Source: Aneurinibacillus sp.
Lineage (GTDB): Bacteria > Bacillota > UBA5301 > DYFA01
Length of the DNA stretch: 64,000 nucleotides
Assembly: GCA_020725425.1 (NCBI GenBank)
Contig: DYFA01000054.1
Span: 43,664 to 107,663 of the forward strand
Reading direction: 5' to 3'
Shown here: in pieces, positions 1 to 64,000 of the stretch
Layout of the letters: every line of letters starts with the position of its first letter
How positions within the stretch are numbered: position 1 is the stretch's first letter
Notes under the pieces: model-generated
Database searches by the model: none
Told to the model about the DNA's origin: nothing
What the model saw: the letters and a program-made list of their open reading frames with translations, nothing else
Translations under genes and position numbers: made by a program

Positions 1-1362
1 CAGGGGCTGATCGCCAAGTCGTGGACCGTCTCCCCCGACGGGAAGGTGTACACCTTCCACCTGAACAAGGGGGTCAAGTTCCATGACGGTCGCGAGGTGA
101 CCGCCGAAGACGTGGTCTTCTCGATGGAGCGGGTGCTGGCCCTGAAGTCGGGCTACTCCTGGCTCTGGGCGGACTTGGTCGCGGAGACCAAGGCGGTGGA
201 TAAATACACCGTGACCTTCCGGCTGAACAAGCCGTTCGCCCCGTTCCTCTCGACGCTCCCGTGGCTGGCGGTGGTGAACAAGGCCGCCATTCTGGAACAC
301 AAGAAGCCGGGGAACTTCGGGCAGTACGGCGACTACGGCCAGGACTGGCTGCTCAAGGCGGACGCCGGCTCGGGCGCCTACACCTTCAAGAGCTGGACCC
401 GCGGCAACGAAATCGTCTTCGCCAAGTTCGACGGGTACTTCAAGGGTTGGCGGAAGGGCGCCATCGATGAGGTGCGGGCCAAGGAGGTCTATAACGACGC
501 CACCATCATCGCGGAGATGAAGACCGGAGCGCTGACGATCGCCGACCACTACCGGGCGCTCGAGACCTACTCGGCGCTGGCGAAGATGAAGGGAGTCGCC
601 ATCAAGAAGGCTCTCTCCGGCGAGGCTTTCTACCTGAAGATCAACACCCGCAAGGCGCCCACAGACAACGTCCATGTCCGCCGCGCCATCAACTACGCCT
701 TCGACTACGACGCCTTCCTCCAGCAGATCGACCCCGGCGCCGAGCAGGCGCGCGGTCCGATTCCGGCGACCATCCCCGGCTTCGACCCGACCACGCCTCA
801 GTTCAAGCGGGATGTCAAGAAGGCCAGAGAAGAACTGGCCAAGAGCGGCCTGAAGCCGGACGACCTGACGATCAACTTCTGCTATGTCCAGGGCTTCGCC
901 CTCGAGGAGAAGCTGGCGTTGCTCTTCCAGGCCAACCTGGCCGAAGTCGGCCTCAAGGTGGTCCTCCAGCCCGAGACCTGGGGCCGGATCACTGACATCG
1001 CCGCCAAAGTGGAGACCACGCCCCACGTGACGGCGGTCTTCAGCGCCGCAAACTACCCGGACGCCGACAACTACCTCTACACGGCCTATCACTCGGACGC
1101 CGTCGGCACCTGGATGTCGATGGAATGGCTCAAGAACCCGGAGATCGACAAGCTCATCGAGACGGGACGGGTCACCGTGGACCCCAAGGCCCGCCAGAAG
1201 ATCTACAGCGAGCTCCAGCACAAGATCGTGGAGCTTGCGCCGGACGTCTTCATCTACTCCCTGCCGAAGCGCTACGCCATGCAGACCTGGCTGAAGGGCT
1301 TCGAGTTCGTCCCGGTCATGAGCTTCGAATACGACTTCCACAAGATGTGGGTGGAGAAGTAG
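1..1362 (+). CDS. ABC transporter substrate-binding protein, peptide/dipeptide family (SBP_bac_5), 5' partial
   Basis: Frame open from base 1; YTFHLNKGVKFHDGREVTAEDVVFSMERV is typical of SBP family 5; followed by dppBCDF-like genes. Confidence 0.93.
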   Translation, partial: QGLIAKSWTVSPDGKVYTFHLNKGVKFHDGREVTAEDVVFSMERVLALKSGYSWLWADLVAETKAVDKYTVTFRLNKPFAPFLSTLPWLAVVNKAAILEHKKPGNFGQYGDYGQDWLLKADAGSGAYTFKSWTRGNEIVFAKFDGYFKGWRKGAIDEVRAKEVYNDATIIAEMKTGALTIADHYRALETYSALAKMKGVAIKKALSGEAFYLKINTRKAPTDNVHVRRAINYAFDYDAFLQQIDPGAEQARGPIPATIPGFDPTTPQFKRDVKKAREELAKSGLKPDDLTINFCYVQGFALEEKLALLFQANLAEVGLKVVLQPETWGRITDIAAKVETTPHVTAVFSAANYPDADNYLYTAYHSDAVGTWMSMEWLKNPEIDKLIETGRVTVDPKARQKIYSELQHKIVELAPDVFIYSLPKRYAMQTWLKGFEFVPVMSFEYDFHKMWVEK

Positions 1363-1371
1363 CCTGCCACC

Positions 1372-1406
1372 GCGGGGAAGGGGAGGCCCCGCCTCCTCTT
1401 CCCCGC
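1372..1406 (+). promoter_or_regulatory. Intergenic hairpin after SBP gene (15-bp stem, no T-tract)
   Basis: GCGGGGAAGGGGAGG / CCTCCTCTTCCCCGC around a ~5-nt loop. Confidence 0.6.
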
Positions 1407-1428
1407 TCGATCACTGAAAGGATTCGCG

Positions 1429-2454
1429 ATGCGCTATCTGACGCATGTGTTTCGCCGGACCGGCAATGCGCTGATCGTCTTGGTCGGGTTGTCGATCGTG
1501 ATCTTCCTCATCTCGCGGGTGCTTCCGGGTGATCCCGCCCGGATGGCGCTGGGGCCGTACGCCACCGAGGAACAGGTGCGACACCTCAGAAGCGAGATGG
1601 GGCTCGACCGGCCGCTGGTCGTACAGTACGTCCGTTACGTGTCCAACCTGTTGCGGGGGGATTTCGGCAAGTCCTTGGTCTCGGAACGGAACGTGAGACT
1701 CGACCTAGAGGCCCATCTCCCGGCGACGGCCGAACTGATCGTCGTGACGACCCTGTGGATCGTTCTGCTCGGAATTCCGCTCGGGGCCCTCTCCGCCGTA
1801 AAGAAAGACACCTGGATCGACCACGCCATCAAGGCCTTCACCTTCACCGCGGTGGTGACGCCGGGGTTCATCGTGGGGATAGCCTTCCAACTCCTGTTCG
1901 GCTACGGTTTGGACTGGCTGCCGGTGACCGGCCGGCTCTCCCCGGGCGTCCTGCCCCCGGAGAGGGTCACCGGGTTCCTCCTGGTCGACAGCGCCCTGGC
2001 CCGCGACTGGCCCCTCTTCCGGGACGCCCTGATCCACATCCTCCTGCCCTCCCTGGCGCTCTCCTTCGCCGGGATGGGCCAGACGATCAGGATCACCCGT
2101 TCGAGCATGCTGGACGTGGAGAACCGGGATTTCATCCAAGTGGTGCGCTCCTACGGCGTTCCGGAGCGTCTCGTCATGTTCAAGTACATGCTGAAGCCGG
2201 CGTTCATACCCACGTTGCAGGTGATCGGGCTGACCTTCGCCTCCCTCTTCGGCAACGCCTTCCTCATCGAGAATGTCTTCTCCTGGCCGGGGATGGCGAA
2301 GTATGGCGTCACCGCCCTGCTCAAGAAGGACCTCAACGCCCTCATCGGCGTGGTTCTCGTCATCGGCACGGCCTTTCTGGTCGTGAACCTGGTGGTGGAC
2401 GTGCTGATGGGTTTCCTTGACCCGCGCCTCCGCCTGAAGGGGGCCGCGCGATGA
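1429..2454 (+). CDS. ABC transporter permease, DppB/OppB-like
   Basis: MRYLTHVFRRTGNALIVLVGLSIVIFLISRVLPGDPARM; multiple TM segments; operon context. Confidence 0.93.
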   Translation: MRYLTHVFRRTGNALIVLVGLSIVIFLISRVLPGDPARMALGPYATEEQVRHLRSEMGLDRPLVVQYVRYVSNLLRGDFGKSLVSERNVRLDLEAHLPATAELIVVTTLWIVLLGIPLGALSAVKKDTWIDHAIKAFTFTAVVTPGFIVGIAFQLLFGYGLDWLPVTGRLSPGVLPPERVTGFLLVDSALARDWPLFRDALIHILLPSLALSFAGMGQTIRITRSSMLDVENRDFIQVVRSYGVPERLVMFKYMLKPAFIPTLQVIGLTFASLFGNAFLIENVFSWPGMAKYGVTALLKKDLNALIGVVLVIGTAFLVVNLVVDVLMGFLDPRLRLKGAAR

Positions 2455-3335
2455 GGCCCGTGGTCGGAGCCGACGCCGCTCCCGGGCGGCAGCGCCTGCG
2501 GCTCGCCAAGTTCTGGTACCGTTACTCCCAGAACAAGGCGTCCATCGTCGGGCTTGTCGCCGTGGTGCTCATCATCGCTCTCACGGTCCTGGCTCCCTAT
2601 GTCACTCCGTACCCGGAACACGCCGGGGTTTACGTGAACTTCGGAGAGGCCTTCCAGCCCCCCAGCGCCGCTCACTGGTTCGGGACGGACGAGGTCGGAC
2701 GCGACATCTTCACCCGGACTATCTTCGGCTACCGTTTCTCCCTGCTCCTGGCCGTGGTCGTGCTCGGGATCGGCGTGCCCCTCGGAGTGCTCCTGGGGTT
2801 GGTCGCAGGCTACTACGGTGGATGGGTCGAAAGCGCCATCATGAAGGTGACGGACATCGTCCTCTCTCTCCCGGCGCTGGCCATGGCCCTGGCCGTGAGC
2901 GCGGTTCTCGGGTCGGACCTGGGCCACAGCATGCTGGCGCTCGCCGCCATCTGGTGGACCTGGCACGCCAGGCTCGTGCACGGGATGGTCCGCTCGCTGA
3001 AGAACGAGGAGTACGTGGAAGCCGCGAAGGTCATGGGGGCAGGTGACGCCCACATCATGTTCAGGGAGATCCTGCCCAACTGCATCCCGGCCATCCTGGT
3101 CAAGACGGCGCTGGATGCGGCCTTCGTCACGGAACTCGGGGCGGGTTTGAGCTTCCTCGGCCTGGGGGTCCGGCCGCCGACGCCGGCCCTGGGGACCATG
3201 GTGGCGACCGGCGCGGGGTATCTCCCGGCCCACTGGTGGATGGCGGTCTTCCCCTCCCTGGCGATTCTGCTCTTGATCTTCGGCTTGAACTGGTTTGCCG
3301 ACGGCTTGAGGGATGTGTTGGATGTTGACCTCTGA
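2451..3335 (+). CDS. ABC transporter permease, DppC/OppC-like
   Basis: HWFGTDEVGRDIFTRTIFGYRFSLLLAVV motif; overlaps the upstream permease. Confidence 0.93.
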   Translation: MRPVVGADAAPGRQRLRLAKFWYRYSQNKASIVGLVAVVLIIALTVLAPYVTPYPEHAGVYVNFGEAFQPPSAAHWFGTDEVGRDIFTRTIFGYRFSLLLAVVVLGIGVPLGVLLGLVAGYYGGWVESAIMKVTDIVLSLPALAMALAVSAVLGSDLGHSMLALAAIWWTWHARLVHGMVRSLKNEEYVEAAKVMGAGDAHIMFREILPNCIPAILVKTALDAAFVTELGAGLSFLGLGVRPPTPALGTMVATGAGYLPAHWWMAVFPSLAILLLIFGLNWFADGLRDVLDVDL

Positions 3336-4338
3336 GGTGGCGCCGCTGCTTGAGATAAGAGAACTGGGGTTGGAGTTCAGCCGGTTCAGCGGCAAGGCCC
3401 GGGTTCTGGACGGCGTGAGCCTATCAGTGTGCAAAGGGGAGAAGGTCGGCGTGGTCGGGGAGACAGGTTGCGGGAAGTCCCTGACCATGAAGGCCGTCAT
3501 GGGGCTTCTGCCCACCCGGCGGACCACGGTGACGGGCGGCGAGATCCTGTACAAGGGCCAAAACCTGCTGGGGATGAACCTGTCCGCGCGACGGAGGATC
3601 ACCGGCAAAGAGGTGGTCATGGTCTTCCAGGACCCTAACGGCTCGCTGAACCCGGTGTTCACCATCGGGGAGCAGATGGAAGACATCCTGGGCTGGTCGA
3701 GCAGGGAACCCGCTCGCCGCAGCCTCCGGTTCGGCTTGCCGAAGGCGGTGGCGGCGGAAGCCCGAAGGCGGGCGGCGGGCGTTTTGGCGCAGGTAGGACT
3801 GGCGGATCCGGAGCGCATCTTGAACAGCTACCCCTTCCAGCTCAGCGGCGGCATGCGCCAGAGAGTCCTGATCGCCATGGCCCTGGCGAACCAGCCGGAG
3901 CTCCTGATCGCCGACGAGCCGGGGACCGCCCTGGACGTCACCACGCAGGCCCAAATCCTGCGGCTCCTGGACGACCTCGTCCGGGCCCGGGGGATCGCCA
4001 TCTTGATGATCACCCACAATCTGGGGGTGGTCCGGCAGGTCACCGACCGGGTCTACGTCATGTACGCCGGGACGGTGGTCGAGACTGCCCCCACGGAGCG
4101 GCTCTTCGCCGACCCGCTCCACCCGTACACGCAAGGCTTGCTCGCCTCGGTGCCGCGTCTTGTGGGCGGAGGGTTGTCGGAGGGCATCGACGGAAGCGTG
4201 CCCGACTACCTCTCGCCTCTGCCCGGGTGCCGGTTTGCGCCCCGCTGCGCCCGGGCGACCGAACGCTGCCACCAAGAGAAACCGGTTCCGAGGGTGGCCG
4301 GCGAGGCGCACCTGGTCGCCTGCCACCTGGTGAAGTGA
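3322..4338 (+). CDS. ABC transporter ATP-binding protein, DppD/OppD-like
   Basis: Walker A GETGCGKS, signature LSGGMRQR, C-terminal oligopeptide motif PLHPYTQGLLASVPR; alternative start at 3313. Confidence 0.92.
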   Translation: MLTSEVAPLLEIRELGLEFSRFSGKARVLDGVSLSVCKGEKVGVVGETGCGKSLTMKAVMGLLPTRRTTVTGGEILYKGQNLLGMNLSARRRITGKEVVMVFQDPNGSLNPVFTIGEQMEDILGWSSREPARRSLRFGLPKAVAAEARRRAAGVLAQVGLADPERILNSYPFQLSGGMRQRVLIAMALANQPELLIADEPGTALDVTTQAQILRLLDDLVRARGIAILMITHNLGVVRQVTDRVYVMYAGTVVETAPTERLFADPLHPYTQGLLASVPRLVGGGLSEGIDGSVPDYLSPLPGCRFAPRCARATERCHQEKPVPRVAGEAHLVACHLVK

Positions 4339-4344
4339 GGAAGC

Positions 4345-5358
4345 ATGGAGAAGCAACCAGCTGCCGAAAGACCATTGATCGCAGTGCAGAACCTGCGCAA
4401 ATACTTCCCCCTCCGCCGAGGCCTGCTCAAGCAGAAGGCGGGCTTCGTCCGGGCGGTGGACGGGGTCACCTTCAGCATCGCTCCAGGAGAGGTCCTCGGA
4501 CTGGCCGGCGAATCCGGCTCGGGGAAAAGCACCGTCGGGCGCCTACTTTCAGGCCTGTACCAGCCCACCGCGGGCGAGGTGTTCTTCCGGGGCCGGACCC
4601 TCTTCCCGTCCGAAGCGGGCTGGCGCCCGGTCCGCCAGGAGATCCAGATGGTTTTCCAAGACCCGGGGTCGTCGCTGAACCCGCGCCGGACGGTGGGCAA
4701 GACCCTCGAGGTCCCGCTCCGGCTCCACCGGGCGGACCGGTCCCGGCGCATGGACGAACGCATCGCGGAGCTCCTGGCCATGGTGGAGCTGCCGCCCGAC
4801 TTTGCGGACAAGTTGCCTCGCTCCATGAGCGGCGGCCAGCGACAGCGGGTGGCCATAGCGAGGGCCCTGGCTTGTCAGCCGTCCTTTATCGTGCTGGACG
4901 AACCGACCTCGGCGCTGGACGTCTCAGTCCAGGCCAAGATCATCAAGCTGCTCCTGAAGCTGCGCGAGCAGTTCGGGCTGTCATACCTCTTCATCTCTCA
5001 CGATCTCGGGTTGATGCGCAACGTGGCCGACCGGACCGCGGTCATGTACCTCGGGAAGATCGTGGAGCTGGCGCCGACGGACCAGTTGTTCAACCAGCCG
5101 CTCCACCCGTACACGCAGCTCCTTCTCTCCTCCATCCCGGTGGTCTCCCCCGAGGAAGAGGCGATCCGGCCCAAAGCCGCGGCGGTGGAGGGGGAGATAC
5201 CCAGCCCGGTGGATGTCCCCCCGGGGTGCGCCTTCAGCACGCGCTGCCCGTCGGCCGCCGCCGGCTGCCGGGAGGAGGACCCGGCGCCGGTCGAGTTCAG
5301 CGACGGCCACCTGGTCAAGTGCCATCTTTTCGCTCACAGGAGGTGTGGAGTACGATGA
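4345..5358 (+). CDS. ABC transporter ATP-binding protein, DppF/OppF-like
   Basis: Walker A GESGSGKS, MSGGQRQRVAIARAL, PLHPYTQLLLSSIP. Confidence 0.93.
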   Translation: MEKQPAAERPLIAVQNLRKYFPLRRGLLKQKAGFVRAVDGVTFSIAPGEVLGLAGESGSGKSTVGRLLSGLYQPTAGEVFFRGRTLFPSEAGWRPVRQEIQMVFQDPGSSLNPRRTVGKTLEVPLRLHRADRSRRMDERIAELLAMVELPPDFADKLPRSMSGGQRQRVAIARALACQPSFIVLDEPTSALDVSVQAKIIKLLLKLREQFGLSYLFISHDLGLMRNVADRTAVMYLGKIVELAPTDQLFNQPLHPYTQLLLSSIPVVSPEEEAIRPKAAAVEGEIPSPVDVPPGCAFSTRCPSAAAGCREEDPAPVEFSDGHLVKCHLFAHRRCGVR

Positions 5359-6161
5359 GGGAAGTTGGAGTGGGACTCCTGCAGATGGAGTGCGTCCTCG
5401 GCGACCTCGAGGCCAATCTCGAACGGGCCGAGCGGTTGATCGCCGAAGCGGCCCGGCAGGGGGCGCAGGTCGCCTGCCTCCCGGAGATGTCCACCACCGG
5501 CTACAATCCGGAGCTTTTGGGCGAGCGCTTCCCGGCCCTGGCCATCGCCCCGGACGGGCCGGAAGCGACCCGCCTCGGGAAGGCGGCTGCGGCCCACAGC
5601 CTCTGGCTGATCGCGCCGGCGGTCGAACGCCGGGGCGACGGGCGCCTCTACAACTCGGCGCTCGTGTTCTCCCCAGACGGCAAGCCGGCCGGGTCGTACG
5701 CCAAGACGCACCTCTGGGCGGCAGAGCGGCGCCATTTCACCCCCGGTCCCGGCTTCCTGACCATCGACGCCCCCTTCGGACGGTTCGGCGTGATGATCTG
5801 CTACGACGCTGGATTCCCGGAGGTCGCCCGGACGCTCGCGCTGGACGGGGCGGAGCTCATCTTCATGCCTTCGGCCTGGCGCATCCAGGACAAGGACATC
5901 TGGGACCTGAACGTTCCCCAGCGCGCGCTCGAGAACACGCTGTTCGTCGTGGCGGTCAACCGGGTGGGACGCGAGGGCGACCTCCATCTCTTCGGCAACT
6001 CCAAGGTAGCCGACCCGCGCGGCCGGATCTGCTGCGAACTGCCGCTCGATCGGGAGACCGTGACGGTCGCCCGCCTCGATCTCGCCCTCGTGGCCTCGCT
6101 CCGCGCCGAGATACCCTACCTGCGCGACCGCCGAGCGGAGCTTTACGCCGGCCGGCTGTAG
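5355..6161 (+). CDS. Carbon-nitrogen hydrolase (nitrilase superfamily)
   Basis: E-K-C triad contexts CLPEMSTTGY, YAKTHLW, VMICYDAGFPE; start MREVGVGLLQMECVLGD. Confidence 0.9.
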   Translation: MREVGVGLLQMECVLGDLEANLERAERLIAEAARQGAQVACLPEMSTTGYNPELLGERFPALAIAPDGPEATRLGKAAAAHSLWLIAPAVERRGDGRLYNSALVFSPDGKPAGSYAKTHLWAAERRHFTPGPGFLTIDAPFGRFGVMICYDAGFPEVARTLALDGAELIFMPSAWRIQDKDIWDLNVPQRALENTLFVVAVNRVGREGDLHLFGNSKVADPRGRICCELPLDRETVTVARLDLALVASLRAEIPYLRDRRAELYAGRL

Positions 6162-6202
6162 CTCCCACGACTCTTCACCCTCGCCGGCCAAAAGGCCGCC
6201 GC

Positions 6203-7111
6203 TCAGCCGTCCGCCGGCTGGGGGAGGGCGTCTTGCGGCTCATCGAACGGCTCGACGTGGGAGATCACCCGGCTGACGCCGGGGTAGGTCTCCCGCACGG
6301 CGAGTTCGATCTCGTGCGCCAGGCCGTGGGCGGCCTCCACATGCATGTCCGGGTCCACCTGGACGTGGAGGGTGACCTCCAGGTCGTCCTCCCGCCCGCG
6401 GGTGACGATCCGGTGGCAGGAGCGCACCCCCGGCACGGTCGCGACCACCTGCTCGATCTGGCGGGCGTCCATGGCCGCCGTGTCGCAAAGGATGTCCGAG
6501 CCGCGGCGGACGATCCCGACCGCGGCGCGGAGGATGAGACCCGAGATCACCAGGGCCGCCACCACGTCCAGCCATGCCCACCCCAGTTTCACCGCGACCA
6601 GGGTGGCGATGACCGAGAGGGAGACGTAGAGGTCGCTCATCGTATGGAAAGAGTCGGAGACGAGGATGTCGCTCTGCAAGGCCCGCCCTTGCCGGCGTTC
6701 CCAGGTCATCACGCCGAAGTTGACCACCAGAGTGGTAAGCATGACGGCGAAGCTGGCCAGAGTGACTTCAGGTCCCGGGCCGCCCGGGTGGAGCAGCCGC
6801 CGCGCCACCCGCTCGATGATGTCGAAGGAGACGAGGGCCAAAAGGCCGGCGATGGCAAGGGCGGCGAAGGTCTCGTACTTCTTGTGGCCGAGGGGGTGGT
6901 CGTCGTCAGGGGGGCGGGAAGCCAGGCCGATCCCGATCAGGCCCACGATGTTGGAAGCTCCGTCGGCCAGGGAGTGGTAGCCGTCCGCCGTCATGCTGGC
7001 GCTGCGGCTGATTATCCCGTAGATGACCTTGGCCAGGGCGACGGACCAGTTCAGAACCAGGATGATGATCAGGACCCGGCGGATCCTCCTGAAGCGCTGC
7101 TCGTCGGACAC
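6203..7111 (-). CDS. Cation diffusion facilitator family transporter
   Basis: MTADGYHSLADGASNIVGLIG and HPLGHKKYETFAAL CDF signatures; GTG start assigned at 7111. Confidence 0.9.
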   Translation of the reverse strand: MSDEQRFRRIRRVLIIILVLNWSVALAKVIYGIISRSASMTADGYHSLADGASNIVGLIGIGLASRPPDDDHPLGHKKYETFAALAIAGLLALVSFDIIERVARRLLHPGGPGPEVTLASFAVMLTTLVVNFGVMTWERRQGRALQSDILVSDSFHTMSDLYVSLSVIATLVAVKLGWAWLDVVAALVISGLILRAAVGIVRRGSDILCDTAAMDARQIEQVVATVPGVRSCHRIVTRGREDDLEVTLHVQVDPDMHVEAAHGLAHEIELAVRETYPGVSRVISHVEPFDEPQDALPQPADG

Positions 7112-7232
7112 GGCTGCACCTCCATATGAAAAGACCTGCGGGCACCAGACACCAGTCCCACAGGTCTTCCCTGCTGCTCCAACGGAGCCCGGCCCCACCG
7201 GCCAGCGGCCGGTCGCCTGCTCTGGATACGTT

Positions 7233-8567
7233 TTATTGTAGTTCGCCGTACCGTATTTGACAACGGGACGGTGGTTCCTGCTCGCTTCCTCCCGGACGCG
7301 ACCACGGGAGGGGCCGGCCGGCCAGTGCCCCGGGGTAACGGAGCAGGAGATCCCACACCGACACCGGCCATCCCAGCTTCACGACGGCCGGCGGGTGGCG
7401 GGGATGATCCGCCGTTCCCCCGCCGGCTCTGGCGGAGGGAGACGGTGCGGCCAGAGTGAAAGTCCCGTAAGACACTCCCACCCACGCCTGCCGCGCCGGC
7501 CCATCCTTCGGGGACGCCGCGGCCGCCCTCCCCGTTTCCCACGTCTCCCCCGTCCCCCCCGCCCGCCGGGCTGCCAGGAGGAGTCCGCCCGGCAGGCGCG
7601 CCGCTCCGCCCTGCACCACGATCCGGGCGAGGGGGAGCCGGTCTCCGGGGCGGCAAGGCTGTCCGGCAGGAGAAGGCGCAGGCGCGCCCGTCATGCGGCC
7701 CAGCGCCTCCAGCACCACCAGCCGGAGGGGCAGGTGCTCCTTCAGCGGCAGAGACAGCCGGGGGATGGTGAACATCACCGGTTCCAGGCCCGCCGCCGCC
7801 AGGACCCGGCGGAGAGCAGCCAGAGGGAGGGCGTCCCGGACGTAGCCGTGGATGACGAGCGGCTCCCCGCCGACCCGTAGCACGGGCAGGAGGAGGATTT
7901 CCGGGTCGGCCGCCAGCGCCGGCAGGTGATGCGCCCCGTCAAAGATGACCATCCGCCAGATCCCCGCCCGCTTCGCCAGGAGAACGCTCCGCCAACCCGC
8001 CGGGGTGAGCCGGCCCAGGTCGGCGTCGGTGCAGTCCACCATCAGCCGGGCCCCCAGCTTGGCCGCGGCCCGGGTGACCGCCAACACCCGCTCCCCGTCC
8101 CCTTCCTCGCCGCCGCTTCCGCCCCCGGAGCCGGAGGCTCCCCGGAGGCGGCCCCCCGGCCGGAAGACCGCCGGGGTGTTCAAGATGACGAGCACCTCGG
8201 CGCGGTTCCGCCTCTTCCCGCGACCCCCGTCCGGCGGTCCGGTGGCGAGGCGGCAGGCCGTCCGCCCGTCGAGGAACCGCACCCGGCCGGCCCGGATGGC
8301 GTTCCGCTCAGCAGGGGTGAGCCGGGCGGAGAGCGCCGCCTGCGACCCTCTGGAAGGGGCGAAGAGGCGGATCGTCGCCAGCCCCGCCGCCGTCCAGAGC
8401 GCTGCCCCGGCCGCAGACAACGCCACCGCCGCTCCCCACCGCCGCCACCTGCCGGCCGCTCTTCGCCGCGCCCCTCCTGCCGCTATCGCCCCATGCCCTT
8501 CACCCGGGGCTATAGTGCCCCCCGCCTGGGGCGACAAAATCCTGCCGGCGAGATCCTGGATTTTGAC
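7233..8567 (-). CDS. Hypothetical protein with N-terminal TM anchor
   Basis: Long ORF (maximal 7233..8759), hydrophobic segment WGAAVALSAAGAALWTAAGLATIRLF; no family recognised; start uncertain because the maximal ORF overlaps the ferredoxin gene. Confidence 0.5.
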   Translation of the reverse strand, partial: VKIQDLAGRILSPQAGGTIAPGEGHGAIAAGGARRRAAGRWRRWGAAVALSAAGAALWTAAGLATIRLFAPSRGSQAALSARLTPAERNAIRAGRVRFLDGRTACRLATGPPDGGRGKRRNRAEVLVILNTPAVFRPGGRLRGASGSGGGSGGEEGDGERVLAVTRAAAKLGARLMVDCTDADLGRLTPAGWRSVLLAKRAGIWRMVIFDGAHHLPALAADPEILLLPVLRVGGEPLVIHGYVRDALPLAALRRVLAAAGLEPVMFTIPRLSLPLKEHLPLRLVVLEALGRMTGAPAPSPAGQPCRPGDRLPLARIVVQGGAARLPGGLLLAARRAGGTGETWETGRAAAASPKDGPARQAWVGVSYGTFTLAAPSPSARAGGGTADHPRHPPAVVKLGWPVSVWDLLLRYPGALAGRPLPWSRPGGSEQEPPSRCQIRYGELQ

Positions 8568-8637
8568 AGGAATGGTTGCCTCCCTGGAGAAATGTGAACC
8601 TCTGGAGACGAAAACTGGTACAGGGGGGGAATTCGGA

Positions 8638-9120
8638 TTGGGCAAGTACCTCAAGGTCAACCATGAGAAATGCACCGCCTGTCGCCGGTGCGAGCTGGTG
8701 TGTTCGTTGAAGAGGTCCGGGGAGTTCAATCCGGCCAAGGCCTGCCTCAGTGTGGCCACTTTCCTCGACGACGACTTCTACTTCCCCGTGACCTGCCAGC
8801 ACTGTGAGGAGCCGCTCTGCCAGAAGGTTTGCCCGGCCGGGGCCGTCGTCCGGAACGAGGTGACCGGGGCCGTGGAGATCGACCAGGACCGCTGCATCGG
8901 TTGCAAGATGTGCATCATGGCCTGCCCCTTCGGCGCGCCGGTCTCCGTTCCGGAAACCGGCAAGGTCACCAAGTGCGACCTCTGCCAGGGCGAGCCGGAA
9001 TGCGTCAGTTTCTGCCAGTGGGGCGCGCTGGAGTACGTCGAGGCTGACCGGGCGGCCGTGGCGAAACGCCGCGAGGTGGCGCGCCGATTGATGGACGTCC
9101 TGCGGGAGGTGGCAGGGTGA
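8638..9120 (+). CDS. 4Fe-4S ferredoxin (AOR-associated electron transfer protein)
   Basis: Repeated CxxCxxC motifs ([35 protein letters not shown]); TTG start after a GGGGGGA RBS-like run; overlaps AOR. Confidence 0.88.
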
Positions 9121-10955
9121 TGTACGGCTGGATCGGCAAAATCGGCCGGGTGGACCTGAGCCGCGGCATTGTGACGGTGGAGGACCTGGACCCGATGGTG
9201 GCCAGGGAGTACGTGGGGGCCCGAGGGCTCGGCACCAAGCTCTTCTGCGACGAAGTCGACCCCCAGGTGGATCCGTATGCGCCGGAGAACAAGCTGATCT
9301 TCGCCACCGGGCCGCTGACCGGGACGGCCGCCATCTCCGGCGCCCGGTACAACGTGGTCACCAAGTCCCCTTTGACCGGCGCCGTCGCTGCCTCCAACTC
9401 GGGCGGCTACTTCGGCCCGGAACTGAAGTTCGCCGGCTTCGACGCCCTGATCATCGAGGGGAAGGCCCCCAGCCCGGTCTATCTCTGGGTGGAGAACGGC
9501 CGGATCGAGGTGCGCCCCGCCGGGCACCTCTGGGGCAAGACCACCCACGAGACGGAGGACATCCTCCACGCTGAGACGGATCCTGAGGCCAAGATCGCCT
9601 CCATCGGCCCCGCCGGCGAGAGCCTGGTGAAGTTCGCCTGCGTGGTGAATGACAAGCACCGGGGAGCGGGCCGGTCCGGCGTCGGCGCCGTGATGGGGTC
9701 CAAGAATCTCAAAGCGGTCGCCGCCCGCGGCACCGGGGGCATCAAGGTGGCCGACCCGGCCGGGTTCCGGGAGGCGATGCGCGACGCCTTCGAGAAGACC
9801 AAGGCCCACCCGGTGACCAGCACCGGCCTGCCCACCTACGGCACGGCTGTCCTGGTCAACATCATCAACGCCCACGGCATCTTCCCGACGCGCAATTTCC
9901 AGACGGGGGTCTTCCCGGGGGCGGAAAGGATCAGCGGCGAGGCGATGGCCGAGCGGACGCTGGTGCGGAAGAAGGCGTGCTTCGCCTGCCCCATAGCCTG
10001 CGGCCGGGTCACCCGGGTCAAGAGCGGGAAGTACCAGGGCGCCGGCGAGGGCCCGGAGTATGAGCCGCTCTTCTCCCTGGGCTCCGACTGCGGCGTCGAC
10101 GACCTCGAAGCCGTCACCAAGGCCAACTACTACGCCAACGAGCTGGGTTACGACCCGATCTCCTTCGGAGCGACACTGGCCTGTGCCATCGAACTCTACG
10201 AACGGGGGTACCTGCCGAAGGACGACGCCGGGGTCCCGCTCCGGTGGGGCGACGGGGATCTGCTGGTGGAGATGGCCCGGAAGGTCGGCTACCGGGAGGG
10301 CTTCGGGGACTTCCTGGCGGAGGGGTCCTACCGGTTGGCCGAGAAGTACGGCCATCCGGAGCTCTCGATGAGCACGAAAAAGCAGGAGTACCCGGCCTAT
10401 GACCCGCGGGGGGCCCAGGCCATCGGCCTCAACTACGCCACCTCCAACCGCGGCGGGTGCCACGTCCGGGGTTACACCATCTCCCCCGAAATCCTCGGGG
10501 TCCCGGAGAAGCTCGACCCGCTGACGACGGAGAACAAGGCGGCCTGGGACAAAGCCTTCCAGGATGTGACGGCCCTCGTCGACTCGAGCGGGATGTGCCT
10601 CTTCACCACCTTCGCCCTGGGGGCTCCGGAGGTTGCGGCGATGCTGGCCGCCGCCACCGGGGTGGCGTACACGGTGGAAAGCGGGCTCCTCGCGGGGGAG
10701 CGCATCTGGAACCTGGAGCGGCTGTTCAACCTGGCGGCCGGATTCACGGCGGCCGACGACACCCTGGCCCCGCGTCTTTTGGCCGAGGCGCTGCCGGAAG
10801 GGCCGGCGAAGGGCAAGGTGGTCGGCCTCGCCGAGATGCTGCCGGAGTACTACCGGCTCCGCGGTTGGGACGCCGAGGGCGTGCCGACCCCGGAGACGCT
10901 CGAGAGGTTGGGGATCACGTGGAAGTCCAGCTCTTCTCGCTCCTCCGTCGCCTGA
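9120..10955 (+). CDS. Aldehyde:ferredoxin oxidoreductase (tungsten enzyme)
   Basis: [43 protein letters not shown]; ~611 aa. Confidence 0.95.
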
Positions 10956-11188
10956 CGAAGACCGGCACGGTAGAGGTGCAGGCGGGGACGGTGAAGGAAG
11001 CGCTGGCGGCGCTCGTGGAGCGGTTTGGCCCCGCCCTGGCGGCGGAGCTGTTCGACGCCTCCGGCGAGGTCAAACCGCTCTACAACCTCCTTTTGAACGG
11101 GCGGAACATCGCGTACCTCTCGGGGCTGGACACGCCACTCGCCGAGGGCGATACGCTGACCATCATCCCCCCGGCGGCGGGGGGCTAA
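10919..11188 (+). CDS. MoaD/ThiS-family ubiquitin-like protein
   Basis: [11 protein letters not shown]...[31 protein letters not shown] with C-terminal GG; overlaps AOR 3' end. Confidence 0.88.
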
Positions 11189-11195
11189 GCGAGGT

Positions 11196-12470
11196 GTGAC
11201 CGTGCGGTACGTCATCGTGGGCAACAGCGCGGCCGGGCTCGCCGCGGTGGAGTCCCTCCGGGCGGCGGCTCCCGGGGCGGAGATCACCCTGGTCGCTGCG
11301 GAGGAAGGACCGGCCTACTCCCGGGTCCTGACCTCCTGTTACCTCGCCGGGCAGGTCCCGGAGGAGCGGCTCTTCCTGGTCGATGAGGGATTCTACCGTT
11401 CCCGGAACGTCGAGACGCTGTTCGGGCGGGCGGCCGTCGGGCTCGCGGCGGGGGAGAACCTCCTCCTGCTGAGCGACGGTACCCAGCTCGCCTTCGACCG
11501 GCTGCTCGTCGCCACCGGGGCCTCGCCGCAGCGCCTGACCGTCCCCGGCGCCGATCTGCCGAGGGTCTTCACCCTCCGGACGCGGGCGGACGCTGAGGCG
11601 ATCCGCCAAGCGGCCCGGGGGGCGCAGCGGGCGGTCGTGGTGGGCGGCGGGATGGTGGCCCTCAAGGCCGCCGAAGCCCTTTGCGCCCTGGGGCTGGCCG
11701 TCACCATGGTGGTCAGCTCCCCCCGCCTCCTGTCGCAACTGCTCGACCCGGCCACCGCCGACCTGGTCCTCCACCGCCTCGAACAGCCCGGGTTGACCGT
11801 GCTGCTCAGGGAGAACGTGGCGGAGATCCAGGGGGACGGCCGGGCGGCTCAGGTGGTGACCGACCGGGGCCGGGAGCTCCCCTGCGACCTCGTCGTGGTG
11901 GGGAAAGGGGTCCGCCCCAACGTGGAGTGGCTGGGTGGGAGCGGGGTGGCGGTGAACCGGGGAGCGCTGGTCGACGAGCGTCTCCGAACCTCCCGGCCGG
12001 GCGTCTATGCGGCGGGGGACGCCGCCGAGACCTGGGATGCGGCCTGGGAGGAGAGGCGGGTCAACGCCCTGTGGAGCAATGCGGTGGAGCAGGGGCGGGT
12101 CGCCGGCCTCAACCTGGCCTCCCCCTCCGGAGCCAGCCTGGCCTACCCGGGCTCTCTCGCCGAGAACTCCCTGCACTGGGGCGACCTCTCTCTGATCGCC
12201 GTGGGTTGTGTGCACCCGCCGGCCGACGATCCCCGCTACCGGGTGTACACGCGGCAGGACGGCGACCGCTTCTACCGGCGGCTCGTCTTCCGGGAGGGGC
12301 GGCTGGTGGGGGCCGCGCTGCTGGGGGACGTCCGGGGGGCGGGTGTCCTCCGCTCGCTCATCCGGTCGGCCGCCGGAGGGTGGGAGGAGCGGGCGGCCGA
12401 CCTCCTTTCCCCCAGCCTGAGTTACGGCCGCCTGTACCGCCACCTGGCAGCCGCGCTTCGCCCGGCCTGA
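11196..12470 (+). CDS. FAD-dependent pyridine nucleotide-disulfide oxidoreductase
   Basis: RYVIVGNSAAGLAAVESL, VVVGGGMVALKAAEAL, VYAAGDAAE. Confidence 0.92.
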   Translation: MTVRYVIVGNSAAGLAAVESLRAAAPGAEITLVAAEEGPAYSRVLTSCYLAGQVPEERLFLVDEGFYRSRNVETLFGRAAVGLAAGENLLLLSDGTQLAFDRLLVATGASPQRLTVPGADLPRVFTLRTRADAEAIRQAARGAQRAVVVGGGMVALKAAEALCALGLAVTMVVSSPRLLSQLLDPATADLVLHRLEQPGLTVLLRENVAEIQGDGRAAQVVTDRGRELPCDLVVVGKGVRPNVEWLGGSGVAVNRGALVDERLRTSRPGVYAAGDAAETWDAAWEERRVNALWSNAVEQGRVAGLNLASPSGASLAYPGSLAENSLHWGDLSLIAVGCVHPPADDPRYRVYTRQDGDRFYRRLVFREGRLVGAALLGDVRGAGVLRSLIRSAAGGWEERAADLLSPSLSYGRLYRHLAAALRPA

Positions 12471-12487
12471 ACCGGCCCGCTGAACGA

Positions 12488-13126
12488 TCAGCCTTCCCGC
12501 GGTCCGCCCAGATAGGTGAAAACCTCCTCCAGGCGTTTGCGGCCGGGAGACTTGGGCCTCTCCGCCGGCACCCCCAGCGGCACCAGGGCCACCAGGCGCC
12601 ACCGCTCCTCGACACCCAACAGCCGCTCGATCTCCCGCGCCGCCAGGACAGGGGCGCACATCCAGCACGTCCCGTACCCTTTCGCGTGGGCGGCCAGCAG
12701 GAGAGTCTGGACGGCCGCCCCGATGCTCTGGAGGTCCGGGCGGGCCCGCAGGCGGTCGATCTCCGCCGCCGCCAGCCCCCGGGCCTTGAGGGCGTCGTCG
12801 GTCCGGGAACGGTACTCCTCCCCGAAGACGGCGATCACCACCGGCGCGTCGGCGAAGAAGAAGCTCCACCCCTTCATCCCGCCGACTCCTTTCACCCCCG
12901 GAACAGCCCGGGCCAGCTCGTCGATGGCCCGCTCGACCGCCTCCCGCATGGCCGCCTTCACTCCGGCGTCGGCCACCGCCACAAACTTCCACATCTGCCG
13001 GTTGGAGGCGCTGGGAGCCAGCGTCGCCCAGCGCACGATCTCCCGCACCTCCGCCTCCGGCACAGGGTCGGGCCTGAACCGGCGCACGCTCCGCCGGCCC
13101 GCTAGAACCTCATAGAACTCAGCCAC
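12488..13126 (-). CDS. Nitroreductase family protein
   Basis: FYEVLAGRRSVRRFRPDPVPE, APSASNRQMWKFV. Confidence 0.9.
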   Translation of the reverse strand: MAEFYEVLAGRRSVRRFRPDPVPEAEVREIVRWATLAPSASNRQMWKFVAVADAGVKAAMREAVERAIDELARAVPGVKGVGGMKGWSFFFADAPVVIAVFGEEYRSRTDDALKARGLAAAEIDRLRARPDLQSIGAAVQTLLLAAHAKGYGTCWMCAPVLAAREIERLLGVEERWRLVALVPLGVPAERPKSPGRKRLEEVFTYLGGPREG

Positions 13127-13142
13127 AGGAATCCTCCATCCT

Positions 13143-13574
13143 TCACGACCGCGCCGCGGCCGCGGTTACCCCCGGGACCGGCACTGACGCCGGAACGTCG
13201 CCCGCGCCGCGGGCGGCACCGGCCAGGCTGGCGACCAGACCCACCAGCTCCCAGAGGTCGAAGGGCTTCGCCACCAGCGCCTGGTAAGTGCCTTCCGGCG
13301 GCAGGAGGCCTTCTCCCGGAACTGTCCCCGTCATGATGATGACCGGAATGTCCCGTAAAGCCGGGTCGGAGCGCATGCTCTCCACCATCGCTTTCCCCCC
13401 GAGCCGGGGCATGGACAGGTCCGTGATCACCAGGTCGGGCAGGGGTTGAAGCTTAAGCTGCTGAAGGGCCGCCAGGCCATCCGGGGCCACTACTGCCTCA
13501 TAGCCTTCCCCAGTCAGGACGCGTTGCAGGACCATACGTATTCCCGGCTCGTCTTCCACCACCATGACGCGCAC
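13143..13574 (-). CDS. CheY-like response regulator receiver protein
   Basis: MRVMVVEDEPGIRMVLQ, DLVITDLSMPRLGG, LVAKPFD. Confidence 0.9.
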   Translation of the reverse strand: MRVMVVEDEPGIRMVLQRVLTGEGYEAVVAPDGLAALQQLKLQPLPDLVITDLSMPRLGGKAMVESMRSDPALRDIPVIIMTGTVPGEGLLPPEGTYQALVAKPFDLWELVGLVASLAGAARGAGDVPASVPVPGVTAAAARS

Positions 13575-13720
13575 TGCTCCGTCCTCCCCCTTGTTACAGG
13601 GCCGCGCGGGCCCACGGATATGTGAACATCATATTCTCCTTTCCCGTTGGGATATCCTGCCAGAGGGGGAAGCCTTGTCCAGCCGCCGGAAGACAACCGC
13701 GAGTGCCCCAGACCGAGCTC

Positions 13721-14392
13721 TTAGACGATCAGAGTCAGGCGAAGGCGCGCCGGGGCCAGGGCGAGGTTCCAGGCGGTGATCGTATACCTCCCGGGCGCCT
13801 CGGGCACGAACCGCTCCACTGCCACCTCCACCTGTCCGGGCCCGAGCACCGCCTCCCGGATCACCGGGGCGTAGACGCGGTCGCGCGAGGCGCGGAAGAC
13901 CTCTTGCCCGTCCCGGGTGACGAGGAACTCCGCCCGCTGGGTGGTGGGGTAACGCAGGATGAGCGGCGTGGGACCGGCGTTGAGGGCGATGAGCCGCATG
14001 GTCACCGGCTCGCCGACCCGGGGGCGGACGGGGCCGACGTGAAGGGCCAAGAGAATCTGGTCGACGAAACCCACCGCCAGGTGGGGAAAAGGCAACCCGA
14101 CCCGCCACATGCGCTCCACCACCGCCGCCCGGGGGGCTTCATTCCCTTCCTCGCTCATCTCCTCGCCCTCTGACCCCACAAGCCAGGCGTGCCGGGGCAC
14201 CCACCCCCCTCCCGGGAAGGCCCTCGCCGCCAGTTCCCCGGGCAGGTCCGGCACCAGCAGCGGCCGCCCCGGGCTGAGCGCTTCCGGCCGGGCCAGGTGG
14301 TTGGCGGCGGCCAGCGCTTCCGGAGAGACCCCGAACCGCTCCGCCAGGCTGTTCAGAGTGTCCCCCGGCTCGACGAGGTGGGTGAAGGCCAT
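13721..14392 (-). CDS. LysM domain plus BsuPI-like protein
   Basis: N-terminal LysM HLVEPGDTLNSLAERFGVSPEALAAAN; C-terminal BsuPI-like RLIALNAGPTPLILRYPTTQRAEFLV. Confidence 0.75.
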   Translation of the reverse strand: MAFTHLVEPGDTLNSLAERFGVSPEALAAANHLARPEALSPGRPLLVPDLPGELAARAFPGGGWVPRHAWLVGSEGEEMSEEGNEAPRAAVVERMWRVGLPFPHLAVGFVDQILLALHVGPVRPRVGEPVTMRLIALNAGPTPLILRYPTTQRAEFLVTRDGQEVFRASRDRVYAPVIREAVLGPGQVEVAVERFVPEAPGRYTITAWNLALAPARLRLTLIV

Positions 14393-14528
14393 GGGATACG
14401 CCCCCTTCCGCCGCCATCTTATGTGCCTTTCGCCCGAAATGCGTTTCGCCCGAAAGGAGTAAGGAAGGCGAAGCCCGCGGCTCACCGCGGGCAGGCCGGC
14501 ACGGAGATATCTACCCCCCCTGCAACGG

Positions 14529-15122
14529 CTACAGCTTGCGGATGACCAGGATAACCCGGCCGAGGATGGTGACGTTCCGGGCGTAGATCGGCTCCATGGC
14601 GGGGTTGGCCGGCTGCAGCCGGATCCGGTCCGCCTCCCGGTAGAAGAACTTGACCGTCGCCTCATCATCCACCATGGCGGCGACGATCTCCCCGTTGCTG
14701 GCGGTGGGCTGGCGCCGGACAACCACCAGGTCGCCGTCGTGGATGCCGGCCTCGATCATCGAGTCCCCCCGGACGGTCAGGGCGAAGACCTCCCCCTCCC
14801 CGACCAGGTCCCGCGGGAGGGGCAGCTCCTCCTCCCGGTTCTCGGACGCCAGGATGGGCTGGCCCGCCGCGATTCGACCGAGGAGGGGCACGTTCACCGT
14901 CGGCCGGGACGTGTGGGGCAGCTCGATCGCCCGGTGCTTGTACGAGCCGCGCCGGATGAACCCCTTGTTCTCCAGGGCCGCCAGGTGCTGATGGATCGTG
15001 GCGGTCGAAGAAACGCCCACCGCTTGTGCGATCTCGCGCACGGTGGGCATCTGACGTCCGGACGCCGAGACGTCCTCGAGGTATCTGAGCACCGCTTCCT
15101 GTTTCGGCGAAAGCCCCTTCAC
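14529..15122 (-). CDS. lexA: LexA repressor
   Basis: SPKQEAVLRYLEDVSASGRQMPTVREIAQAVGVSS; S24 VRGDSMIEAGIHDGDLVVV. Confidence 0.95.
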   Translation of the reverse strand: MKGLSPKQEAVLRYLEDVSASGRQMPTVREIAQAVGVSSTATIHQHLAALENKGFIRRGSYKHRAIELPHTSRPTVNVPLLGRIAAGQPILASENREEELPLPRDLVGEGEVFALTVRGDSMIEAGIHDGDLVVVRRQPTASNGEIVAAMVDDEATVKFFYREADRIRLQPANPAMEPIYARNVTILGRVILVIRKL

Positions 15123-15215
15123 CCGCCGCCCGCTCCTTCCGTCCCAATCATTTCCTCCCTGATTTTAACACACCGCGGGCGACAAGGCAAACAAATTTTC
15201 GGTCGGCCATCCTAC

Positions 15216-15344
15216 TCACCTCCCGGTTATCTGCTGGCGGAAGAGCGCCTCCCGGCCCTTGAACTCACCGACGAGTCTGACCGTACGCAGGATGGCCTGG
15301 GTGACCGGTTGCCGCTCCAGGAAACCCGGCTCGAAGGATTTCAC
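15216..15344 (-). pseudogene. Truncated N-terminus resembling Fic-family protein
   Basis: MKSFEPGFLERQPVTQAILRTVRLVGEFKGREALFRQQITGR then stop; resembles Fic-family N-termini from memory. Confidence 0.35.
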
Positions 15345-15426
15345 GCCTCGATCAACCTCCCCGCCGGGGCGCCGATACCCAGGGCCGCCAGGTGGTTCGC
15401 GACGCTCTCCATGGCTCAGCCTGTGC

Positions 15427-16086
15427 TCAGAGCTGGTTCACGATGAACGACATCACGCCCATGACCTTGTCCATGGGTATCTGAAGCGCGGCCCAGTAGA
15501 TACGGGCGCCGCGGAGATAGAAGTAGTGGTTCATCCCGTTCCCCCGGGTGGAGAAGTAGACCTTCCCCCTGATGCTGAGCGGCTCCGGCCGGGTATAGGT
15601 GGTGGGGTTGGCCTCCATGCGCTCCAGCATCTTCCGGAACAGCTCCTGGGCCTCCTCCTTGGTGGCGGAGGCGGTCATCCAGACGATCACCTTCTCCTGG
15701 CCGCTGCCGTACGTGGCGATCTCGGCCGAGGCGGCCGGGATTTCCTTCCCGTGGAGCTTGCTGATCTCCGCCAGGGCCGCGGCGCCGGTGGAGTGGGCCG
15801 TCCGGGGGAGACCGTTCACCTCTGCCGGGAACGGCTTCCCGTCGTTGGGCCCGGGCCCCTGGTCCAGCTCGGCGACGTTGAAGTCGGTCGTTCCGGCCGC
15901 TCCTGCTGGTGCTTCGGGACTGGCGGCCGGTTGCCTCGCGGCCTCCCCGATCCCGTCGCCGGGGGCCTGGGCGAGGTCGGGCGCCCCTCCCGGATGGGTG
16001 CGGCGGAACTCCAGCTGCCCGCCGACCACCGCGGCGACCAGAAGCACGATTACCCCGATGAGGAGAAAGTAGTTGGTGCGGCTCAT
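15427..16086 (-). CDS. Hypothetical membrane-anchored protein in ccm operon
   Basis: Start MSRTNYFLLIGVIVLLVAAVVGGQL (TM); overlaps ccmD-like gene. Confidence 0.75.
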   Translation of the reverse strand: MSRTNYFLLIGVIVLLVAAVVGGQLEFRRTHPGGAPDLAQAPGDGIGEAARQPAASPEAPAGAAGTTDFNVAELDQGPGPNDGKPFPAEVNGLPRTAHSTGAAALAEISKLHGKEIPAASAEIATYGSGQEKVIVWMTASATKEEAQELFRKMLERMEANPTTYTRPEPLSIRGKVYFSTRGNGMNHYFYLRGARIYWAALQIPMDKVMGVMSFIVNQL

Positions 16087-16220
16087 GCCTTCTTCCTCCC
16101 GACGACCTCTTTGAGCAGAGACACCTCCCGGGCCAACTGGCGCTGCTGCGCCGCAAGGTATGAAGCGTAGCCGAAGAGGGCCACCCAGACCAGCGTGTAC
16201 CCGATGAACAACATCCTCAT
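16083..16220 (-). CDS. ccmD: CcmD-like small membrane protein (45 aa)
   Basis: MRMLFIGYTLVWVALFGYASYLAAQQRQLAREVSLLKEVVGRKKA; one TM plus basic tail, next to ccmC. Confidence 0.75.
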   Translation of the reverse strand: MRMLFIGYTLVWVALFGYASYLAAQQRQLAREVSLLKEVVGRKKA

Positions 16221-16223
16221 GAC

Positions 16224-16910
16224 TCAAACCCCCTCGCGCAGCTCGTCCTTCAAGTCCGCCACTTCCCGGCGGAGCTCCTCCAGGCGGAGCCGCTGCTGCA
16301 TGAACCAGAAATAGAGCAAGGTGAAGGCAGCGATCCCTCCCAGCATGGCCGCCACCATCTCGGGCGTCATGTGAAAGCCCCGCCGGTCGATCACCACCGG
16401 ATGGATCGTCCGCCACCACCGGATGGAGAGGAAGACGATCGGCACATCCACCCACCCGATGATCCCGAAGACCGCCGCCAGCCGGGCCTTGCGTTCGTTG
16501 CCCTCGGCCGACCCCCGCACCACCAGGTAGGCCAGGTAGATGAACCAGAGAACCAGGGTGGTGGTGAGCCGCGGGTCCCAGGTCCAGTAGGTGTTCCAGG
16601 CCGCCTTGGCCCAGATCGGGCCGGTGAGCAGGACGATCGTCGTGAAGAGCACCCCGATCTCGGCGGAACAGTAGGCCAGCGTGTCCCAGTTCCGCCTCCG
16701 CGTGCGCAGGTAGGCGACGCTGGCTACGAAGACCACCGTGAAGGCCAGGAGCAGCCCGACCCACGCCGCCCCGACGTGCCAGTAGAAAATGCGCTGGATG
16801 GGGCCCATCGTGACCTCCTCCGGCGCGTAGACCAGCGCCAGGTACAGCGAGACCGGGATCCCGGCGAAGGTCGCCCAGGACAGCCAAGCGCTGCGTCCAC
16901 CCATAACCAT
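16224..16910 (-). CDS. ccmC: Heme exporter CcmC / cytochrome c assembly protein
   Basis: GPIQRIFYWHVGAAWVGLL, TGPIWAKAAWNTYWTWDPRLTTTLVLW (WWD-like). Confidence 0.92.
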   Translation of the reverse strand: MVMGGRSAWLSWATFAGIPVSLYLALVYAPEEVTMGPIQRIFYWHVGAAWVGLLLAFTVVFVASVAYLRTRRRNWDTLAYCSAEIGVLFTTIVLLTGPIWAKAAWNTYWTWDPRLTTTLVLWFIYLAYLVVRGSAEGNERKARLAAVFGIIGWVDVPIVFLSIRWWRTIHPVVIDRRGFHMTPEMVAAMLGGIAAFTLLYFWFMQQRLRLEELRREVADLKDELREGV

Positions 16911-16919
16911 CCCTCCCGG

Positions 16920-17597
16920 TTATCCCTCCAGGACGTACTCGAAGAGCAGGAAAGGCACCGCCAGGAAGACGGCGCCGTACACGCCGAGGACTCCGAGCCA
17001 CGGCAGGTACTCCGTAAGCTGCGCTCCCGCCAGGATCGCCCGGGTGGCCTGGACCGCTCCGATGACCACCGGCACCGCCACCGGGAAGAGGATCACCGGC
17101 AGCAGGATCTCACTGGTCCGGGTGTTGGCCGCCAGAGCCGAGAGGAACGTTCCCACGGCGATGAACCCGAAGGTGGCCAGGACCACCACCGCCCCGAGGA
17201 GCGCCCAGGACCCCTGCAAGGTGTAGTTGAAGAGGACAAAGAAGAGCGGGAGCGAGACCGCCTCCACCACCAGGGTGAAGACCAGGTTGGCCAGGACCTT
17301 GCCGAAGTAAATGGCGGACCGGTCCACCGGGGCCAGCATCAGACCGTGCAGGCAGTCGTTCACCTTCTCCGCCACGAACGACCGGTTCAGGCCGAGCATG
17401 GCCGCGAAGAGGAAAGCCACCCAGATCACCCCCGGCAGGATGAAAGCCAGACTCTGCCGGGTCGGGTCGAAGGCGAAGGCGAAGATCACGATCACGAGGA
17501 AGGCGAAGATGAGCATCGCCGAGGATGTCTGCTTGGTGCGCAGCTCGGCCCGGAGATCTTTGGCGGCGATGGCCCACACCCGGCTCAGGAAGGACAT
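16920..17597 (-). CDS. ccmB: Heme exporter CcmB
   Basis: AKDLRAELRTKQTSSAMLIFAFLVIVIFAFAF, FNYTLQGSWALLGAVVVLATFGFIAVGTFLSAL. Confidence 0.9.
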   Translation of the reverse strand: MSFLSRVWAIAAKDLRAELRTKQTSSAMLIFAFLVIVIFAFAFDPTRQSLAFILPGVIWVAFLFAAMLGLNRSFVAEKVNDCLHGLMLAPVDRSAIYFGKVLANLVFTLVVEAVSLPLFFVLFNYTLQGSWALLGAVVVLATFGFIAVGTFLSALAANTRTSEILLPVILFPVAVPVVIGAVQATRAILAGAQLTEYLPWLGVLGVYGAVFLAVPFLLFEYVLEG

Positions 17598-18300
17598 CCG
17601 GCCACCCCTCCCACCCGGGCCAGGTACTCCGCTGGAAAGGCCGCCCGGTCCACCTCGCCCCGGGGCGCCTGGTAGACCACCTTCCCCCGGGAGAGGATCA
17701 TCACCTGGTCGGCCAGGGAGAGACCCTCCTCGAAGTTGTGGGTGATCATCACCACCGTCCGGCGGTCGGTCTTCAGCCGGGCGAGTATCCGGCTCAGCAC
17801 GGCGCTCCCCTGTGGATCGAGGCCGGTGTACGGCTCGTCGAGGAAGAGAAGCGACGGCTGGTGGAGGATGGCCCGGGCGATCGCCAGCCGCTGCTGCATG
17901 CCGCGGGAGAAGTGCCGGACCGGGTCGTGGAAGTAGAGGGCGAGGCCCACCTCCTCCAGCGCCTCCGGGATGCGCCGGTCCACGTCGGCCACGCCGTACA
18001 TCCGCCCGTAGAAGCGGAGGTTCTCCGCGGCGGTCAGGTCGTCGTACAGGTAAGTGTGATGGGAGAGGACGCCGATCGAGCGGCGGAGCGCCTGGGCCGA
18101 GTCGTCGTCCACCGTCACCCCGTCGATCCAGAGCCTCCCCTCGCTCGCCTTGGTGAGCAGGCAGAGGATCCGGAGCAAGGTGGTCTTGCCCGCCCCGTTC
18201 GGCCCGAAGATGGTCAGGAACTCACCGGTCGGCAGGTCGAGGCTGATCCCCGAAAGGATCTGCCGGTCACCGATCCGTTTCCCCAGCCCCTCCGCCCGGA

Positions 18301-18304
<4 letters not shown>
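17585..18304 (-). CDS. ccmA: Heme ABC exporter ATP-binding protein CcmA
   Basis: GPNGAGKTTLLRILCLL, FSRGMQQRLAIARAI; between ccmB and ccmF. Confidence 0.9.
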
Positions 18305-20289
<1,985 letters not shown>

Positions 20290-20302
20290 CGATGTACCTC
20301 CC

Positions 20303-20701
20303 TTACTGGCCGGTTTTCACCTTGGCCTCATACTTGGAGGGGCACTTGGTCAGGACGTTCTCGGCAATGAAGACCCCGTCCCGGAAACGCCCTTCGACCA
20401 GAACATCCGACCCGTCCTCGAAGGAGCCGGGGCGCACCCCCTTGTAGGCTACGGGGAGCGTGCGCCGTCCGTCGGTCAATTCGAACCTGAGCAGAACCTG
20501 GTCCGGGTCGAAGGTCACAGAGGAGCCGATCAGCTTGCCGTTGACGCGCAACTGCTGGTCGGCGCGGGCCGCCGGCTGGCTGAGGAGTTCCTCCAGAGTG
20601 ACGTAATAGGTCTGCGATCGGGAGAGCCCTAAGACCATCAAGGCCGCCATGGCCAGAACGATGAGGCCGATCCCCAGAAAGACCTTGGTTCGCTTCTTCA
20701 C
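20303..20701 (-). CDS. ccmE: Cytochrome c maturation protein CcmE
   Basis: TYYVTLEELLSQPAARADQQLRVNGKLIGSSV and VAYKGVRPGSFEDGSDVLVEGRF. Confidence 0.9.
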   Translation of the reverse strand: MKKRTKVFLGIGLIVLAMAALMVLGLSRSQTYYVTLEELLSQPAARADQQLRVNGKLIGSSVTFDPDQVLLRFELTDGRRTLPVAYKGVRPGSFEDGSDVLVEGRFRDGVFIAENVLTKCPSKYEAKVKTGQ

Positions 20702-20811
20702 GCCCAGACCCCCTCGTACATGCTACCATAATTTCGACGCCCCCGCGCCCTCCCCTGCTGAAGGTTTGTGGAAGGGAAGGTTCGGCCGCAGGGCGGTCGA
20801 AAGATATCACC

Positions 20812-21477
20812 ATGAACCGTACACGCCGCACCGCCCTGCCGTGCCTGCTGGCCCTGGCGCTCCTGGCTGCCGCCGCCGCGCCTGCCCTTCCCGCGCCGGC
20901 CTCGCTTTCCGCCCCGGCGCCGGAGGTCCCCTACGCCGACGGCTGGACGCTCACCGCCGTCCTGCTCGCTGCCGACCCGGCCGCCGGGGCCGCGGTCCGG
21001 AACGGTCTACAGGGGTCGGTGGCCGACGCCGCCATGCCGGCCGTCACCCTGCTCGCCGAGGGTCCGGGTGTCGCCGCCACCCTGGCCGCCCTGTACCTGG
21101 CCGGGGAAGAGGAGACGGCAGCCGAGGCGGCCCTCTCCGTCGCCTGCGCCGGAGTGCTCGTCACCGGGGCCAAGTGGGCCGTCGGCCGCGGCCGCCCCGA
21201 TTCCGACGCCCCCAACAGCGTCCACTACCTCGCCGGCCGCCCGGGCTACGACTCCTTCCCCTCGGGCCACACCGCCACCGCCTTCGCCCTCGCCCGGGTC
21301 CTGGCCCGCCGGTATCCCGAGCGGAGCCGCCTCTTCTACGTCCTGGCGGGGCTCGTGGGGCTCTCCCGCATTTACCTCAACCGCCACTACCCGGGCGACG
21401 TCGCCGCCGGGGCCCTGGTCGGCCTATACGCCGCCGACCACGCCCGCTCGCTGCCGTTCTGGCGCACCACCTTCTAG
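20812..21477 (+). CDS. PAP2-family phosphatase
   Basis: KWAVGRGRP, SFPSGHTATAFAL, SRIYLNRHYPGDVAAG. Confidence 0.92.
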   Translation: MNRTRRTALPCLLALALLAAAAAPALPAPASLSAPAPEVPYADGWTLTAVLLAADPAAGAAVRNGLQGSVADAAMPAVTLLAEGPGVAATLAALYLAGEEETAAEAALSVACAGVLVTGAKWAVGRGRPDSDAPNSVHYLAGRPGYDSFPSGHTATAFALARVLARRYPERSRLFYVLAGLVGLSRIYLNRHYPGDVAAGALVGLYAADHARSLPFWRTTF

Positions 21478-21617
21478 CCCCTCCAATACCTCTCCACGCC
21501 GCCATCGTACAGCAGGAGACAATATGGAGGAATGATCCTGATGTGGGAGAAATTATAGGATCGTCGTTCCACGTTTTTCCAACGCGGATGAGGGACTGAG
21601 GTGAAGGTGAAAGGAGT

Positions 21618-23894
21618 GTGCAGACGGTGAAACGGAGACTCTTCCCGGTGGTAGTGTCCCTGCTCCTCGTAGGCCTGGCAGCCGCAACCGCCCTGGCTGC
21701 CCCCCCGTTGCGCCTGGTGACGGCAAGGGAGGGGCCCATCGCAGCCATGCTCCAGGCCAAAGGGCTGATCCCGCCGGGAGCCGACCAGGACCAGATCGAC
21801 GCGATCGTCCAGGCCTACCTGAACAGAGTCCGCTCCAAGTCCAACGACTGGGTGAACCCCAAGGCGGCGGCGAAGCTGGCTGCCCGGGAGACGGCCGCCA
21901 GCGAGCACGGCAACCTCCTCTACGGGAAGAAGCTCGGCAAGCTGGTCGGCGTGGCGCCGGCGGTCAACGTGACCTACGGCGACCCCGCCGAGACCGGCAA
22001 GATCCTGGTCATGCTGGTCGAGTTCACCGATCCGGCCCATAACCTGCTGCCCGAGCCGGACCGGACAGTCAACAACACCGACTACTGGGTGCCCGACTTC
22101 AGCGTTGCGCACTACCAGAAAATGCTCTTCGACCGGACCCCCGGGGCCCTGACCATGGCCAACTACTACATCCAGCAGTCCAACGGCCTGTACACGGTCG
22201 AAGGCCAGGTGTACGGCTGGTACCGGGTGAACAACCCCGAGTACGTCTACGGTCGCGACTCCGAGAGCGGCATCGACAACGCCATCAAGAACCCGGCGGA
22301 GCTGATCCGGGACATGCTGCTCCAGATGGAGGCGGACGGCCGGATCGGCGAGGTCCCCTGGAGCGAGTATGACGGCGACGGTGACGGATTTATCGACCAC
22401 ATCATGATCGTCCACGCCGGCGCCGGCCAGGAAGGCGGCGGCGGAGCCCAGGGCGACGACGCCATCTGGTCCCACAGCTCCTTCGCCGACTGGGGGAACA
22501 ATGGCATCCCCATCCCGGGCACGAACCTCCGCATCGGCCCCTACACCATGATGCCGGAGGACGGGTCGATCGGGGTCTTCTGCCATGAGTTCGCCCATGA
22601 CCTCGGCCTGCCCGACGAGTACGACACGATCTACTCCGGTGAGTCCTCTCCGGCCTTCTGGACGCTGATGGCCTCCGGCTCCTGGCTCGGCGACGACCAG
22701 GCGCTCGGCACCTGCCCGTCCAGCATCAGCATCTGGGGCCGGTACGTCCTCGGCTGGGTCAACCCGGCGGTCGTCACGCTGGACGACCTGAGGAGCGGCG
22801 CCCAGACCTTCAAGCTGGATCACTCAAACCACCTGACCGACGAGGCGCAGGCGATCCGGGTCAGCTTGCCCAAGAAGCCCTTCACCATCAGCGTCAACCT
22901 GCCGTACAGCGGGCTGTACGAGTGGTGGTCGGGGATGGGCGACCAGGTCGAGCGCTGCCTGAGCCGTGTCTTCGACCTATCGATGGTCTCCAGCGCCCAC
23001 CTCAACTTCTGGACCTGGTACGACATCGAGCAGGACTGGGACTACGGGTACGTCGAGGTATCCACCGACAACGGCGCCACCTGGACGTCGCTTCCGGGCG
23101 CCATCACCACCAACGACGACCCGAACGGCCAGAACGCCGGGAACGGCATCACCGGTTCGAGCAACGGGTGGATCCTGGCGAGCTTCGACCTGACACCCTT
23201 CGCCGGCCGGGAGATCATGCTCCGCTTCCGCTACTGGACCGACATGGCGGTGCAGGGCAAGGGCTGGTGCATCGACGACGTCACCATCCCGGAGATCGGC
23301 TTCTTCGACAACGTGGAGTCCGGCAACCAGGGCTGGTTGAAGACGGGCGGCCCGGGCGAGTGGACCATCTTCGAGGGCACCTCGACCAAGATGGTGACTC
23401 ACTACTACCTGATGGAGTGGCGCGACTTCACGGAGTTCGACCGGAGCCTCAGGACCTGCTACAACTACACCGGCGCCACCTGGGCGGAGCGTTTCTCCTA
23501 CAACCCGGGCCTGCTCCTGTGGTACCGCGACACTGCCTACGTCGAGAACTGGGTCGGCGTGCACCCGGGCCACGGCTTCCTGCTCGTGGTGGACTCCCAC
23601 GACACGATCCTGCGCACGCCGAACAAGGGCCTGCCGTGGCGGACCCGGATCCAGGTCATGGATGCGCCGTTCGGCGTCGAGCGGACGATCGAGAACACGC
23701 TCACCCGGGACGACAAGAGCCGCACCTACCAGTCCCTGCCGCCGGTGCCGAACTTCGACGACAACAAGACGTACCTGAGCCCGGCCTACCCGATCAGCGG
23801 CGTCCTGCTCCCGAACTACGGCGTCAGCTTCCGGGTCCTCGGCGCGGCGCCCGACCAGTCGGCCGCTCTGGTGAGCATCCACACGAAGCCGTAA
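21618..23894 (+). CDS. Secreted M6-family (immune inhibitor A-like) metalloprotease
   Basis: Signal peptide; zinc motif FCHEFAHDLGLPDEYD; MAM-like C-terminal segments. Confidence 0.9.
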   Translation: MQTVKRRLFPVVVSLLLVGLAAATALAAPPLRLVTAREGPIAAMLQAKGLIPPGADQDQIDAIVQAYLNRVRSKSNDWVNPKAAAKLAARETAASEHGNLLYGKKLGKLVGVAPAVNVTYGDPAETGKILVMLVEFTDPAHNLLPEPDRTVNNTDYWVPDFSVAHYQKMLFDRTPGALTMANYYIQQSNGLYTVEGQVYGWYRVNNPEYVYGRDSESGIDNAIKNPAELIRDMLLQMEADGRIGEVPWSEYDGDGDGFIDHIMIVHAGAGQEGGGGAQGDDAIWSHSSFADWGNNGIPIPGTNLRIGPYTMMPEDGSIGVFCHEFAHDLGLPDEYDTIYSGESSPAFWTLMASGSWLGDDQALGTCPSSISIWGRYVLGWVNPAVVTLDDLRSGAQTFKLDHSNHLTDEAQAIRVSLPKKPFTISVNLPYSGLYEWWSGMGDQVERCLSRVFDLSMVSSAHLNFWTWYDIEQDWDYGYVEVSTDNGATWTSLPGAITTNDDPNGQNAGNGITGSSNGWILASFDLTPFAGREIMLRFRYWTDMAVQGKGWCIDDVTIPEIGFFDNVESGNQGWLKTGGPGEWTIFEGTSTKMVTHYYLMEWRDFTEFDRSLRTCYNYTGATWAERFSYNPGLLLWYRDTAYVENWVGVHPGHGFLLVVDSHDTILRTPNKGLPWRTRIQVMDAPFGVERTIENTLTRDDKSRTYQSLPPVPNFDDNKTYLSPAYPISGVLLPNYGVSFRVLGAAPDQSAALVSIHTKP

Positions 23895-23927
23895 CAGACA
23901 ATGGACATCGCTCCTTAGGCGTACGGC

Positions 23928-23961
23928 AGGCTGCCCCAGGGCGAACGGGGCAGCCCCTTTT
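23928..23961 (+). terminator. Rho-independent terminator
   Basis: GGCTGCCCC / GGGGCAGCC 9-bp stem followed by CCTTTTT. Confidence 0.85.
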
Positions 23962-23981
23962 TCATCGGCGATCAACTGAGC

Positions 23982-24030
23982 GCTGACACTCTTGCCGGCC
24001 TGTGCTATGATGTATGTGATGATGTATAAG
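23982..24030 (+). promoter_or_regulatory. Candidate sigma-70-type promoter and operator for the toxin-antitoxin pair
   Basis: CTGACA, 18-bp spacer, TATGAT; direct repeats ATGATGTAT at 24007-24015 and 24019-24027. Confidence 0.5.
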
Positions 24031-24050
24031 AGCGGAGGGGGGGATGCCTG

Positions 24051-24314
24051 ATGTCCCGTCTGATTCGCAAGCAGCTCTACCTCGAGCCCGCTCAGGACGC
24101 CCTGGTCAAAGAGTGGGCTGCCAAACGCGGTCTCAGCGAGGCGGAAGTGGTCCGTGAGGCACTGAATCTCTACGCCGCCACGGCGCAACAACTCCGCCTT
24201 CCCCGGAACCCGGCGGCTTGGGCAGAGGAAAAGGCTTTCCTGGAGGCGCAGGGCTGCCGGGAGACTGTACCCGGACGGCGGGAATGGGAGCGGGAAGATT
24301 TGTATGAAGACTGA
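24051..24314 (+). CDS. Ribbon-helix-helix/CopG-like antitoxin
   Basis: RKQLYLEPAQDALVKEWAAKRGLSEAEVVREALNLYA; overlaps PIN gene. Confidence 0.8.
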   Translation: MSRLIRKQLYLEPAQDALVKEWAAKRGLSEAEVVREALNLYAATAQQLRLPRNPAAWAEEKAFLEAQGCRETVPGRREWEREDLYED

Positions 24315-24777
24315 CTGCTTTCTCGACACCAACCTGCTTGTCTATGCTTACGACCGTTCGGAACCGGACAAGCAGACCAAGGCTCAACAGCTCCTCAACT
24401 ATCTGGCGGAGCGGGGTCTCGGGTCGGTCAGTGCCCAGGTGCTATCCGAATTCTACGTGGCCGTCACCCGTAAAATCGCAGCCCCGTTGAGCAGCGCCGA
24501 AGCTGCGGAACGGCTTCGGAATCACTTTCAGACCTGGACCGTTCTGGAGGTCACCGGACCCATCGTCCTCGAAGCGGCCCGCGGGGTTACCGAACACCAA
24601 TTCCCTTTCTGGGACGCCCAGATCTGGGCAACGGCCAAGCTGAATCAGATCCCGCTGGTACTCAGTGAAGATTTCCGTGACGGCGCGTTCGTGGAAGGAG
24701 TCCGTTTCCTGAACCCGTTCCGGGAGGGCTTCGAGCTGGGCCAGCAGCTTGACAGGGACCCCTGCCGTCCTCGATAA
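24304..24777 (+). CDS. PIN-domain toxin (VapC-like)
   Basis: CFLDTNLLVYAYDRSEPDKQTKAQQLL; QFPFWDAQIWATAKLNQIPLVLSEDF. Confidence 0.9.
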   Translation: MKTDCFLDTNLLVYAYDRSEPDKQTKAQQLLNYLAERGLGSVSAQVLSEFYVAVTRKIAAPLSSAEAAERLRNHFQTWTVLEVTGPIVLEAARGVTEHQFPFWDAQIWATAKLNQIPLVLSEDFRDGAFVEGVRFLNPFREGFELGQQLDRDPCRPR

Positions 24778-24810
24778 TGGGGCCAGAGCCTGGAGGAGTG
24801 CCACCGTGGG

Positions 24811-25010
24811 GTATCGTCTGCGAACCTGGTCATCCTCTTCGGGTCCCTGGCCCGCGGCGACGTGGGGCCGAACAGCTGTCCTGGACAAGTACTACATCCC
24901 GACGCGCTATCCGGACAGCCTCCCGGGAGGTATCCCGTCAGAGGCCTTTGAGCAACGGGATGCCGACCGCGCCCTGGAGTTGGCGGAGCAAATCGTTGAT
25001 CCGGATAACC
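24811..25010 (+). pseudogene. MNT-HEPN toxin-antitoxin remnant (internal deletion)
   Basis: MNT motif NLVILFGSLARGDVGPNS (24823-24876) abuts HEPN-like tail LDKYYIPTRYPDSLPGGIPSEAFEQRDADRALELAEQIV in another frame. Confidence 0.6.
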
Positions 25011-26156
25011 TTAGCGGAACCGTCCTTGTCGTCGGGTCATCGGAATCAGTTTGCGGGGGACGACTTCCCCGTATCTCTCCAGAATCAGCAGGGCGCTTTC
25101 CCGGACGCTCTCCCGGAGCGCCCTCGGCTCCAGCACCGCGGCGGACTCGCCGAAGCTGCGGACCCAGACCCTGATCTCATTGAGCCCGGACACCATGTCT
25201 GTAAAGAGCAGGGTCCCACCCGGTTCCAAGGTCAGGCTGGCGTCGCGGCGGTGGGCCGTCTCCTTGCGCACCCGGGCCAAGACATTGAACTGGTCCCAGA
25301 AGCGGATGACCACCCGGTGGAGTTTCCCATGCTCCACCCCCCAGGAATAGCGGAAGTACTCGTCCAGGCAAAAGCCGGACGGATAGGAGAAACGCTCTGT
25401 GAGTTCCTGAACCCGCTGGAGACGGTCCAGGCGGAAAGTCCGGATTCCCCGTGCCCTATGGCAGTGACCGACCAAGTACCAGGCGGCCTGCACCCAGTAG
25501 TAGAGCAACCCGTAGGGATCCACCCTCCGCTCCGCAACTTCACCCGTGCCGGCGCTCCTGTACCGGATCAGCAACCGCTGTCGAGCGCGGATGGCCCTCT
25601 CCAGGCGCCGGACCAGCGCCTCTGGCTGGCCCGGGTCATAGACCGGCCGGACACCTTTGACCACGATGGGCCTCCCCGGTTGCGGAATCTCCCCTTCCCC
25701 GTCTGCGCCACCTTGCCCTCTCCGGCCTGACCTCAGCTGGGGATTCCCCAAGAGAGCCTCCTTTAGGCGCTCCCGAACCGCCCGGAGGGCAGAATCCGCT
25801 TCCGTCCCCGACTCAGCCCAGGCCGGTTGGAGAGCTTCAAGCAACGCCCACGTCTCGACGGCCGTGAGCGGAAGGGGAGGAAGGAGATAATCGGACGCCT
25901 GCAGATGCCAGGGACGCTCAGCAGTATTCCGTTCAGCCAGGTCGTCTTCTTCCCCGCTCCCTTCTCCATCAGCTTCGTTGTACAACGGAACGTTGGCGTA
26001 TTCGCAGAGCAGGCGAAGGTCTTCCCTCACGGTCGCCGGAGCCACCCCACAGACGGCTGCCAGCTCTGCCTCGGTGAGACCTTGAGGCGCGGCGCGCAGG
26101 GCATGCAAGAGGCGGATCATCCGCCCGAGCGCCGCTTCGTCGAACCGGCTCGCCAT
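25011..26156 (-). CDS. WYL-domain transcriptional regulator
   Basis: Lead HTH; RLLIRYRSAGTGEVAERRVDPYGLLYYWVQAAWYLVGHCHRARGIRTFRLDRL. Confidence 0.88.
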   Translation of the reverse strand: MASRFDEAALGRMIRLLHALRAAPQGLTEAELAAVCGVAPATVREDLRLLCEYANVPLYNEADGEGSGEEDDLAERNTAERPWHLQASDYLLPPLPLTAVETWALLEALQPAWAESGTEADSALRAVRERLKEALLGNPQLRSGRRGQGGADGEGEIPQPGRPIVVKGVRPVYDPGQPEALVRRLERAIRARQRLLIRYRSAGTGEVAERRVDPYGLLYYWVQAAWYLVGHCHRARGIRTFRLDRLQRVQELTERFSYPSGFCLDEYFRYSWGVEHGKLHRVVIRFWDQFNVLARVRKETAHRRDASLTLEPGGTLLFTDMVSGLNEIRVWVRSFGESAAVLEPRALRESVRESALLILERYGEVVPRKLIPMTRRQGRFR

Positions 26157-26157
26157 T

Positions 26158-27402
26158 TCACCGCCCTCCGTAGCGGGCCACGATCCGCCGCACGCTCTCG
26201 ATGAGTTCCTCGCGCAACTCGGCCGGCTCGAGCACCTCGGCGGAACTGCCGAAGCTCCTTACCCAGACCCGAATCTCATGGAGCCCCGACACCTCGTCCG
26301 TGTAGATGACCGAACCGCTCCCCTCTTCCTCGATCTTCGCCTTAGTCCGGTGGGCCGTTTCGCGCTTGAGCCGCGCCATCACGTTGTACTCGTCATAGAA
26401 CCGGATCCTGACCCGATGCAGTTCCCCCCGCTCGACCCCCCAGCACGGCGCCAGGTGTCCCTGGAGGTCGAATCCCTCGGGCGGCGTGAACGTCTCCTGC
26501 ATCACCCCAACGTCGGTCATACGGTCCAGGCGAAAGTGGCGCAGAGCCTCCTGGCCTTGAGCGGAGCGCCCCCCGGCCACCAGATACCAGGCATCGTGAA
26601 ACCAGTAGTAGACCAGGCCCAACGGCGCCACCGTCCGTTGGCTCGCCTCCCCCGCCAGGGTGGTGTAGAAGAAGCTCACCAGGCGTCTCTCCTGGCAGGC
26701 CCGTTCGAGTAAGTCCACGCGTTCCTCGATCTCCGGCGGCTGCAGATAGTACCGCCCCTTGACCAGGCGGACGGGGTTGTGGCGGCCTTCTGCTTCCCGC
26801 AAAACGCTGGAGCCGGCCTCCCCGAGCAGGCAGGAGCGAAGCTTCTCTTCCGCGCTCCGCAGCGCCTCTCCGCGAGGCAGCAGTTGCCGCTGAATGTCCA
26901 GATAGCTCAGGAGGGCCAAGGCTTGGTCAGGAGAAAGGGTGAGGCGGGGCAGAAAGCCGCCGCCAGGGTAATACCGCCCCTCCCGCAGGTCAATCAGGCC
27001 GCGCTCCTGGAGAGAGGCCAGGTCCCGCAGGATCGTGCGCTCGCAGACCTCGAAGCGGCGCGCCCCCCTTTCGCAGAGCCCAGCCGGCGCAAGGGAACCC
27101 GGTTCTTCGTAGATCCACTTGAGCAGGGAGAGCTGGCGAACCTCCCGCTCCGTGGCCGGAGCCGTCGCTTGAGGAGCGTCTTCTTTGATGGACACCAGGC
27201 ATAACCGGTCACCTTGGCGGGCGACTTCAATACCTCGCCGGCGCATTTCTCCCAGGTCCCGCTGGACGGTGCGCCGACTGACCGCCAGCCGGGCGGCCAA
27301 CGCCTCCACGGTGAAAGCCCCCGGCTCTTCGGCGAGCAGGGCGCAGAGTGCAGCCTGCCGACGTGCCTTCTCCACCGCACTCCACCCGCTTTCGACCGAC
27401 AT
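26158..27402 (-). CDS. HTH and WYL-domain transcriptional regulator
   Basis: LAARLAVSRRTVQRDLGEMRRRG HTH; APLGLVYYWFHDAWYLVAGGRSAQGQEALRHFRLDRM. Confidence 0.9.
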   Translation of the reverse strand: MSVESGWSAVEKARRQAALCALLAEEPGAFTVEALAARLAVSRRTVQRDLGEMRRRGIEVARQGDRLCLVSIKEDAPQATAPATEREVRQLSLLKWIYEEPGSLAPAGLCERGARRFEVCERTILRDLASLQERGLIDLREGRYYPGGGFLPRLTLSPDQALALLSYLDIQRQLLPRGEALRSAEEKLRSCLLGEAGSSVLREAEGRHNPVRLVKGRYYLQPPEIEERVDLLERACQERRLVSFFYTTLAGEASQRTVAPLGLVYYWFHDAWYLVAGGRSAQGQEALRHFRLDRMTDVGVMQETFTPPEGFDLQGHLAPCWGVERGELHRVRIRFYDEYNVMARLKRETAHRTKAKIEEEGSGSVIYTDEVSGLHEIRVWVRSFGSSAEVLEPAELREELIESVRRIVARYGGR

Positions 27403-27564
27403 GTCTGACTCTAGCCATTCGCTGGAGTGCGAGGAAATTCCTGTCTGGGTTCTGCCCCCTGGCACAGGGTTGACACGCGGACTATCACTCGACAGAGGGA
27501 TAAGAGAGACTCTGGGGAATTCATGCGATAGAAGAGTCGCAGGCACTAGCGAGAGGAATGCGAG

Positions 27565-28575
27565 ATGCGCGAAGAGTCCGGGTTGATCTTCGACGTCCAG
27601 CGGTTTTGCCTTCACGACGGTCCCGGCATCAGAACGACCGTCTTCCTCAAGGGGTGTCCACTCCGTTGCCTGTGGTGCAGCAACCCGGAGTCCCAGAGCG
27701 GCGTACCTGAACTGCTTCATTATCCCCAGCAGTGCATCCGGTGCGGCCAGTGCCTCGATGCGTGCAGGTATGGGGCAATACAACCTGCAGCCGGAAAACC
27801 TGAGAATTCAGCGCTGACACCGGTGATCGAGCGGGCGGCCTGCAAGGGGTGTGGGGCATGCGCCAAGGTTTGCCCGTCGGGCGCCCTCAGGCTGGCGGGG
27901 GAGGTCATGACCTCCACCCAGGTCCTGGAACTGGTCCGCCGTGACCTGCCTTTTTTTCAGCGGACGGGCGGCGGGCTCACCCTGTCGGGGGGCGAGCCTC
28001 TGTTACAGCCGGCGTTCGTGCTGTCGACCCTGGAGGGGGCGCAACAACTGGGCGTTCCGGCCGCGCTCGAGACGGCCGGCCTCTGTGCCGCCGACGACCT
28101 CGTCAGGGCCGGAAGGCTGTGCGAGGTTGTCCTTTTTGACCTGAAGCACGCTGACCCGGTCAAGCACCGGCAATTGACCGGTCACGGCAATTCTGAGATC
28201 CTGGAAAACCTCCGCCTCTTAGTCGAGCGCGGTTGTCGCGTGACGGTCCGGATCCCCTTGGTCAATGGCTTGACCGCGACGGTGGAGAACGCCCGAGCGC
28301 TCAGCGCTATCTTGAAGGAAGTGGGAAAGGCTCACTGCCGGGCCGCGCCGGAAGGCGGGATCATGGGTGTGGAACTGATGCCCTATCACGAACTGGGCGC
28401 CGGCAAGTATGCCGCCCTGGGAAGACCGAACCCCCTTCCAGACGCCATGAGAGCATTGGTGGGCGAGGGGGTGACCCCGCACGTCAGTCAGGAAGTAGTG
28501 GCCAACCTGCAAAGGATAGTCACCGAGGACTCCGGCTTCCCCTGCCGCGCTCCGCGCGAGTTGAGGGGCACCTAG
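27565..28575 (+). CDS. Glycyl-radical enzyme activating protein (radical SAM)
   Basis: GPGIRTTVFLKGCPLRCLWCSNPESQ; two ferredoxin-type clusters; TLSGGEPLLQPAF. Confidence 0.93.
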   Translation: MREESGLIFDVQRFCLHDGPGIRTTVFLKGCPLRCLWCSNPESQSGVPELLHYPQQCIRCGQCLDACRYGAIQPAAGKPENSALTPVIERAACKGCGACAKVCPSGALRLAGEVMTSTQVLELVRRDLPFFQRTGGGLTLSGGEPLLQPAFVLSTLEGAQQLGVPAALETAGLCAADDLVRAGRLCEVVLFDLKHADPVKHRQLTGHGNSEILENLRLLVERGCRVTVRIPLVNGLTATVENARALSAILKEVGKAHCRAAPEGGIMGVELMPYHELGAGKYAALGRPNPLPDAMRALVGEGVTPHVSQEVVANLQRIVTEDSGFPCRAPRELRGT

Positions 28576-28593
28576 GACCCGGCGCCCCGCGGC

Positions 28594-30810
28594 TCAACAG
28601 CGCGCGATGATCTGGTCTTGGATGTCCCGGTCAAGGGTGACGAAGAAGGCGCTGAACCCCCACACCCGGACCAGGAGGTCGCGGTAACTTGCAGGGTCAG
28701 CCTGGGCCTTCCTGAGAGTCTCCCGATCGACCAGATTGAATTGGATCTCCATGCCTCCCAAGCTGAAGTAGGTTCTAACCATCGCCTCCACGAGCTCCTG
28801 CTGATCAACAGCCAGGAGAGAGACAGGAAGGGCCAGGTCGAGCGCCATTCCGTTGGCGGCCCGGGAAAAGTCGATCTTACTGACCGAGCGGATGACGGCC
28901 GTGGGTCCTTTGGTGGCTGTCCCGGCCGCGGGTGAGCAGTTGGCAGCGATCGCCGCTCCGCTCAGCCGCCCGTCGGCCGACGCGCCGATCTGTTTCCCGG
29001 CGGCGTGATACCAGGAAGCCCAGAAAGCCGGTTTGAAGGCGAAACCGTATGGATTGCGTTGCGCGAGAATCACGTCGCAGCAGTGACTCGCGATCTCCCG
29101 GGCGAGGGAGTCGACGTAGTCGTCGTCGTTTCCGAACTTGGGGCACCTTGAGATGATCTCCGTGCGCAACCCTTCATACCCCTGGAAGTTCTTCTTCAGC
29201 GCCTGGACGAGTTCGGGCAGGCTTATCCGTCGTTCCTCGTAGACCAACTTGCGGATGGCGGCGAGCGCGTTGGCGACGTTGGGCAGTCCGCGGCAAGCCG
29301 TCCCAGTGTAGTAGTACTTGCATCCACCAGCGGTGCGATCCAAGCCTCTGAGCATGCATTCCTCGAAAGTGGCCGACAACAAGGGAGTTGGGCAGATGGA
29401 ACTGATGTGGGACATGACCCGGTTGCACTCTCGGGCTTTGCGTTGGATGGCGTACTCGAGCTGTGCCTTATAAGCCGCCATGAGTGCCTCGAACCCGCCA
29501 CGGTCAAGCGCTTCGGCGTCACCGGTCGGGGGGCCGCAGGTGTCGCCGGTGTCCATGACCGCGCCAAAACCCAACAGGGCTTTGGTCTGGTCGGGGGCGT
29601 GATCACCGGTGAGAATGGGCTCACCGTTATTCAGGGCCAGTTCCAGGTACTTGAGGAGTTCCAGCCAGACGCCGATCATGTGATCGCCTGTCTTCCCGGG
29701 AACGAGCGGTTCCACGCAACCCTGGCAGGCCCAGTTGACCGCGTCGGCCCGCTCGATCCCCACTGATTCCAGCGCTGGGATGACGGCCTCGTCGTTGTGG
29801 AAGGCCAGCGCCCCCGGGGCGTGACGCAGCACGGCAAAGGCCGCCCGGTACAGTGAAGCGGACGTCCGGGAGTGGCAACGGATGGAGAAGGTGGGCGTCC
29901 GGACCGGCAACCCAACCCGCGCCCAAAGACATAGGTAAGTCAATTCGTTGGCGGCGTCCGAGCCGTCCGGCAGGATTCCGCCCAGGGTGATCGAGGTTCC
30001 GTTGTCTGCGTCCCGCCAGTCCCCGAAGATGTAGTCGGCGTAGTTCAGTTTCACGTAGAATTGTTCGAGCAGCTCGAGGGTGCGCTCTTCGTCCAGCAGA
30101 TTGCGGTCCAGGTCCCGGCGCCAGTAAGGATAGAGGAGTTGATCCAGGCGACCGAGAGGCACCTGACAGGGCCCTACGGTCCGGAAGACGGAGTAGGTGA
30201 ACCAGAGGGACTGCAGCGCTTCGTGGAAAGTGGTTGCCGGGCCGGCGGGAACTCTTTCACACAGGCTGGCCAAGGACAGCAGGTGCTCCCGCCGGGCGGC
30301 GCCAATGTCCGGCTGACCTGCTTGTTGTCGTAGGAGCGCGGCGTAGCGCGCCGAGTACTCCACCACCCCTTCACAGGCGATTCGGGCGGCCTTCCAGAAA
30401 GCAACTTGCTCCGGTGTGGACGGGGAGCATGCCGAGAGGTGCTCGGCCGCTTGAGCCGCCAGTCCACCGAAACCGAATTCCAGCACACGGGTGAAACCGG
30501 GAACCACGTGGGAGAACTGAGTTTCCGGTCCTATACCCAGGTGTTGGACCCGGACCCTTTCCGACTCCGAGGTGAATTCGGGGAACGGCATCGTCGGGCG
30601 GCACCCGACCAATTCCTCGTCCTCACCGACCCACAGCGGAACGTGTCGAAGCAGCAGTCGAGTGGCCAGGGCTTGGCGTATGACGATAGGCTCCTCCATG
30701 ATTGACGCACCTTCGTGGTCCACCAACCGCAGGCGGTCGTGGCGCACCCACTTGTCCGTGCTCTTCTGCAGTTGGGCGATGAGGGCCCCGGTCCGCGGCT
30801 TCACGTGCAC
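28594..30810 (-). CDS. Glycyl radical enzyme (PFL-like; lyase/dehydratase subtype)
   Basis: Active-site motif VNWACQGCVEPLVPGKTGDHM (C-x-E); C-terminal LVRVWGFSAFFVTLDRDIQDQIIAR; next to activase. Confidence 0.92.
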   Translation of the reverse strand: MHVKPRTGALIAQLQKSTDKWVRHDRLRLVDHEGASIMEEPIVIRQALATRLLLRHVPLWVGEDEELVGCRPTMPFPEFTSESERVRVQHLGIGPETQFSHVVPGFTRVLEFGFGGLAAQAAEHLSACSPSTPEQVAFWKAARIACEGVVEYSARYAALLRQQAGQPDIGAARREHLLSLASLCERVPAGPATTFHEALQSLWFTYSVFRTVGPCQVPLGRLDQLLYPYWRRDLDRNLLDEERTLELLEQFYVKLNYADYIFGDWRDADNGTSITLGGILPDGSDAANELTYLCLWARVGLPVRTPTFSIRCHSRTSASLYRAAFAVLRHAPGALAFHNDEAVIPALESVGIERADAVNWACQGCVEPLVPGKTGDHMIGVWLELLKYLELALNNGEPILTGDHAPDQTKALLGFGAVMDTGDTCGPPTGDAEALDRGGFEALMAAYKAQLEYAIQRKARECNRVMSHISSICPTPLLSATFEECMLRGLDRTAGGCKYYYTGTACRGLPNVANALAAIRKLVYEERRISLPELVQALKKNFQGYEGLRTEIISRCPKFGNDDDYVDSLAREIASHCCDVILAQRNPYGFAFKPAFWASWYHAAGKQIGASADGRLSGAAIAANCSPAAGTATKGPTAVIRSVSKIDFSRAANGMALDLALPVSLLAVDQQELVEAMVRTYFSLGGMEIQFNLVDRETLRKAQADPASYRDLLVRVWGFSAFFVTLDRDIQDQIIARC

Positions 30811-30819
30811 TCCCTCCGT

Positions 30820-32220
30820 TCAGGCCAGCTCTTTCGCCGCCTTGATAGACTGGTCGAGCACCTCGAGGATCAAGTCGATCTCTTCCTTCGTGATTATGTA
30901 GGGAGGCATGAACGTGATTCGGTTGCCGAAGTAACCCACCCGGAGCAGAATGACACCCCTGCGCAGGGCCTCGCTCGCCACCCGCGCGGCCAGTTCAGGC
31001 GCAGGTTGCTTGGTTCGCTTGTCTCGTACGAACTCCACCCCCAGGGCCAACCCCAAACCGGCGGCGTCCGCCAGAACCTCGTGCTCGGCTTGAAGGGCTT
31101 TGAGGCCGTCGAGGAAGTAGTTCCCCACTTCCGTGACGTGGGCCAGCAGGTTCCGCCGTTCGATCTCCGCGATCACCTCGAGAGCCGCCCGGCAGCCCAC
31201 GGGGTTCCCGTGGAAGGTGCCCATGTGCTTGTCGGGGCGGTTCGCCCAAGCCTCTGCGATGTCCCGGCGCGCGATCAGGGCCGACAGCGGCCAGATGCCC
31301 CCCGAGATCGACTTGCAGATGGTGATCATGTCCGGCGTGACCCCGAAGTGCTCGCAGGTGAACCACTTGCCGCTCCGGCCGATGCTCATCGGAATGGCGT
31401 CGCTCAAGAAGATCAGGCCGTAGCGGTCGCAGATCCGGCGCAACCCCTGGTAAAACTCGGCCGGGGGCACGATCATCCCGCTGTGCGTCTGCACCGGCTC
31501 CACGACGAGCCCCGCTACCAGCGAGGTGCCGGTATTCGGATCGTACACCCCATACTCGGCCGACTCGAAGAGCCGCTCGATCCAAGTAACACAGAACATG
31601 TCACAGGAGGGGTACGTCCGCTCGAAAGCGCATCGGTAACAGTAGGCGTACGGCACTCGGATAACGTTGAAGTTTACGCCCGGGAACCCCTCCCGGTTAT
31701 AGGCGTTGGCGGCCAGATTGACGCTGGCCACCGTCCGCCCGTGATAGCCGCCGAAGAAGGTGATGATGTCCCGGCGGGGCGGCGGAGAAGCGTAGTGCAT
31801 GAGTTCCAGGGCAAGGTCCACCGTCGGGCCGCCGCCGAGTTCGAATTGAACCTGGCCGTGCTTCAGAAAGCCCGGAGCGATCTCGAGCAACCGCTGCGCA
31901 AGCTCGGCCCTGGGGATGTTCGGCCAGTCGGAGACGTGCATCAAGCGCTCCGCCTGTTCCATGGCCACCTTGATCAGTTGTTTCGGGGAATACCCGAGGC
32001 ACGAAGTGGCGAACGCTCCCAAGGTCTCGATGTACACGTTCCCGTCAACGTCCGTGACGTAGATGCCGTCCTGGCTCTCCAGTACCGGGACCTTGGCCGA
32101 ATCGTCCATCACCGCCCGCCAGAAGGTCCCTCCTGTTTCATTGCGCAGCAACAGGTCGTAGTACTTGCGTGACAGTTCTCCCGGTATATCCCGGAGCATT
32201 CCCGGCCTCTTTCCCTTCAT
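30820..32220 (-). CDS. Class-III PLP-dependent aminotransferase
   Basis: TFFGGYHGRTVASVNLAANAYNREG, HMGTFHGNPVGCRAALEVI, FACVTWIERLFE region Cys-rich. Confidence 0.9.
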   Translation of the reverse strand: MKGKRPGMLRDIPGELSRKYYDLLLRNETGGTFWRAVMDDSAKVPVLESQDGIYVTDVDGNVYIETLGAFATSCLGYSPKQLIKVAMEQAERLMHVSDWPNIPRAELAQRLLEIAPGFLKHGQVQFELGGGPTVDLALELMHYASPPPRRDIITFFGGYHGRTVASVNLAANAYNREGFPGVNFNVIRVPYAYCYRCAFERTYPSCDMFCVTWIERLFESAEYGVYDPNTGTSLVAGLVVEPVQTHSGMIVPPAEFYQGLRRICDRYGLIFLSDAIPMSIGRSGKWFTCEHFGVTPDMITICKSISGGIWPLSALIARRDIAEAWANRPDKHMGTFHGNPVGCRAALEVIAEIERRNLLAHVTEVGNYFLDGLKALQAEHEVLADAAGLGLALGVEFVRDKRTKQPAPELAARVASEALRRGVILLRVGYFGNRITFMPPYIITKEEIDLILEVLDQSIKAAKELA

Positions 32221-32287
32221 GGCTCTTACCTCCCAGTACGTGATATTGGGAACACTTAGTCTGCCAGGGCGCCTCACCGGCAACCCG

Positions 32288-33406
32288 CTAGAACTTGACC
32301 AGGGTTTGCTCGGTCTGAGCGTCGAACAGGTAAACCGAGGACGGATCGAAGTCCAGGGCTACCCTCTCCCCGACCCCGGGGGACTTTGAGGCCTGAGTTA
32401 CGGCCACGACCCGTCCCTCCTCGGTTTCAAGATGGACGTGAGCCTCCTCTCCCAAGTACTCCACCACGGCCACCTTCCCCCGGAACAGAGCGCCTTGGGT
32501 CCCGGACGTCAACGCTACTCTCCGCGGGCGAACCCCAAGGATGACCTCCTGACCGTCCTGTTCGGAACGGAGCCGGTCGCATGCCGGGCGGGGCACCGCA
32601 AGGCGGAACCCCCTCGTCTCAACCGTCCAGGGGTTCTCCTGGGCGCCGGAACCTGCCTCTCCTCCGCGGACAAGCCTCCCGGTGAAGGTATTGATCGTGG
32701 GATTGCCGACGAACTTGGCCACAAAAAGGTTCGCCGGGTTCTCGAAAACCTCGGGCGGCGTACCCACCTGCTGTAACCGTCCGTGGTTCATGATGGCGAT
32801 GCGTTCGCCAATGGCCATGGCCTCTTCCTGGTCGTGGGTGATGTAGATGGCGGTCACTCCGACGTTGTGGCACAGAATCTGGATCTCGGTCCGCATCGTC
32901 ACCCGGAGCTTGGCGTCCAGGTTGCTGAGCGGTTCATCGAGCAGAAACAGATCGGGCTTCCTGACCAGCGCTCTGCCCAGGCAGACCCGCTGGGCCTCTC
33001 CCCCCGACAGTTGGCTCGGTTTGCGGTCCAGCAGGTGATCAACCCTCAGAGTGGCGGCGATGCTCTCCACCCGGCGTTTGATCTCCGCCGGGGGCGTTTT
33101 CCTGATTTTCAAAGGGAAGGCGATGTTTTCGTAACAGGTCAGGTGAGGATAGAGGGCGTAGGTCTGGAACACCATCGCGACGTTCCGATCCTTCGGTTCG
33201 AGATCGTTGATGAGCCGGCCGGCTTTGTAGATCTCGCCCGCGTCCGGCTTCTCAAGGCCGGCCGCCAGGTTGAGGACGGTCGACTTGCCGCTGCCCGAAG
33301 GCCCCAGGAGCACCAGAAGCTCACCGTCCCGCACGTCCAGGGAGAAGTCGCTGACGGCGGCCACCTTGCCGTAGTTCTTGGAGACGTTCCTGAACGAAAT
33401 ACTCAA
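32288..33406 (-). CDS. Carbohydrate ABC transporter ATP-binding protein (UgpC/MalK-like)
   Basis: LLGPSGSGKSTVLNLAAGLEKPDAGEI, LSGGEAQRVCLGRALVRKPDLFLLDEPLSNLDAKLR. Confidence 0.93.
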   Translation of the reverse strand: MSISFRNVSKNYGKVAAVSDFSLDVRDGELLVLLGPSGSGKSTVLNLAAGLEKPDAGEIYKAGRLINDLEPKDRNVAMVFQTYALYPHLTCYENIAFPLKIRKTPPAEIKRRVESIAATLRVDHLLDRKPSQLSGGEAQRVCLGRALVRKPDLFLLDEPLSNLDAKLRVTMRTEIQILCHNVGVTAIYITHDQEEAMAIGERIAIMNHGRLQQVGTPPEVFENPANLFVAKFVGNPTINTFTGRLVRGGEAGSGAQENPWTVETRGFRLAVPRPACDRLRSEQDGQEVILGVRPRRVALTSGTQGALFRGKVAVVEYLGEEAHVHLETEEGRVVAVTQASKSPGVGERVALDFDPSSVYLFDAQTEQTLVKF

Positions 33407-33449
33407 CGTCTAAGCCCCCCCGAAGCCATGTTGTGGTATGATCCTTTCT

Positions 33450-34310
33450 TTACCGCTTGACGGTACCAAAGGTCATCCCGCGCACCAGGTAGTCTTGGAT
33501 CAGGACGGCAAACGCCAGAACCGGTAAGGCGATGCACGTCCCGAGGGCGCCCACTTCGCCCCAAATCTCCCGCCGCCGGGTTCGGATGCCGGCAGCCATG
33601 ACCGGCAGGGTCTTGGCTTCTGTCCCGGTCAGCACCAGGGCGAAGAGGAATTCGTTCCAGAGGGTGATGAAGCAGAAGAGCGCCGTGGCCACCATACCGG
33701 GTAACGCCAAGGGGATCACGATTCGGCGCAGCACCCCCAGGGTGGAACACCCATCGACCATGGCGGCTTTCTCCAATTCGATTGGTATGTCGGAGAGGAA
33801 CCCCTTCATCAACCAGACGGCGAGCGGAAGGGCCTGAGCCGCGTAAATCCAAATGAGACCCACTCTGGTATCGAGCAGGCGCAGTTGCCGGAACATCAAG
33901 AACAGCGGCACGGCGACAGCTATGGGAGGCAGCATCTTCGTGCTCAGCATCCAGAATGCCAGATCTTTGCTGCCCCGGAACTTCAGCCGCACAAACCCGA
34001 AGGCGGCCATGGTCCCGAGCAGGACCGCGACCAGGGTCGCACTCACGACCACGCTCAGGCTGTTCAGCATGTATCGAAACAGCTGCCGCTCGGTGATGAC
34101 CTGCACGTAGTGTTCGAGGGTCGGCTTGAAGAGCCAGACCGGCGGCAGGGTGAACGTCTGGACCCTCGATTTCAGCGAGGTCGCGAGCATCCAGTAGATC
34201 GGAAAGAGGAAGACGAGGCTCACCAACCCGATGGCCAAGAGGTAACCGATGCTCCGCATCAACCTGGCCCGGCCGGCTGCTGTCCGCGTGTCGCGCTTCC
34301 CGTTGCTCAT
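33450..34310 (-). CDS. Carbohydrate ABC transporter permease (MalG-like)
   Basis: ELEKAAMVDGCSTLGVLRRIVIPLALPGMVATALFCFITLWNEFLFALVL. Confidence 0.93.
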   Translation of the reverse strand: MSNGKRDTRTAAGRARLMRSIGYLLAIGLVSLVFLFPIYWMLATSLKSRVQTFTLPPVWLFKPTLEHYVQVITERQLFRYMLNSLSVVVSATLVAVLLGTMAAFGFVRLKFRGSKDLAFWMLSTKMLPPIAVAVPLFLMFRQLRLLDTRVGLIWIYAAQALPLAVWLMKGFLSDIPIELEKAAMVDGCSTLGVLRRIVIPLALPGMVATALFCFITLWNEFLFALVLTGTEAKTLPVMAAGIRTRRREIWGEVGALGTCIALPVLAFAVLIQDYLVRGMTFGTVKR

Positions 34311-35203
34311 GACGCTCCTCCCCCGCTGTACTGTTGACTTGGCGCGGCGGTCAGCTTGACCAGGCGAGTGGTCGCCACGATGCTGGCCACCAGGAAGATA
34401 TAGGACAAGGCAGAAGCATAGCTCACGTCACAGAGCACGAAACCCTGCTTGTAGATGTACATGCTGAGGGTCTCCGTGGCCGAACCCGGCCCCCCTCCGG
34501 TCAACACGTAGATGACATCGAAGCTCACCAGCAGTGAAAGGAGCCGGAAGAGAGTGGCTACGGCGATGATCGGCCGTAACATGGGCAGCGTTATGTAGCG
34601 TAGCGTTTGCCACCTGGTGGCGCCGTCGACGCGGGCTGCCAGGTAGGCCAGGGGAGGCAGCGATTGCAATCCCGCCAGCACGATCAGCACGACGAACGGA
34701 GTGGACTGCCAGATGTCGACCAGAATCAGCGAGAGCTTGGCTAAGTTGGGGTAGGCCAACCATTCCACGGCTCCTGCTCCCACAAGCGACAGAAAGTAGT
34801 TTAGGATTCCGAAATTGGTGTTGTACATGAGCGCCCACATCAAGCCCACCACCACCGGGGTGACCATCATGGGCAGCAGGATACAGGCCCGGAAAGCCTT
34901 CAGGCCGCGGCTCTTACGGTTCAAGAGCAGCGCGATCCCTATCCCGAGAACCAGTTCGATGACGAGAGACGGAACAAGGATCTGGAAGGTGGTGACCGTC
35001 GCCTGCCACAGGCGCGGATCGCGGAGCGCCCGGACAAACTGGTACAGGCCTACGAACCGTCGCCCGAACGGGTCGGTGAGGTTGTAGTTCTGCAGGCTCA
35101 GGAGCACGGAGTAGACTAAGGGCACGATCGAGGTCGAAAGCAGAATCAAGGTAGCCGGCCCGACCAGGACTAAGAGCAGCAGTCGGCGTCTTCTCGTCTC
35201 CAT
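34307..35203 (-). CDS. Carbohydrate ABC transporter permease (MalF-like)
   Basis: YLAARVDGATRWQTLRYITLPMLRPIIAVATLFRLLSLLVSFDVIYVLTGGGPGSATETLSMYIYKQGF. Confidence 0.93.
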   Translation of the reverse strand: METRRRRLLLLVLVGPATLILLSTSIVPLVYSVLLSLQNYNLTDPFGRRFVGLYQFVRALRDPRLWQATVTTFQILVPSLVIELVLGIGIALLLNRKSRGLKAFRACILLPMMVTPVVVGLMWALMYNTNFGILNYFLSLVGAGAVEWLAYPNLAKLSLILVDIWQSTPFVVLIVLAGLQSLPPLAYLAARVDGATRWQTLRYITLPMLRPIIAVATLFRLLSLLVSFDVIYVLTGGGPGSATETLSMYIYKQGFVLCDVSYASALSYIFLVASIVATTRLVKLTAAPSQQYSGGGAS

Positions 35204-35253
35204 TCTATCCTTGGTCCCTCCCCCGGATGGCCAGTCCATGACGAGTTCAGACG

Positions 35254-35288
35254 GGGGCTGGCGGAAACCGACGGGTCCCGCCAGCCCC
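35254..35288 (-). promoter_or_regulatory. Intergenic hairpin between SBP and permease genes
   Basis: GGGGCTGGCGG / CCGCCAGCCCC 11-bp stem, no T-tract in the gene orientation. Confidence 0.6.
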
Positions 35289-35296
35289 TTGAGCCC

Positions 35297-36637
35297 TCAT
35301 TTGTAGTAGCCTGCGCCGCGCATCACGTCGTCCAGTTTGGCTTGGGCATCGTCTAGGGCCTCTTTCGGCGATTTCTGCTTTGACGCGGCTTCCGACAGTG
35401 CCAAGCCCACGATTTCCAGGATGGCCGGAAACTCGGGGACCGGGGGCGGTGGGGTGCTGTACGCCGCGGTCAGGTTGGAGGCCGGCCCGTGCGGGAATCG
35501 CTTCGCGACCTCCGCGTTTTTGTAGGTCGACACCCTCATCGGGGCTGCGCCACCGCTCAGCGTCACTGCCAGGTCGGTCTCCTTGCTGAGAAGCCACCTG
35601 ATGAACTCCTTGGCGGCTTCCTTGTTTCTGCTTTGCTTATTGATGCCGATTCCCCAGCCGCCGAGGAGTGAGCGCTTAGTCACCTCACCGGGCGTAGGCG
35701 TGTAACCGAGCTTCCCGGCAACCTTGGACTTGCTGGGATCCTCGTATTCCCCCATGAACACGTTCCAGTTAAGCTGGATGGCGACGTCACCCTTCTGCAT
35801 GGCGGCGGTCATGTCGCCCCAGCCATAACCAAGCGTGCCCGGCGGGCAGTAGTTGTGGACCATCGTCACGAAGTCGGTGAGCGCCCTGACGTTCGTCTTG
35901 CTGTTGAAGACCGGCCGCTTCGTCTTGGGGTCGATGATCTCCCCGCCGTAGGGGTACATGAAATGGGTGAAGGCACAGTAGATGGGGTCGTCGCGCTGCA
36001 TTTGCGTGGCGGTGCCCCAGAGGTCGATCTTTCCGTCTCCATCGGTGTCTCGGGTAAAGAACTTCACCACGTCCATGAACTGCTTCATAGTCTCCGGAGG
36101 CTTGAGGTCATATCCGTACTTGGCCTTGAACTCGGATCTGTATTTCGGTGACTCGAACAGGTCCTTCCGATAGACCTGAAGCATCTGAACCGGGATGAAA
36201 CCGACACCGATCTGGCGATCCTTGTACCGATAACCCTCCACATGACGGGAGAGGAGGTCGGCGAAGTCGAAGTCACGGTCGTTCTTGAGTTCGTTAATGA
36301 AAGAGTCCAGCGGCAGGAGGGTGTCGGTGCGTCCGAAAGCCCCCACGAACCAGAGGTCGAACCCGACCAGGTCGGGCTTCCCGGTTCCGGAGATGAGTGA
36401 GAGAAGCTGCTTCTCCATCAGACTGGAGAGGGGATATTCCGTGATGGTCACGTCGATTCCGGTGAGCTTCTTGAATTCGGGCAGGTGTTTGCGGATCGCG
36501 TAGACTTGCGGGTCATCGACCATGATGAACTCGAGCTTCACGCCGTCAAAGCGCCGGTAGCTCCGGGCCAAGCCCGGAGTGCAAGCCGCGCCCAAGACCA
36601 AAGCCAGGACGAACGCGAGTGACAGAGCCCTTTTCAT
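35297..36637 (-). CDS. Sugar ABC transporter substrate-binding protein (family 1)
   Basis: Signal peptide; LEFIMVDDPQVYAIRKHLPEFKKLTGIDVTITEYP; operon context. Confidence 0.9.
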   Translation of the reverse strand: MKRALSLAFVLALVLGAACTPGLARSYRRFDGVKLEFIMVDDPQVYAIRKHLPEFKKLTGIDVTITEYPLSSLMEKQLLSLISGTGKPDLVGFDLWFVGAFGRTDTLLPLDSFINELKNDRDFDFADLLSRHVEGYRYKDRQIGVGFIPVQMLQVYRKDLFESPKYRSEFKAKYGYDLKPPETMKQFMDVVKFFTRDTDGDGKIDLWGTATQMQRDDPIYCAFTHFMYPYGGEIIDPKTKRPVFNSKTNVRALTDFVTMVHNYCPPGTLGYGWGDMTAAMQKGDVAIQLNWNVFMGEYEDPSKSKVAGKLGYTPTPGEVTKRSLLGGWGIGINKQSRNKEAAKEFIRWLLSKETDLAVTLSGGAAPMRVSTYKNAEVAKRFPHGPASNLTAAYSTPPPPVPEFPAILEIVGLALSEAASKQKSPKEALDDAQAKLDDVMRGAGYYK

Positions 36638-36691
36638 CTTTTCTTCCCTCCCCGGATTGAATCTTGGATAGCCGGTCCGTTCCTAGATACC

Positions 36692-37345
36692 TTACCCCCG
36701 CCTTGTCCGGGCCTCCGTCACGACCCGGAGGAAGGCTTGCGCCCTTGCCGTCACGACATCCCACTGCTCCTGTGCGACCGCACTCCGGTTCACCAATTCG
36801 CCGCCGACACCCAGCGCGGCCGCCCCCGCCTCAATGAACCCTGCCGCATTATCGAGGTTGACTCCCCCTACGGCCATCATCTCGACTTGCGGCAAGGGCC
36901 CGCGGAGCTCCCTGAAGTAGCGGGGACCCAGCGAACCGGCCGGGAAAACCTTGACGATCTCCGCCCCAGCCGACCAGGCGGATAGGATTTCCGTCGGGGT
37001 CATAGCCCCTGGTACCGGGAGTACGTCATAGCGATGGCACGTCTCGATGACCTCGAGGTTTAAGTTGGGCGCCAACACGAAAGAGGCCCCTGATAGGATG
37101 GCAGTGCGGGCTGTGTCGGCGTCCAGGACGGTACCGGCGCCCACGATCAGCCCAGCGGCGTGCTTGTCCACCAGTTCCTCGATCATCTTCGGCGCCCCCC
37201 GGGTGTTGAAGGTCACTTCGATCGCCCTTATCCCTCCTTGCCTTAGGGCTTCACACAGTCTACCCAGGGTCGACGCGGAGGTGCCCCTGACGATTGCCAC
37301 CACTCCGGATTCTCTGATCACCCGGGCAATCTCGTCGCGTTTCAC
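36692..37345 (-). CDS. KDPG/KHG aldolase family
   Basis: GVVAIVRG, IRAIEVTFNTRGAPKMIEEL, VGAGTVLDADTARTAILSGASFVLAPNLN, PGAMTPTEILSAWSAGAEIVKVFPA. Confidence 0.93.
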   Translation of the reverse strand: MKRDEIARVIRESGVVAIVRGTSASTLGRLCEALRQGGIRAIEVTFNTRGAPKMIEELVDKHAAGLIVGAGTVLDADTARTAILSGASFVLAPNLNLEVIETCHRYDVLPVPGAMTPTEILSAWSAGAEIVKVFPAGSLGPRYFRELRGPLPQVEMMAVGGVNLDNAAGFIEAGAAALGVGGELVNRSAVAQEQWDVVTARAQAFLRVVTEARTRRG

Positions 37346-38322
37346 TGACAGCCCCCCTTCTTTCCTGTCTCACCGGTCGTACGGGTCAGCACATCGATGG
37401 TGTTCTGGGCCGCCATCATGCTCATCCTTCGCACGGCCTCCCTGGTGTAGCCCCCCGTATGGGCGGTAATGAGCACGTTCGGCAACCCGCAGAGCGGGCT
37501 GTCCATGGCCGGCTCATGCTCCAGAACGTCAAGCGCCGCCCCGGCGATGGTTCCGGAAATGAGGGCCTCATGGAGTGCCTGCTCGTCGACGATACCGCCG
37601 CGGGCGGTGTTGATGAGATAGGCGGAGGGTTTCATGAGCCGCAACTCCCGGGCCCCGATCAAGCCCCTGGTCTGTTTGTTCAGGGGGACATGGAGAGTGA
37701 CGAAGTCCGAGGCGGCGAGCAGCGCATCAAAGCTGGTGTAGGTGGCCTCGTTGGCATCTGCCCATCCTGGATCCGGCACCGCGTCGAAGCAGAGAATCCT
37801 CATCTGGAAGCCCCGGGCCCGCTGCGCCACACACCTTCCGATTCGGCCGGTACCGATAATCCCTAAGGTCTTCCGCCACACCTCGCTCCCGAGGACCCGC
37901 TGCCACCGCCCGCTCCGGACCTGCCCGGCAGCATCCATGAGCCGCCGCGCACAAGCCAGGACGAAAGTCATCACCAGGTCCGCCACCGACTGGTCGTTCG
38001 CCCCGGGCGTGTTCGTCACCACGATGCCCCGCTCAGCGGCTGCCTGCAGGTCGATGTTGTCCAAGCCCACCCCGTAGCGGGAGATGACTTTCAGCCTGGC
38101 GGCCCCGGCGATCACAGAAGCATCCACCCTGTCGTTGCCGGTAATGAGGGCGTCGGCGCCCTTGATTAAGCCCGCCAACTCTTGCGCGGATAAGGGACGA
38201 TCCAGCCCACTCCTCACCACCTCGCACCCAGCCTGGTGCAAGAGCGCAAGCGGTTCCTCTGACCCTTCGCCGAAGGAACGTGCCGTAACGACTACCTTGA
38301 AGGCTGTCACGTTTTCCACCAC
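37342..38322 (-). CDS. D-isomer-specific 2-hydroxyacid dehydrogenase
   Basis: KTLGIIGTGRIGRCVAQRARGF, LINTARGGIVDEQALHEAL. Confidence 0.92.
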   Translation of the reverse strand: MVENVTAFKVVVTARSFGEGSEEPLALLHQAGCEVVRSGLDRPLSAQELAGLIKGADALITGNDRVDASVIAGAARLKVISRYGVGLDNIDLQAAAERGIVVTNTPGANDQSVADLVMTFVLACARRLMDAAGQVRSGRWQRVLGSEVWRKTLGIIGTGRIGRCVAQRARGFQMRILCFDAVPDPGWADANEATYTSFDALLAASDFVTLHVPLNKQTRGLIGARELRLMKPSAYLINTARGGIVDEQALHEALISGTIAGAALDVLEHEPAMDSPLCGLPNVLITAHTGGYTREAVRRMSMMAAQNTIDVLTRTTGETGKKGGCQ

Positions 38323-39852
38323 CTACCGCTCGAGCGCGGCCATTTCCTTAAATAGAGGCTGCAAACCGTCGTGGAGCGACTTGAAGACCCGGTACGCCCG
38401 TTCATAGTGCGCCGCCCTCTCCGCATCGGGCTCGTAGCGGGCCTCAAGACTGACTACCCGTTGGACCGCCTCAGAAGCGTCCTTGTACACGCCGACCCCC
38501 AACCCGGCCAGGATGGCGGCGCCGACCACCCCCCCCTCGAAGTTCTTCAGAGTCACAATCGTCTTCCGGTAGACGTCTGCCTTGATTGACGACCACAGCG
38601 GGCTCCTGGCGCCGCCACCCACTGCTCGCACCTCTTCAATCCGGATTCCCTCGGCCTCGATCAGATCGAGGCTTTGGCGCAGGTCGTACGCTACCCCCTC
38701 CATGATCGCCCGGACGCAGTGTCCCAGAGTATGGCGAGGCGTCAGGCCGAAGAACACCCCCCGGCTGTCGCTTGTCCCCAGCGTCCGTTCGCCCAGCAGA
38801 TAAGGAAGATAGAACAGACCTTCCGCCCCTGCTGGAACGTCCTGGGCCTTGCGGTTCAAGAGTTCGTAGGCGGAAATCCCCGCCGCCCGGGCCTCGGCGA
38901 CTTCAGCCGCGGCAAAAGTATCCCGAAACCATTTGTAGCTGCCGCCCCCCGCATCCAGGATGCCGAACGAGATCCACCCTCCCCCCGGGATCACATGGTG
39001 AAGGTGCATGAGTCGCCGGTCATAGAGGGGCTGCGGGACATACACGGAGACGTCGGCCGCGGTCCCGGTGACGTCGCAGGCCTGCCCGGGCAGCGTGATC
39101 CCCGCTCCAAGCAGGAGGCACATCATGTCCCCACCGCCGCAGACGACCGGCGTCCCCTTGGGCAACCCCGTGACCTTGGCCGCCTCCGCCGTGACCGAGC
39201 CGATCACCGACGAAGACTCCACGATGGGCGGCAATTTGGAGGGATCCACCCCGAGGAGGTCGCACAACTCCGGAGACCAGCGGCGGGTCCGGGCGTCGAA
39301 GAGATATGTGCCCGAAGCCTCGGAGTAGTCGGTGTACCTCTCGCCGGTCAGGCGCAGGTTCAGATAGTCTTTGCAGGTCAGGAAGGCTTCCGCCCGGTCG
39401 TAAACCTCCTGCTGGTTCTCCTTGAGCCACCGGAGCTTGAAGCCGGTCCAGGCTGGGACTGGGGCGTTTCCTGTGAGGCGGAGCATCTCCCCCTCGTCCG
39501 CCTGTGCCGCCACGGCTGCACACTGGTCGGCACTCCGCTTGTCACACCAGAGGAGAGCGTCCCGGGAGACGAGCCGGCCGGAGCGATCGACGGGGACAGT
39601 GGCGTGCATCTGGCCCCCGACGCCGACAGCCAGGACCTGCGCCCCGGACAGAGTCGCCAGGACGTCCCGGATGTTCTCGACCGTGCTCTCCCACCACAGC
39701 TCGGGATCCTGCTCAGCCCAACCCGGCCGCGGACAGCGGAGAGCATACGGTCGGGACGAACTCGCCAGGACACGCCCCTCCAGGTCGAGAAAGGCCACCC
39801 GGCCGCTTTCCGTGCCGATATCGACACTCAATAGACCCGCTGGCTTCGTCAT
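38323..39852 (-). CDS. FGGY-family carbohydrate kinase (xylulokinase-like)
   Basis: LLSVDIGTESGRVAFLDLEGRVL, GTAADVSVYV, EVRAVGGGARSPLWSSIKADV. Confidence 0.92.
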   Translation of the reverse strand: MTKPAGLLSVDIGTESGRVAFLDLEGRVLASSSRPYALRCPRPGWAEQDPELWWESTVENIRDVLATLSGAQVLAVGVGGQMHATVPVDRSGRLVSRDALLWCDKRSADQCAAVAAQADEGEMLRLTGNAPVPAWTGFKLRWLKENQQEVYDRAEAFLTCKDYLNLRLTGERYTDYSEASGTYLFDARTRRWSPELCDLLGVDPSKLPPIVESSSVIGSVTAEAAKVTGLPKGTPVVCGGGDMMCLLLGAGITLPGQACDVTGTAADVSVYVPQPLYDRRLMHLHHVIPGGGWISFGILDAGGGSYKWFRDTFAAAEVAEARAAGISAYELLNRKAQDVPAGAEGLFYLPYLLGERTLGTSDSRGVFFGLTPRHTLGHCVRAIMEGVAYDLRQSLDLIEAEGIRIEEVRAVGGGARSPLWSSIKADVYRKTIVTLKNFEGGVVGAAILAGLGVGVYKDASEAVQRVVSLEARYEPDAERAAHYERAYRVFKSLHDGLQPLFKEMAALER

Positions 39853-39871
39853 CCCTCATCCCCCCGCTTCT

Positions 39872-42151
39872 TCACCCGCGGTCCGTCTTCGGGTGCCCGT
39901 GGCATCCGGAGAGCACCCAGAAGTACTCAAGTACCTCGTGATGCGGGTTGAAGGTGGTGTGAAAGAGGCCGAAGGGCACAAGAAAGGTGTCGCCGGCCTT
40001 GATCTCAAACTCCTCCTCTCCGATCCGCATCCGGCCCGCGCCCTTCGTGACGTGGTAGATCTCCTCGTATTCGGCGTGAGCGTGACCTGAGGTGCGGCAG
40101 CCGGGGTAGATCACGGTGTAGCCGGCGGTGAGGTTGTCAGTGGGGGCGTTGGCCGGGGAGAGGAGGATGAACGAATCCCGCAGAACCTTCGTCTCCTCAC
40201 CCTGGAGCAGGGCGGAAAAGGACTTCGGTCCGGGCTCGGCTTCCGTGCGCTCGATGTTGCTGACCGTGATGGCCGCGGTTCGGCCCGCGCCGTCGGCGAC
40301 CAGTTCGGACAGCCCCAGCCGGCGCAGGGTCTCTCCGCGCACAATCCCCTGTTCGTCCCAGCCCCGCTCCTGGTAGTATTCCTGTAGCATCTTCCGGTAG
40401 ATCTCGGGTTCGACGCGCCGCCCCTGAGCCGGGCCGGCCGGCAATACTTCGCTGGTCAGTCTCTCCGGAAGCTGGTCATCCTTGGTCGTTATCCCTTCGC
40501 GGTTGAGGCACAGCCGCTCCAAGGAGTAGATCCGCTCACCGATGGTCATCAAGTCCGACGTCAAGTCCAGCCCTGTGACCAGCTTGAGTACGACCTCCCT
40601 GGGTGATTCGGTGAAGCCGAGGGGCTTTCTGGCGTTGGTGCAGAGACCGAGCGAGTCCACGTAGGCCCGGGTATCTTGGGCGGTGCGGACCAGGTGAGCC
40701 TTGCCCTCGCCGCTCAAGGGATCATACTTCCCCGAGAGCAACTCCTCGGAGATCGTCCATCCGCCGACGTTGTGGCAGGCGCCGCGACTCGACGTCCCAT
40801 AAGCCAGACCCATTCCGAGAAGACCCCGCGGATCATACGCCGCCAGGGGAGAGCCCTTCACGTGCATCAGGTACTTGCTCCACTCCGGGTGTGCCTTGGC
40901 CACACCCAGGACGCCTTCGGCCAGGAGGTTCCCGATGGCTTTCCGCTCGGCGATCAGTCGCAGCCCCTCGACCAGCGCGGTCGCGTTCCCGAAAGAGAAG
41001 GCGATACCGTCCGTATCATCCAGGGTGATGAGCCCGCGCTCGAACAGCTCCATCGCCAGCCCAACCATGTACCCCCCGCTCATCGTGTCCATGCCGTAGG
41101 CATCGCAAAGCCAGTTGGCCTTGACCACCGCCCCGAAATCAGCCACCCCGCAGTGCCCACCCAAGGCCCAGATGGATTCGTAGTCCGGGTCGGACTGGGC
41201 GCCCGCCCACGGCCCTTGGTTCACCTGACACCGCTTGGTGCAGGCAATGGGACAGCGCCAGCAAGCTTCGTTCTTGACCCAGTAGCGGGCTTTCATGGTA
41301 CGGGCGCCGAGTTCCCCGGCTCCTTCGAAGGTGGCCGTCGAGAAGTTGCGCGTCGGATAGCAACCATGGGAGTTGATGATCTCCGTCAACTGGTTGGTGC
41401 CGTATTCGGTAAGATCCAGCTTGCCGGCGCGCACGTCCTGACTCAACTGAGGCAGGACGGCTTTCAGCCCTTGGGGGTCAGCCACTGGCACGCTCCCGTG
41501 CCCGCTGACGGTGATGGCCTTCAGCTTCTTGGCGCCGAAGACCGCTCCGGCCCCACCCCGTCCGAAACTTCGGCCGTCCGCCTGGACGGTCGCGAATCGA
41601 ACCCCGACTTCGCCGGCCGGGCCGATACAGACCACACTGGCCCCAGGCCGCTCCTTAGCCAGGGCTTCAGCAGTCGAAAAGGCGTCCTTCCCCCAGAGGG
41701 ACGCGGCCTCATGAAACTCGACCTGCCCGTCTTCTAGGCTGATCCACGTCGGTTCCGCGCTGGCGCCCCGAATGATCAGGCCGTCAAACCCAGCCTGTTT
41801 GAGAAACGGGCCGAAATCGCCCCCGGCGTTGGAGGTGGTGTAGTGTCCGGTCTCGGGCGACTTGGTGGCCAAGGAAAGCTTGGTGCTCGCCGGGACACTG
41901 GTTCCAGTGAGAGGCCCCGTCATGATGATAAGGCTGTTCTCGGATCCAAGAGGATCGCAGCTGGCCGGCACTTCCTTGACGTAGTAGTAGGCAGCGAGGC
42001 CCCGCCCTCCAAGGTATTTGCGGACCTCCGCCTCACCGAAAGATCTGACTTCGGTCTGCTTGGTAGTTAGGTCGACTGTGAGTATGCGCCCGTTAAACCC
42101 TCCGACCAACTGGATCTCCTCCTGTTCACTGATTCTTGGGACGACCGACAA
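39872..42151 (-). CDS. Aldehyde ferredoxin oxidoreductase with C-terminal cupin domain
   Basis: AOR part GGFNGRILTVDLTTKQTEV, NEACWRCPIACTKRC; continuous ORF into cupin HAHAEYEEIYHVTKGAGRMRIGEEEFEIKAGDTFLVPFGLFHTTFN. Confidence 0.9.
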   Translation of the reverse strand: MSVVPRISEQEEIQLVGGFNGRILTVDLTTKQTEVRSFGEAEVRKYLGGRGLAAYYYVKEVPASCDPLGSENSLIIMTGPLTGTSVPASTKLSLATKSPETGHYTTSNAGGDFGPFLKQAGFDGLIIRGASAEPTWISLEDGQVEFHEAASLWGKDAFSTAEALAKERPGASVVCIGPAGEVGVRFATVQADGRSFGRGGAGAVFGAKKLKAITVSGHGSVPVADPQGLKAVLPQLSQDVRAGKLDLTEYGTNQLTEIINSHGCYPTRNFSTATFEGAGELGARTMKARYWVKNEACWRCPIACTKRCQVNQGPWAGAQSDPDYESIWALGGHCGVADFGAVVKANWLCDAYGMDTMSGGYMVGLAMELFERGLITLDDTDGIAFSFGNATALVEGLRLIAERKAIGNLLAEGVLGVAKAHPEWSKYLMHVKGSPLAAYDPRGLLGMGLAYGTSSRGACHNVGGWTISEELLSGKYDPLSGEGKAHLVRTAQDTRAYVDSLGLCTNARKPLGFTESPREVVLKLVTGLDLTSDLMTIGERIYSLERLCLNREGITTKDDQLPERLTSEVLPAGPAQGRRVEPEIYRKMLQEYYQERGWDEQGIVRGETLRRLGLSELVADGAGRTAAITVSNIERTEAEPGPKSFSALLQGEETKVLRDSFILLSPANAPTDNLTAGYTVIYPGCRTSGHAHAEYEEIYHVTKGAGRMRIGEEEFEIKAGDTFLVPFGLFHTTFNPHHEVLEYFWVLSGCHGHPKTDRG

Positions 42152-42869
42152 GCTCCACTTCGTAGGCGTATCGATCAGCCCGGCTCGCCGCCATCACCAG
42201 CTCCAGGGGCCGGCCGTCCGGTCCGTAGGTAACCCGCGTGATATGCAACAGCGGCGCGCCGCGGCGCACTCCCAGCATGGCGGCTTCCGCCGTCCCCGCC
42301 GGTTTCGCCTCGACTCTCTCGTGGGCCCGGGCCAAGACCAGGTGGTACTTTTTCTCAAGCGTTTGATACAGGGAGCCTTTCACATCCTCGGCGCAGAGAC
42401 CCGGCACGAGTTCCGGCAACAGGTAGTTGGTCATGGCAGTGACCGGCCCGTCGGGAGTGCAGCGGAGGCGATCGATCTTGACCACCGGTGCTTCAGGCGG
42501 GATTTCCAGAGCGGCAGCCACCTTGGGCGGCGCCGGGACGGTCTTGATTTGGATGTCGCGTGTTTCGGTAGGCACACCGCGAGCCGCCATGGTCTCCGCC
42601 CAACTGGAAATCATGTTTAACTTTTGACTCACTTTGACTGCGGCCACGAAGGTCCCCTTGCCCTTGCGCTTGACCAGCAAGCCTTCGTGAACCAGATCCT
42701 GGACGGCGCGTCTGACAGTGACTCGGCTCACGTCGTACATCTGCTCCAACTCCGGCTCCGTGGGAATTGCAGCAGATTTGGTGAACTCCCCTGTTTCAAT
42801 CCTGCGGCGCAACTCTTCCTTTAACTGGTGATACAGAGGGATCGGGCTCTCCTTGTCCAAAACGGCCAT
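42126..42869 (-). CDS. GntR-family regulator with UTRA effector domain
   Basis: PIPLYHQLKEELRRRIETGEF, MYDVSRVTVRRAVQDLVHEGLL; YGPDGRPLELVMAASRADRYAYEVEL. Confidence 0.93.
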   Translation of the reverse strand: MAVLDKESPIPLYHQLKEELRRRIETGEFTKSAAIPTEPELEQMYDVSRVTVRRAVQDLVHEGLLVKRKGKGTFVAAVKVSQKLNMISSWAETMAARGVPTETRDIQIKTVPAPPKVAAALEIPPEAPVVKIDRLRCTPDGPVTAMTNYLLPELVPGLCAEDVKGSLYQTLEKKYHLVLARAHERVEAKPAGTAEAAMLGVRRGAPLLHITRVTYGPDGRPLELVMAASRADRYAYEVELVGRPKNQ

Positions 42870-42921
42870 CTCTCTCCCCCTTTACCGAGAGTAGAAACTC
42901 AATGCTCATTGACCTGTTGAC

Positions 42922-42950
42922 ATTATAACATACTCATGATACATTGACAA
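42922..42950 (-). promoter_or_regulatory. Sigma-70-type promoter for the gntR gene
   Basis: On minus strand TTGTCA (42950-42945), 17-bp spacer, perfect TATAAT (42927-42922). Confidence 0.7.
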
Positions 42951-43090
42951 CGACGACCTGTAATAACGTTATAATGAGTTATGTACCCACCCAACATGTG
43001 GCACTCTCTGTCTGCTATCCGCCGGGGAGGTGACATCTCCAATATCCCGAAAGCTCTGGCTAGGCTGACTCGAGAAAGGAGGGGGACAGC

Positions 43091-44494
43091 TTGAACGGCA
43101 ACGGTCCTCAGGTCAGGACCGACATTCCAGGCCCCAAGAGCAGAGAGCTTCTCCGAGCTGACCAACGGCACCTATCCCACGGCAGCGCCTACGGAGACAT
43201 GTTCGGGAGTGGACTTCACGCTCCGGTTTTCGTCGCCTCCGAAGGTTGCTATCTTATCGATGCCGACGGCAACCGGTTCATGGATACGTCCGGCGCCTAC
43301 TCGATCGGAGTCCAAGGTTATTCGCCCGGGCCTCTGATTGATGCCGTCTGCGCGCAGATGCGACAACTGATGCATCTGCCGAACATGCCCAACATCCCGA
43401 TGCTGCAATTGGCCGAGAGTCTCCTGGGGATTTGCCCCGGCGAACTCAAGGAGGGCCTTGTCCAGTTTGAGGTGGGCGGCGGTCCGACCATGGACCTGGC
43501 CTTCAAGCTGGCCTATCACCACGCGGTCTATGGCAAGGGTGTGTCACACCCGGTCACCCTTGCTTTCATGGGCGCATACCACGGGCGCTCCATCGGGGCC
43601 AATACGTTGACCGGCTACGCCTACTACCGGGACGGCATGCCGAGAACGCCCGATGTGGTTCACCTCCCGTTTGCCTATTGCTACCGGTGCCCGTATGAGA
43701 AGGAATACCCGTCCTGCGACATCCTCTGCGCGCGCCTCGTCGGCAAGCTGTTGGAGTCCAGCAACTATACCTTCCGCGATCCCAACACCGGACACAACTC
43801 AGTCGCAACCCTTGTGATAGAGCCGATTCAGGCCCACTCCGGGATGATCGTCCCGCCCGACGAGTTCATGCCCACCCTGGCAGAAGTCTGCCGCCAGTAC
43901 GGGATCACCACCGTCGTGGACGAGATCTGCATGGGGATCGGGCACACCGGGAAGTGGTTCGCCTGCGATCACTGGGGGTTCGTGCCGGACATCATGGCGG
44001 TGGCCAAAGCCCTGACCGGCGGCACCTGGCCTCTGGGTGCGGTTGTGGCCAAGAGACCAATCTATGAGGTCTGGGGTGCCCTCCCCGACAGGCACATGGG
44101 AACCTACCATGGAAGCCCCGTGGGTTGCGCCGCCGGCCTGGCCACCCTTGACCTGATCAAGCGGGAGAACCTCCTGGAGAACGCGAGCCGGATGGGCGCA
44201 TACTTCCTGGCCGGCCTGCATGAGCTCGCCGACCGGCATTCGCTGATCGGCGAGGTTTGTGGCAAAGGCCTCGCGCTCGGGGTGGAGTTCGTCCGGGACC
44301 GTACCACCAAGGCCCCGGCCGCCCGCGAGGCGGGACTCATCGTGCTCGAGGCGGCCAAGAAGGGCGTGCTGATTCTGCGCAATGGCTACTTCAACAACCG
44401 CATCACCTTCATGCCGCCCCTGAACGTAACCAAGGACGAGGTCGACATCATCCTGAAGGTCTTGGACCACGCGATCAGGCGGGTTGCATTGTAG
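43091..44494 (+). CDS. Class-III PLP-dependent aminotransferase
   Basis: LAFMGAYHGRSIGANTLTGYAYYRDG, HMGTYHGSPVGCAAGLATLDL. Confidence 0.9.
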   Translation: MNGNGPQVRTDIPGPKSRELLRADQRHLSHGSAYGDMFGSGLHAPVFVASEGCYLIDADGNRFMDTSGAYSIGVQGYSPGPLIDAVCAQMRQLMHLPNMPNIPMLQLAESLLGICPGELKEGLVQFEVGGGPTMDLAFKLAYHHAVYGKGVSHPVTLAFMGAYHGRSIGANTLTGYAYYRDGMPRTPDVVHLPFAYCYRCPYEKEYPSCDILCARLVGKLLESSNYTFRDPNTGHNSVATLVIEPIQAHSGMIVPPDEFMPTLAEVCRQYGITTVVDEICMGIGHTGKWFACDHWGFVPDIMAVAKALTGGTWPLGAVVAKRPIYEVWGALPDRHMGTYHGSPVGCAAGLATLDLIKRENLLENASRMGAYFLAGLHELADRHSLIGEVCGKGLALGVEFVRDRTTKAPAAREAGLIVLEAAKKGVLILRNGYFNNRITFMPPLNVTKDEVDIILKVLDHAIRRVAL

Positions 44495-44568
44495 CACGAG
44501 CGTAGGAGGTGATCCGAACGGCGTCCTGCGTTGCCAGCCCGGGTAAACAAATTCTAGGGGGTGAGAGA

Positions 44569-45882
44569 ATGAGATCATTCCGAGGATTGGCTCTGGTGCT
44601 TGTGAGTGTTGTGTTGGTGTTTGGCATGACCTCCGTCTGCTTGGCCGCCCAGGCCAAACCTTTCGCCGGTACCCACCTCAACATGATCGCCTACGCCAGT
44701 CCAGCCGTCGATGCCACCAAGGCATTGCTCCCCGAGTTTGAGAAGGAGACTGGAATCAAGGTCACTATCACTGACGTGCCGTACGAACAACTCCACGAGA
44801 AACAGATCCTTGAGTTGACCGCCGGCCAGGGCGCGTATGACATAATCATGAACGACTACCTCTGGGTGGGCGAGTACGCCGCCGGCAAGTTCATCTTGCC
44901 GCTCACCAAGTTCATGAAGGATCCGAAGCTCAATCCGCCGGATTTCGACCCGGGGGACTTCATTCCCAAGACTCTGGAGGCCTTCGGCACCTGGAACGGT
45001 ACAGTGTACGCTCTGCCTTACCTTACCGTGGTGCAGCTTCTCTTCTACCGCAAGGACCTGTTTGAAAAGGAAGGCGTCAAGGTACCTGAGACCTGGGAGG
45101 AGTATCTTGCCGCCTGCAAGCACTTTACGCGGGACACGAACGGTGACGGCAAGATCGACTTCTGGGGTCACGGCTCGGCCTCTCGCCGAGGGATGGACGT
45201 CTTCAACGAATTCGGTATCTGGTTGTGGACCTTCGGCGGGGACATCCTCGACAAGGACATGAAGCCTATCTTTAACCGCCCCGCCGGCGTGGAAGCCCTC
45301 AAAGCTTACCGGGAACTGATTGCCAAGTATGCGACTCCCGCTGCCTCCTCCAACGCTGGTTACGAGGCAACAATGGAGTTCATGCAGGGCAAGACCGCCA
45401 TGCTGCTGTTCTGGACTGAAGTAGCGGCCATGGTGGAGGATCCCGCCCAGTCACTGGTCGCCGGCAAGGTCGGCTACGCCGCACCTCCCAAGAAGGTGGC
45501 CAGCGTCCCGAACTTCGGCGGGTATGGGCTGTCGATCGCGCGCAACTCCAAACATCCGGAGGCGGCCTACGTCTTCATCTCCTGGATCACCAGCAAGAAG
45601 ATCCAGAAGAAGTACACTCTGCTGGGAGGCACGCCTACCCGCAAGTCGCTCCTGGCCGACCCGGAGCTGAACCGGAAGTTCCCCTACTTCGAGGCTGCCC
45701 GCAAGGGTCTGGTGACCGGCAAGTACTTCCCGCGGATCCCCGAATACCCGCAACTGGAAGAAGCCATCGCGCTGGAAGTCCACCGGGCGATTCTCGGCCA
45801 GAAGGATCCCAAGGCCGCCCTGGACGACGCGGCGGCCCGCGTCCAGGAGATCCTGGCGAAGGCTGGTTACTACAAGAAGTAG
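44569..45882 (+). CDS. Sugar ABC transporter substrate-binding protein (family 1)
   Basis: Signal peptide MRSFRGLALVLVSVVLVFGMTSVCLAA; LPEFEKETGIKVTITDVPYEQLHEKQILEL. Confidence 0.92.
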   Translation: MRSFRGLALVLVSVVLVFGMTSVCLAAQAKPFAGTHLNMIAYASPAVDATKALLPEFEKETGIKVTITDVPYEQLHEKQILELTAGQGAYDIIMNDYLWVGEYAAGKFILPLTKFMKDPKLNPPDFDPGDFIPKTLEAFGTWNGTVYALPYLTVVQLLFYRKDLFEKEGVKVPETWEEYLAACKHFTRDTNGDGKIDFWGHGSASRRGMDVFNEFGIWLWTFGGDILDKDMKPIFNRPAGVEALKAYRELIAKYATPAASSNAGYEATMEFMQGKTAMLLFWTEVAAMVEDPAQSLVAGKVGYAAPPKKVASVPNFGGYGLSIARNSKHPEAAYVFISWITSKKIQKKYTLLGGTPTRKSLLADPELNRKFPYFEAARKGLVTGKYFPRIPEYPQLEEAIALEVHRAILGQKDPKAALDDAAARVQEILAKAGYYKK

Positions 45883-45912
45883 CATTAAGGCTCGAGGCTG
45901 GCCTGCAGCGGA

Positions 45913-45942
45913 GTCAAGGGCCCGGCGACCCGGGCCCTTGAC
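45913..45942 (+). promoter_or_regulatory. Intergenic hairpin between SBP and permease genes
   Basis: GTCAAGGGCCCGG / CCGGGCCCTTGAC 13-bp perfect stem, 4-nt loop, no T-tract. Confidence 0.7.
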
Positions 45943-45972
45943 CCCCGGCGCTACTACAGGAGGCATCGTCCG

Positions 45973-46887
45973 ATGATCGGCCTGGCCCCGCCAAAACCTC
46001 GCAAACGGCAAATGACCCTGGAACGCCGGACGCCTGCTCTCATGGTGACGCCGGCCGTTGCGTTGCTGCTGCTCTTGACGCTCTTCCCGATGTTTTACTC
46101 TTTGTTCCTCAGCCTGCACGACTGGAATATGGCCCGGCCCCAACACGGGAGAACCTTCATCGGCCTGGGAAACTTCTCGCGCCTCTTGAACGACCCGTAT
46201 TTTTGGGAAGCGCTGGGCCGTACAGCCGTTTACGTGGTGGGCGCCGTCACTTTGCAGATGGTTATCGGGTTCGCCCTGGCGCTCTTGTTCTCGTCCCGTA
46301 CCCGCTTCGTCTCAGTATCCCGAGCGCTCCTCCTTTTTCCAGTGATGCTGTCCCCCATCGTCGTCGGAGTCATGTGGCGCATCTTGTATCATCCCAGCTT
46401 CGGCATGGTCAATTTTGCGACTTCGTTCCTTGGGCTTGGGACTCGAGCCTGGCTCGGCGACCCTAAAACGGCGATGCTGGCGATCATCCTGACCGAGGTA
46501 TGGCAGTGGTCGCCCTTCGTGATGCTGCTCGTGCAATCAGGACTGGCCGGCTTGCCACCAGAACCTTTCGAGGCGGCGCTGATCGACGGCGCTTCGTCTT
46601 GGCAAGCTTTCTGGAGAATAACCGTTCCTCTTGTCAGTCCAACCCTCATCACTGCAGGACTGCTCCGCATGATGGATGCAATCAGGTCATTCGACACCAT
46701 TTATGTCATGACGAAGGGCGGCCCTTCTAACTATACCGAGACCCTTAGTTTCCTGACCTACAAGACCGGGTTCATGTTCTTCGATATGGGGATGGCCTGC
46801 GCTTTATCATACGTCCTGCTCCTGATCGTGCTTACGCTCAGCCAGGTCCTTACGCGGGCCAAGGTGTTCAAGGTGGACGTCTCGTAG
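45973..46887 (+). CDS. Carbohydrate ABC transporter permease (MalF-like)
   Basis: EAALIDGASSWQAFWRITVPLVSPTLITAGLLRMMDAIRSFDTIYVMTKGGPSNYTETLSFLTYKTGF. Confidence 0.93.
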   Translation: MIGLAPPKPRKRQMTLERRTPALMVTPAVALLLLLTLFPMFYSLFLSLHDWNMARPQHGRTFIGLGNFSRLLNDPYFWEALGRTAVYVVGAVTLQMVIGFALALLFSSRTRFVSVSRALLLFPVMLSPIVVGVMWRILYHPSFGMVNFATSFLGLGTRAWLGDPKTAMLAIILTEVWQWSPFVMLLVQSGLAGLPPEPFEAALIDGASSWQAFWRITVPLVSPTLITAGLLRMMDAIRSFDTIYVMTKGGPSNYTETLSFLTYKTGFMFFDMGMACALSYVLLLIVLTLSQVLTRAKVFKVDVS

Positions 46888-46925
46888 GACGGAATCATCA
46901 GACAGGAGTACATCGGTCCAGGAGC

Positions 46926-47798
46926 GTGGTCAACATGAAGGCAACCTTCCAGGGCTTGAACTCAATGTACCGCAGAATCCCACGGAAGAACTTGCAGGCG
47001 TTCGGCTTGGCGTTGGCTCGGGCCGCCCTCCTTCTGGCCTATCTCTTCCCCATAGTATGGGTCTTTCTCACCTCGATAAAGCCACCGATCCTGACAGTCA
47101 CGCCTAAGCCGGTATGGATCTTCCAGCCGACTCTCGTGAGTTACCAGGCTCTCTTCCGCAAGTACGATTTCGGGCGTTTCATTAGTAACTCATTGACCAT
47201 CGCCTTCTGGTCAACCTTGATCACCACTGCCCTGAGTACCACCGCCGCTTACGCTCTCAGCCGGCATGCTATCCGCAGGCGGGACGACATCGCATTCTGG
47301 ATCCTGTCCACGAGAATGCTTCCGCCCATCGCCAGCGTATTACCCGTATTCATCCTGATGAGGACTTGGGGCCTACTGGACACGAAGCTGAGCATGATCG
47401 TCATGTACAGCGTGTTCAACATCCCCCTGTCCGTCTGGATCATCAAGGCCTTCATGGCGCAACTGCCGAAGGAACTCGAAGAGGCGGCGCTGGTCGACGG
47501 GTGTTCTGTGTTGAGGGCGTTCACCAGGATCGCTCTCCCTCTGTCTCTGCCCGGTATTGTGGCCGCGGCCACACTTACGTTCATCCTGGCCTGGAACGAA
47601 TTCACCTTCGCCCTGGTCCTGGCCCAAATGAAGGCCAAAACCTTCCCCGTGGCCATCGCCGGGTTCCAGGCGAAACACGGCCTGTTTTTGGGCGAGTTGT
47701 CGGCCGGCGCGATCGTCGGAACCCTTCCCATCCTCGTGGTTGCGCTTCTCTTGGGCCGATATATCGTGGCCGGCCTGACCGTCGGGGCGCTTAAGTGA
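46926..47798 (+). CDS. Carbohydrate ABC transporter permease (MalG-like)
   Basis: ELEEAALVDGCSVLRAFTRIALPLSLPGIVAAATLTFILAWNEFTFALVL. Confidence 0.93.
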   Translation: MVNMKATFQGLNSMYRRIPRKNLQAFGLALARAALLLAYLFPIVWVFLTSIKPPILTVTPKPVWIFQPTLVSYQALFRKYDFGRFISNSLTIAFWSTLITTALSTTAAYALSRHAIRRRDDIAFWILSTRMLPPIASVLPVFILMRTWGLLDTKLSMIVMYSVFNIPLSVWIIKAFMAQLPKELEEAALVDGCSVLRAFTRIALPLSLPGIVAAATLTFILAWNEFTFALVLAQMKAKTFPVAIAGFQAKHGLFLGELSAGAIVGTLPILVVALLLGRYIVAGLTVGALK

Positions 47799-47829
47799 AA
47801 CATGACGACCTGAAGGAGGACGGGTAACC

Positions 47830-49158
47830 ATGAATGTACCGCGAACTGGACTGATCACCGTTTCCCTCGAGGGGGAACGCCTCGATCTGGCGGAAAAGTT
47901 CGACCGGACGGCACGCCACCAGTTGGCCAGGTTCGGCCTCGAAGTCTTGGGTGACGGGATCCCCAAGACCCACGGGCGTGAGGTGCTGGCGGCCGTGGAG
48001 AGCGTCAGGAGGGACGGCGCCGAGTCCATCGTGTACCTCATGGGCACCTGGGTTTCGGCTCCGGACGTCGTGACCGCGGTTCAGCTCGCCGGCATGCCTA
48101 TGGCGGTCTGGGGTGTGCCCGAAGGTGCTTCCTTTTCTTCCGTCGGCGCCAACGTGGTGCATGGAGCTCTTGAGGAACTCGGCCTCAAGCACAAACTGGT
48201 CTACGGTCTGCCGGACGATGAGGAAACCCTCCGCGAATTGGTCTGCTTTCTACGGGCCGCTCGAGTCAAGCACGCGCTTAACGGAGCGCTCCTTGGACTC
48301 ATCGGCGGCCGCAGCCTGGGGATGTACCCGTCCACAACCGACCCTCTCCAGGTCAAGCGAGTCTTCGGTCTCGAAATCGAACACGTCGACCAGCTCTTGC
48401 TGGTTGAGACCGCCCGGGGGCTGGATGAGGAGAAGGTCACCCAGGCCTATGAGGAGTTCAAAGGGGCCTATGGGCAGATCAACGTGCCGATGGAGATCAT
48501 GTCGAAGTCGCTCCGGATGTACTTTGCCCTCAAACAACTGGTCTCCGAGCGTCAGTTCGACTTCGTCGCCCTGAAATGCCTGGAGGAGGTGATCAATACT
48601 TACGTCTCCTGTTGTCTGCCGATCGCCCTGGCGAACGACGAAGGCCTTATCACGGCCTGCCAGAGCGACATCAACGCGGCCATCGCCATGCAGATCATGC
48701 ATCTCCTCACCGGCAGCGCGCCGATGTTCGCCGATGTGAACGTGGTAGACAAGGACACTGGCGTCGCCAGACTCGTCAACTGCGGCACCATGCCGACGGT
48801 ATTGGCTACAAGCAAGAAAGACGTGGAGTGGAACTGCCAGTACGAGTACATGGGCAAAGCCCGGGGCGCCTGTCCCACTTTCTGCTGCCGGGCCGGCCAC
48901 GTCACTTTCGCCGCCCTGAGCCGCATCAAGGGAGACTACGTGATGCAGATCGCCTCCGGCGAGGCCTTCGAGCAGCCGAAAAGCGTCCTGGCGGAGGTGC
49001 GTGACGTCTGGCCACAGGCCTTCGTGAAGCTTCACGGCGACCCGCTGGATTTCTACCGCAACCTTCGCTCCAACCACATGGTCGCGGCCTACGGGGACGT
49101 CACCAACGAGCTCATAGACTTCTGCGCGCTCTCAGACATTCGACCTATACTGACATAG
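47830..49158 (+). CDS. L-fucose/L-arabinose isomerase-like protein
   Basis: FucI-fold-like layout: SIVYLMGTWVSAPDVVTAVQLAGMPMAVWGVPEGASF, LGLIGGRSLGMYPSTTDPLQVKRVFGLEIEHVD, VALKCLEEVINTYVSCCLPIALANDEGLITACQSDINAAI. Confidence 0.65.
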   Translation: MNVPRTGLITVSLEGERLDLAEKFDRTARHQLARFGLEVLGDGIPKTHGREVLAAVESVRRDGAESIVYLMGTWVSAPDVVTAVQLAGMPMAVWGVPEGASFSSVGANVVHGALEELGLKHKLVYGLPDDEETLRELVCFLRAARVKHALNGALLGLIGGRSLGMYPSTTDPLQVKRVFGLEIEHVDQLLLVETARGLDEEKVTQAYEEFKGAYGQINVPMEIMSKSLRMYFALKQLVSERQFDFVALKCLEEVINTYVSCCLPIALANDEGLITACQSDINAAIAMQIMHLLTGSAPMFADVNVVDKDTGVARLVNCGTMPTVLATSKKDVEWNCQYEYMGKARGACPTFCCRAGHVTFAALSRIKGDYVMQIASGEAFEQPKSVLAEVRDVWPQAFVKLHGDPLDFYRNLRSNHMVAAYGDVTNELIDFCALSDIRPILT

Positions 49159-49205
49159 CAGGAGCGCAGGGGTGGAGTTGCCCCGATTTCGTGGACGGGT
49201 TGATG

Positions 49206-50060
49206 TTAGGCAGCAGGGATCTGAGTATCGGTTTCGCCCTGGAGGTACCACCTCCTCTCAAACTCCAAAGGACTGAGATAACCCAAAGTTGAGTGTCGGC
49301 GGTGACGGTTGTAGAAGCCCTCGATGTACGCGAAGACGGCTGACCGTAGAGACTGCCGAGTAGGCCACTGGCGCCGGTCGAGCAGTTCCGTCTGCAGGGT
49401 GGCGAAGAAACTCTCCGCCACCGCATTGTCGAGAGCATCGCCTACGCTTCCCATGGAGGCGTAGATGCCGGGGCTCTGCAGAGTGTTTGCAAAGACCAAG
49501 GCCGTGTACTGGGCCCCATGATCGAAATGATGGATAACCCCCGCAGAAGGCTTGCGTCTCCAGATGGCCATGTTCACGGCCTCAACTGCGAGCTCAGCCA
49601 CCGGACGCTCACCCATGGCCCAGCCAACAACCATGCGTGAGAAGGCGTCGATGACTGCCGCCAGGTAGAGCTTGCCTTCGCCTGTCCCATGTTCAGTCAT
49701 GTCCGCCACCCACAACCGGTTAGGGGCTGGCGCCGTGAACTGACGTTGAACCAGATCTGGCGCCAGGTCATGTTTGGAGTCGCGGCGGGTGAAGCCGCGG
49801 TTTCGCCGCCGACGAACACCCGTCAGTCCGGCCTCGCGCATAAGTCGAGCGACCCGCTTCTTGGAGCACTTGACACCCCGGCCGATGGTCAACTCCGCGT
49901 GGACCCTGGGGGCTCCATAGGTGCCCTTGCTCTTTTGGTGTATCTCCAGGATCAGCTTCATCAGTTCAGCATCCCTCATGGCATGGACTGACAAATCCCT
50001 GGTGCGCCACGCATAGTAGCCGTTGGTGGAGACGCCCAGTACTCGGCACATCGCGGCCAC
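49206..50060 (-). CDS. IS3-family transposase OrfB (DDE integrase)
   Basis: NRLWVADMTEHGTGEGKLYLAAVIDAFSRMVVGW, HHFDHGAQYTALVFANTL, DALDNAVAESFFATLQTELLDR. Confidence 0.94.
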   Translation of the reverse strand: MAAMCRVLGVSTNGYYAWRTRDLSVHAMRDAELMKLILEIHQKSKGTYGAPRVHAELTIGRGVKCSKKRVARLMREAGLTGVRRRRNRGFTRRDSKHDLAPDLVQRQFTAPAPNRLWVADMTEHGTGEGKLYLAAVIDAFSRMVVGWAMGERPVAELAVEAVNMAIWRRKPSAGVIHHFDHGAQYTALVFANTLQSPGIYASMGSVGDALDNAVAESFFATLQTELLDRRQWPTRQSLRSAVFAYIEGFYNRHRRHSTLGYLSPLEFERRWYLQGETDTQIPAA

Positions 50061-50101
50061 GCGGTGAGCGGCCTTCTGGTGCTCGACAAACCGGAACGCC
50101 T

Positions 50102-50392
50102 CTACCGGGTCCGGTCGGTCTCCTTGGCAAAGAAGGCCGCGGCTTTTTTTAGGATGTCGCGCTCCTCGCGCAGAATCCGGTTCTCACGCCGCAACCGCTG
50201 CAGTTCCTCTCGCTCGGAGGTCGTTAGTCCCTCGCGTTTCCCAGAATCGATCTCATCCTGTTGGACCCACCTACGAAGCGTATCGTCGCATATCCCCAGG
50301 TCTTGAGCAATCTGTGCCACTGACTTGCCGCTACTACGGACCAGTTGAACGGCCTCGGCCCTGAACTCCGGCGGATGCGGTTTCCCCGGCAT
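50102..50392 (-). CDS. IS3-family transposase OrfA (HTH)
   Basis: MPGKPHPPEFRAEAVQLVRSSGKSVAQIAQDLGICDDTLRRWV; A7 slippery run at 50144-50150. Confidence 0.93.
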   Translation of the reverse strand: MPGKPHPPEFRAEAVQLVRSSGKSVAQIAQDLGICDDTLRRWVQQDEIDSGKREGLTTSEREELQRLRRENRILREERDILKKAAAFFAKETDRTR

Positions 50393-50458
50393 GTGGACAC
50401 CTCCCCTTTGAGTCTACATCCCGAATCTCTAGGTGTCCATGAAACCGGGGTAAGCTCA

Positions 50459-50482
50459 CACCCCCACACGCGTGGGGATCAG
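50459..50482 (-). CRISPR. Single truncated type I-E-like CRISPR repeat abutting the IS end
   Basis: Minus strand TGATCCCCACGCGTGTGGGGGTG then IS terminus TGAGCTT; core matches the palindromic I-E repeat type (TCCCCACGCGTGTGGGGGTGAACCG). Confidence 0.6.
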
Positions 50483-50739
50483 AGCGTAAGGCCGTCGAAA
50501 TCGACCAACTCACGCCTGCAACCGCCCCAGATGCGCATGGCGAATCCTTGTTCCGTGTTACTGCTGTGAACCATGATGCAACCGCCGTCGTCAGCCTTCC
50601 GACAGGCCTTGATCCAAAGCTTGTCCCGGACCAATGCCGACATGGAACCAACAAAGACTCCTGGTTTGAGTTCCAGCATCCACCGGGTAAGTTCGCCCCG
50701 CAGGCTAGGTGGAACCTTCTCCAGGATCATCACCACCAT
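50479..50739 (-). CDS. cas2: CRISPR-associated Cas2, type I-E (3' end probably trimmed)
   Basis: MVVMILEKVPPSLRGELTRWMLELKPGVFVGSMSALVRDKLW...MVHSSNTEQGFAMRIWGGCRRELVDFDGLTL, classic Cas2e. Confidence 0.85.
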   Translation of the reverse strand: MVVMILEKVPPSLRGELTRWMLELKPGVFVGSMSALVRDKLWIKACRKADDGGCIMVHSSNTEQGFAMRIWGGCRRELVDFDGLTL

Positions 50740-50960
50740 GTACACTCTCCTCCGCCGCTCCGACATCCGCGCAGTTTACGCCCCCGCAAAGCCGCCCTAC
50801 TACCGGGTCCCAGATCCCCCCAGGGGCAGTGAGATCATCGACGAACTCCTCCAATGGCTCGGGCGTAGTCAGGCCGTCCACGTTCAGTATTCTTTCGAGG
50901 TCGACCGCCGCCCGTTCAAGCAGTAGCGATTCCCGGGACCACGCCGTGTGACACGCTAGA
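50700..50960 (-). pseudogene. 3' remnant of type I-E cas1
   Basis: AWSRESLLLERAAVDLERILNVDGLTTPEPLEEFVDDL, then in a shifted frame IWDPVVGRLCGGVNCADV, resembling a Cas1e C-terminus (LWDP..G...GGVNY); sits directly upstream of cas2e. Confidence 0.5.
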
Positions 50961-51004
50961 CGATTTGTTGAATCGACTGGGGGAGACAGAAGGACGGGAA
51001 GACA

Positions 51005-51265
51005 GCCCAGATCATGCTCCTATCTCCGGCAGACATCCAGGCGGTAGCCGAAGTGATGCTTGAAGCGGCGGTCGCAGCGGAGACAGCGGATTCCTTCGCC
51101 AAGGTCACCTCCAAGGAACTGGAAGAAAGGGCGGGGTTGCGCGGCTGGCGTCCGATTACTCCCGACATCGCTCTCTTCGGCCGCATGATTACCTCCGGCG
51201 CTTTCCGGGACGTCGAGGCATCCGTCCAAGTCGCCCACGCTATCTCGACCCGACCGCGAGGATAA
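51005..51265 (+). pseudogene. Internal fragment of type I-E cas7 (cse4/casC), inverted relative to cas2e and cas3
   Basis: MLLSPADIQAVAEVMLEAA...RPITPDIALFGRMITSGAFRDVEASVQVAHAIST matches the Cas7e core DIALFGRM..DVEASVQVAHAIST. Confidence 0.7.
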
Positions 51266-51344
51266 GGCCATCGCGGTCCATGACGCCGCGGGCAAGGTTC
51301 CGGTGCCTTGTGCCTCTCTCACCCTGCTCATGTTGGGACCTGGA

Positions 51345-54068
51345 TCACGCCCTTTCCGTTTCTTCCCGGACGACTCCGAGGTCCGGGTCGTCACGCACCG
51401 AAAATGTCTTGCCCTGCCGCTCCCTTCCCCGCCAGAATCCACCGTGTAACCGCAGGACGGTAACGCCCGGCAGCCACGCAGGAGCTTCTTTGGGCGGTTC
51501 AAAACCACAGTCGGCCTCCACGTCACGCAACCACCACTTAGGGACATTCACTGTCTCAAAGAAGATCCGTTTAAGCGTGTCGCGGCCGGGGGGGCGGCTG
51601 GCCGTCAATTCCGTTCTGAAGGCCTCCCCTTCGAGCAACAGCAACTGGCGGGTTTCATCGCCCACCCTGGTTTTGGCGGTAAAGTAGCTTGAGGCTTCGC
51701 CGTCTTCGTCGTCGAAGGGCCCCCCGGGCATGCGGGCCAGCTTGAAGGCTGCCTCGTAAGGAGGTGGGATAAGGTATTTCTTCGCTTCGTCTTTCTCCCT
51801 CTCGACCTGTGTCCTCAGATCCTCCCAAGCCGCGGCGAGATCCTCTGACGCGATCGTATCTTCACCTTTGACCGTAGGAGAATCATCATAGACAGCCTCA
51901 ACCAATGGGCGGATATCTTCGGGAAGATTCAACTCTTCAACACCGGCCAACGCCAAGAGAGTTTTGAGCAAAACGAAGCGGTGGTACACACGTTCGGTAG
52001 CCCCGAAGACGGGCCGGCCCGGCCCGGGCAGAAGGAGGTGCAAACGAGCTTCCGGGCCGGTCGGCCGGCTCGGCCGGAGGTGGCGGTGAAGCCGTCCCAC
52101 TCTTTGCAGGAGGAGGTCGACCGGGGCAAACTCGGTGAACATCTCATCAAAGTCAAGGTCCAGGCTCTGCTCGACCACCTGAGTGGCTATGAGAACAGCC
52201 CGACCTGGCCTCTCCGTCCGCTCCGCGTCACCCGGGTCGAGCAGGCTCCGCTTGTCAAAGAGTCTGAGCGCTTCCTCCTCGATTTCCTGGCGCCGCCCGG
52301 CACGAAACCTGGCATGGAAGAGAAGAAGTCGGGGTGGCTGTGGAAAGTCTGCGAAGATCGCCTGCAGTTCCCGGTAGATCGCCTGCGCTGAATCGACCGT
52401 GTTGGCGATCACGCAGAGGCAACCGCCGTCCCTCGCCTGGTCGGCCACCAATCGGGCTAAACCGGTCGGGTCGCCCAGCAAGCCCGGATGCTTTACCAGG
52501 CGCACGTTCTGGGTTTTGGCAGACCCGGTGACCGCCTTTTCTCGCACTTCCCCGCCCCAACCGACGTAGGTGAGCAAGGGATATGGCGCGGTCTCCCCGT
52601 CGCGGGCGGGGTTGAGCGCCGCGCCGGGGGCATATGCTTCGATCAGGGCCTTTCGGCGAGACTGAGGCAGGGTGGCGGAGAGCAATACCACAGGTATCTG
52701 CAGATCGCGACACCATCGCAGGAGAAGGGTTAGGATCTCGGACATGTAGGCGTCGTAGGCGTGTACTTCGTCGATGACCAGGACCTTCCCGGCCAAGCCG
52801 AAGAGCCGCAGGAAGCCATGCTTGACGTGGAGTACGCTCATCAAGGCTTGATCGATCGTGCCAACGCCGTTGGACGCCAGAAGGCTGCGCTTCTTGGGTC
52901 GGAACCATTCCAGTGCCGAAGTCTGCTCCTGCCCGCTCCCAGACGAAAGTTCGGGCGGGCATTGGGGAGAGGCCTCGTCCAGCAGCCAGGCCATCCCGTG
53001 AACCAGCCTCACCCCGTGAGCCGCGGGCGGATCATGCGCTGCGAGAAACGCTTTGAACCGCCCATACATTTGATTGCTGGTAGCGGCGGTGGGCAGTGCC
53101 ACGTAGATGCCACCAGCTGCCGCCGGCCTCATCCATTGAGTGGCCAGGTAGATGGCCGCCTCGGTCTTCCCTTCCCCCATCGGGGCCTCAACGATGGCCA
53201 AGCCCGGCTTGAGGTTCTCCCCGCAAAGTTCTTCACAGGCGCTCTGGACCGGCCGGGGGTTCCGGATTTCCGGCCAGACTGCACCGAAGCGCATGGGAGC
53301 CGACCACGGCACATCCTTGGTTAAACCGAGGCTGGCCACCGCGTTTTCAGCCCTCTGGCCGGAAAGGGCAACGTAGGAGGCAAAACCTATATCCCCGTCC
53401 TTGAAAGGAAAGAGTTCCGGGTTGGAGGCAATCCAGTCGCTGAAGACAATCAGGCCGGAGAGCAGGATACCCGCCGCGCTGTGGTCCCTGAAGCGGGCCT
53501 CCCAGGAGGAAGGTGCGAAGACTTGTCGAAGAACGGCCTCCAATTCAGAACGAAGAGGCTCCCACTGGGCTTTGAGCGAAGCTACCTCGTTCGTTGGATC
53601 GTCCACTCGAAAATCGCCATGATGGCCTCGGAGAGCCGCGGCCACTGTGTGTGCCGAAGGCCTGTCCCAGCCAACCGCATCGATCAGATGGTTCATTGCC
53701 CACTGGCCGCTCATAGCCTCGTGGCGATACTTCGGGTCTTCCACAATGCAACAGAGCCCGTCGCTCTCAAGAGGCGCAACCAAGTCAGGCGGACCCTTTC
53801 CTTGAAAGTCAGATCGGCATTTGCCCAGGTCATGGCAGGCCACCAAGTATGCCAGCCAGCATCGAGCCTGATCCGGTGAGCATCCCGCCGCCTCGCAGAA
53901 CTTTGGCACTATGCTGCGAAAAGCTGATGTCTGGAGCAAGACCATCGCCACGGAGCCGGCGTCGATCAAGTGGCAAACCAAGGGATGGAAAGGGTCGGTC
54001 TTGGCCCAAAGCTTGAAAACCGTCGTCTCAAGTCGCCGGGACAACATCGTCACCTCGTTCTCGGTCAA
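51345..54068 (-). CDS. cas3: CRISPR-associated HD nuclease/helicase Cas3
   Basis: HD motif CHDLGKCRSDFQGKGP, Walker A APMGEGKTEAAI, DEVH VIDEVHAYDAYM, LLSATLP, VVEQSLDLDFDEMFTEFAPVDLLLQRVGRLHRH. Confidence 0.94.
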   Translation of the reverse strand: MTENEVTMLSRRLETTVFKLWAKTDPFHPLVCHLIDAGSVAMVLLQTSAFRSIVPKFCEAAGCSPDQARCWLAYLVACHDLGKCRSDFQGKGPPDLVAPLESDGLCCIVEDPKYRHEAMSGQWAMNHLIDAVGWDRPSAHTVAAALRGHHGDFRVDDPTNEVASLKAQWEPLRSELEAVLRQVFAPSSWEARFRDHSAAGILLSGLIVFSDWIASNPELFPFKDGDIGFASYVALSGQRAENAVASLGLTKDVPWSAPMRFGAVWPEIRNPRPVQSACEELCGENLKPGLAIVEAPMGEGKTEAAIYLATQWMRPAAAGGIYVALPTAATSNQMYGRFKAFLAAHDPPAAHGVRLVHGMAWLLDEASPQCPPELSSGSGQEQTSALEWFRPKKRSLLASNGVGTIDQALMSVLHVKHGFLRLFGLAGKVLVIDEVHAYDAYMSEILTLLLRWCRDLQIPVVLLSATLPQSRRKALIEAYAPGAALNPARDGETAPYPLLTYVGWGGEVREKAVTGSAKTQNVRLVKHPGLLGDPTGLARLVADQARDGGCLCVIANTVDSAQAIYRELQAIFADFPQPPRLLLFHARFRAGRRQEIEEEALRLFDKRSLLDPGDAERTERPGRAVLIATQVVEQSLDLDFDEMFTEFAPVDLLLQRVGRLHRHLRPSRPTGPEARLHLLLPGPGRPVFGATERVYHRFVLLKTLLALAGVEELNLPEDIRPLVEAVYDDSPTVKGEDTIASEDLAAAWEDLRTQVEREKDEAKKYLIPPPYEAAFKLARMPGGPFDDEDGEASSYFTAKTRVGDETRQLLLLEGEAFRTELTASRPPGRDTLKRIFFETVNVPKWWLRDVEADCGFEPPKEAPAWLPGVTVLRLHGGFWRGRERQGKTFSVRDDPDLGVVREETERA

Positions 54069-54160
54069 CAGATGTCGGCCCTTCAGCTTCGGTTAAGTGA
54101 AGAGAAGATCAAGGATGTAACCTGGAGCCTCTGCATGCGTGGTGTCCTGCCCTTCGCCAG

Positions 54161-55306
54161 TCAGGCGGAGTGCACCTCTTGCGAAAGGTTACGGAAGTCA
54201 CCCTGGTCATCGACGAGCAACCGGGGATTCCGCTCCAGTTCAGCGTAGCAGGCGTCGTGCGTCCCCCAGATTCCGTTCACATACAGGGCGTCCTCCGCCT
54301 TCTCGTATCTCCAGGCGACCCGAAGCTGGATGCTGTTCCGCTCCGGCCCTTGCCACAGACCATAGCACAGCTTTAGTCCATCGAACATGGCGAAACCCTT
54401 GTCCCTCTCGTGGTGAAGTTCGGGGTCCTGTGGATTCACCTGGACTTTCTTGACGAGGGTCCGCAACTGCTTCAACAGCCACTTCCGCTCCGACCAGTAA
54501 TGCCGGAGGCTCTTCCTGGCTTGGTCCGAGAGGAGGAACCACGTGCCGAAGAGCGATGCGTAGCGCTCCTGGCTGAGCAGGAAGTGCCCGAAGGCGTTGA
54601 GTTCCAAGACCTCTCCCGCCCGCTCGAAGAAGTATGGGTGCGCCTCCACCGCCGCCTGCTCGTCCTCGCTCAAGCTTCCCCACCCGACCACTCCTTCCAA
54701 CTTCAAGCGGCGCAGGAGCGGAGCGTACGCCTCCAGGAAGGCCTGGTCAATCTGGAGGGGAACCGCTGGTATCTCCTGCAGCACCTGGTTCAGCCCGTGG
54801 AGGTAGAGCGACGGGAAGCCGTAGAAGGAGCCGGCGATGTAGCCGAAGGAAGTCATCACCTTGTAACCGCCCAGCGGGACGAAGGCCGTCGGCAGGCCGG
54901 CGAGGCGCAACTCATGCAGCTTAGCCCCAAGGTCGCGCAGGAAGTCGGCCAGAGCAGCCTTCAGCTTTTGGCGGTCGGTGACGTCGAAGCCCCGGACCGG
55001 CACGCCGTTCACCGCCGCGTTGAACTCCTCAGCCAGCACTTTCTCTAAAACGCGGAAGGACTGCCGGCCCACCGGCGTATCGGTGTAGAAGAGTGTGAGC
55101 ACCGGCCTCGCCGCCAGTCGACCTTCCTTCCGCAGCGCCCAAAGCACGGAGTATTCGGCACTCACCTTCTCCGGCTCCGAGGCGGCGGCAACGGCGGAGG
55201 GCGGCGGCGCGTCCTTCCTCCCGAAGACGTTGCCCTGGTCCAAAACGGAGATTCCAGTAGTGAAGACGATCTGTTGAAACGGTGTCCGGTGACTCACGGT
55301 GCTCAC
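54161..55306 (-). CDS. CARF-domain CRISPR ancillary protein (APE2256-like), probable CARF-RelE fusion
   Basis: N-terminal FTTGISVLDQ...FVPLGGYKVMTSFGYIAGSFYGFPSLYLH (APE2256/TIGR02619-type CARF); C-terminal RVAWRYEKAEDALYVNGIWGTHDACYAEL resembles a RelE toxin strand-turn-strand core. Confidence 0.75.
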   Translation of the reverse strand: MSTVSHRTPFQQIVFTTGISVLDQGNVFGRKDAPPPSAVAAASEPEKVSAEYSVLWALRKEGRLAARPVLTLFYTDTPVGRQSFRVLEKVLAEEFNAAVNGVPVRGFDVTDRQKLKAALADFLRDLGAKLHELRLAGLPTAFVPLGGYKVMTSFGYIAGSFYGFPSLYLHGLNQVLQEIPAVPLQIDQAFLEAYAPLLRRLKLEGVVGWGSLSEDEQAAVEAHPYFFERAGEVLELNAFGHFLLSQERYASLFGTWFLLSDQARKSLRHYWSERKWLLKQLRTLVKKVQVNPQDPELHHERDKGFAMFDGLKLCYGLWQGPERNSIQLRVAWRYEKAEDALYVNGIWGTHDACYAELERNPRLLVDDQGDFRNLSQEVHSA

Positions 55307-55309
55307 TCC

Positions 55310-56425
55310 CTACTTCGGCCACAAGAACTGGATCTTGATCTCGCCTCCAGAACTCGGGCTGATACTGTGCACCTTCAACGTGACTTTCTCGCCGGGCTTG
55401 CGGTCGGCAGGCACCTCCCGGGTGTTGGCGATCGGCCCGGCAATCTCCCGTCCGTCGAAGGTGATCTTGGCCTTCCACCCACCCTTGTTCGTCCGCTCTT
55501 CGAGCAGGGTCGCCCGAACCTCCTGCCCCGAGACGAGCCCGACCGGGCTCGGGGATAAGACCGGCGCGTCCGTCCGCCGGGGTGGGCGCCAGTCCGGGCC
55601 CTTGATCCGCCCGTAACCGGCGCTTGTCTTTCCACCGATGCCCCAGTTCTCCAGCGCTTCGTGCAGAAGCCTCAAGCCGAGACCAGCCCATTTCTCCCCC
55701 TCGGGCCCTTCGACGTCGCATCCCACCGCGAGCAGGAAGCGCCCTTGGATGGAAAGGAAAGGCACTGGCACTGGTTCGTCACCGTCACCGGGCGGCTTGC
55801 CCTCAATGCCGGCGTAGTAGTCTTTGTGATGAACGGTGATGACGTCCAGCGCCAAAGCGCCCGTCGGACGGCCGTTCGCCGGGTCGGGCACAAGGGAGTC
55901 AGGAGTCACCCAGGCATCGTAGAAGAGCAGGTGGCCGCTGTCCTCCGTGGTGCCGAACATGGTCTGGAAGCACTCTCCCGGCGGGCTTTGTTTGTCCCCG
56001 AGGTGGCGGCTGAAGCGAGGGTCCCCCTTTCCCCAGACCTGGTCGGAGTAATGAGCGGCCAACCCCTTCAGGGCGGTCCCGGGAAAGTAGGGCGTGCCGT
56101 AGGGGTGCTGCAAGATAAGACCTGCTTCAAGGGGCGACTCGGAACCTAAGCCGAAGACCGCCCGCCCGTCAATCTCCACCTCCTGGGTTGGAACCCCAGA
56201 TCCCAAGCTGCTTTTCCACCGCTCGTAGGCCCGGGCGTACAGCGGGTAGGTTGCCTGGCAGGCTCCGATAGCTTCCTCCAGCAGTTGCTGCTTCGGCGCC
56301 GCGCTCTTTTCGTCGTGTCTGGACAGATACTTCCGGAGCAGGAGGTCTGCGTTGGCTGTCCGGCGGCCGGCTGGGCGGGCCGTAGGGTCCGGGAGGCAGG
56401 CGCGGCGCGCTCTTACGTCGCTCAT
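55310..56425 (-). CDS. cmr6: Type III-B RAMP protein Cmr6 with C-terminal extension
   Basis: LEAGLILQHPYGTPYFPGTALKGLAAHYS; RAMP Gly-rich loop; adjacent cmr genes. Confidence 0.9.
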   Translation of the reverse strand: MSDVRARRACLPDPTARPAGRRTANADLLLRKYLSRHDEKSAAPKQQLLEEAIGACQATYPLYARAYERWKSSLGSGVPTQEVEIDGRAVFGLGSESPLEAGLILQHPYGTPYFPGTALKGLAAHYSDQVWGKGDPRFSRHLGDKQSPPGECFQTMFGTTEDSGHLLFYDAWVTPDSLVPDPANGRPTGALALDVITVHHKDYYAGIEGKPPGDGDEPVPVPFLSIQGRFLLAVGCDVEGPEGEKWAGLGLRLLHEALENWGIGGKTSAGYGRIKGPDWRPPRRTDAPVLSPSPVGLVSGQEVRATLLEERTNKGGWKAKITFDGREIAGPIANTREVPADRKPGEKVTLKVHSISPSSGGEIKIQFLWPK

Positions 56426-56805
56426 GGTTCTTCGCCCTCCTGGTTCTGTTCGTCATCCTTCAGCAGCGCCTCGGCGTACCGTTTGAGCCAAGAGGAGGCA
56501 GCCAGCACTTCCCGGCTCAGTCTAAGGTAGGAAGCGGCGCTCGCGGTTCGACTCAACTCCAAGAGCTCTTCCGCCGACAGACTCAGGCCCAGCGTGTACG
56601 CCAGATCCTCGGCGTATCCTCGGCGCTTCTTCGCCAGCGCGAACGCCAGCGCCTGGCAGAGCCCGCTGTTGTGGACGAGGGCCGGGAAGCCCTTCGCAAA
56701 CCGCAGGTATTCGGCTTCGCTCGTCTTCTCGTCCCGGCGGTGCGCCGCCTGAACCCTCTGGACAGCTTGCGCCGCCCGGCAAGACCATGACTGCTGCCTG
56801 GTCAT
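56422..56805 (-). CDS. cmr5: Type III-B small subunit Cmr5
   Basis: AAQAVQRVQAAHRRDEKTSEAEYLRFAKGFPALVHNSGLCQALAFALAK. Confidence 0.9.
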   Translation of the reverse strand: MTRQQSWSCRAAQAVQRVQAAHRRDEKTSEAEYLRFAKGFPALVHNSGLCQALAFALAKKRRGYAEDLAYTLGLSLSAEELLELSRTASAASYLRLSREVLAASSWLKRYAEALLKDDEQNQEGEEP

Positions 56806-56806
56806 G

Positions 56807-57691
56807 TCAGACCTCCTTCCCGCTGAACAGGCACCGGACCCGTCCCCGCCCGGTCGTCGCCTTGCCGCCGACCTGGCAAATCAGGGGGCGGCCGCATGCT
56901 TTGTCCAGAACCTCCTGCGCGCTGAACCCCTCGGCCCATACCCGGTCGCACCAAACCAGGCCGGCCAGCACCGTCTCCGGCGGGAGGCTCTCCTCGTACC
57001 ACAGGGCCCCGCCCGCCACGGTCTTCGTCTTATCGTCGATGCGTATCCTGGCCTGAACTTCGGTGCCTGTCTCGGAAAGGAAGTCGAACGTCGAGTCGGA
57101 CAGGATCGCGAATCGGGGGAGAAGCATCTTCTGGTCCTGCGGGCGGTCGGGGAAGATCTGCCCCGCCAGGAACCTGGCCCACGCTGAGGCGGACGGGTCC
57201 TCTGCGGTCGCGAAGTCTAGGTCTTCGAGAAACATCCGCCCGTCCTCGCTGATCGCTTCGGCCTCCGCCACCAGGGCCCGCTCCCCCGCCGGCGCGTCCG
57301 GCACAGAAGGAACCCCAGGCACCTCGGCTTGTTCGAGGTCCCTGGCCAAGCGCTGCAAGGCCAGCGACGATGTGGCGTAGACGAAGGTGCCGAAGTAGCT
57401 CCGGACTGGCAGCAGGACCAGGCGGGCGTCGGTCAACACCAAGGCACCCGCCTGGTCGTCTTCCGTATTCTCGGCAGCGCGCCCGAATGCGGCGTCGACG
57501 AACTGCTTGTTGCCCTCGTCCCGCTCGAACATATCGCGCAGGACGCCTTTCATGGCTGTCCCCGGAACCAGCGGCCAGCCGGTCACCTTCTCGCGCATCA
57601 CCGGCAAGTCCACGAATGCCGCTCCCCGCCCTGCACCTACGTGCAAGGGGGTGAGGGCATGGACCCAGTAGACCCGCGTGTTGTCGCTCAT
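56807..57691 (-). CDS. cmr4: Type III-B RAMP protein Cmr4
   Basis: VYWVHALTPLHVGAGRGAAFVDLPVMREKVTGWPLVPGTAMKGVLRDMF. Confidence 0.92.
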   Translation of the reverse strand: MSDNTRVYWVHALTPLHVGAGRGAAFVDLPVMREKVTGWPLVPGTAMKGVLRDMFERDEGNKQFVDAAFGRAAENTEDDQAGALVLTDARLVLLPVRSYFGTFVYATSSLALQRLARDLEQAEVPGVPSVPDAPAGERALVAEAEAISEDGRMFLEDLDFATAEDPSASAWARFLAGQIFPDRPQDQKMLLPRFAILSDSTFDFLSETGTEVQARIRIDDKTKTVAGGALWYEESLPPETVLAGLVWCDRVWAEGFSAQEVLDKACGRPLICQVGGKATTGRGRVRCLFSGKEV

Positions 57692-57693
57692 CT

Positions 57694-58887
57694 TCAGTTC
57701 CTCCCCTCTCCCGAACGCCTTTCCCACACGCCGTAAGTCGCCAGCCCGAAGCCGTCCCGCCGGTCCTGTTCCTCGTCTGAGACCGGATGCAGCCACCAAT
57801 CCGCCAGAGCCGAGCCGCTCCCGGCCCCGTCGCACAGTTCGAAGAAGTAGACCGCCCCGGCCGGGACAAGCCGCCTGATGGGTTTGGGCCCGCGCCGGCC
57901 CTTTTCCAGATTCCAGCCGGAGAGTGGGCGCCACCGGTCCACACACGCCCCTTTAAGCCGCACCCGGACCCCCGAGCCGGGCAAAGTGCCTTCTAGCGAG
58001 TCTCGGTCGAGCCAGCCGGGTCGCCAGCCCCCGGCAAAGATCGCCGGGGTGGCCAACCCAAGCCGCACTCCGCCGGCCCGCGCCAGGGCTTTCCGAATTT
58101 CCTCGGGGCAGCTCCAAGCGCTTTCGTCTGGGCTACCTTCCAGCTTCGCCAGCCGCCGCTCGCCGCCGAACGGGTGAAGCTCCGCCAGCCCCGCCAGCAG
58201 CGAGGCTGCCTCCGAGTCACCCGCCGCCTCCGCGCGAGCCACCGCGTTCACGACGCGAGTCCGACCATCTGGTCGCTCCAGGGGGATATCGTTGAAAACG
58301 AGCGTCTGGGTGGTGTACAGCTTGCCGTCCTCCGCCCGCCCCGTCTGCGGATCGATTTGGACGTGGACCCGCTCCTCTTTGGGCAGCAAGCCATGGCCGT
58401 CCGCCGGAGCGAACCCCTCCGGGTCGTCCGTCGCCAGCCAGCGGGCGTAGTCCTGCACCCGCCAAAACGACGGACTCGGCGCCGGCTTGGCGTTCGTGGT
58501 GAATTCCATCGGCCAAAGCCCGGGCGGAAGGTCGACTCCCTCGCCGTCGAGCAGCGGTCGCGGCCGCAGCGCCAAGTGAAGCTGCCGCTCGCCCTCCCGG
58601 TAGGCGAAAAAGTCCCGGGGCGCGGGGAGGTACAGCACCTCGGCCACCTCGAGCAGCGGACCGGCCACTGCGATCCGCTTGACCCGCGCGACCAACTGAG
58701 GGTCGTCGAACGGGCGCTTCGCCTCGCCCGCCAGTGCTTTACCGAGGACCGTCCGCACCGCGCCGGCCACCACCGACGGATAGATCCAGTCGAGCGACCG
58801 CGCCCGGTTGCCGCCTTCACCCGCCCCGAAGGGCCGGCCGTCCCGGGCGACCACCGGGTCGTGTGGCTTGATCCTGACTAAGCTCAC
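57694..58887 (-). CDS. cmr3: Type III-B RAMP protein Cmr3
   Basis: RIKPHDPVVARDGRPFGAGEGGNRARSLDWIYPSVVAGAVRTVLG. Confidence 0.92.
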   Translation of the reverse strand: MSLVRIKPHDPVVARDGRPFGAGEGGNRARSLDWIYPSVVAGAVRTVLGKALAGEAKRPFDDPQLVARVKRIAVAGPLLEVAEVLYLPAPRDFFAYREGERQLHLALRPRPLLDGEGVDLPPGLWPMEFTTNAKPAPSPSFWRVQDYARWLATDDPEGFAPADGHGLLPKEERVHVQIDPQTGRAEDGKLYTTQTLVFNDIPLERPDGRTRVVNAVARAEAAGDSEAASLLAGLAELHPFGGERRLAKLEGSPDESAWSCPEEIRKALARAGGVRLGLATPAIFAGGWRPGWLDRDSLEGTLPGSGVRVRLKGACVDRWRPLSGWNLEKGRRGPKPIRRLVPAGAVYFFELCDGAGSGSALADWWLHPVSDEEQDRRDGFGLATYGVWERRSGEGRN

Positions 58888-60704
58888 GCTGGCTCACCCC
58901 TTACCTCCAAGGCCGAGGACCCGCGTGACCGTTCCTCGACCCTTGGCAACTCCACCGCCAGACGGCGAGCGACCATTACTTCGTCTGCCAGGCGCGTGAG
59001 GTCGGCCGGAACCTTGACCGTTTCGAGCAGCGCCTTCAGCGTCTCCTTGGCCCCCGAGTCTTTCGCCTGTTTCCTGCGGAGCAGCCGCAGGGCGTCCGCC
59101 TGCAATAGCTCTCTGAGCTGCGACTCAGGCCAGTCAGTTATCTCCCACCTCTCGTACTCCCGGGCCAAGGCCCTGAGGTCGTAGGCCGCCTTGTCGGGCA
59201 GCGCCCCGACCCGGAACAGGTCTATCCACTGCTGCAAGCGGGCATCGAGCGCGTCCGCCAGGTTCTTCCCCCATTGGGCGCGGGCCTTGATCACCGAGCC
59301 GCCGCGGGTCCAGAAGCTGACCGCCAAGCCGTCCCGCTCATCGGCCGCTCCGGCCCCTTCCTTCGCGTTCCGTTCAGCCTCCTTGGCCCTCGTCAAGAGG
59401 TCCTCCAGCGGCTCCAAGCAGTGGCCTACGGACACGCCCGCCGAGAGGGTCACCTCGGGCGCCACCTCCCCCACGAGCCGTCCGAACTCGTCGTGGAGCC
59501 TGCGGGCGGCTAGAAGGCAGGTGTCGAGCGGGAGGAAGGCTAGGACATCATCTCCCCCCGAATAGACCAGTGAGCCGTGGCACTCGGCGACAATAGCCCG
59601 CGCCGCCGCGGCGAACCTGGCCAACTGGCGAGACAGGCGCCGGTGTTCCTCGGGCGAACGCAAGTTTGAGATGGCACTTCCCATCCGGTCGCCGTCGGCT
59701 TTCAGAATGGCCAGGTAAGGTGAGGGCTGACCAACCTTCTCTTTCTGAGAGCGCAGCAACGCGTCGATCTCGCCTAAGGCCGGCAGGTGGTCGGCCAAGT
59801 CGGCCTCCTTCATCATCACCCGCCGGCGGGACTCGAAGAGGACTTCGCACTCCCGGGGAAAGTCCCGGAAGACCGGGTCGTCGATCGGGTCAGCGAAGTC
59901 GGGGTGGCACTTTTGCTCTACCTTCCGCAGGAGCTCCCGGCCGCCCTGTGTCCCCCACAGCCGTCTGATCCAGACGTCCGCCGCCACCCGGCTGACCGAG
60001 ACGAAGCGGACCCCGCCCTCCCGGGCGCCGCCCACCGCCCTTCTCTTGATGAGCCCGATCGCGTCGAGTTGCTCGCCCTGTTTCAGGCGCAGCTCGCGGC
60101 GCAGGCGCGCCCCCTGCGCCGTCTTGTCCTGCACCGCTTCGTTCAGCACCGTCTCCCGGGCGCCGTCCAGCGACGACTTGGGCACCTTGGCGCGTCCCTT
60201 TACCGGGAGAAAATCCCGGAGCGCCTTGCGGCCGGCGAGCAATCGTTCCACTCTGGTTCGGGCTGCTATGTAGTCGTTCCCCATAGGCACCCAGGCGGCG
60301 TAGAACTCGAGGACGTCTTTAAGCTGCTCCTCCCAAACGTCCAACCGGATGGCGAGCGTAGCCGTAGAGCCGATGTTGCGCAGCGCGTCGGCCGCAAACC
60401 CCTTCCAACGCTCCTTCGCCGCCTCTTGGGCCGACCTCGCCAGTTCCTCTGGCGCCAACCCTTCGGGCACCTGGGCGAGAAGCTTGTTCGCGACGTTGAG
60501 CTGTGAGCCTGGGGACAGCTCCTCTTCTGGCCTCTCCGGCGCGGGGAAGATCAACGTGGCGCCGCTCCGGTGAAGGCTGAGGGCAGCCGCCTTGCTGATC
60601 TCAGACAACAGGTGCGACCCGAACCAGAGGTCGTGGGTCCGCCGGGCGGCGGCGATGAAGTCTTGTACCGGCCCGAGGGCGACGGACAAGAGATAGCCGC
60701 TCAT
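58884..60704 (-). CDS. cas10: Type III-B Cas10/Cmr2, GGDD cyclase, no evident N-terminal HD domain
   Basis: Starts at GPVQDFIAAARRTHDLWFGSHLLSEISKAAA; palm motif GSLVYSGGDDVLAFLPL; only 606 aa. Confidence 0.92.
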   Translation of the reverse strand: MSGYLLSVALGPVQDFIAAARRTHDLWFGSHLLSEISKAAALSLHRSGATLIFPAPERPEEELSPGSQLNVANKLLAQVPEGLAPEELARSAQEAAKERWKGFAADALRNIGSTATLAIRLDVWEEQLKDVLEFYAAWVPMGNDYIAARTRVERLLAGRKALRDFLPVKGRAKVPKSSLDGARETVLNEAVQDKTAQGARLRRELRLKQGEQLDAIGLIKRRAVGGAREGGVRFVSVSRVAADVWIRRLWGTQGGRELLRKVEQKCHPDFADPIDDPVFRDFPRECEVLFESRRRVMMKEADLADHLPALGEIDALLRSQKEKVGQPSPYLAILKADGDRMGSAISNLRSPEEHRRLSRQLARFAAAARAIVAECHGSLVYSGGDDVLAFLPLDTCLLAARRLHDEFGRLVGEVAPEVTLSAGVSVGHCLEPLEDLLTRAKEAERNAKEGAGAADERDGLAVSFWTRGGSVIKARAQWGKNLADALDARLQQWIDLFRVGALPDKAAYDLRALAREYERWEITDWPESQLRELLQADALRLLRRKQAKDSGAKETLKALLETVKVPADLTRLADEVMVARRLAVELPRVEERSRGSSALEVRGEPA

Positions 60705-61984
60705 CGGAACCCTCCTTCCTGCCGCGCGAAGTTCAAGAAAGCCTCCACCGCCGAACCCTTGGGCGAGAAGCGCAAGGGCGACTCGGACCCTTTCAGGTCA
60801 GGTCTGAGGATGGTGTCGCGGCGGAACGGGTCTTTCGGAAGTGCTGCCATGACCTGCGGATTCTTGGACTCCAACCGCACGGCCTTCACCGGTTCAACCT
60901 TTAGCGGGACGATCACTTGGGCGGCCCCGCCCCCTCCTACGGCCAGCGCTTTCAGAATGAGCGGGCTGGCCATCCGCTGTCCATCCGCTGGGTATAGTGT
61001 CAGGTCTTGAGGTTCAGGCCACCGGCCGCTTACTTCCTTGAAGTGAAAGACGATGGGCAGGCCAAACTCGGCTCGCGGAAAGCCCAATTTCAGCTCGGTG
61101 ACTGAGCGCCGCAAGGCGCGGTTATTGAGATAGCGCAGACTATTCGCTTCAGGCCAACGCGAGCGGCCCGGGAAATCGCCGCTTCGCTTGGCAGGATCTC
61201 GGCCGACTCCCGGTCCTTGCCTGAACTTTTGGAGTAGCTCTACCACATGCTGCCAAGCCCTAAGAGGGTCCTGGGTTTCAACATCCTTCTCCTTCACCAG
61301 CAGCCGTTGAGGCAGGGTTGGCCAAGAACGTGGTTCGTCCGGGAGCCTGAGCCCGTACCTTTTGAGGCAAGACGCATACCAGTCATGTACCTTGGCGCCT
61401 TGCGGCGGAGAGAACTGCTCGCAGAAGAGCGATCCACACCCCCGTCGTGTCCGGGCGCCCAACCCGCCGAAGTTGACCCATGCCCACAGTGCCGGTTCGA
61501 TCTCGTTCTCGAGCTTCGCCTGGTCTAGGCAGGTCACCGTGAGGTCGAACGCCGCGGACCAGGTTGCGATCGCCGGTTCGCGAGGCCCGTCCGGGCTTCT
61601 CCTGGAATCACCCCTGAAGGGAAAAAGCGCGTAAGCGGGTTGCTGCCACTGCGCTTGGCTTCCGACCTCCACCACCCGCACACGTACCTGCGTCGGGCTG
61701 GCCTCCCCCGCCGAGCCGAAGATGCCTGTCTCCCTATCGCGCAACTCCGCCACATCCTCGCACGCCGCCCCGCGCGACGCCCGCCACCAGAACCTGAGCT
61801 GCCCGCGGATGCTGCTTCCCCTGATCAGGGTCACCGGATCGTTCTTCCCAGGTACCGTGCCCCCGCCGAAGAGCGGTGTCACCACCCGGATACGGTAGGT
61901 CCGGCTGAACCCTCCGCCCCGGCCGATCCGGGACGGCGGATCTGGGCAGGAGATGATCGTGCGTCTTTCCTCCACCCACAGCAC
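60701..61984 (-). CDS. cmr1: Type III-B RAMP protein Cmr1
   Basis: YRIRVVTPLFGGG...IRGSSIRGQLRFWWRASRG, ETGIFGSAGEASPTQVRVRV. Confidence 0.93.
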   Translation of the reverse strand: MLWVEERRTIISCPDPPSRIGRGGGFSRTYRIRVVTPLFGGGTVPGKNDPVTLIRGSSIRGQLRFWWRASRGAACEDVAELRDRETGIFGSAGEASPTQVRVRVVEVGSQAQWQQPAYALFPFRGDSRRSPDGPREPAIATWSAAFDLTVTCLDQAKLENEIEPALWAWVNFGGLGARTRRGCGSLFCEQFSPPQGAKVHDWYASCLKRYGLRLPDEPRSWPTLPQRLLVKEKDVETQDPLRAWQHVVELLQKFRQGPGVGRDPAKRSGDFPGRSRWPEANSLRYLNNRALRRSVTELKLGFPRAEFGLPIVFHFKEVSGRWPEPQDLTLYPADGQRMASPLILKALAVGGGGAAQVIVPLKVEPVKAVRLESKNPQVMAALPKDPFRRDTILRPDLKGSESPLRFSPKGSAVEAFLNFARQEGGFR

Positions 61985-62076
61985 CTCCCTTTCTGGCTTG
62001 TCCTTTTGGATTTTACACCTTGAATCGGACAGCCCAAGTCACGACTCCGCACTTGCCGGCAGAACCGGCTTACACC

Positions 62077-63288
62077 TCATGTGCCGGGGCAATTCCCAAG
62101 ACACGATACTAGCGGCTCCAGTTGTTCGGCCAAATGACGGCTTTGGCGGAAGATGTCTTCGGCGTGCCGGGCGTTCTCTCGCATGCCTGCGTGCGCCAGG
62201 TCGTTGCGGAGTTCCCTGAGGCGCCCCCAAAGATGGACGATGTCTCGCTGTTGAGGCACTTCCTCCAGTCCAAGGTTCGCGTCGCGGGACAAAGCGTCAT
62301 TCAGGAGATTCTCGACTCTCCTACGCTCCTCCCAGTCAAGCAGATGGTACCCGAGTCGATAACAAACCAGCGACACAACCCATTCACGAGCGAGGGTGAC
62401 CGCCTGAATCAGCTGATCACCGTTCAGGTAACGACGTAGCAGCTCAAACTGGACAAGAAGGGTTCGAGGCACATCGGCCAGTGGCTTGTCCATCGCTAGA
62501 GCGGCGTGCATTTCCGTTATGCGACCGAGCAGCAACGAAAAGGGTTGCGCCCACTTGTTGACCTCGTCTGCCGCTCGCTCCACACGGCTAACGGCGCGGG
62601 CCGCCCACTCCATGACCTCGTGCGAGCGGGCCAGGGCCATAGCCTGCGATACCTTGCGAATCGCGCGCGCCGCCCCCTTAAGATTCCGCGGCAAGTCTCC
62701 ACCCCTGCGCCGGAGGTGTTGCTCATCCTGGGCTTCTTCAAGCCGTTTGGCCAGCTCTCTCGCATCACCGGTCTCCAGAAACCTGTCCGCAGCCACCGTC
62801 CAGTCGATCAAGGTGACGAACGGCGTCAAGTCGAAAACTGGTGCCTCGGCCAGCTCGCCGTCGCCGGTCTTGGCGTCGTAAGCCCCGTAGACCAGCCTCC
62901 GCAGGTGAACCCGCTTCGCGACCTGCAGAAACACCGCGGCCAGGACCGCCAGAACTGGAAGCGAGCGAAACCCGTGAGTGATGTCCAGGACGATTTCGTC
63001 TCCCTCTGCAGTCGCATGAGTCAAAGCGTTGAAGATGAGCCACATCTCGTCTTCCGCTCGCCCGTGCGGAAGCAAGACCTCGGTCAGAGGCAGCCTTCCG
63101 GCAAGCTCGTTCTTGAGCCGGACAGCATGTCTGTCGTACGCTGCTTGGGTGAGAAACAAGACGAGCTCAACTGGTTCAAAGAAGTGACAGGCGGCAATAG
63201 GGAAGTACCTGGTCTTGCAGCGCTGTCCGTCTAGTACGTAGGTGATCTCTTCATACTCGCTATTGCCAAGGAAGCTCAACAGCTTCAT
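62077..63288 (-). CDS. Csx1/Csx2-family CARF-HEPN ribonuclease
   Basis: MKLLSFLGNSEYEEITYVLDGQRCKTRYFPIA; IVLDITHGFRSLPVLAVLAAVFL CARF motif; HEPN Rx4H in LRELRNDLAHAG. Confidence 0.88.
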   Translation of the reverse strand: MKLLSFLGNSEYEEITYVLDGQRCKTRYFPIAACHFFEPVELVLFLTQAAYDRHAVRLKNELAGRLPLTEVLLPHGRAEDEMWLIFNALTHATAEGDEIVLDITHGFRSLPVLAVLAAVFLQVAKRVHLRRLVYGAYDAKTGDGELAEAPVFDLTPFVTLIDWTVAADRFLETGDARELAKRLEEAQDEQHLRRRGGDLPRNLKGAARAIRKVSQAMALARSHEVMEWAARAVSRVERAADEVNKWAQPFSLLLGRITEMHAALAMDKPLADVPRTLLVQFELLRRYLNGDQLIQAVTLAREWVVSLVCYRLGYHLLDWEERRRVENLLNDALSRDANLGLEEVPQQRDIVHLWGRLRELRNDLAHAGMRENARHAEDIFRQSRHLAEQLEPLVSCLGNCPGT

Positions 63289-63394
63289 CTTCCGGCCCCC
63301 TGCCTTCGAGAGTATTGCCTCATTTTGCCATGCTTGCCGTAATTTCCTTCCTCCTCCCTCAAAATCACTGAATTATCCCACATCTTTCGTCGGA

Positions 63395-63880
63395 AGCCGA
63401 CCTTCGCGGGTCCCGGCCGCCGACTCCGGTGCGAGCTGTGAATTCCGGCAGAATCGAACACCCATTCCGGCCATTTCGGATACCTTCAAGTTGAGCTTGT
63501 GTGCGTTATGCACCAGCCGGTCCAGGATCGCATCCGCCACAGAGGGGTCCGCGATGGTGGCATGCCAGTCTCCTCTGGGCAGTTGGTTGCCACCGCCATC
63601 GAGCGGTTCTGGTAGCGGTCGTCCATCACTTCAAGGAGATCGCGGACTTCCCCCGCTCCGAGGGGACAGAGTCCCCAATCGTCCAGGAGCAGGAGATCCG
63701 TCTTGGCGAGCTTAGTCATGAGCCCGGGATAAGAGCCGTCGGCCTTACCAGGCCCAGGTCCCCGATCAGCCGGGGGAGACGATAGTAGCGGGCGGTGAAC
63801 CCCTGGCGGATGGCGGCGCTCGCTAAAGCACAGATGTCGTCGGGTCGGTAGCTGCAACAAGGGAAACCCCTTCGCATGAC
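63395..63880 (-). pseudogene. IstB-like (IS21-family) ATP-binding protein, frameshifted remnant
   Basis: [52 protein letters not shown] then frame break; [39 protein letters not shown] in a second frame. Confidence 0.8.
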
Positions 63881-63901
63881 TCTTACGTCGAAGAGCTTTC
63901 A

Positions 63902-63998
63902 GTCCCCATTCCTCATAGGTAGGCTACAAACTAGTGGCGAGAGCGGATATACAAGCAGGGGATTGTGGGTTTCCATTCCTCATAGGTAGGCTATAAAC
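63902..63998 (-). CRISPR. CRISPR array edge: two 30-bp repeats and one 37-nt spacer, continuing past the window
   Basis: GTCCCCATTCCTCATAGGTAGGCTACAAAC (63902-63931) and GTTTCCATTCCTCATAGGTAGGCTATAAAC (63969-63998), 27/30 identical; spacer 63932-63968. Confidence 0.88.
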
Positions 63999-64000
63999 AC

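Follow-up and report, generated by a model that had tools for sequence, protein, structure and literature searches.

The window considered in this study, a stretch of 64,000 nucleotides from Aneurinibacillus sp., encodes a protein that I take, with a probability of roughly 0.83, to be a Cami1-like CARF-wHTH-RelE effector of a type III-B (Cmr) CRISPR system, probably one that cleaves mRNA on the ribosome when activated by cyclic oligoadenylate (cOA). The initial annotation had proposed a Cami1-like CARF-RelE signalling toxin, and this is supported by the presence of CARF, wHTH and RelE parts in one chain, by the location of the gene in a cmr operon, and by Cami1 as the best match in the PDB. 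The protein is a divergent new example of the described Cami1 family, not a new kind of system. The gene and its parts are as follows.

54161 to 55306, minus strand: CARF-wHTH-RelE (Cami1-like) effector, 381 codons, likely start GTG 55297
55306 to 55310, minus strand: probable ribosome-binding site GGGAG, preceding GTG 55297
54735 to 55297, minus strand: CARF domain of the CARF7/APE2256 type, about residues 4-190, with Ser20, Glu51 and Lys149 conserved
54551 to 54734, minus strand: winged-helix (wHTH) region, about residues 191-252, from the model and from a profile match to Cami1 that runs through it
54227 to 54547, minus strand: RelE-fold domain, about residues 254-360, with His299, Arg329, Trp347 and His350 conserved in the subfamily

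The open reading frame begins, as listed, with a GTG, and the plus-strand frame from 54161 contains stops. Judged by eye, GTG 55297 is likely the true start, better than GTG 55306, with GGGAG ahead of it at 55310-55306; starting there, the protein has 378 residues. The gene lies at the end of the type III-B operon, and the gene calls on its two sides (an orphan cas3 at 51345-54068 and cmr6 at 55310-56425) bear out the initial annotation, which had placed it between cas3 and cmr6 at exactly these coordinates, with no mention of the strand. Its assignment to the cmr transcription unit is likewise consistent with what was found, since a scan of the interval from cmr6 to cas3 (weak evidence) gave no promoter-like or terminator-like site.

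The sensor at the N-terminus is of the CARF7/APE2256 type, as was first proposed and as in Cami1 and CARF-RelE effectors. The best PADLOC model is CARF7--CARF_RelE (PDLC01935; E-value 4.4e-77, residues 41-374), and both Pfam Cas_APE2256 (PF09651; E-value 1.4e-13) and TIGR02619 match above their cutoffs. These matches, with the homologues described below, set the reading frame well apart from a chance one. A winged helix is present between the CARF and RelE parts, as seen in the profile match to Cami1 8phb, which extends to its residue 256, and in the resemblance of the model to 3qyf and 7pq2. The idea that the C-terminus consists of a wHTH only was rejected, as a RelE-fold domain follows it.

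The Cami1 structures (PDB 8phb and 8phj) are those of Mogila et al. (2023, Science, doi 10.1126/science.adj2107). A sequence search of the PDB finds both through the CARF domain and winged helix only, the profile match to 8phb (E-value 1e-11) being confined to that part. In a full-length AlphaFold2 model, built from four sequences (pLDDT 70, pTM 0.56), the resemblance is wider: Cami1 chains are the four best Foldseek matches, in alignments of about 350-410 columns with E-values between 1e-11 and 1e-13. Next come two ring nucleases of CARF-wHTH type, Sso1393 (3qyf) and Sis0811 (7pq2). The TM score against Cami1 is about 0.4-0.5 and the rmsd is large, which I read as the probable effect of a different domain arrangement together with moderate model quality.

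Because no RelE domain is recognized from sequence alone, a separate model was made of the C-terminal part (residues 254-381, four-sequence alignment, pLDDT 69, pTM 0.66). In this model pLDDT is 74-84 across the strand region and the first four blocks of ten residues. The elements of the model run strand-helix-helix-strand-strand-strand-helix, which is the order found in RelE. Foldseek places E. coli RelE (4fxe) first (probability 1.00, TM 0.69 on the target), followed by HigB2, ribosome-bound RelE (4v7k), other RelE structures, YoeB, ParE and Cami1, and there is no competing fold among the 50 matches listed. The check proposed earlier, for a C-terminal fold unrelated to RelE, thus yielded, among the matches listed, only toxins of the RelE/HigB/YoeB/ParE superfamily and Cami1. 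With moderate confidence, then, the domain as modelled has the RelE fold, the best Foldseek E-value being only 0.005. The initial annotation had seen a likeness to RelE/HigB in the C-terminal ~60 residues, quoting a peptide that proves to be residues 305-357 of the translation. The likeness holds but the extent does not, as the domain spans about 105 residues (about 254-360).

Comparisons of sequence stop short of this result. A profile search of the PDB gave no match between the RelE domain and any solved RelE or the RelE part of Cami1, PDB profile searches with C-terminal alignments produced chance matches only, a Pfam scan of the effector reported the CARF family only and no RelE, and hhalign found no significant similarity between the C-terminal domain and 28 toxins of the PF05016 type taken from related genomes. 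Since sequence detects only the CARF domain and wHTH in the comparison with Cami1, the RelE identity rests on structure and on the conservation of residues. The latter was assessed in seven subfamily members: the window protein, L002, L006 (Bacillus sp. FJAT-47783), L007 (a Spirochaetes MAG), L008 (Caenibacillus), and L060 and L061 (both from one genus). His299 and Arg329 occur in 7/7 and Trp347 is common to all, while His350 occurs in six of the seven (Lys in L002). The equivalent of His299 in L007 lines up with the others when four or seven sequences are compared and is shifted in a larger alignment. A second CARF-RelE group (L021, L022, L023 and L025) has a similar layout, LRHG ... IRLVY ... 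FDHxxY, and so carries an analogous set of His..Arg..Asp-His..Tyr; the catalytic residues of Cami1 could not be aligned. These patterns of conservation point to a putative His/Arg/His RNase site in the RelE domain.

The window protein departs from its relatives in two respects. Between its first CARF strand and the motif VSAE it is shorter by about 35-45 residues, a segment that adjoins the ligand-site serine and is present in all close full-length relatives. The loss is genuine, since the flanking motifs lie too close together in the DNA to leave room for such a segment masked by a frameshift. It also has HDACY where the relatives have HDxY, His350-Asp351 and Tyr354 being separated by one residue more, so that the tyrosine of the His-Asp-x-Tyr motif may sit differently in this protein. 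It is conceivable, though I consider it doubtful, that the shortened CARF domain and the altered spacing together make the protein a Cami1 variant with a changed choice of ligand, self-limiting activity or RNase activity.

The residues of the CARF domain bear on another reading. Ser20, Glu51 and Lys149 are invariant in 24/24 CARF7 relatives in the alignment. In Sis0811 the residues aligned with Ser20 and Lys149 are Ser12 and Lys169, both of them mutated in entry 7pqa. By motif, all three residues of the window protein match Ser12, Glu70 and Lys167 of SyCsm6. In SyCsm6, Lys167 is needed for cOA degradation, and Ser12 and Glu70 are implicated in its ring-nuclease activity (PMC9676260); Cami1 itself is reported as a ring nuclease (PMC12409355; PMC12830947). 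Given such ring-nuclease-type residues, self-limiting cleavage of cOA by the CARF domain seems likely. One might go further and regard the protein as mainly a ring nuclease, an off-switch for Csx1 whose RelE domain is weak or inactive. SyCsm6, the other tested CARF-RelE protein found, cleaved cOA in vitro but did not act as an RNase on total RNA in purified form (PMC9676260), and no separate ring nuclease was recognized among the operon genes scanned. However, Cami1 works on ribosomes, and the SyCsm6 assay contained no translating ones. The window protein, moreover, has kept His299, Arg329 and His350 despite a sequence divergence of about 65% from its relatives, a pattern that suggests a RelE active site under selection. 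I consider this reading improbable. Very improbable is a RelE-fold domain directed not at A-site mRNA but at another target (DNA gyrase, as with ParE toxins, or free RNA): the fold is common to ParE gyrase inhibitors (PMC11980606), Foldseek lists ParE2 structures among the weaker matches of the domain and no sequence similarity to the RelE part of Cami1 was detected, but the strongest structural matches are RNases (RelE and HigB), the best match over the whole length is Cami1, and ParE toxins are without the RNase catalytic residues (PMC11980606), whereas the His/Arg/His set is conserved in the effector subfamily.

The Cami1-like reading, then, is the one I prefer, with the SyCsm6 result, the want of a RelE sequence match, the extra residue ahead of Tyr354 and the moderate quality of both models counting against it. 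By analogy with the mechanism of Cami1 (PMC11229360; PMC12830947), binding of a matching foreign transcript by the Cmr complex would lead the Cas10 cyclase to make cOA, most likely cA4. Once this ring had bound to the CARF domain, which is probably dimeric, the RelE domain would be released and would cut mRNA in the A site of the ribosome, so that translation in the infected cell would stop. Slow cleavage of the ring by the CARF domain would probably then switch the enzyme off. The gene, its architecture and fold, the operon context and the conserved residues are what the analysis observed; cA4 as the ligand, dimerization, capture by the ribosomal stalk, A-site cleavage and self-inactivation are carried over from the characterized relatives.

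Cami1 and the window protein share a CARF7/APE2256 CARF domain, wHTH and RelE fold in that order, an association with type III systems, and similar lengths (406 and 381 aa), but the RelE sequence of the latter is too diverged to align. The PDLC01935 sub-model matches the window protein over nearly its full length, and L002, L006, L007, L008, L060 and L061 share His299, Arg329 and Trp347 with it. I know of no characterized member of this CARF-RelE subfamily. SyCsm6 (Sll7062 of Synechocystis PCC 6803) has the same CARF7-RelE architecture and, by motif, the Ser/Glu/Lys ring-nuclease residues, and its gene adjoins a Csx1 gene; it belongs with type III-D, whereas the window protein belongs with III-B (PMC9676260). 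The Crn1-type ring nucleases Sso1393 and Sis0811 have a CARF domain and wHTH in common with the window protein, including the equivalents of Ser12 and Lys169, but they stand alone, without a RelE domain.

The effector thus adds a divergent Cami1-type protein to a III-B system in which it is accompanied by Csx1 and a Cas10 lacking HD. The pairing of Csx1 with Cami1 has already been reported, in 54 of the 135 Cami1 loci surveyed (PMC11229360), and existing knowledge of the Cami1 family is unchanged. The protein is a convenient case in which to consider how general the RelE active site and self-inactivation by ring-nuclease activity are across CARF-RelE proteins.

On the minus strand, the order of genes is csx1, cmr1, cas10, cmr3, cmr4, cmr5, cmr6, the effector gene and cas3, and the type III-B locus contains the following.

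63906 to 64000, no strand assigned: beginning of a CRISPR array with two repeats, truncated where the contig ends
62077 to 63288, minus strand: csx1 (CARF2-HEPN RNase), a second cOA effector, HEPN motif RNDLAH
60701 to 61984, minus strand: cmr1
58884 to 60704, minus strand: cas10/cmr2, with an intact GGDD cyclase motif; HD nuclease domain not found
57694 to 58887, minus strand: cmr3
56807 to 57946, minus strand: cmr4 as listed, the start probably lying further downstream, because the listed frame overlaps cmr3
56422 to 56805, minus strand: cmr5
55310 to 56425, minus strand: cmr6

The effector is therefore encoded with a cmr1-6 complex whose Cas10 keeps an intact cyclase motif (VYSGGDDVLAF), as expected of Cami1 and CARF-RelE effectors. 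As this Cas10 has GGDD and no recognizable HD domain, defence should depend on the cOA effectors and on cleavage of the target RNA. Cam3, which lies directly downstream of Cami1 in 12 III-B loci (PMC11229360), is absent from that position here, the next gene being cas3. Another contig, C30 (L103, 1-150), opens with the same CRISPR repeat as is found at the end of the window, and this contig carries type I-B cas6, cas8b, cas7, cas5 and cas3, plus cas1. Probably the III-B and I-B loci are one locus, broken in the array by assembly, and the C30 part probably supplies genes for processing and acquisition, which are missing from the III-B operon.

Homologues of the effector, with 28-41% identity, occur in other Bacillota and in one Spirochaetes MAG; a plasmid search with the window protein and a viral contig search with the Caenibacillus relative gave no relatives. 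Two phylum searches, the second centred on another genome, led to largely the same set of genomes, which puts the source of the window in the phylum of Caenibacillus. In Bacillus FJAT-47783 and Caenibacillus the gene set is like that of the window but the position of the effector gene differs, the homologue coming first, directly before csx1-cmr1-cas10-cmr3 to cmr6. Elsewhere it follows a type III-D set (L106), is flanked by a Csm5-like gene and by cas1-cas2, one RmuC-like gene also lying in the interval (L007), or is found on a contig with cas1/cas2-like genes, as judged from translated starts only (L105). The effector is therefore modular. It also decays in some hosts, since in genome G803 a close CARF-RelE relative (L062 and L064) is interrupted by stops and divided between two frames.

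The orphan cas3 downstream of the effector gene is on the minus strand and type I-E-like (Cas3e model, E-value 3e-191); a search of the genome for Cse1 (PF09481) gave nothing. Further cas3 genes lie elsewhere in this genome, one with the type I-B set on C30 and one on contig C20. Beside the orphan lies an IS3-family transposase pair (HTH_Tnp_1 and rve; 49206-50392, minus strand), and a fragment of an IS21-type IstB gene (63486-63860, minus strand; PF01695, E-value 1e-8) lies between csx1 and the CRISPR array.
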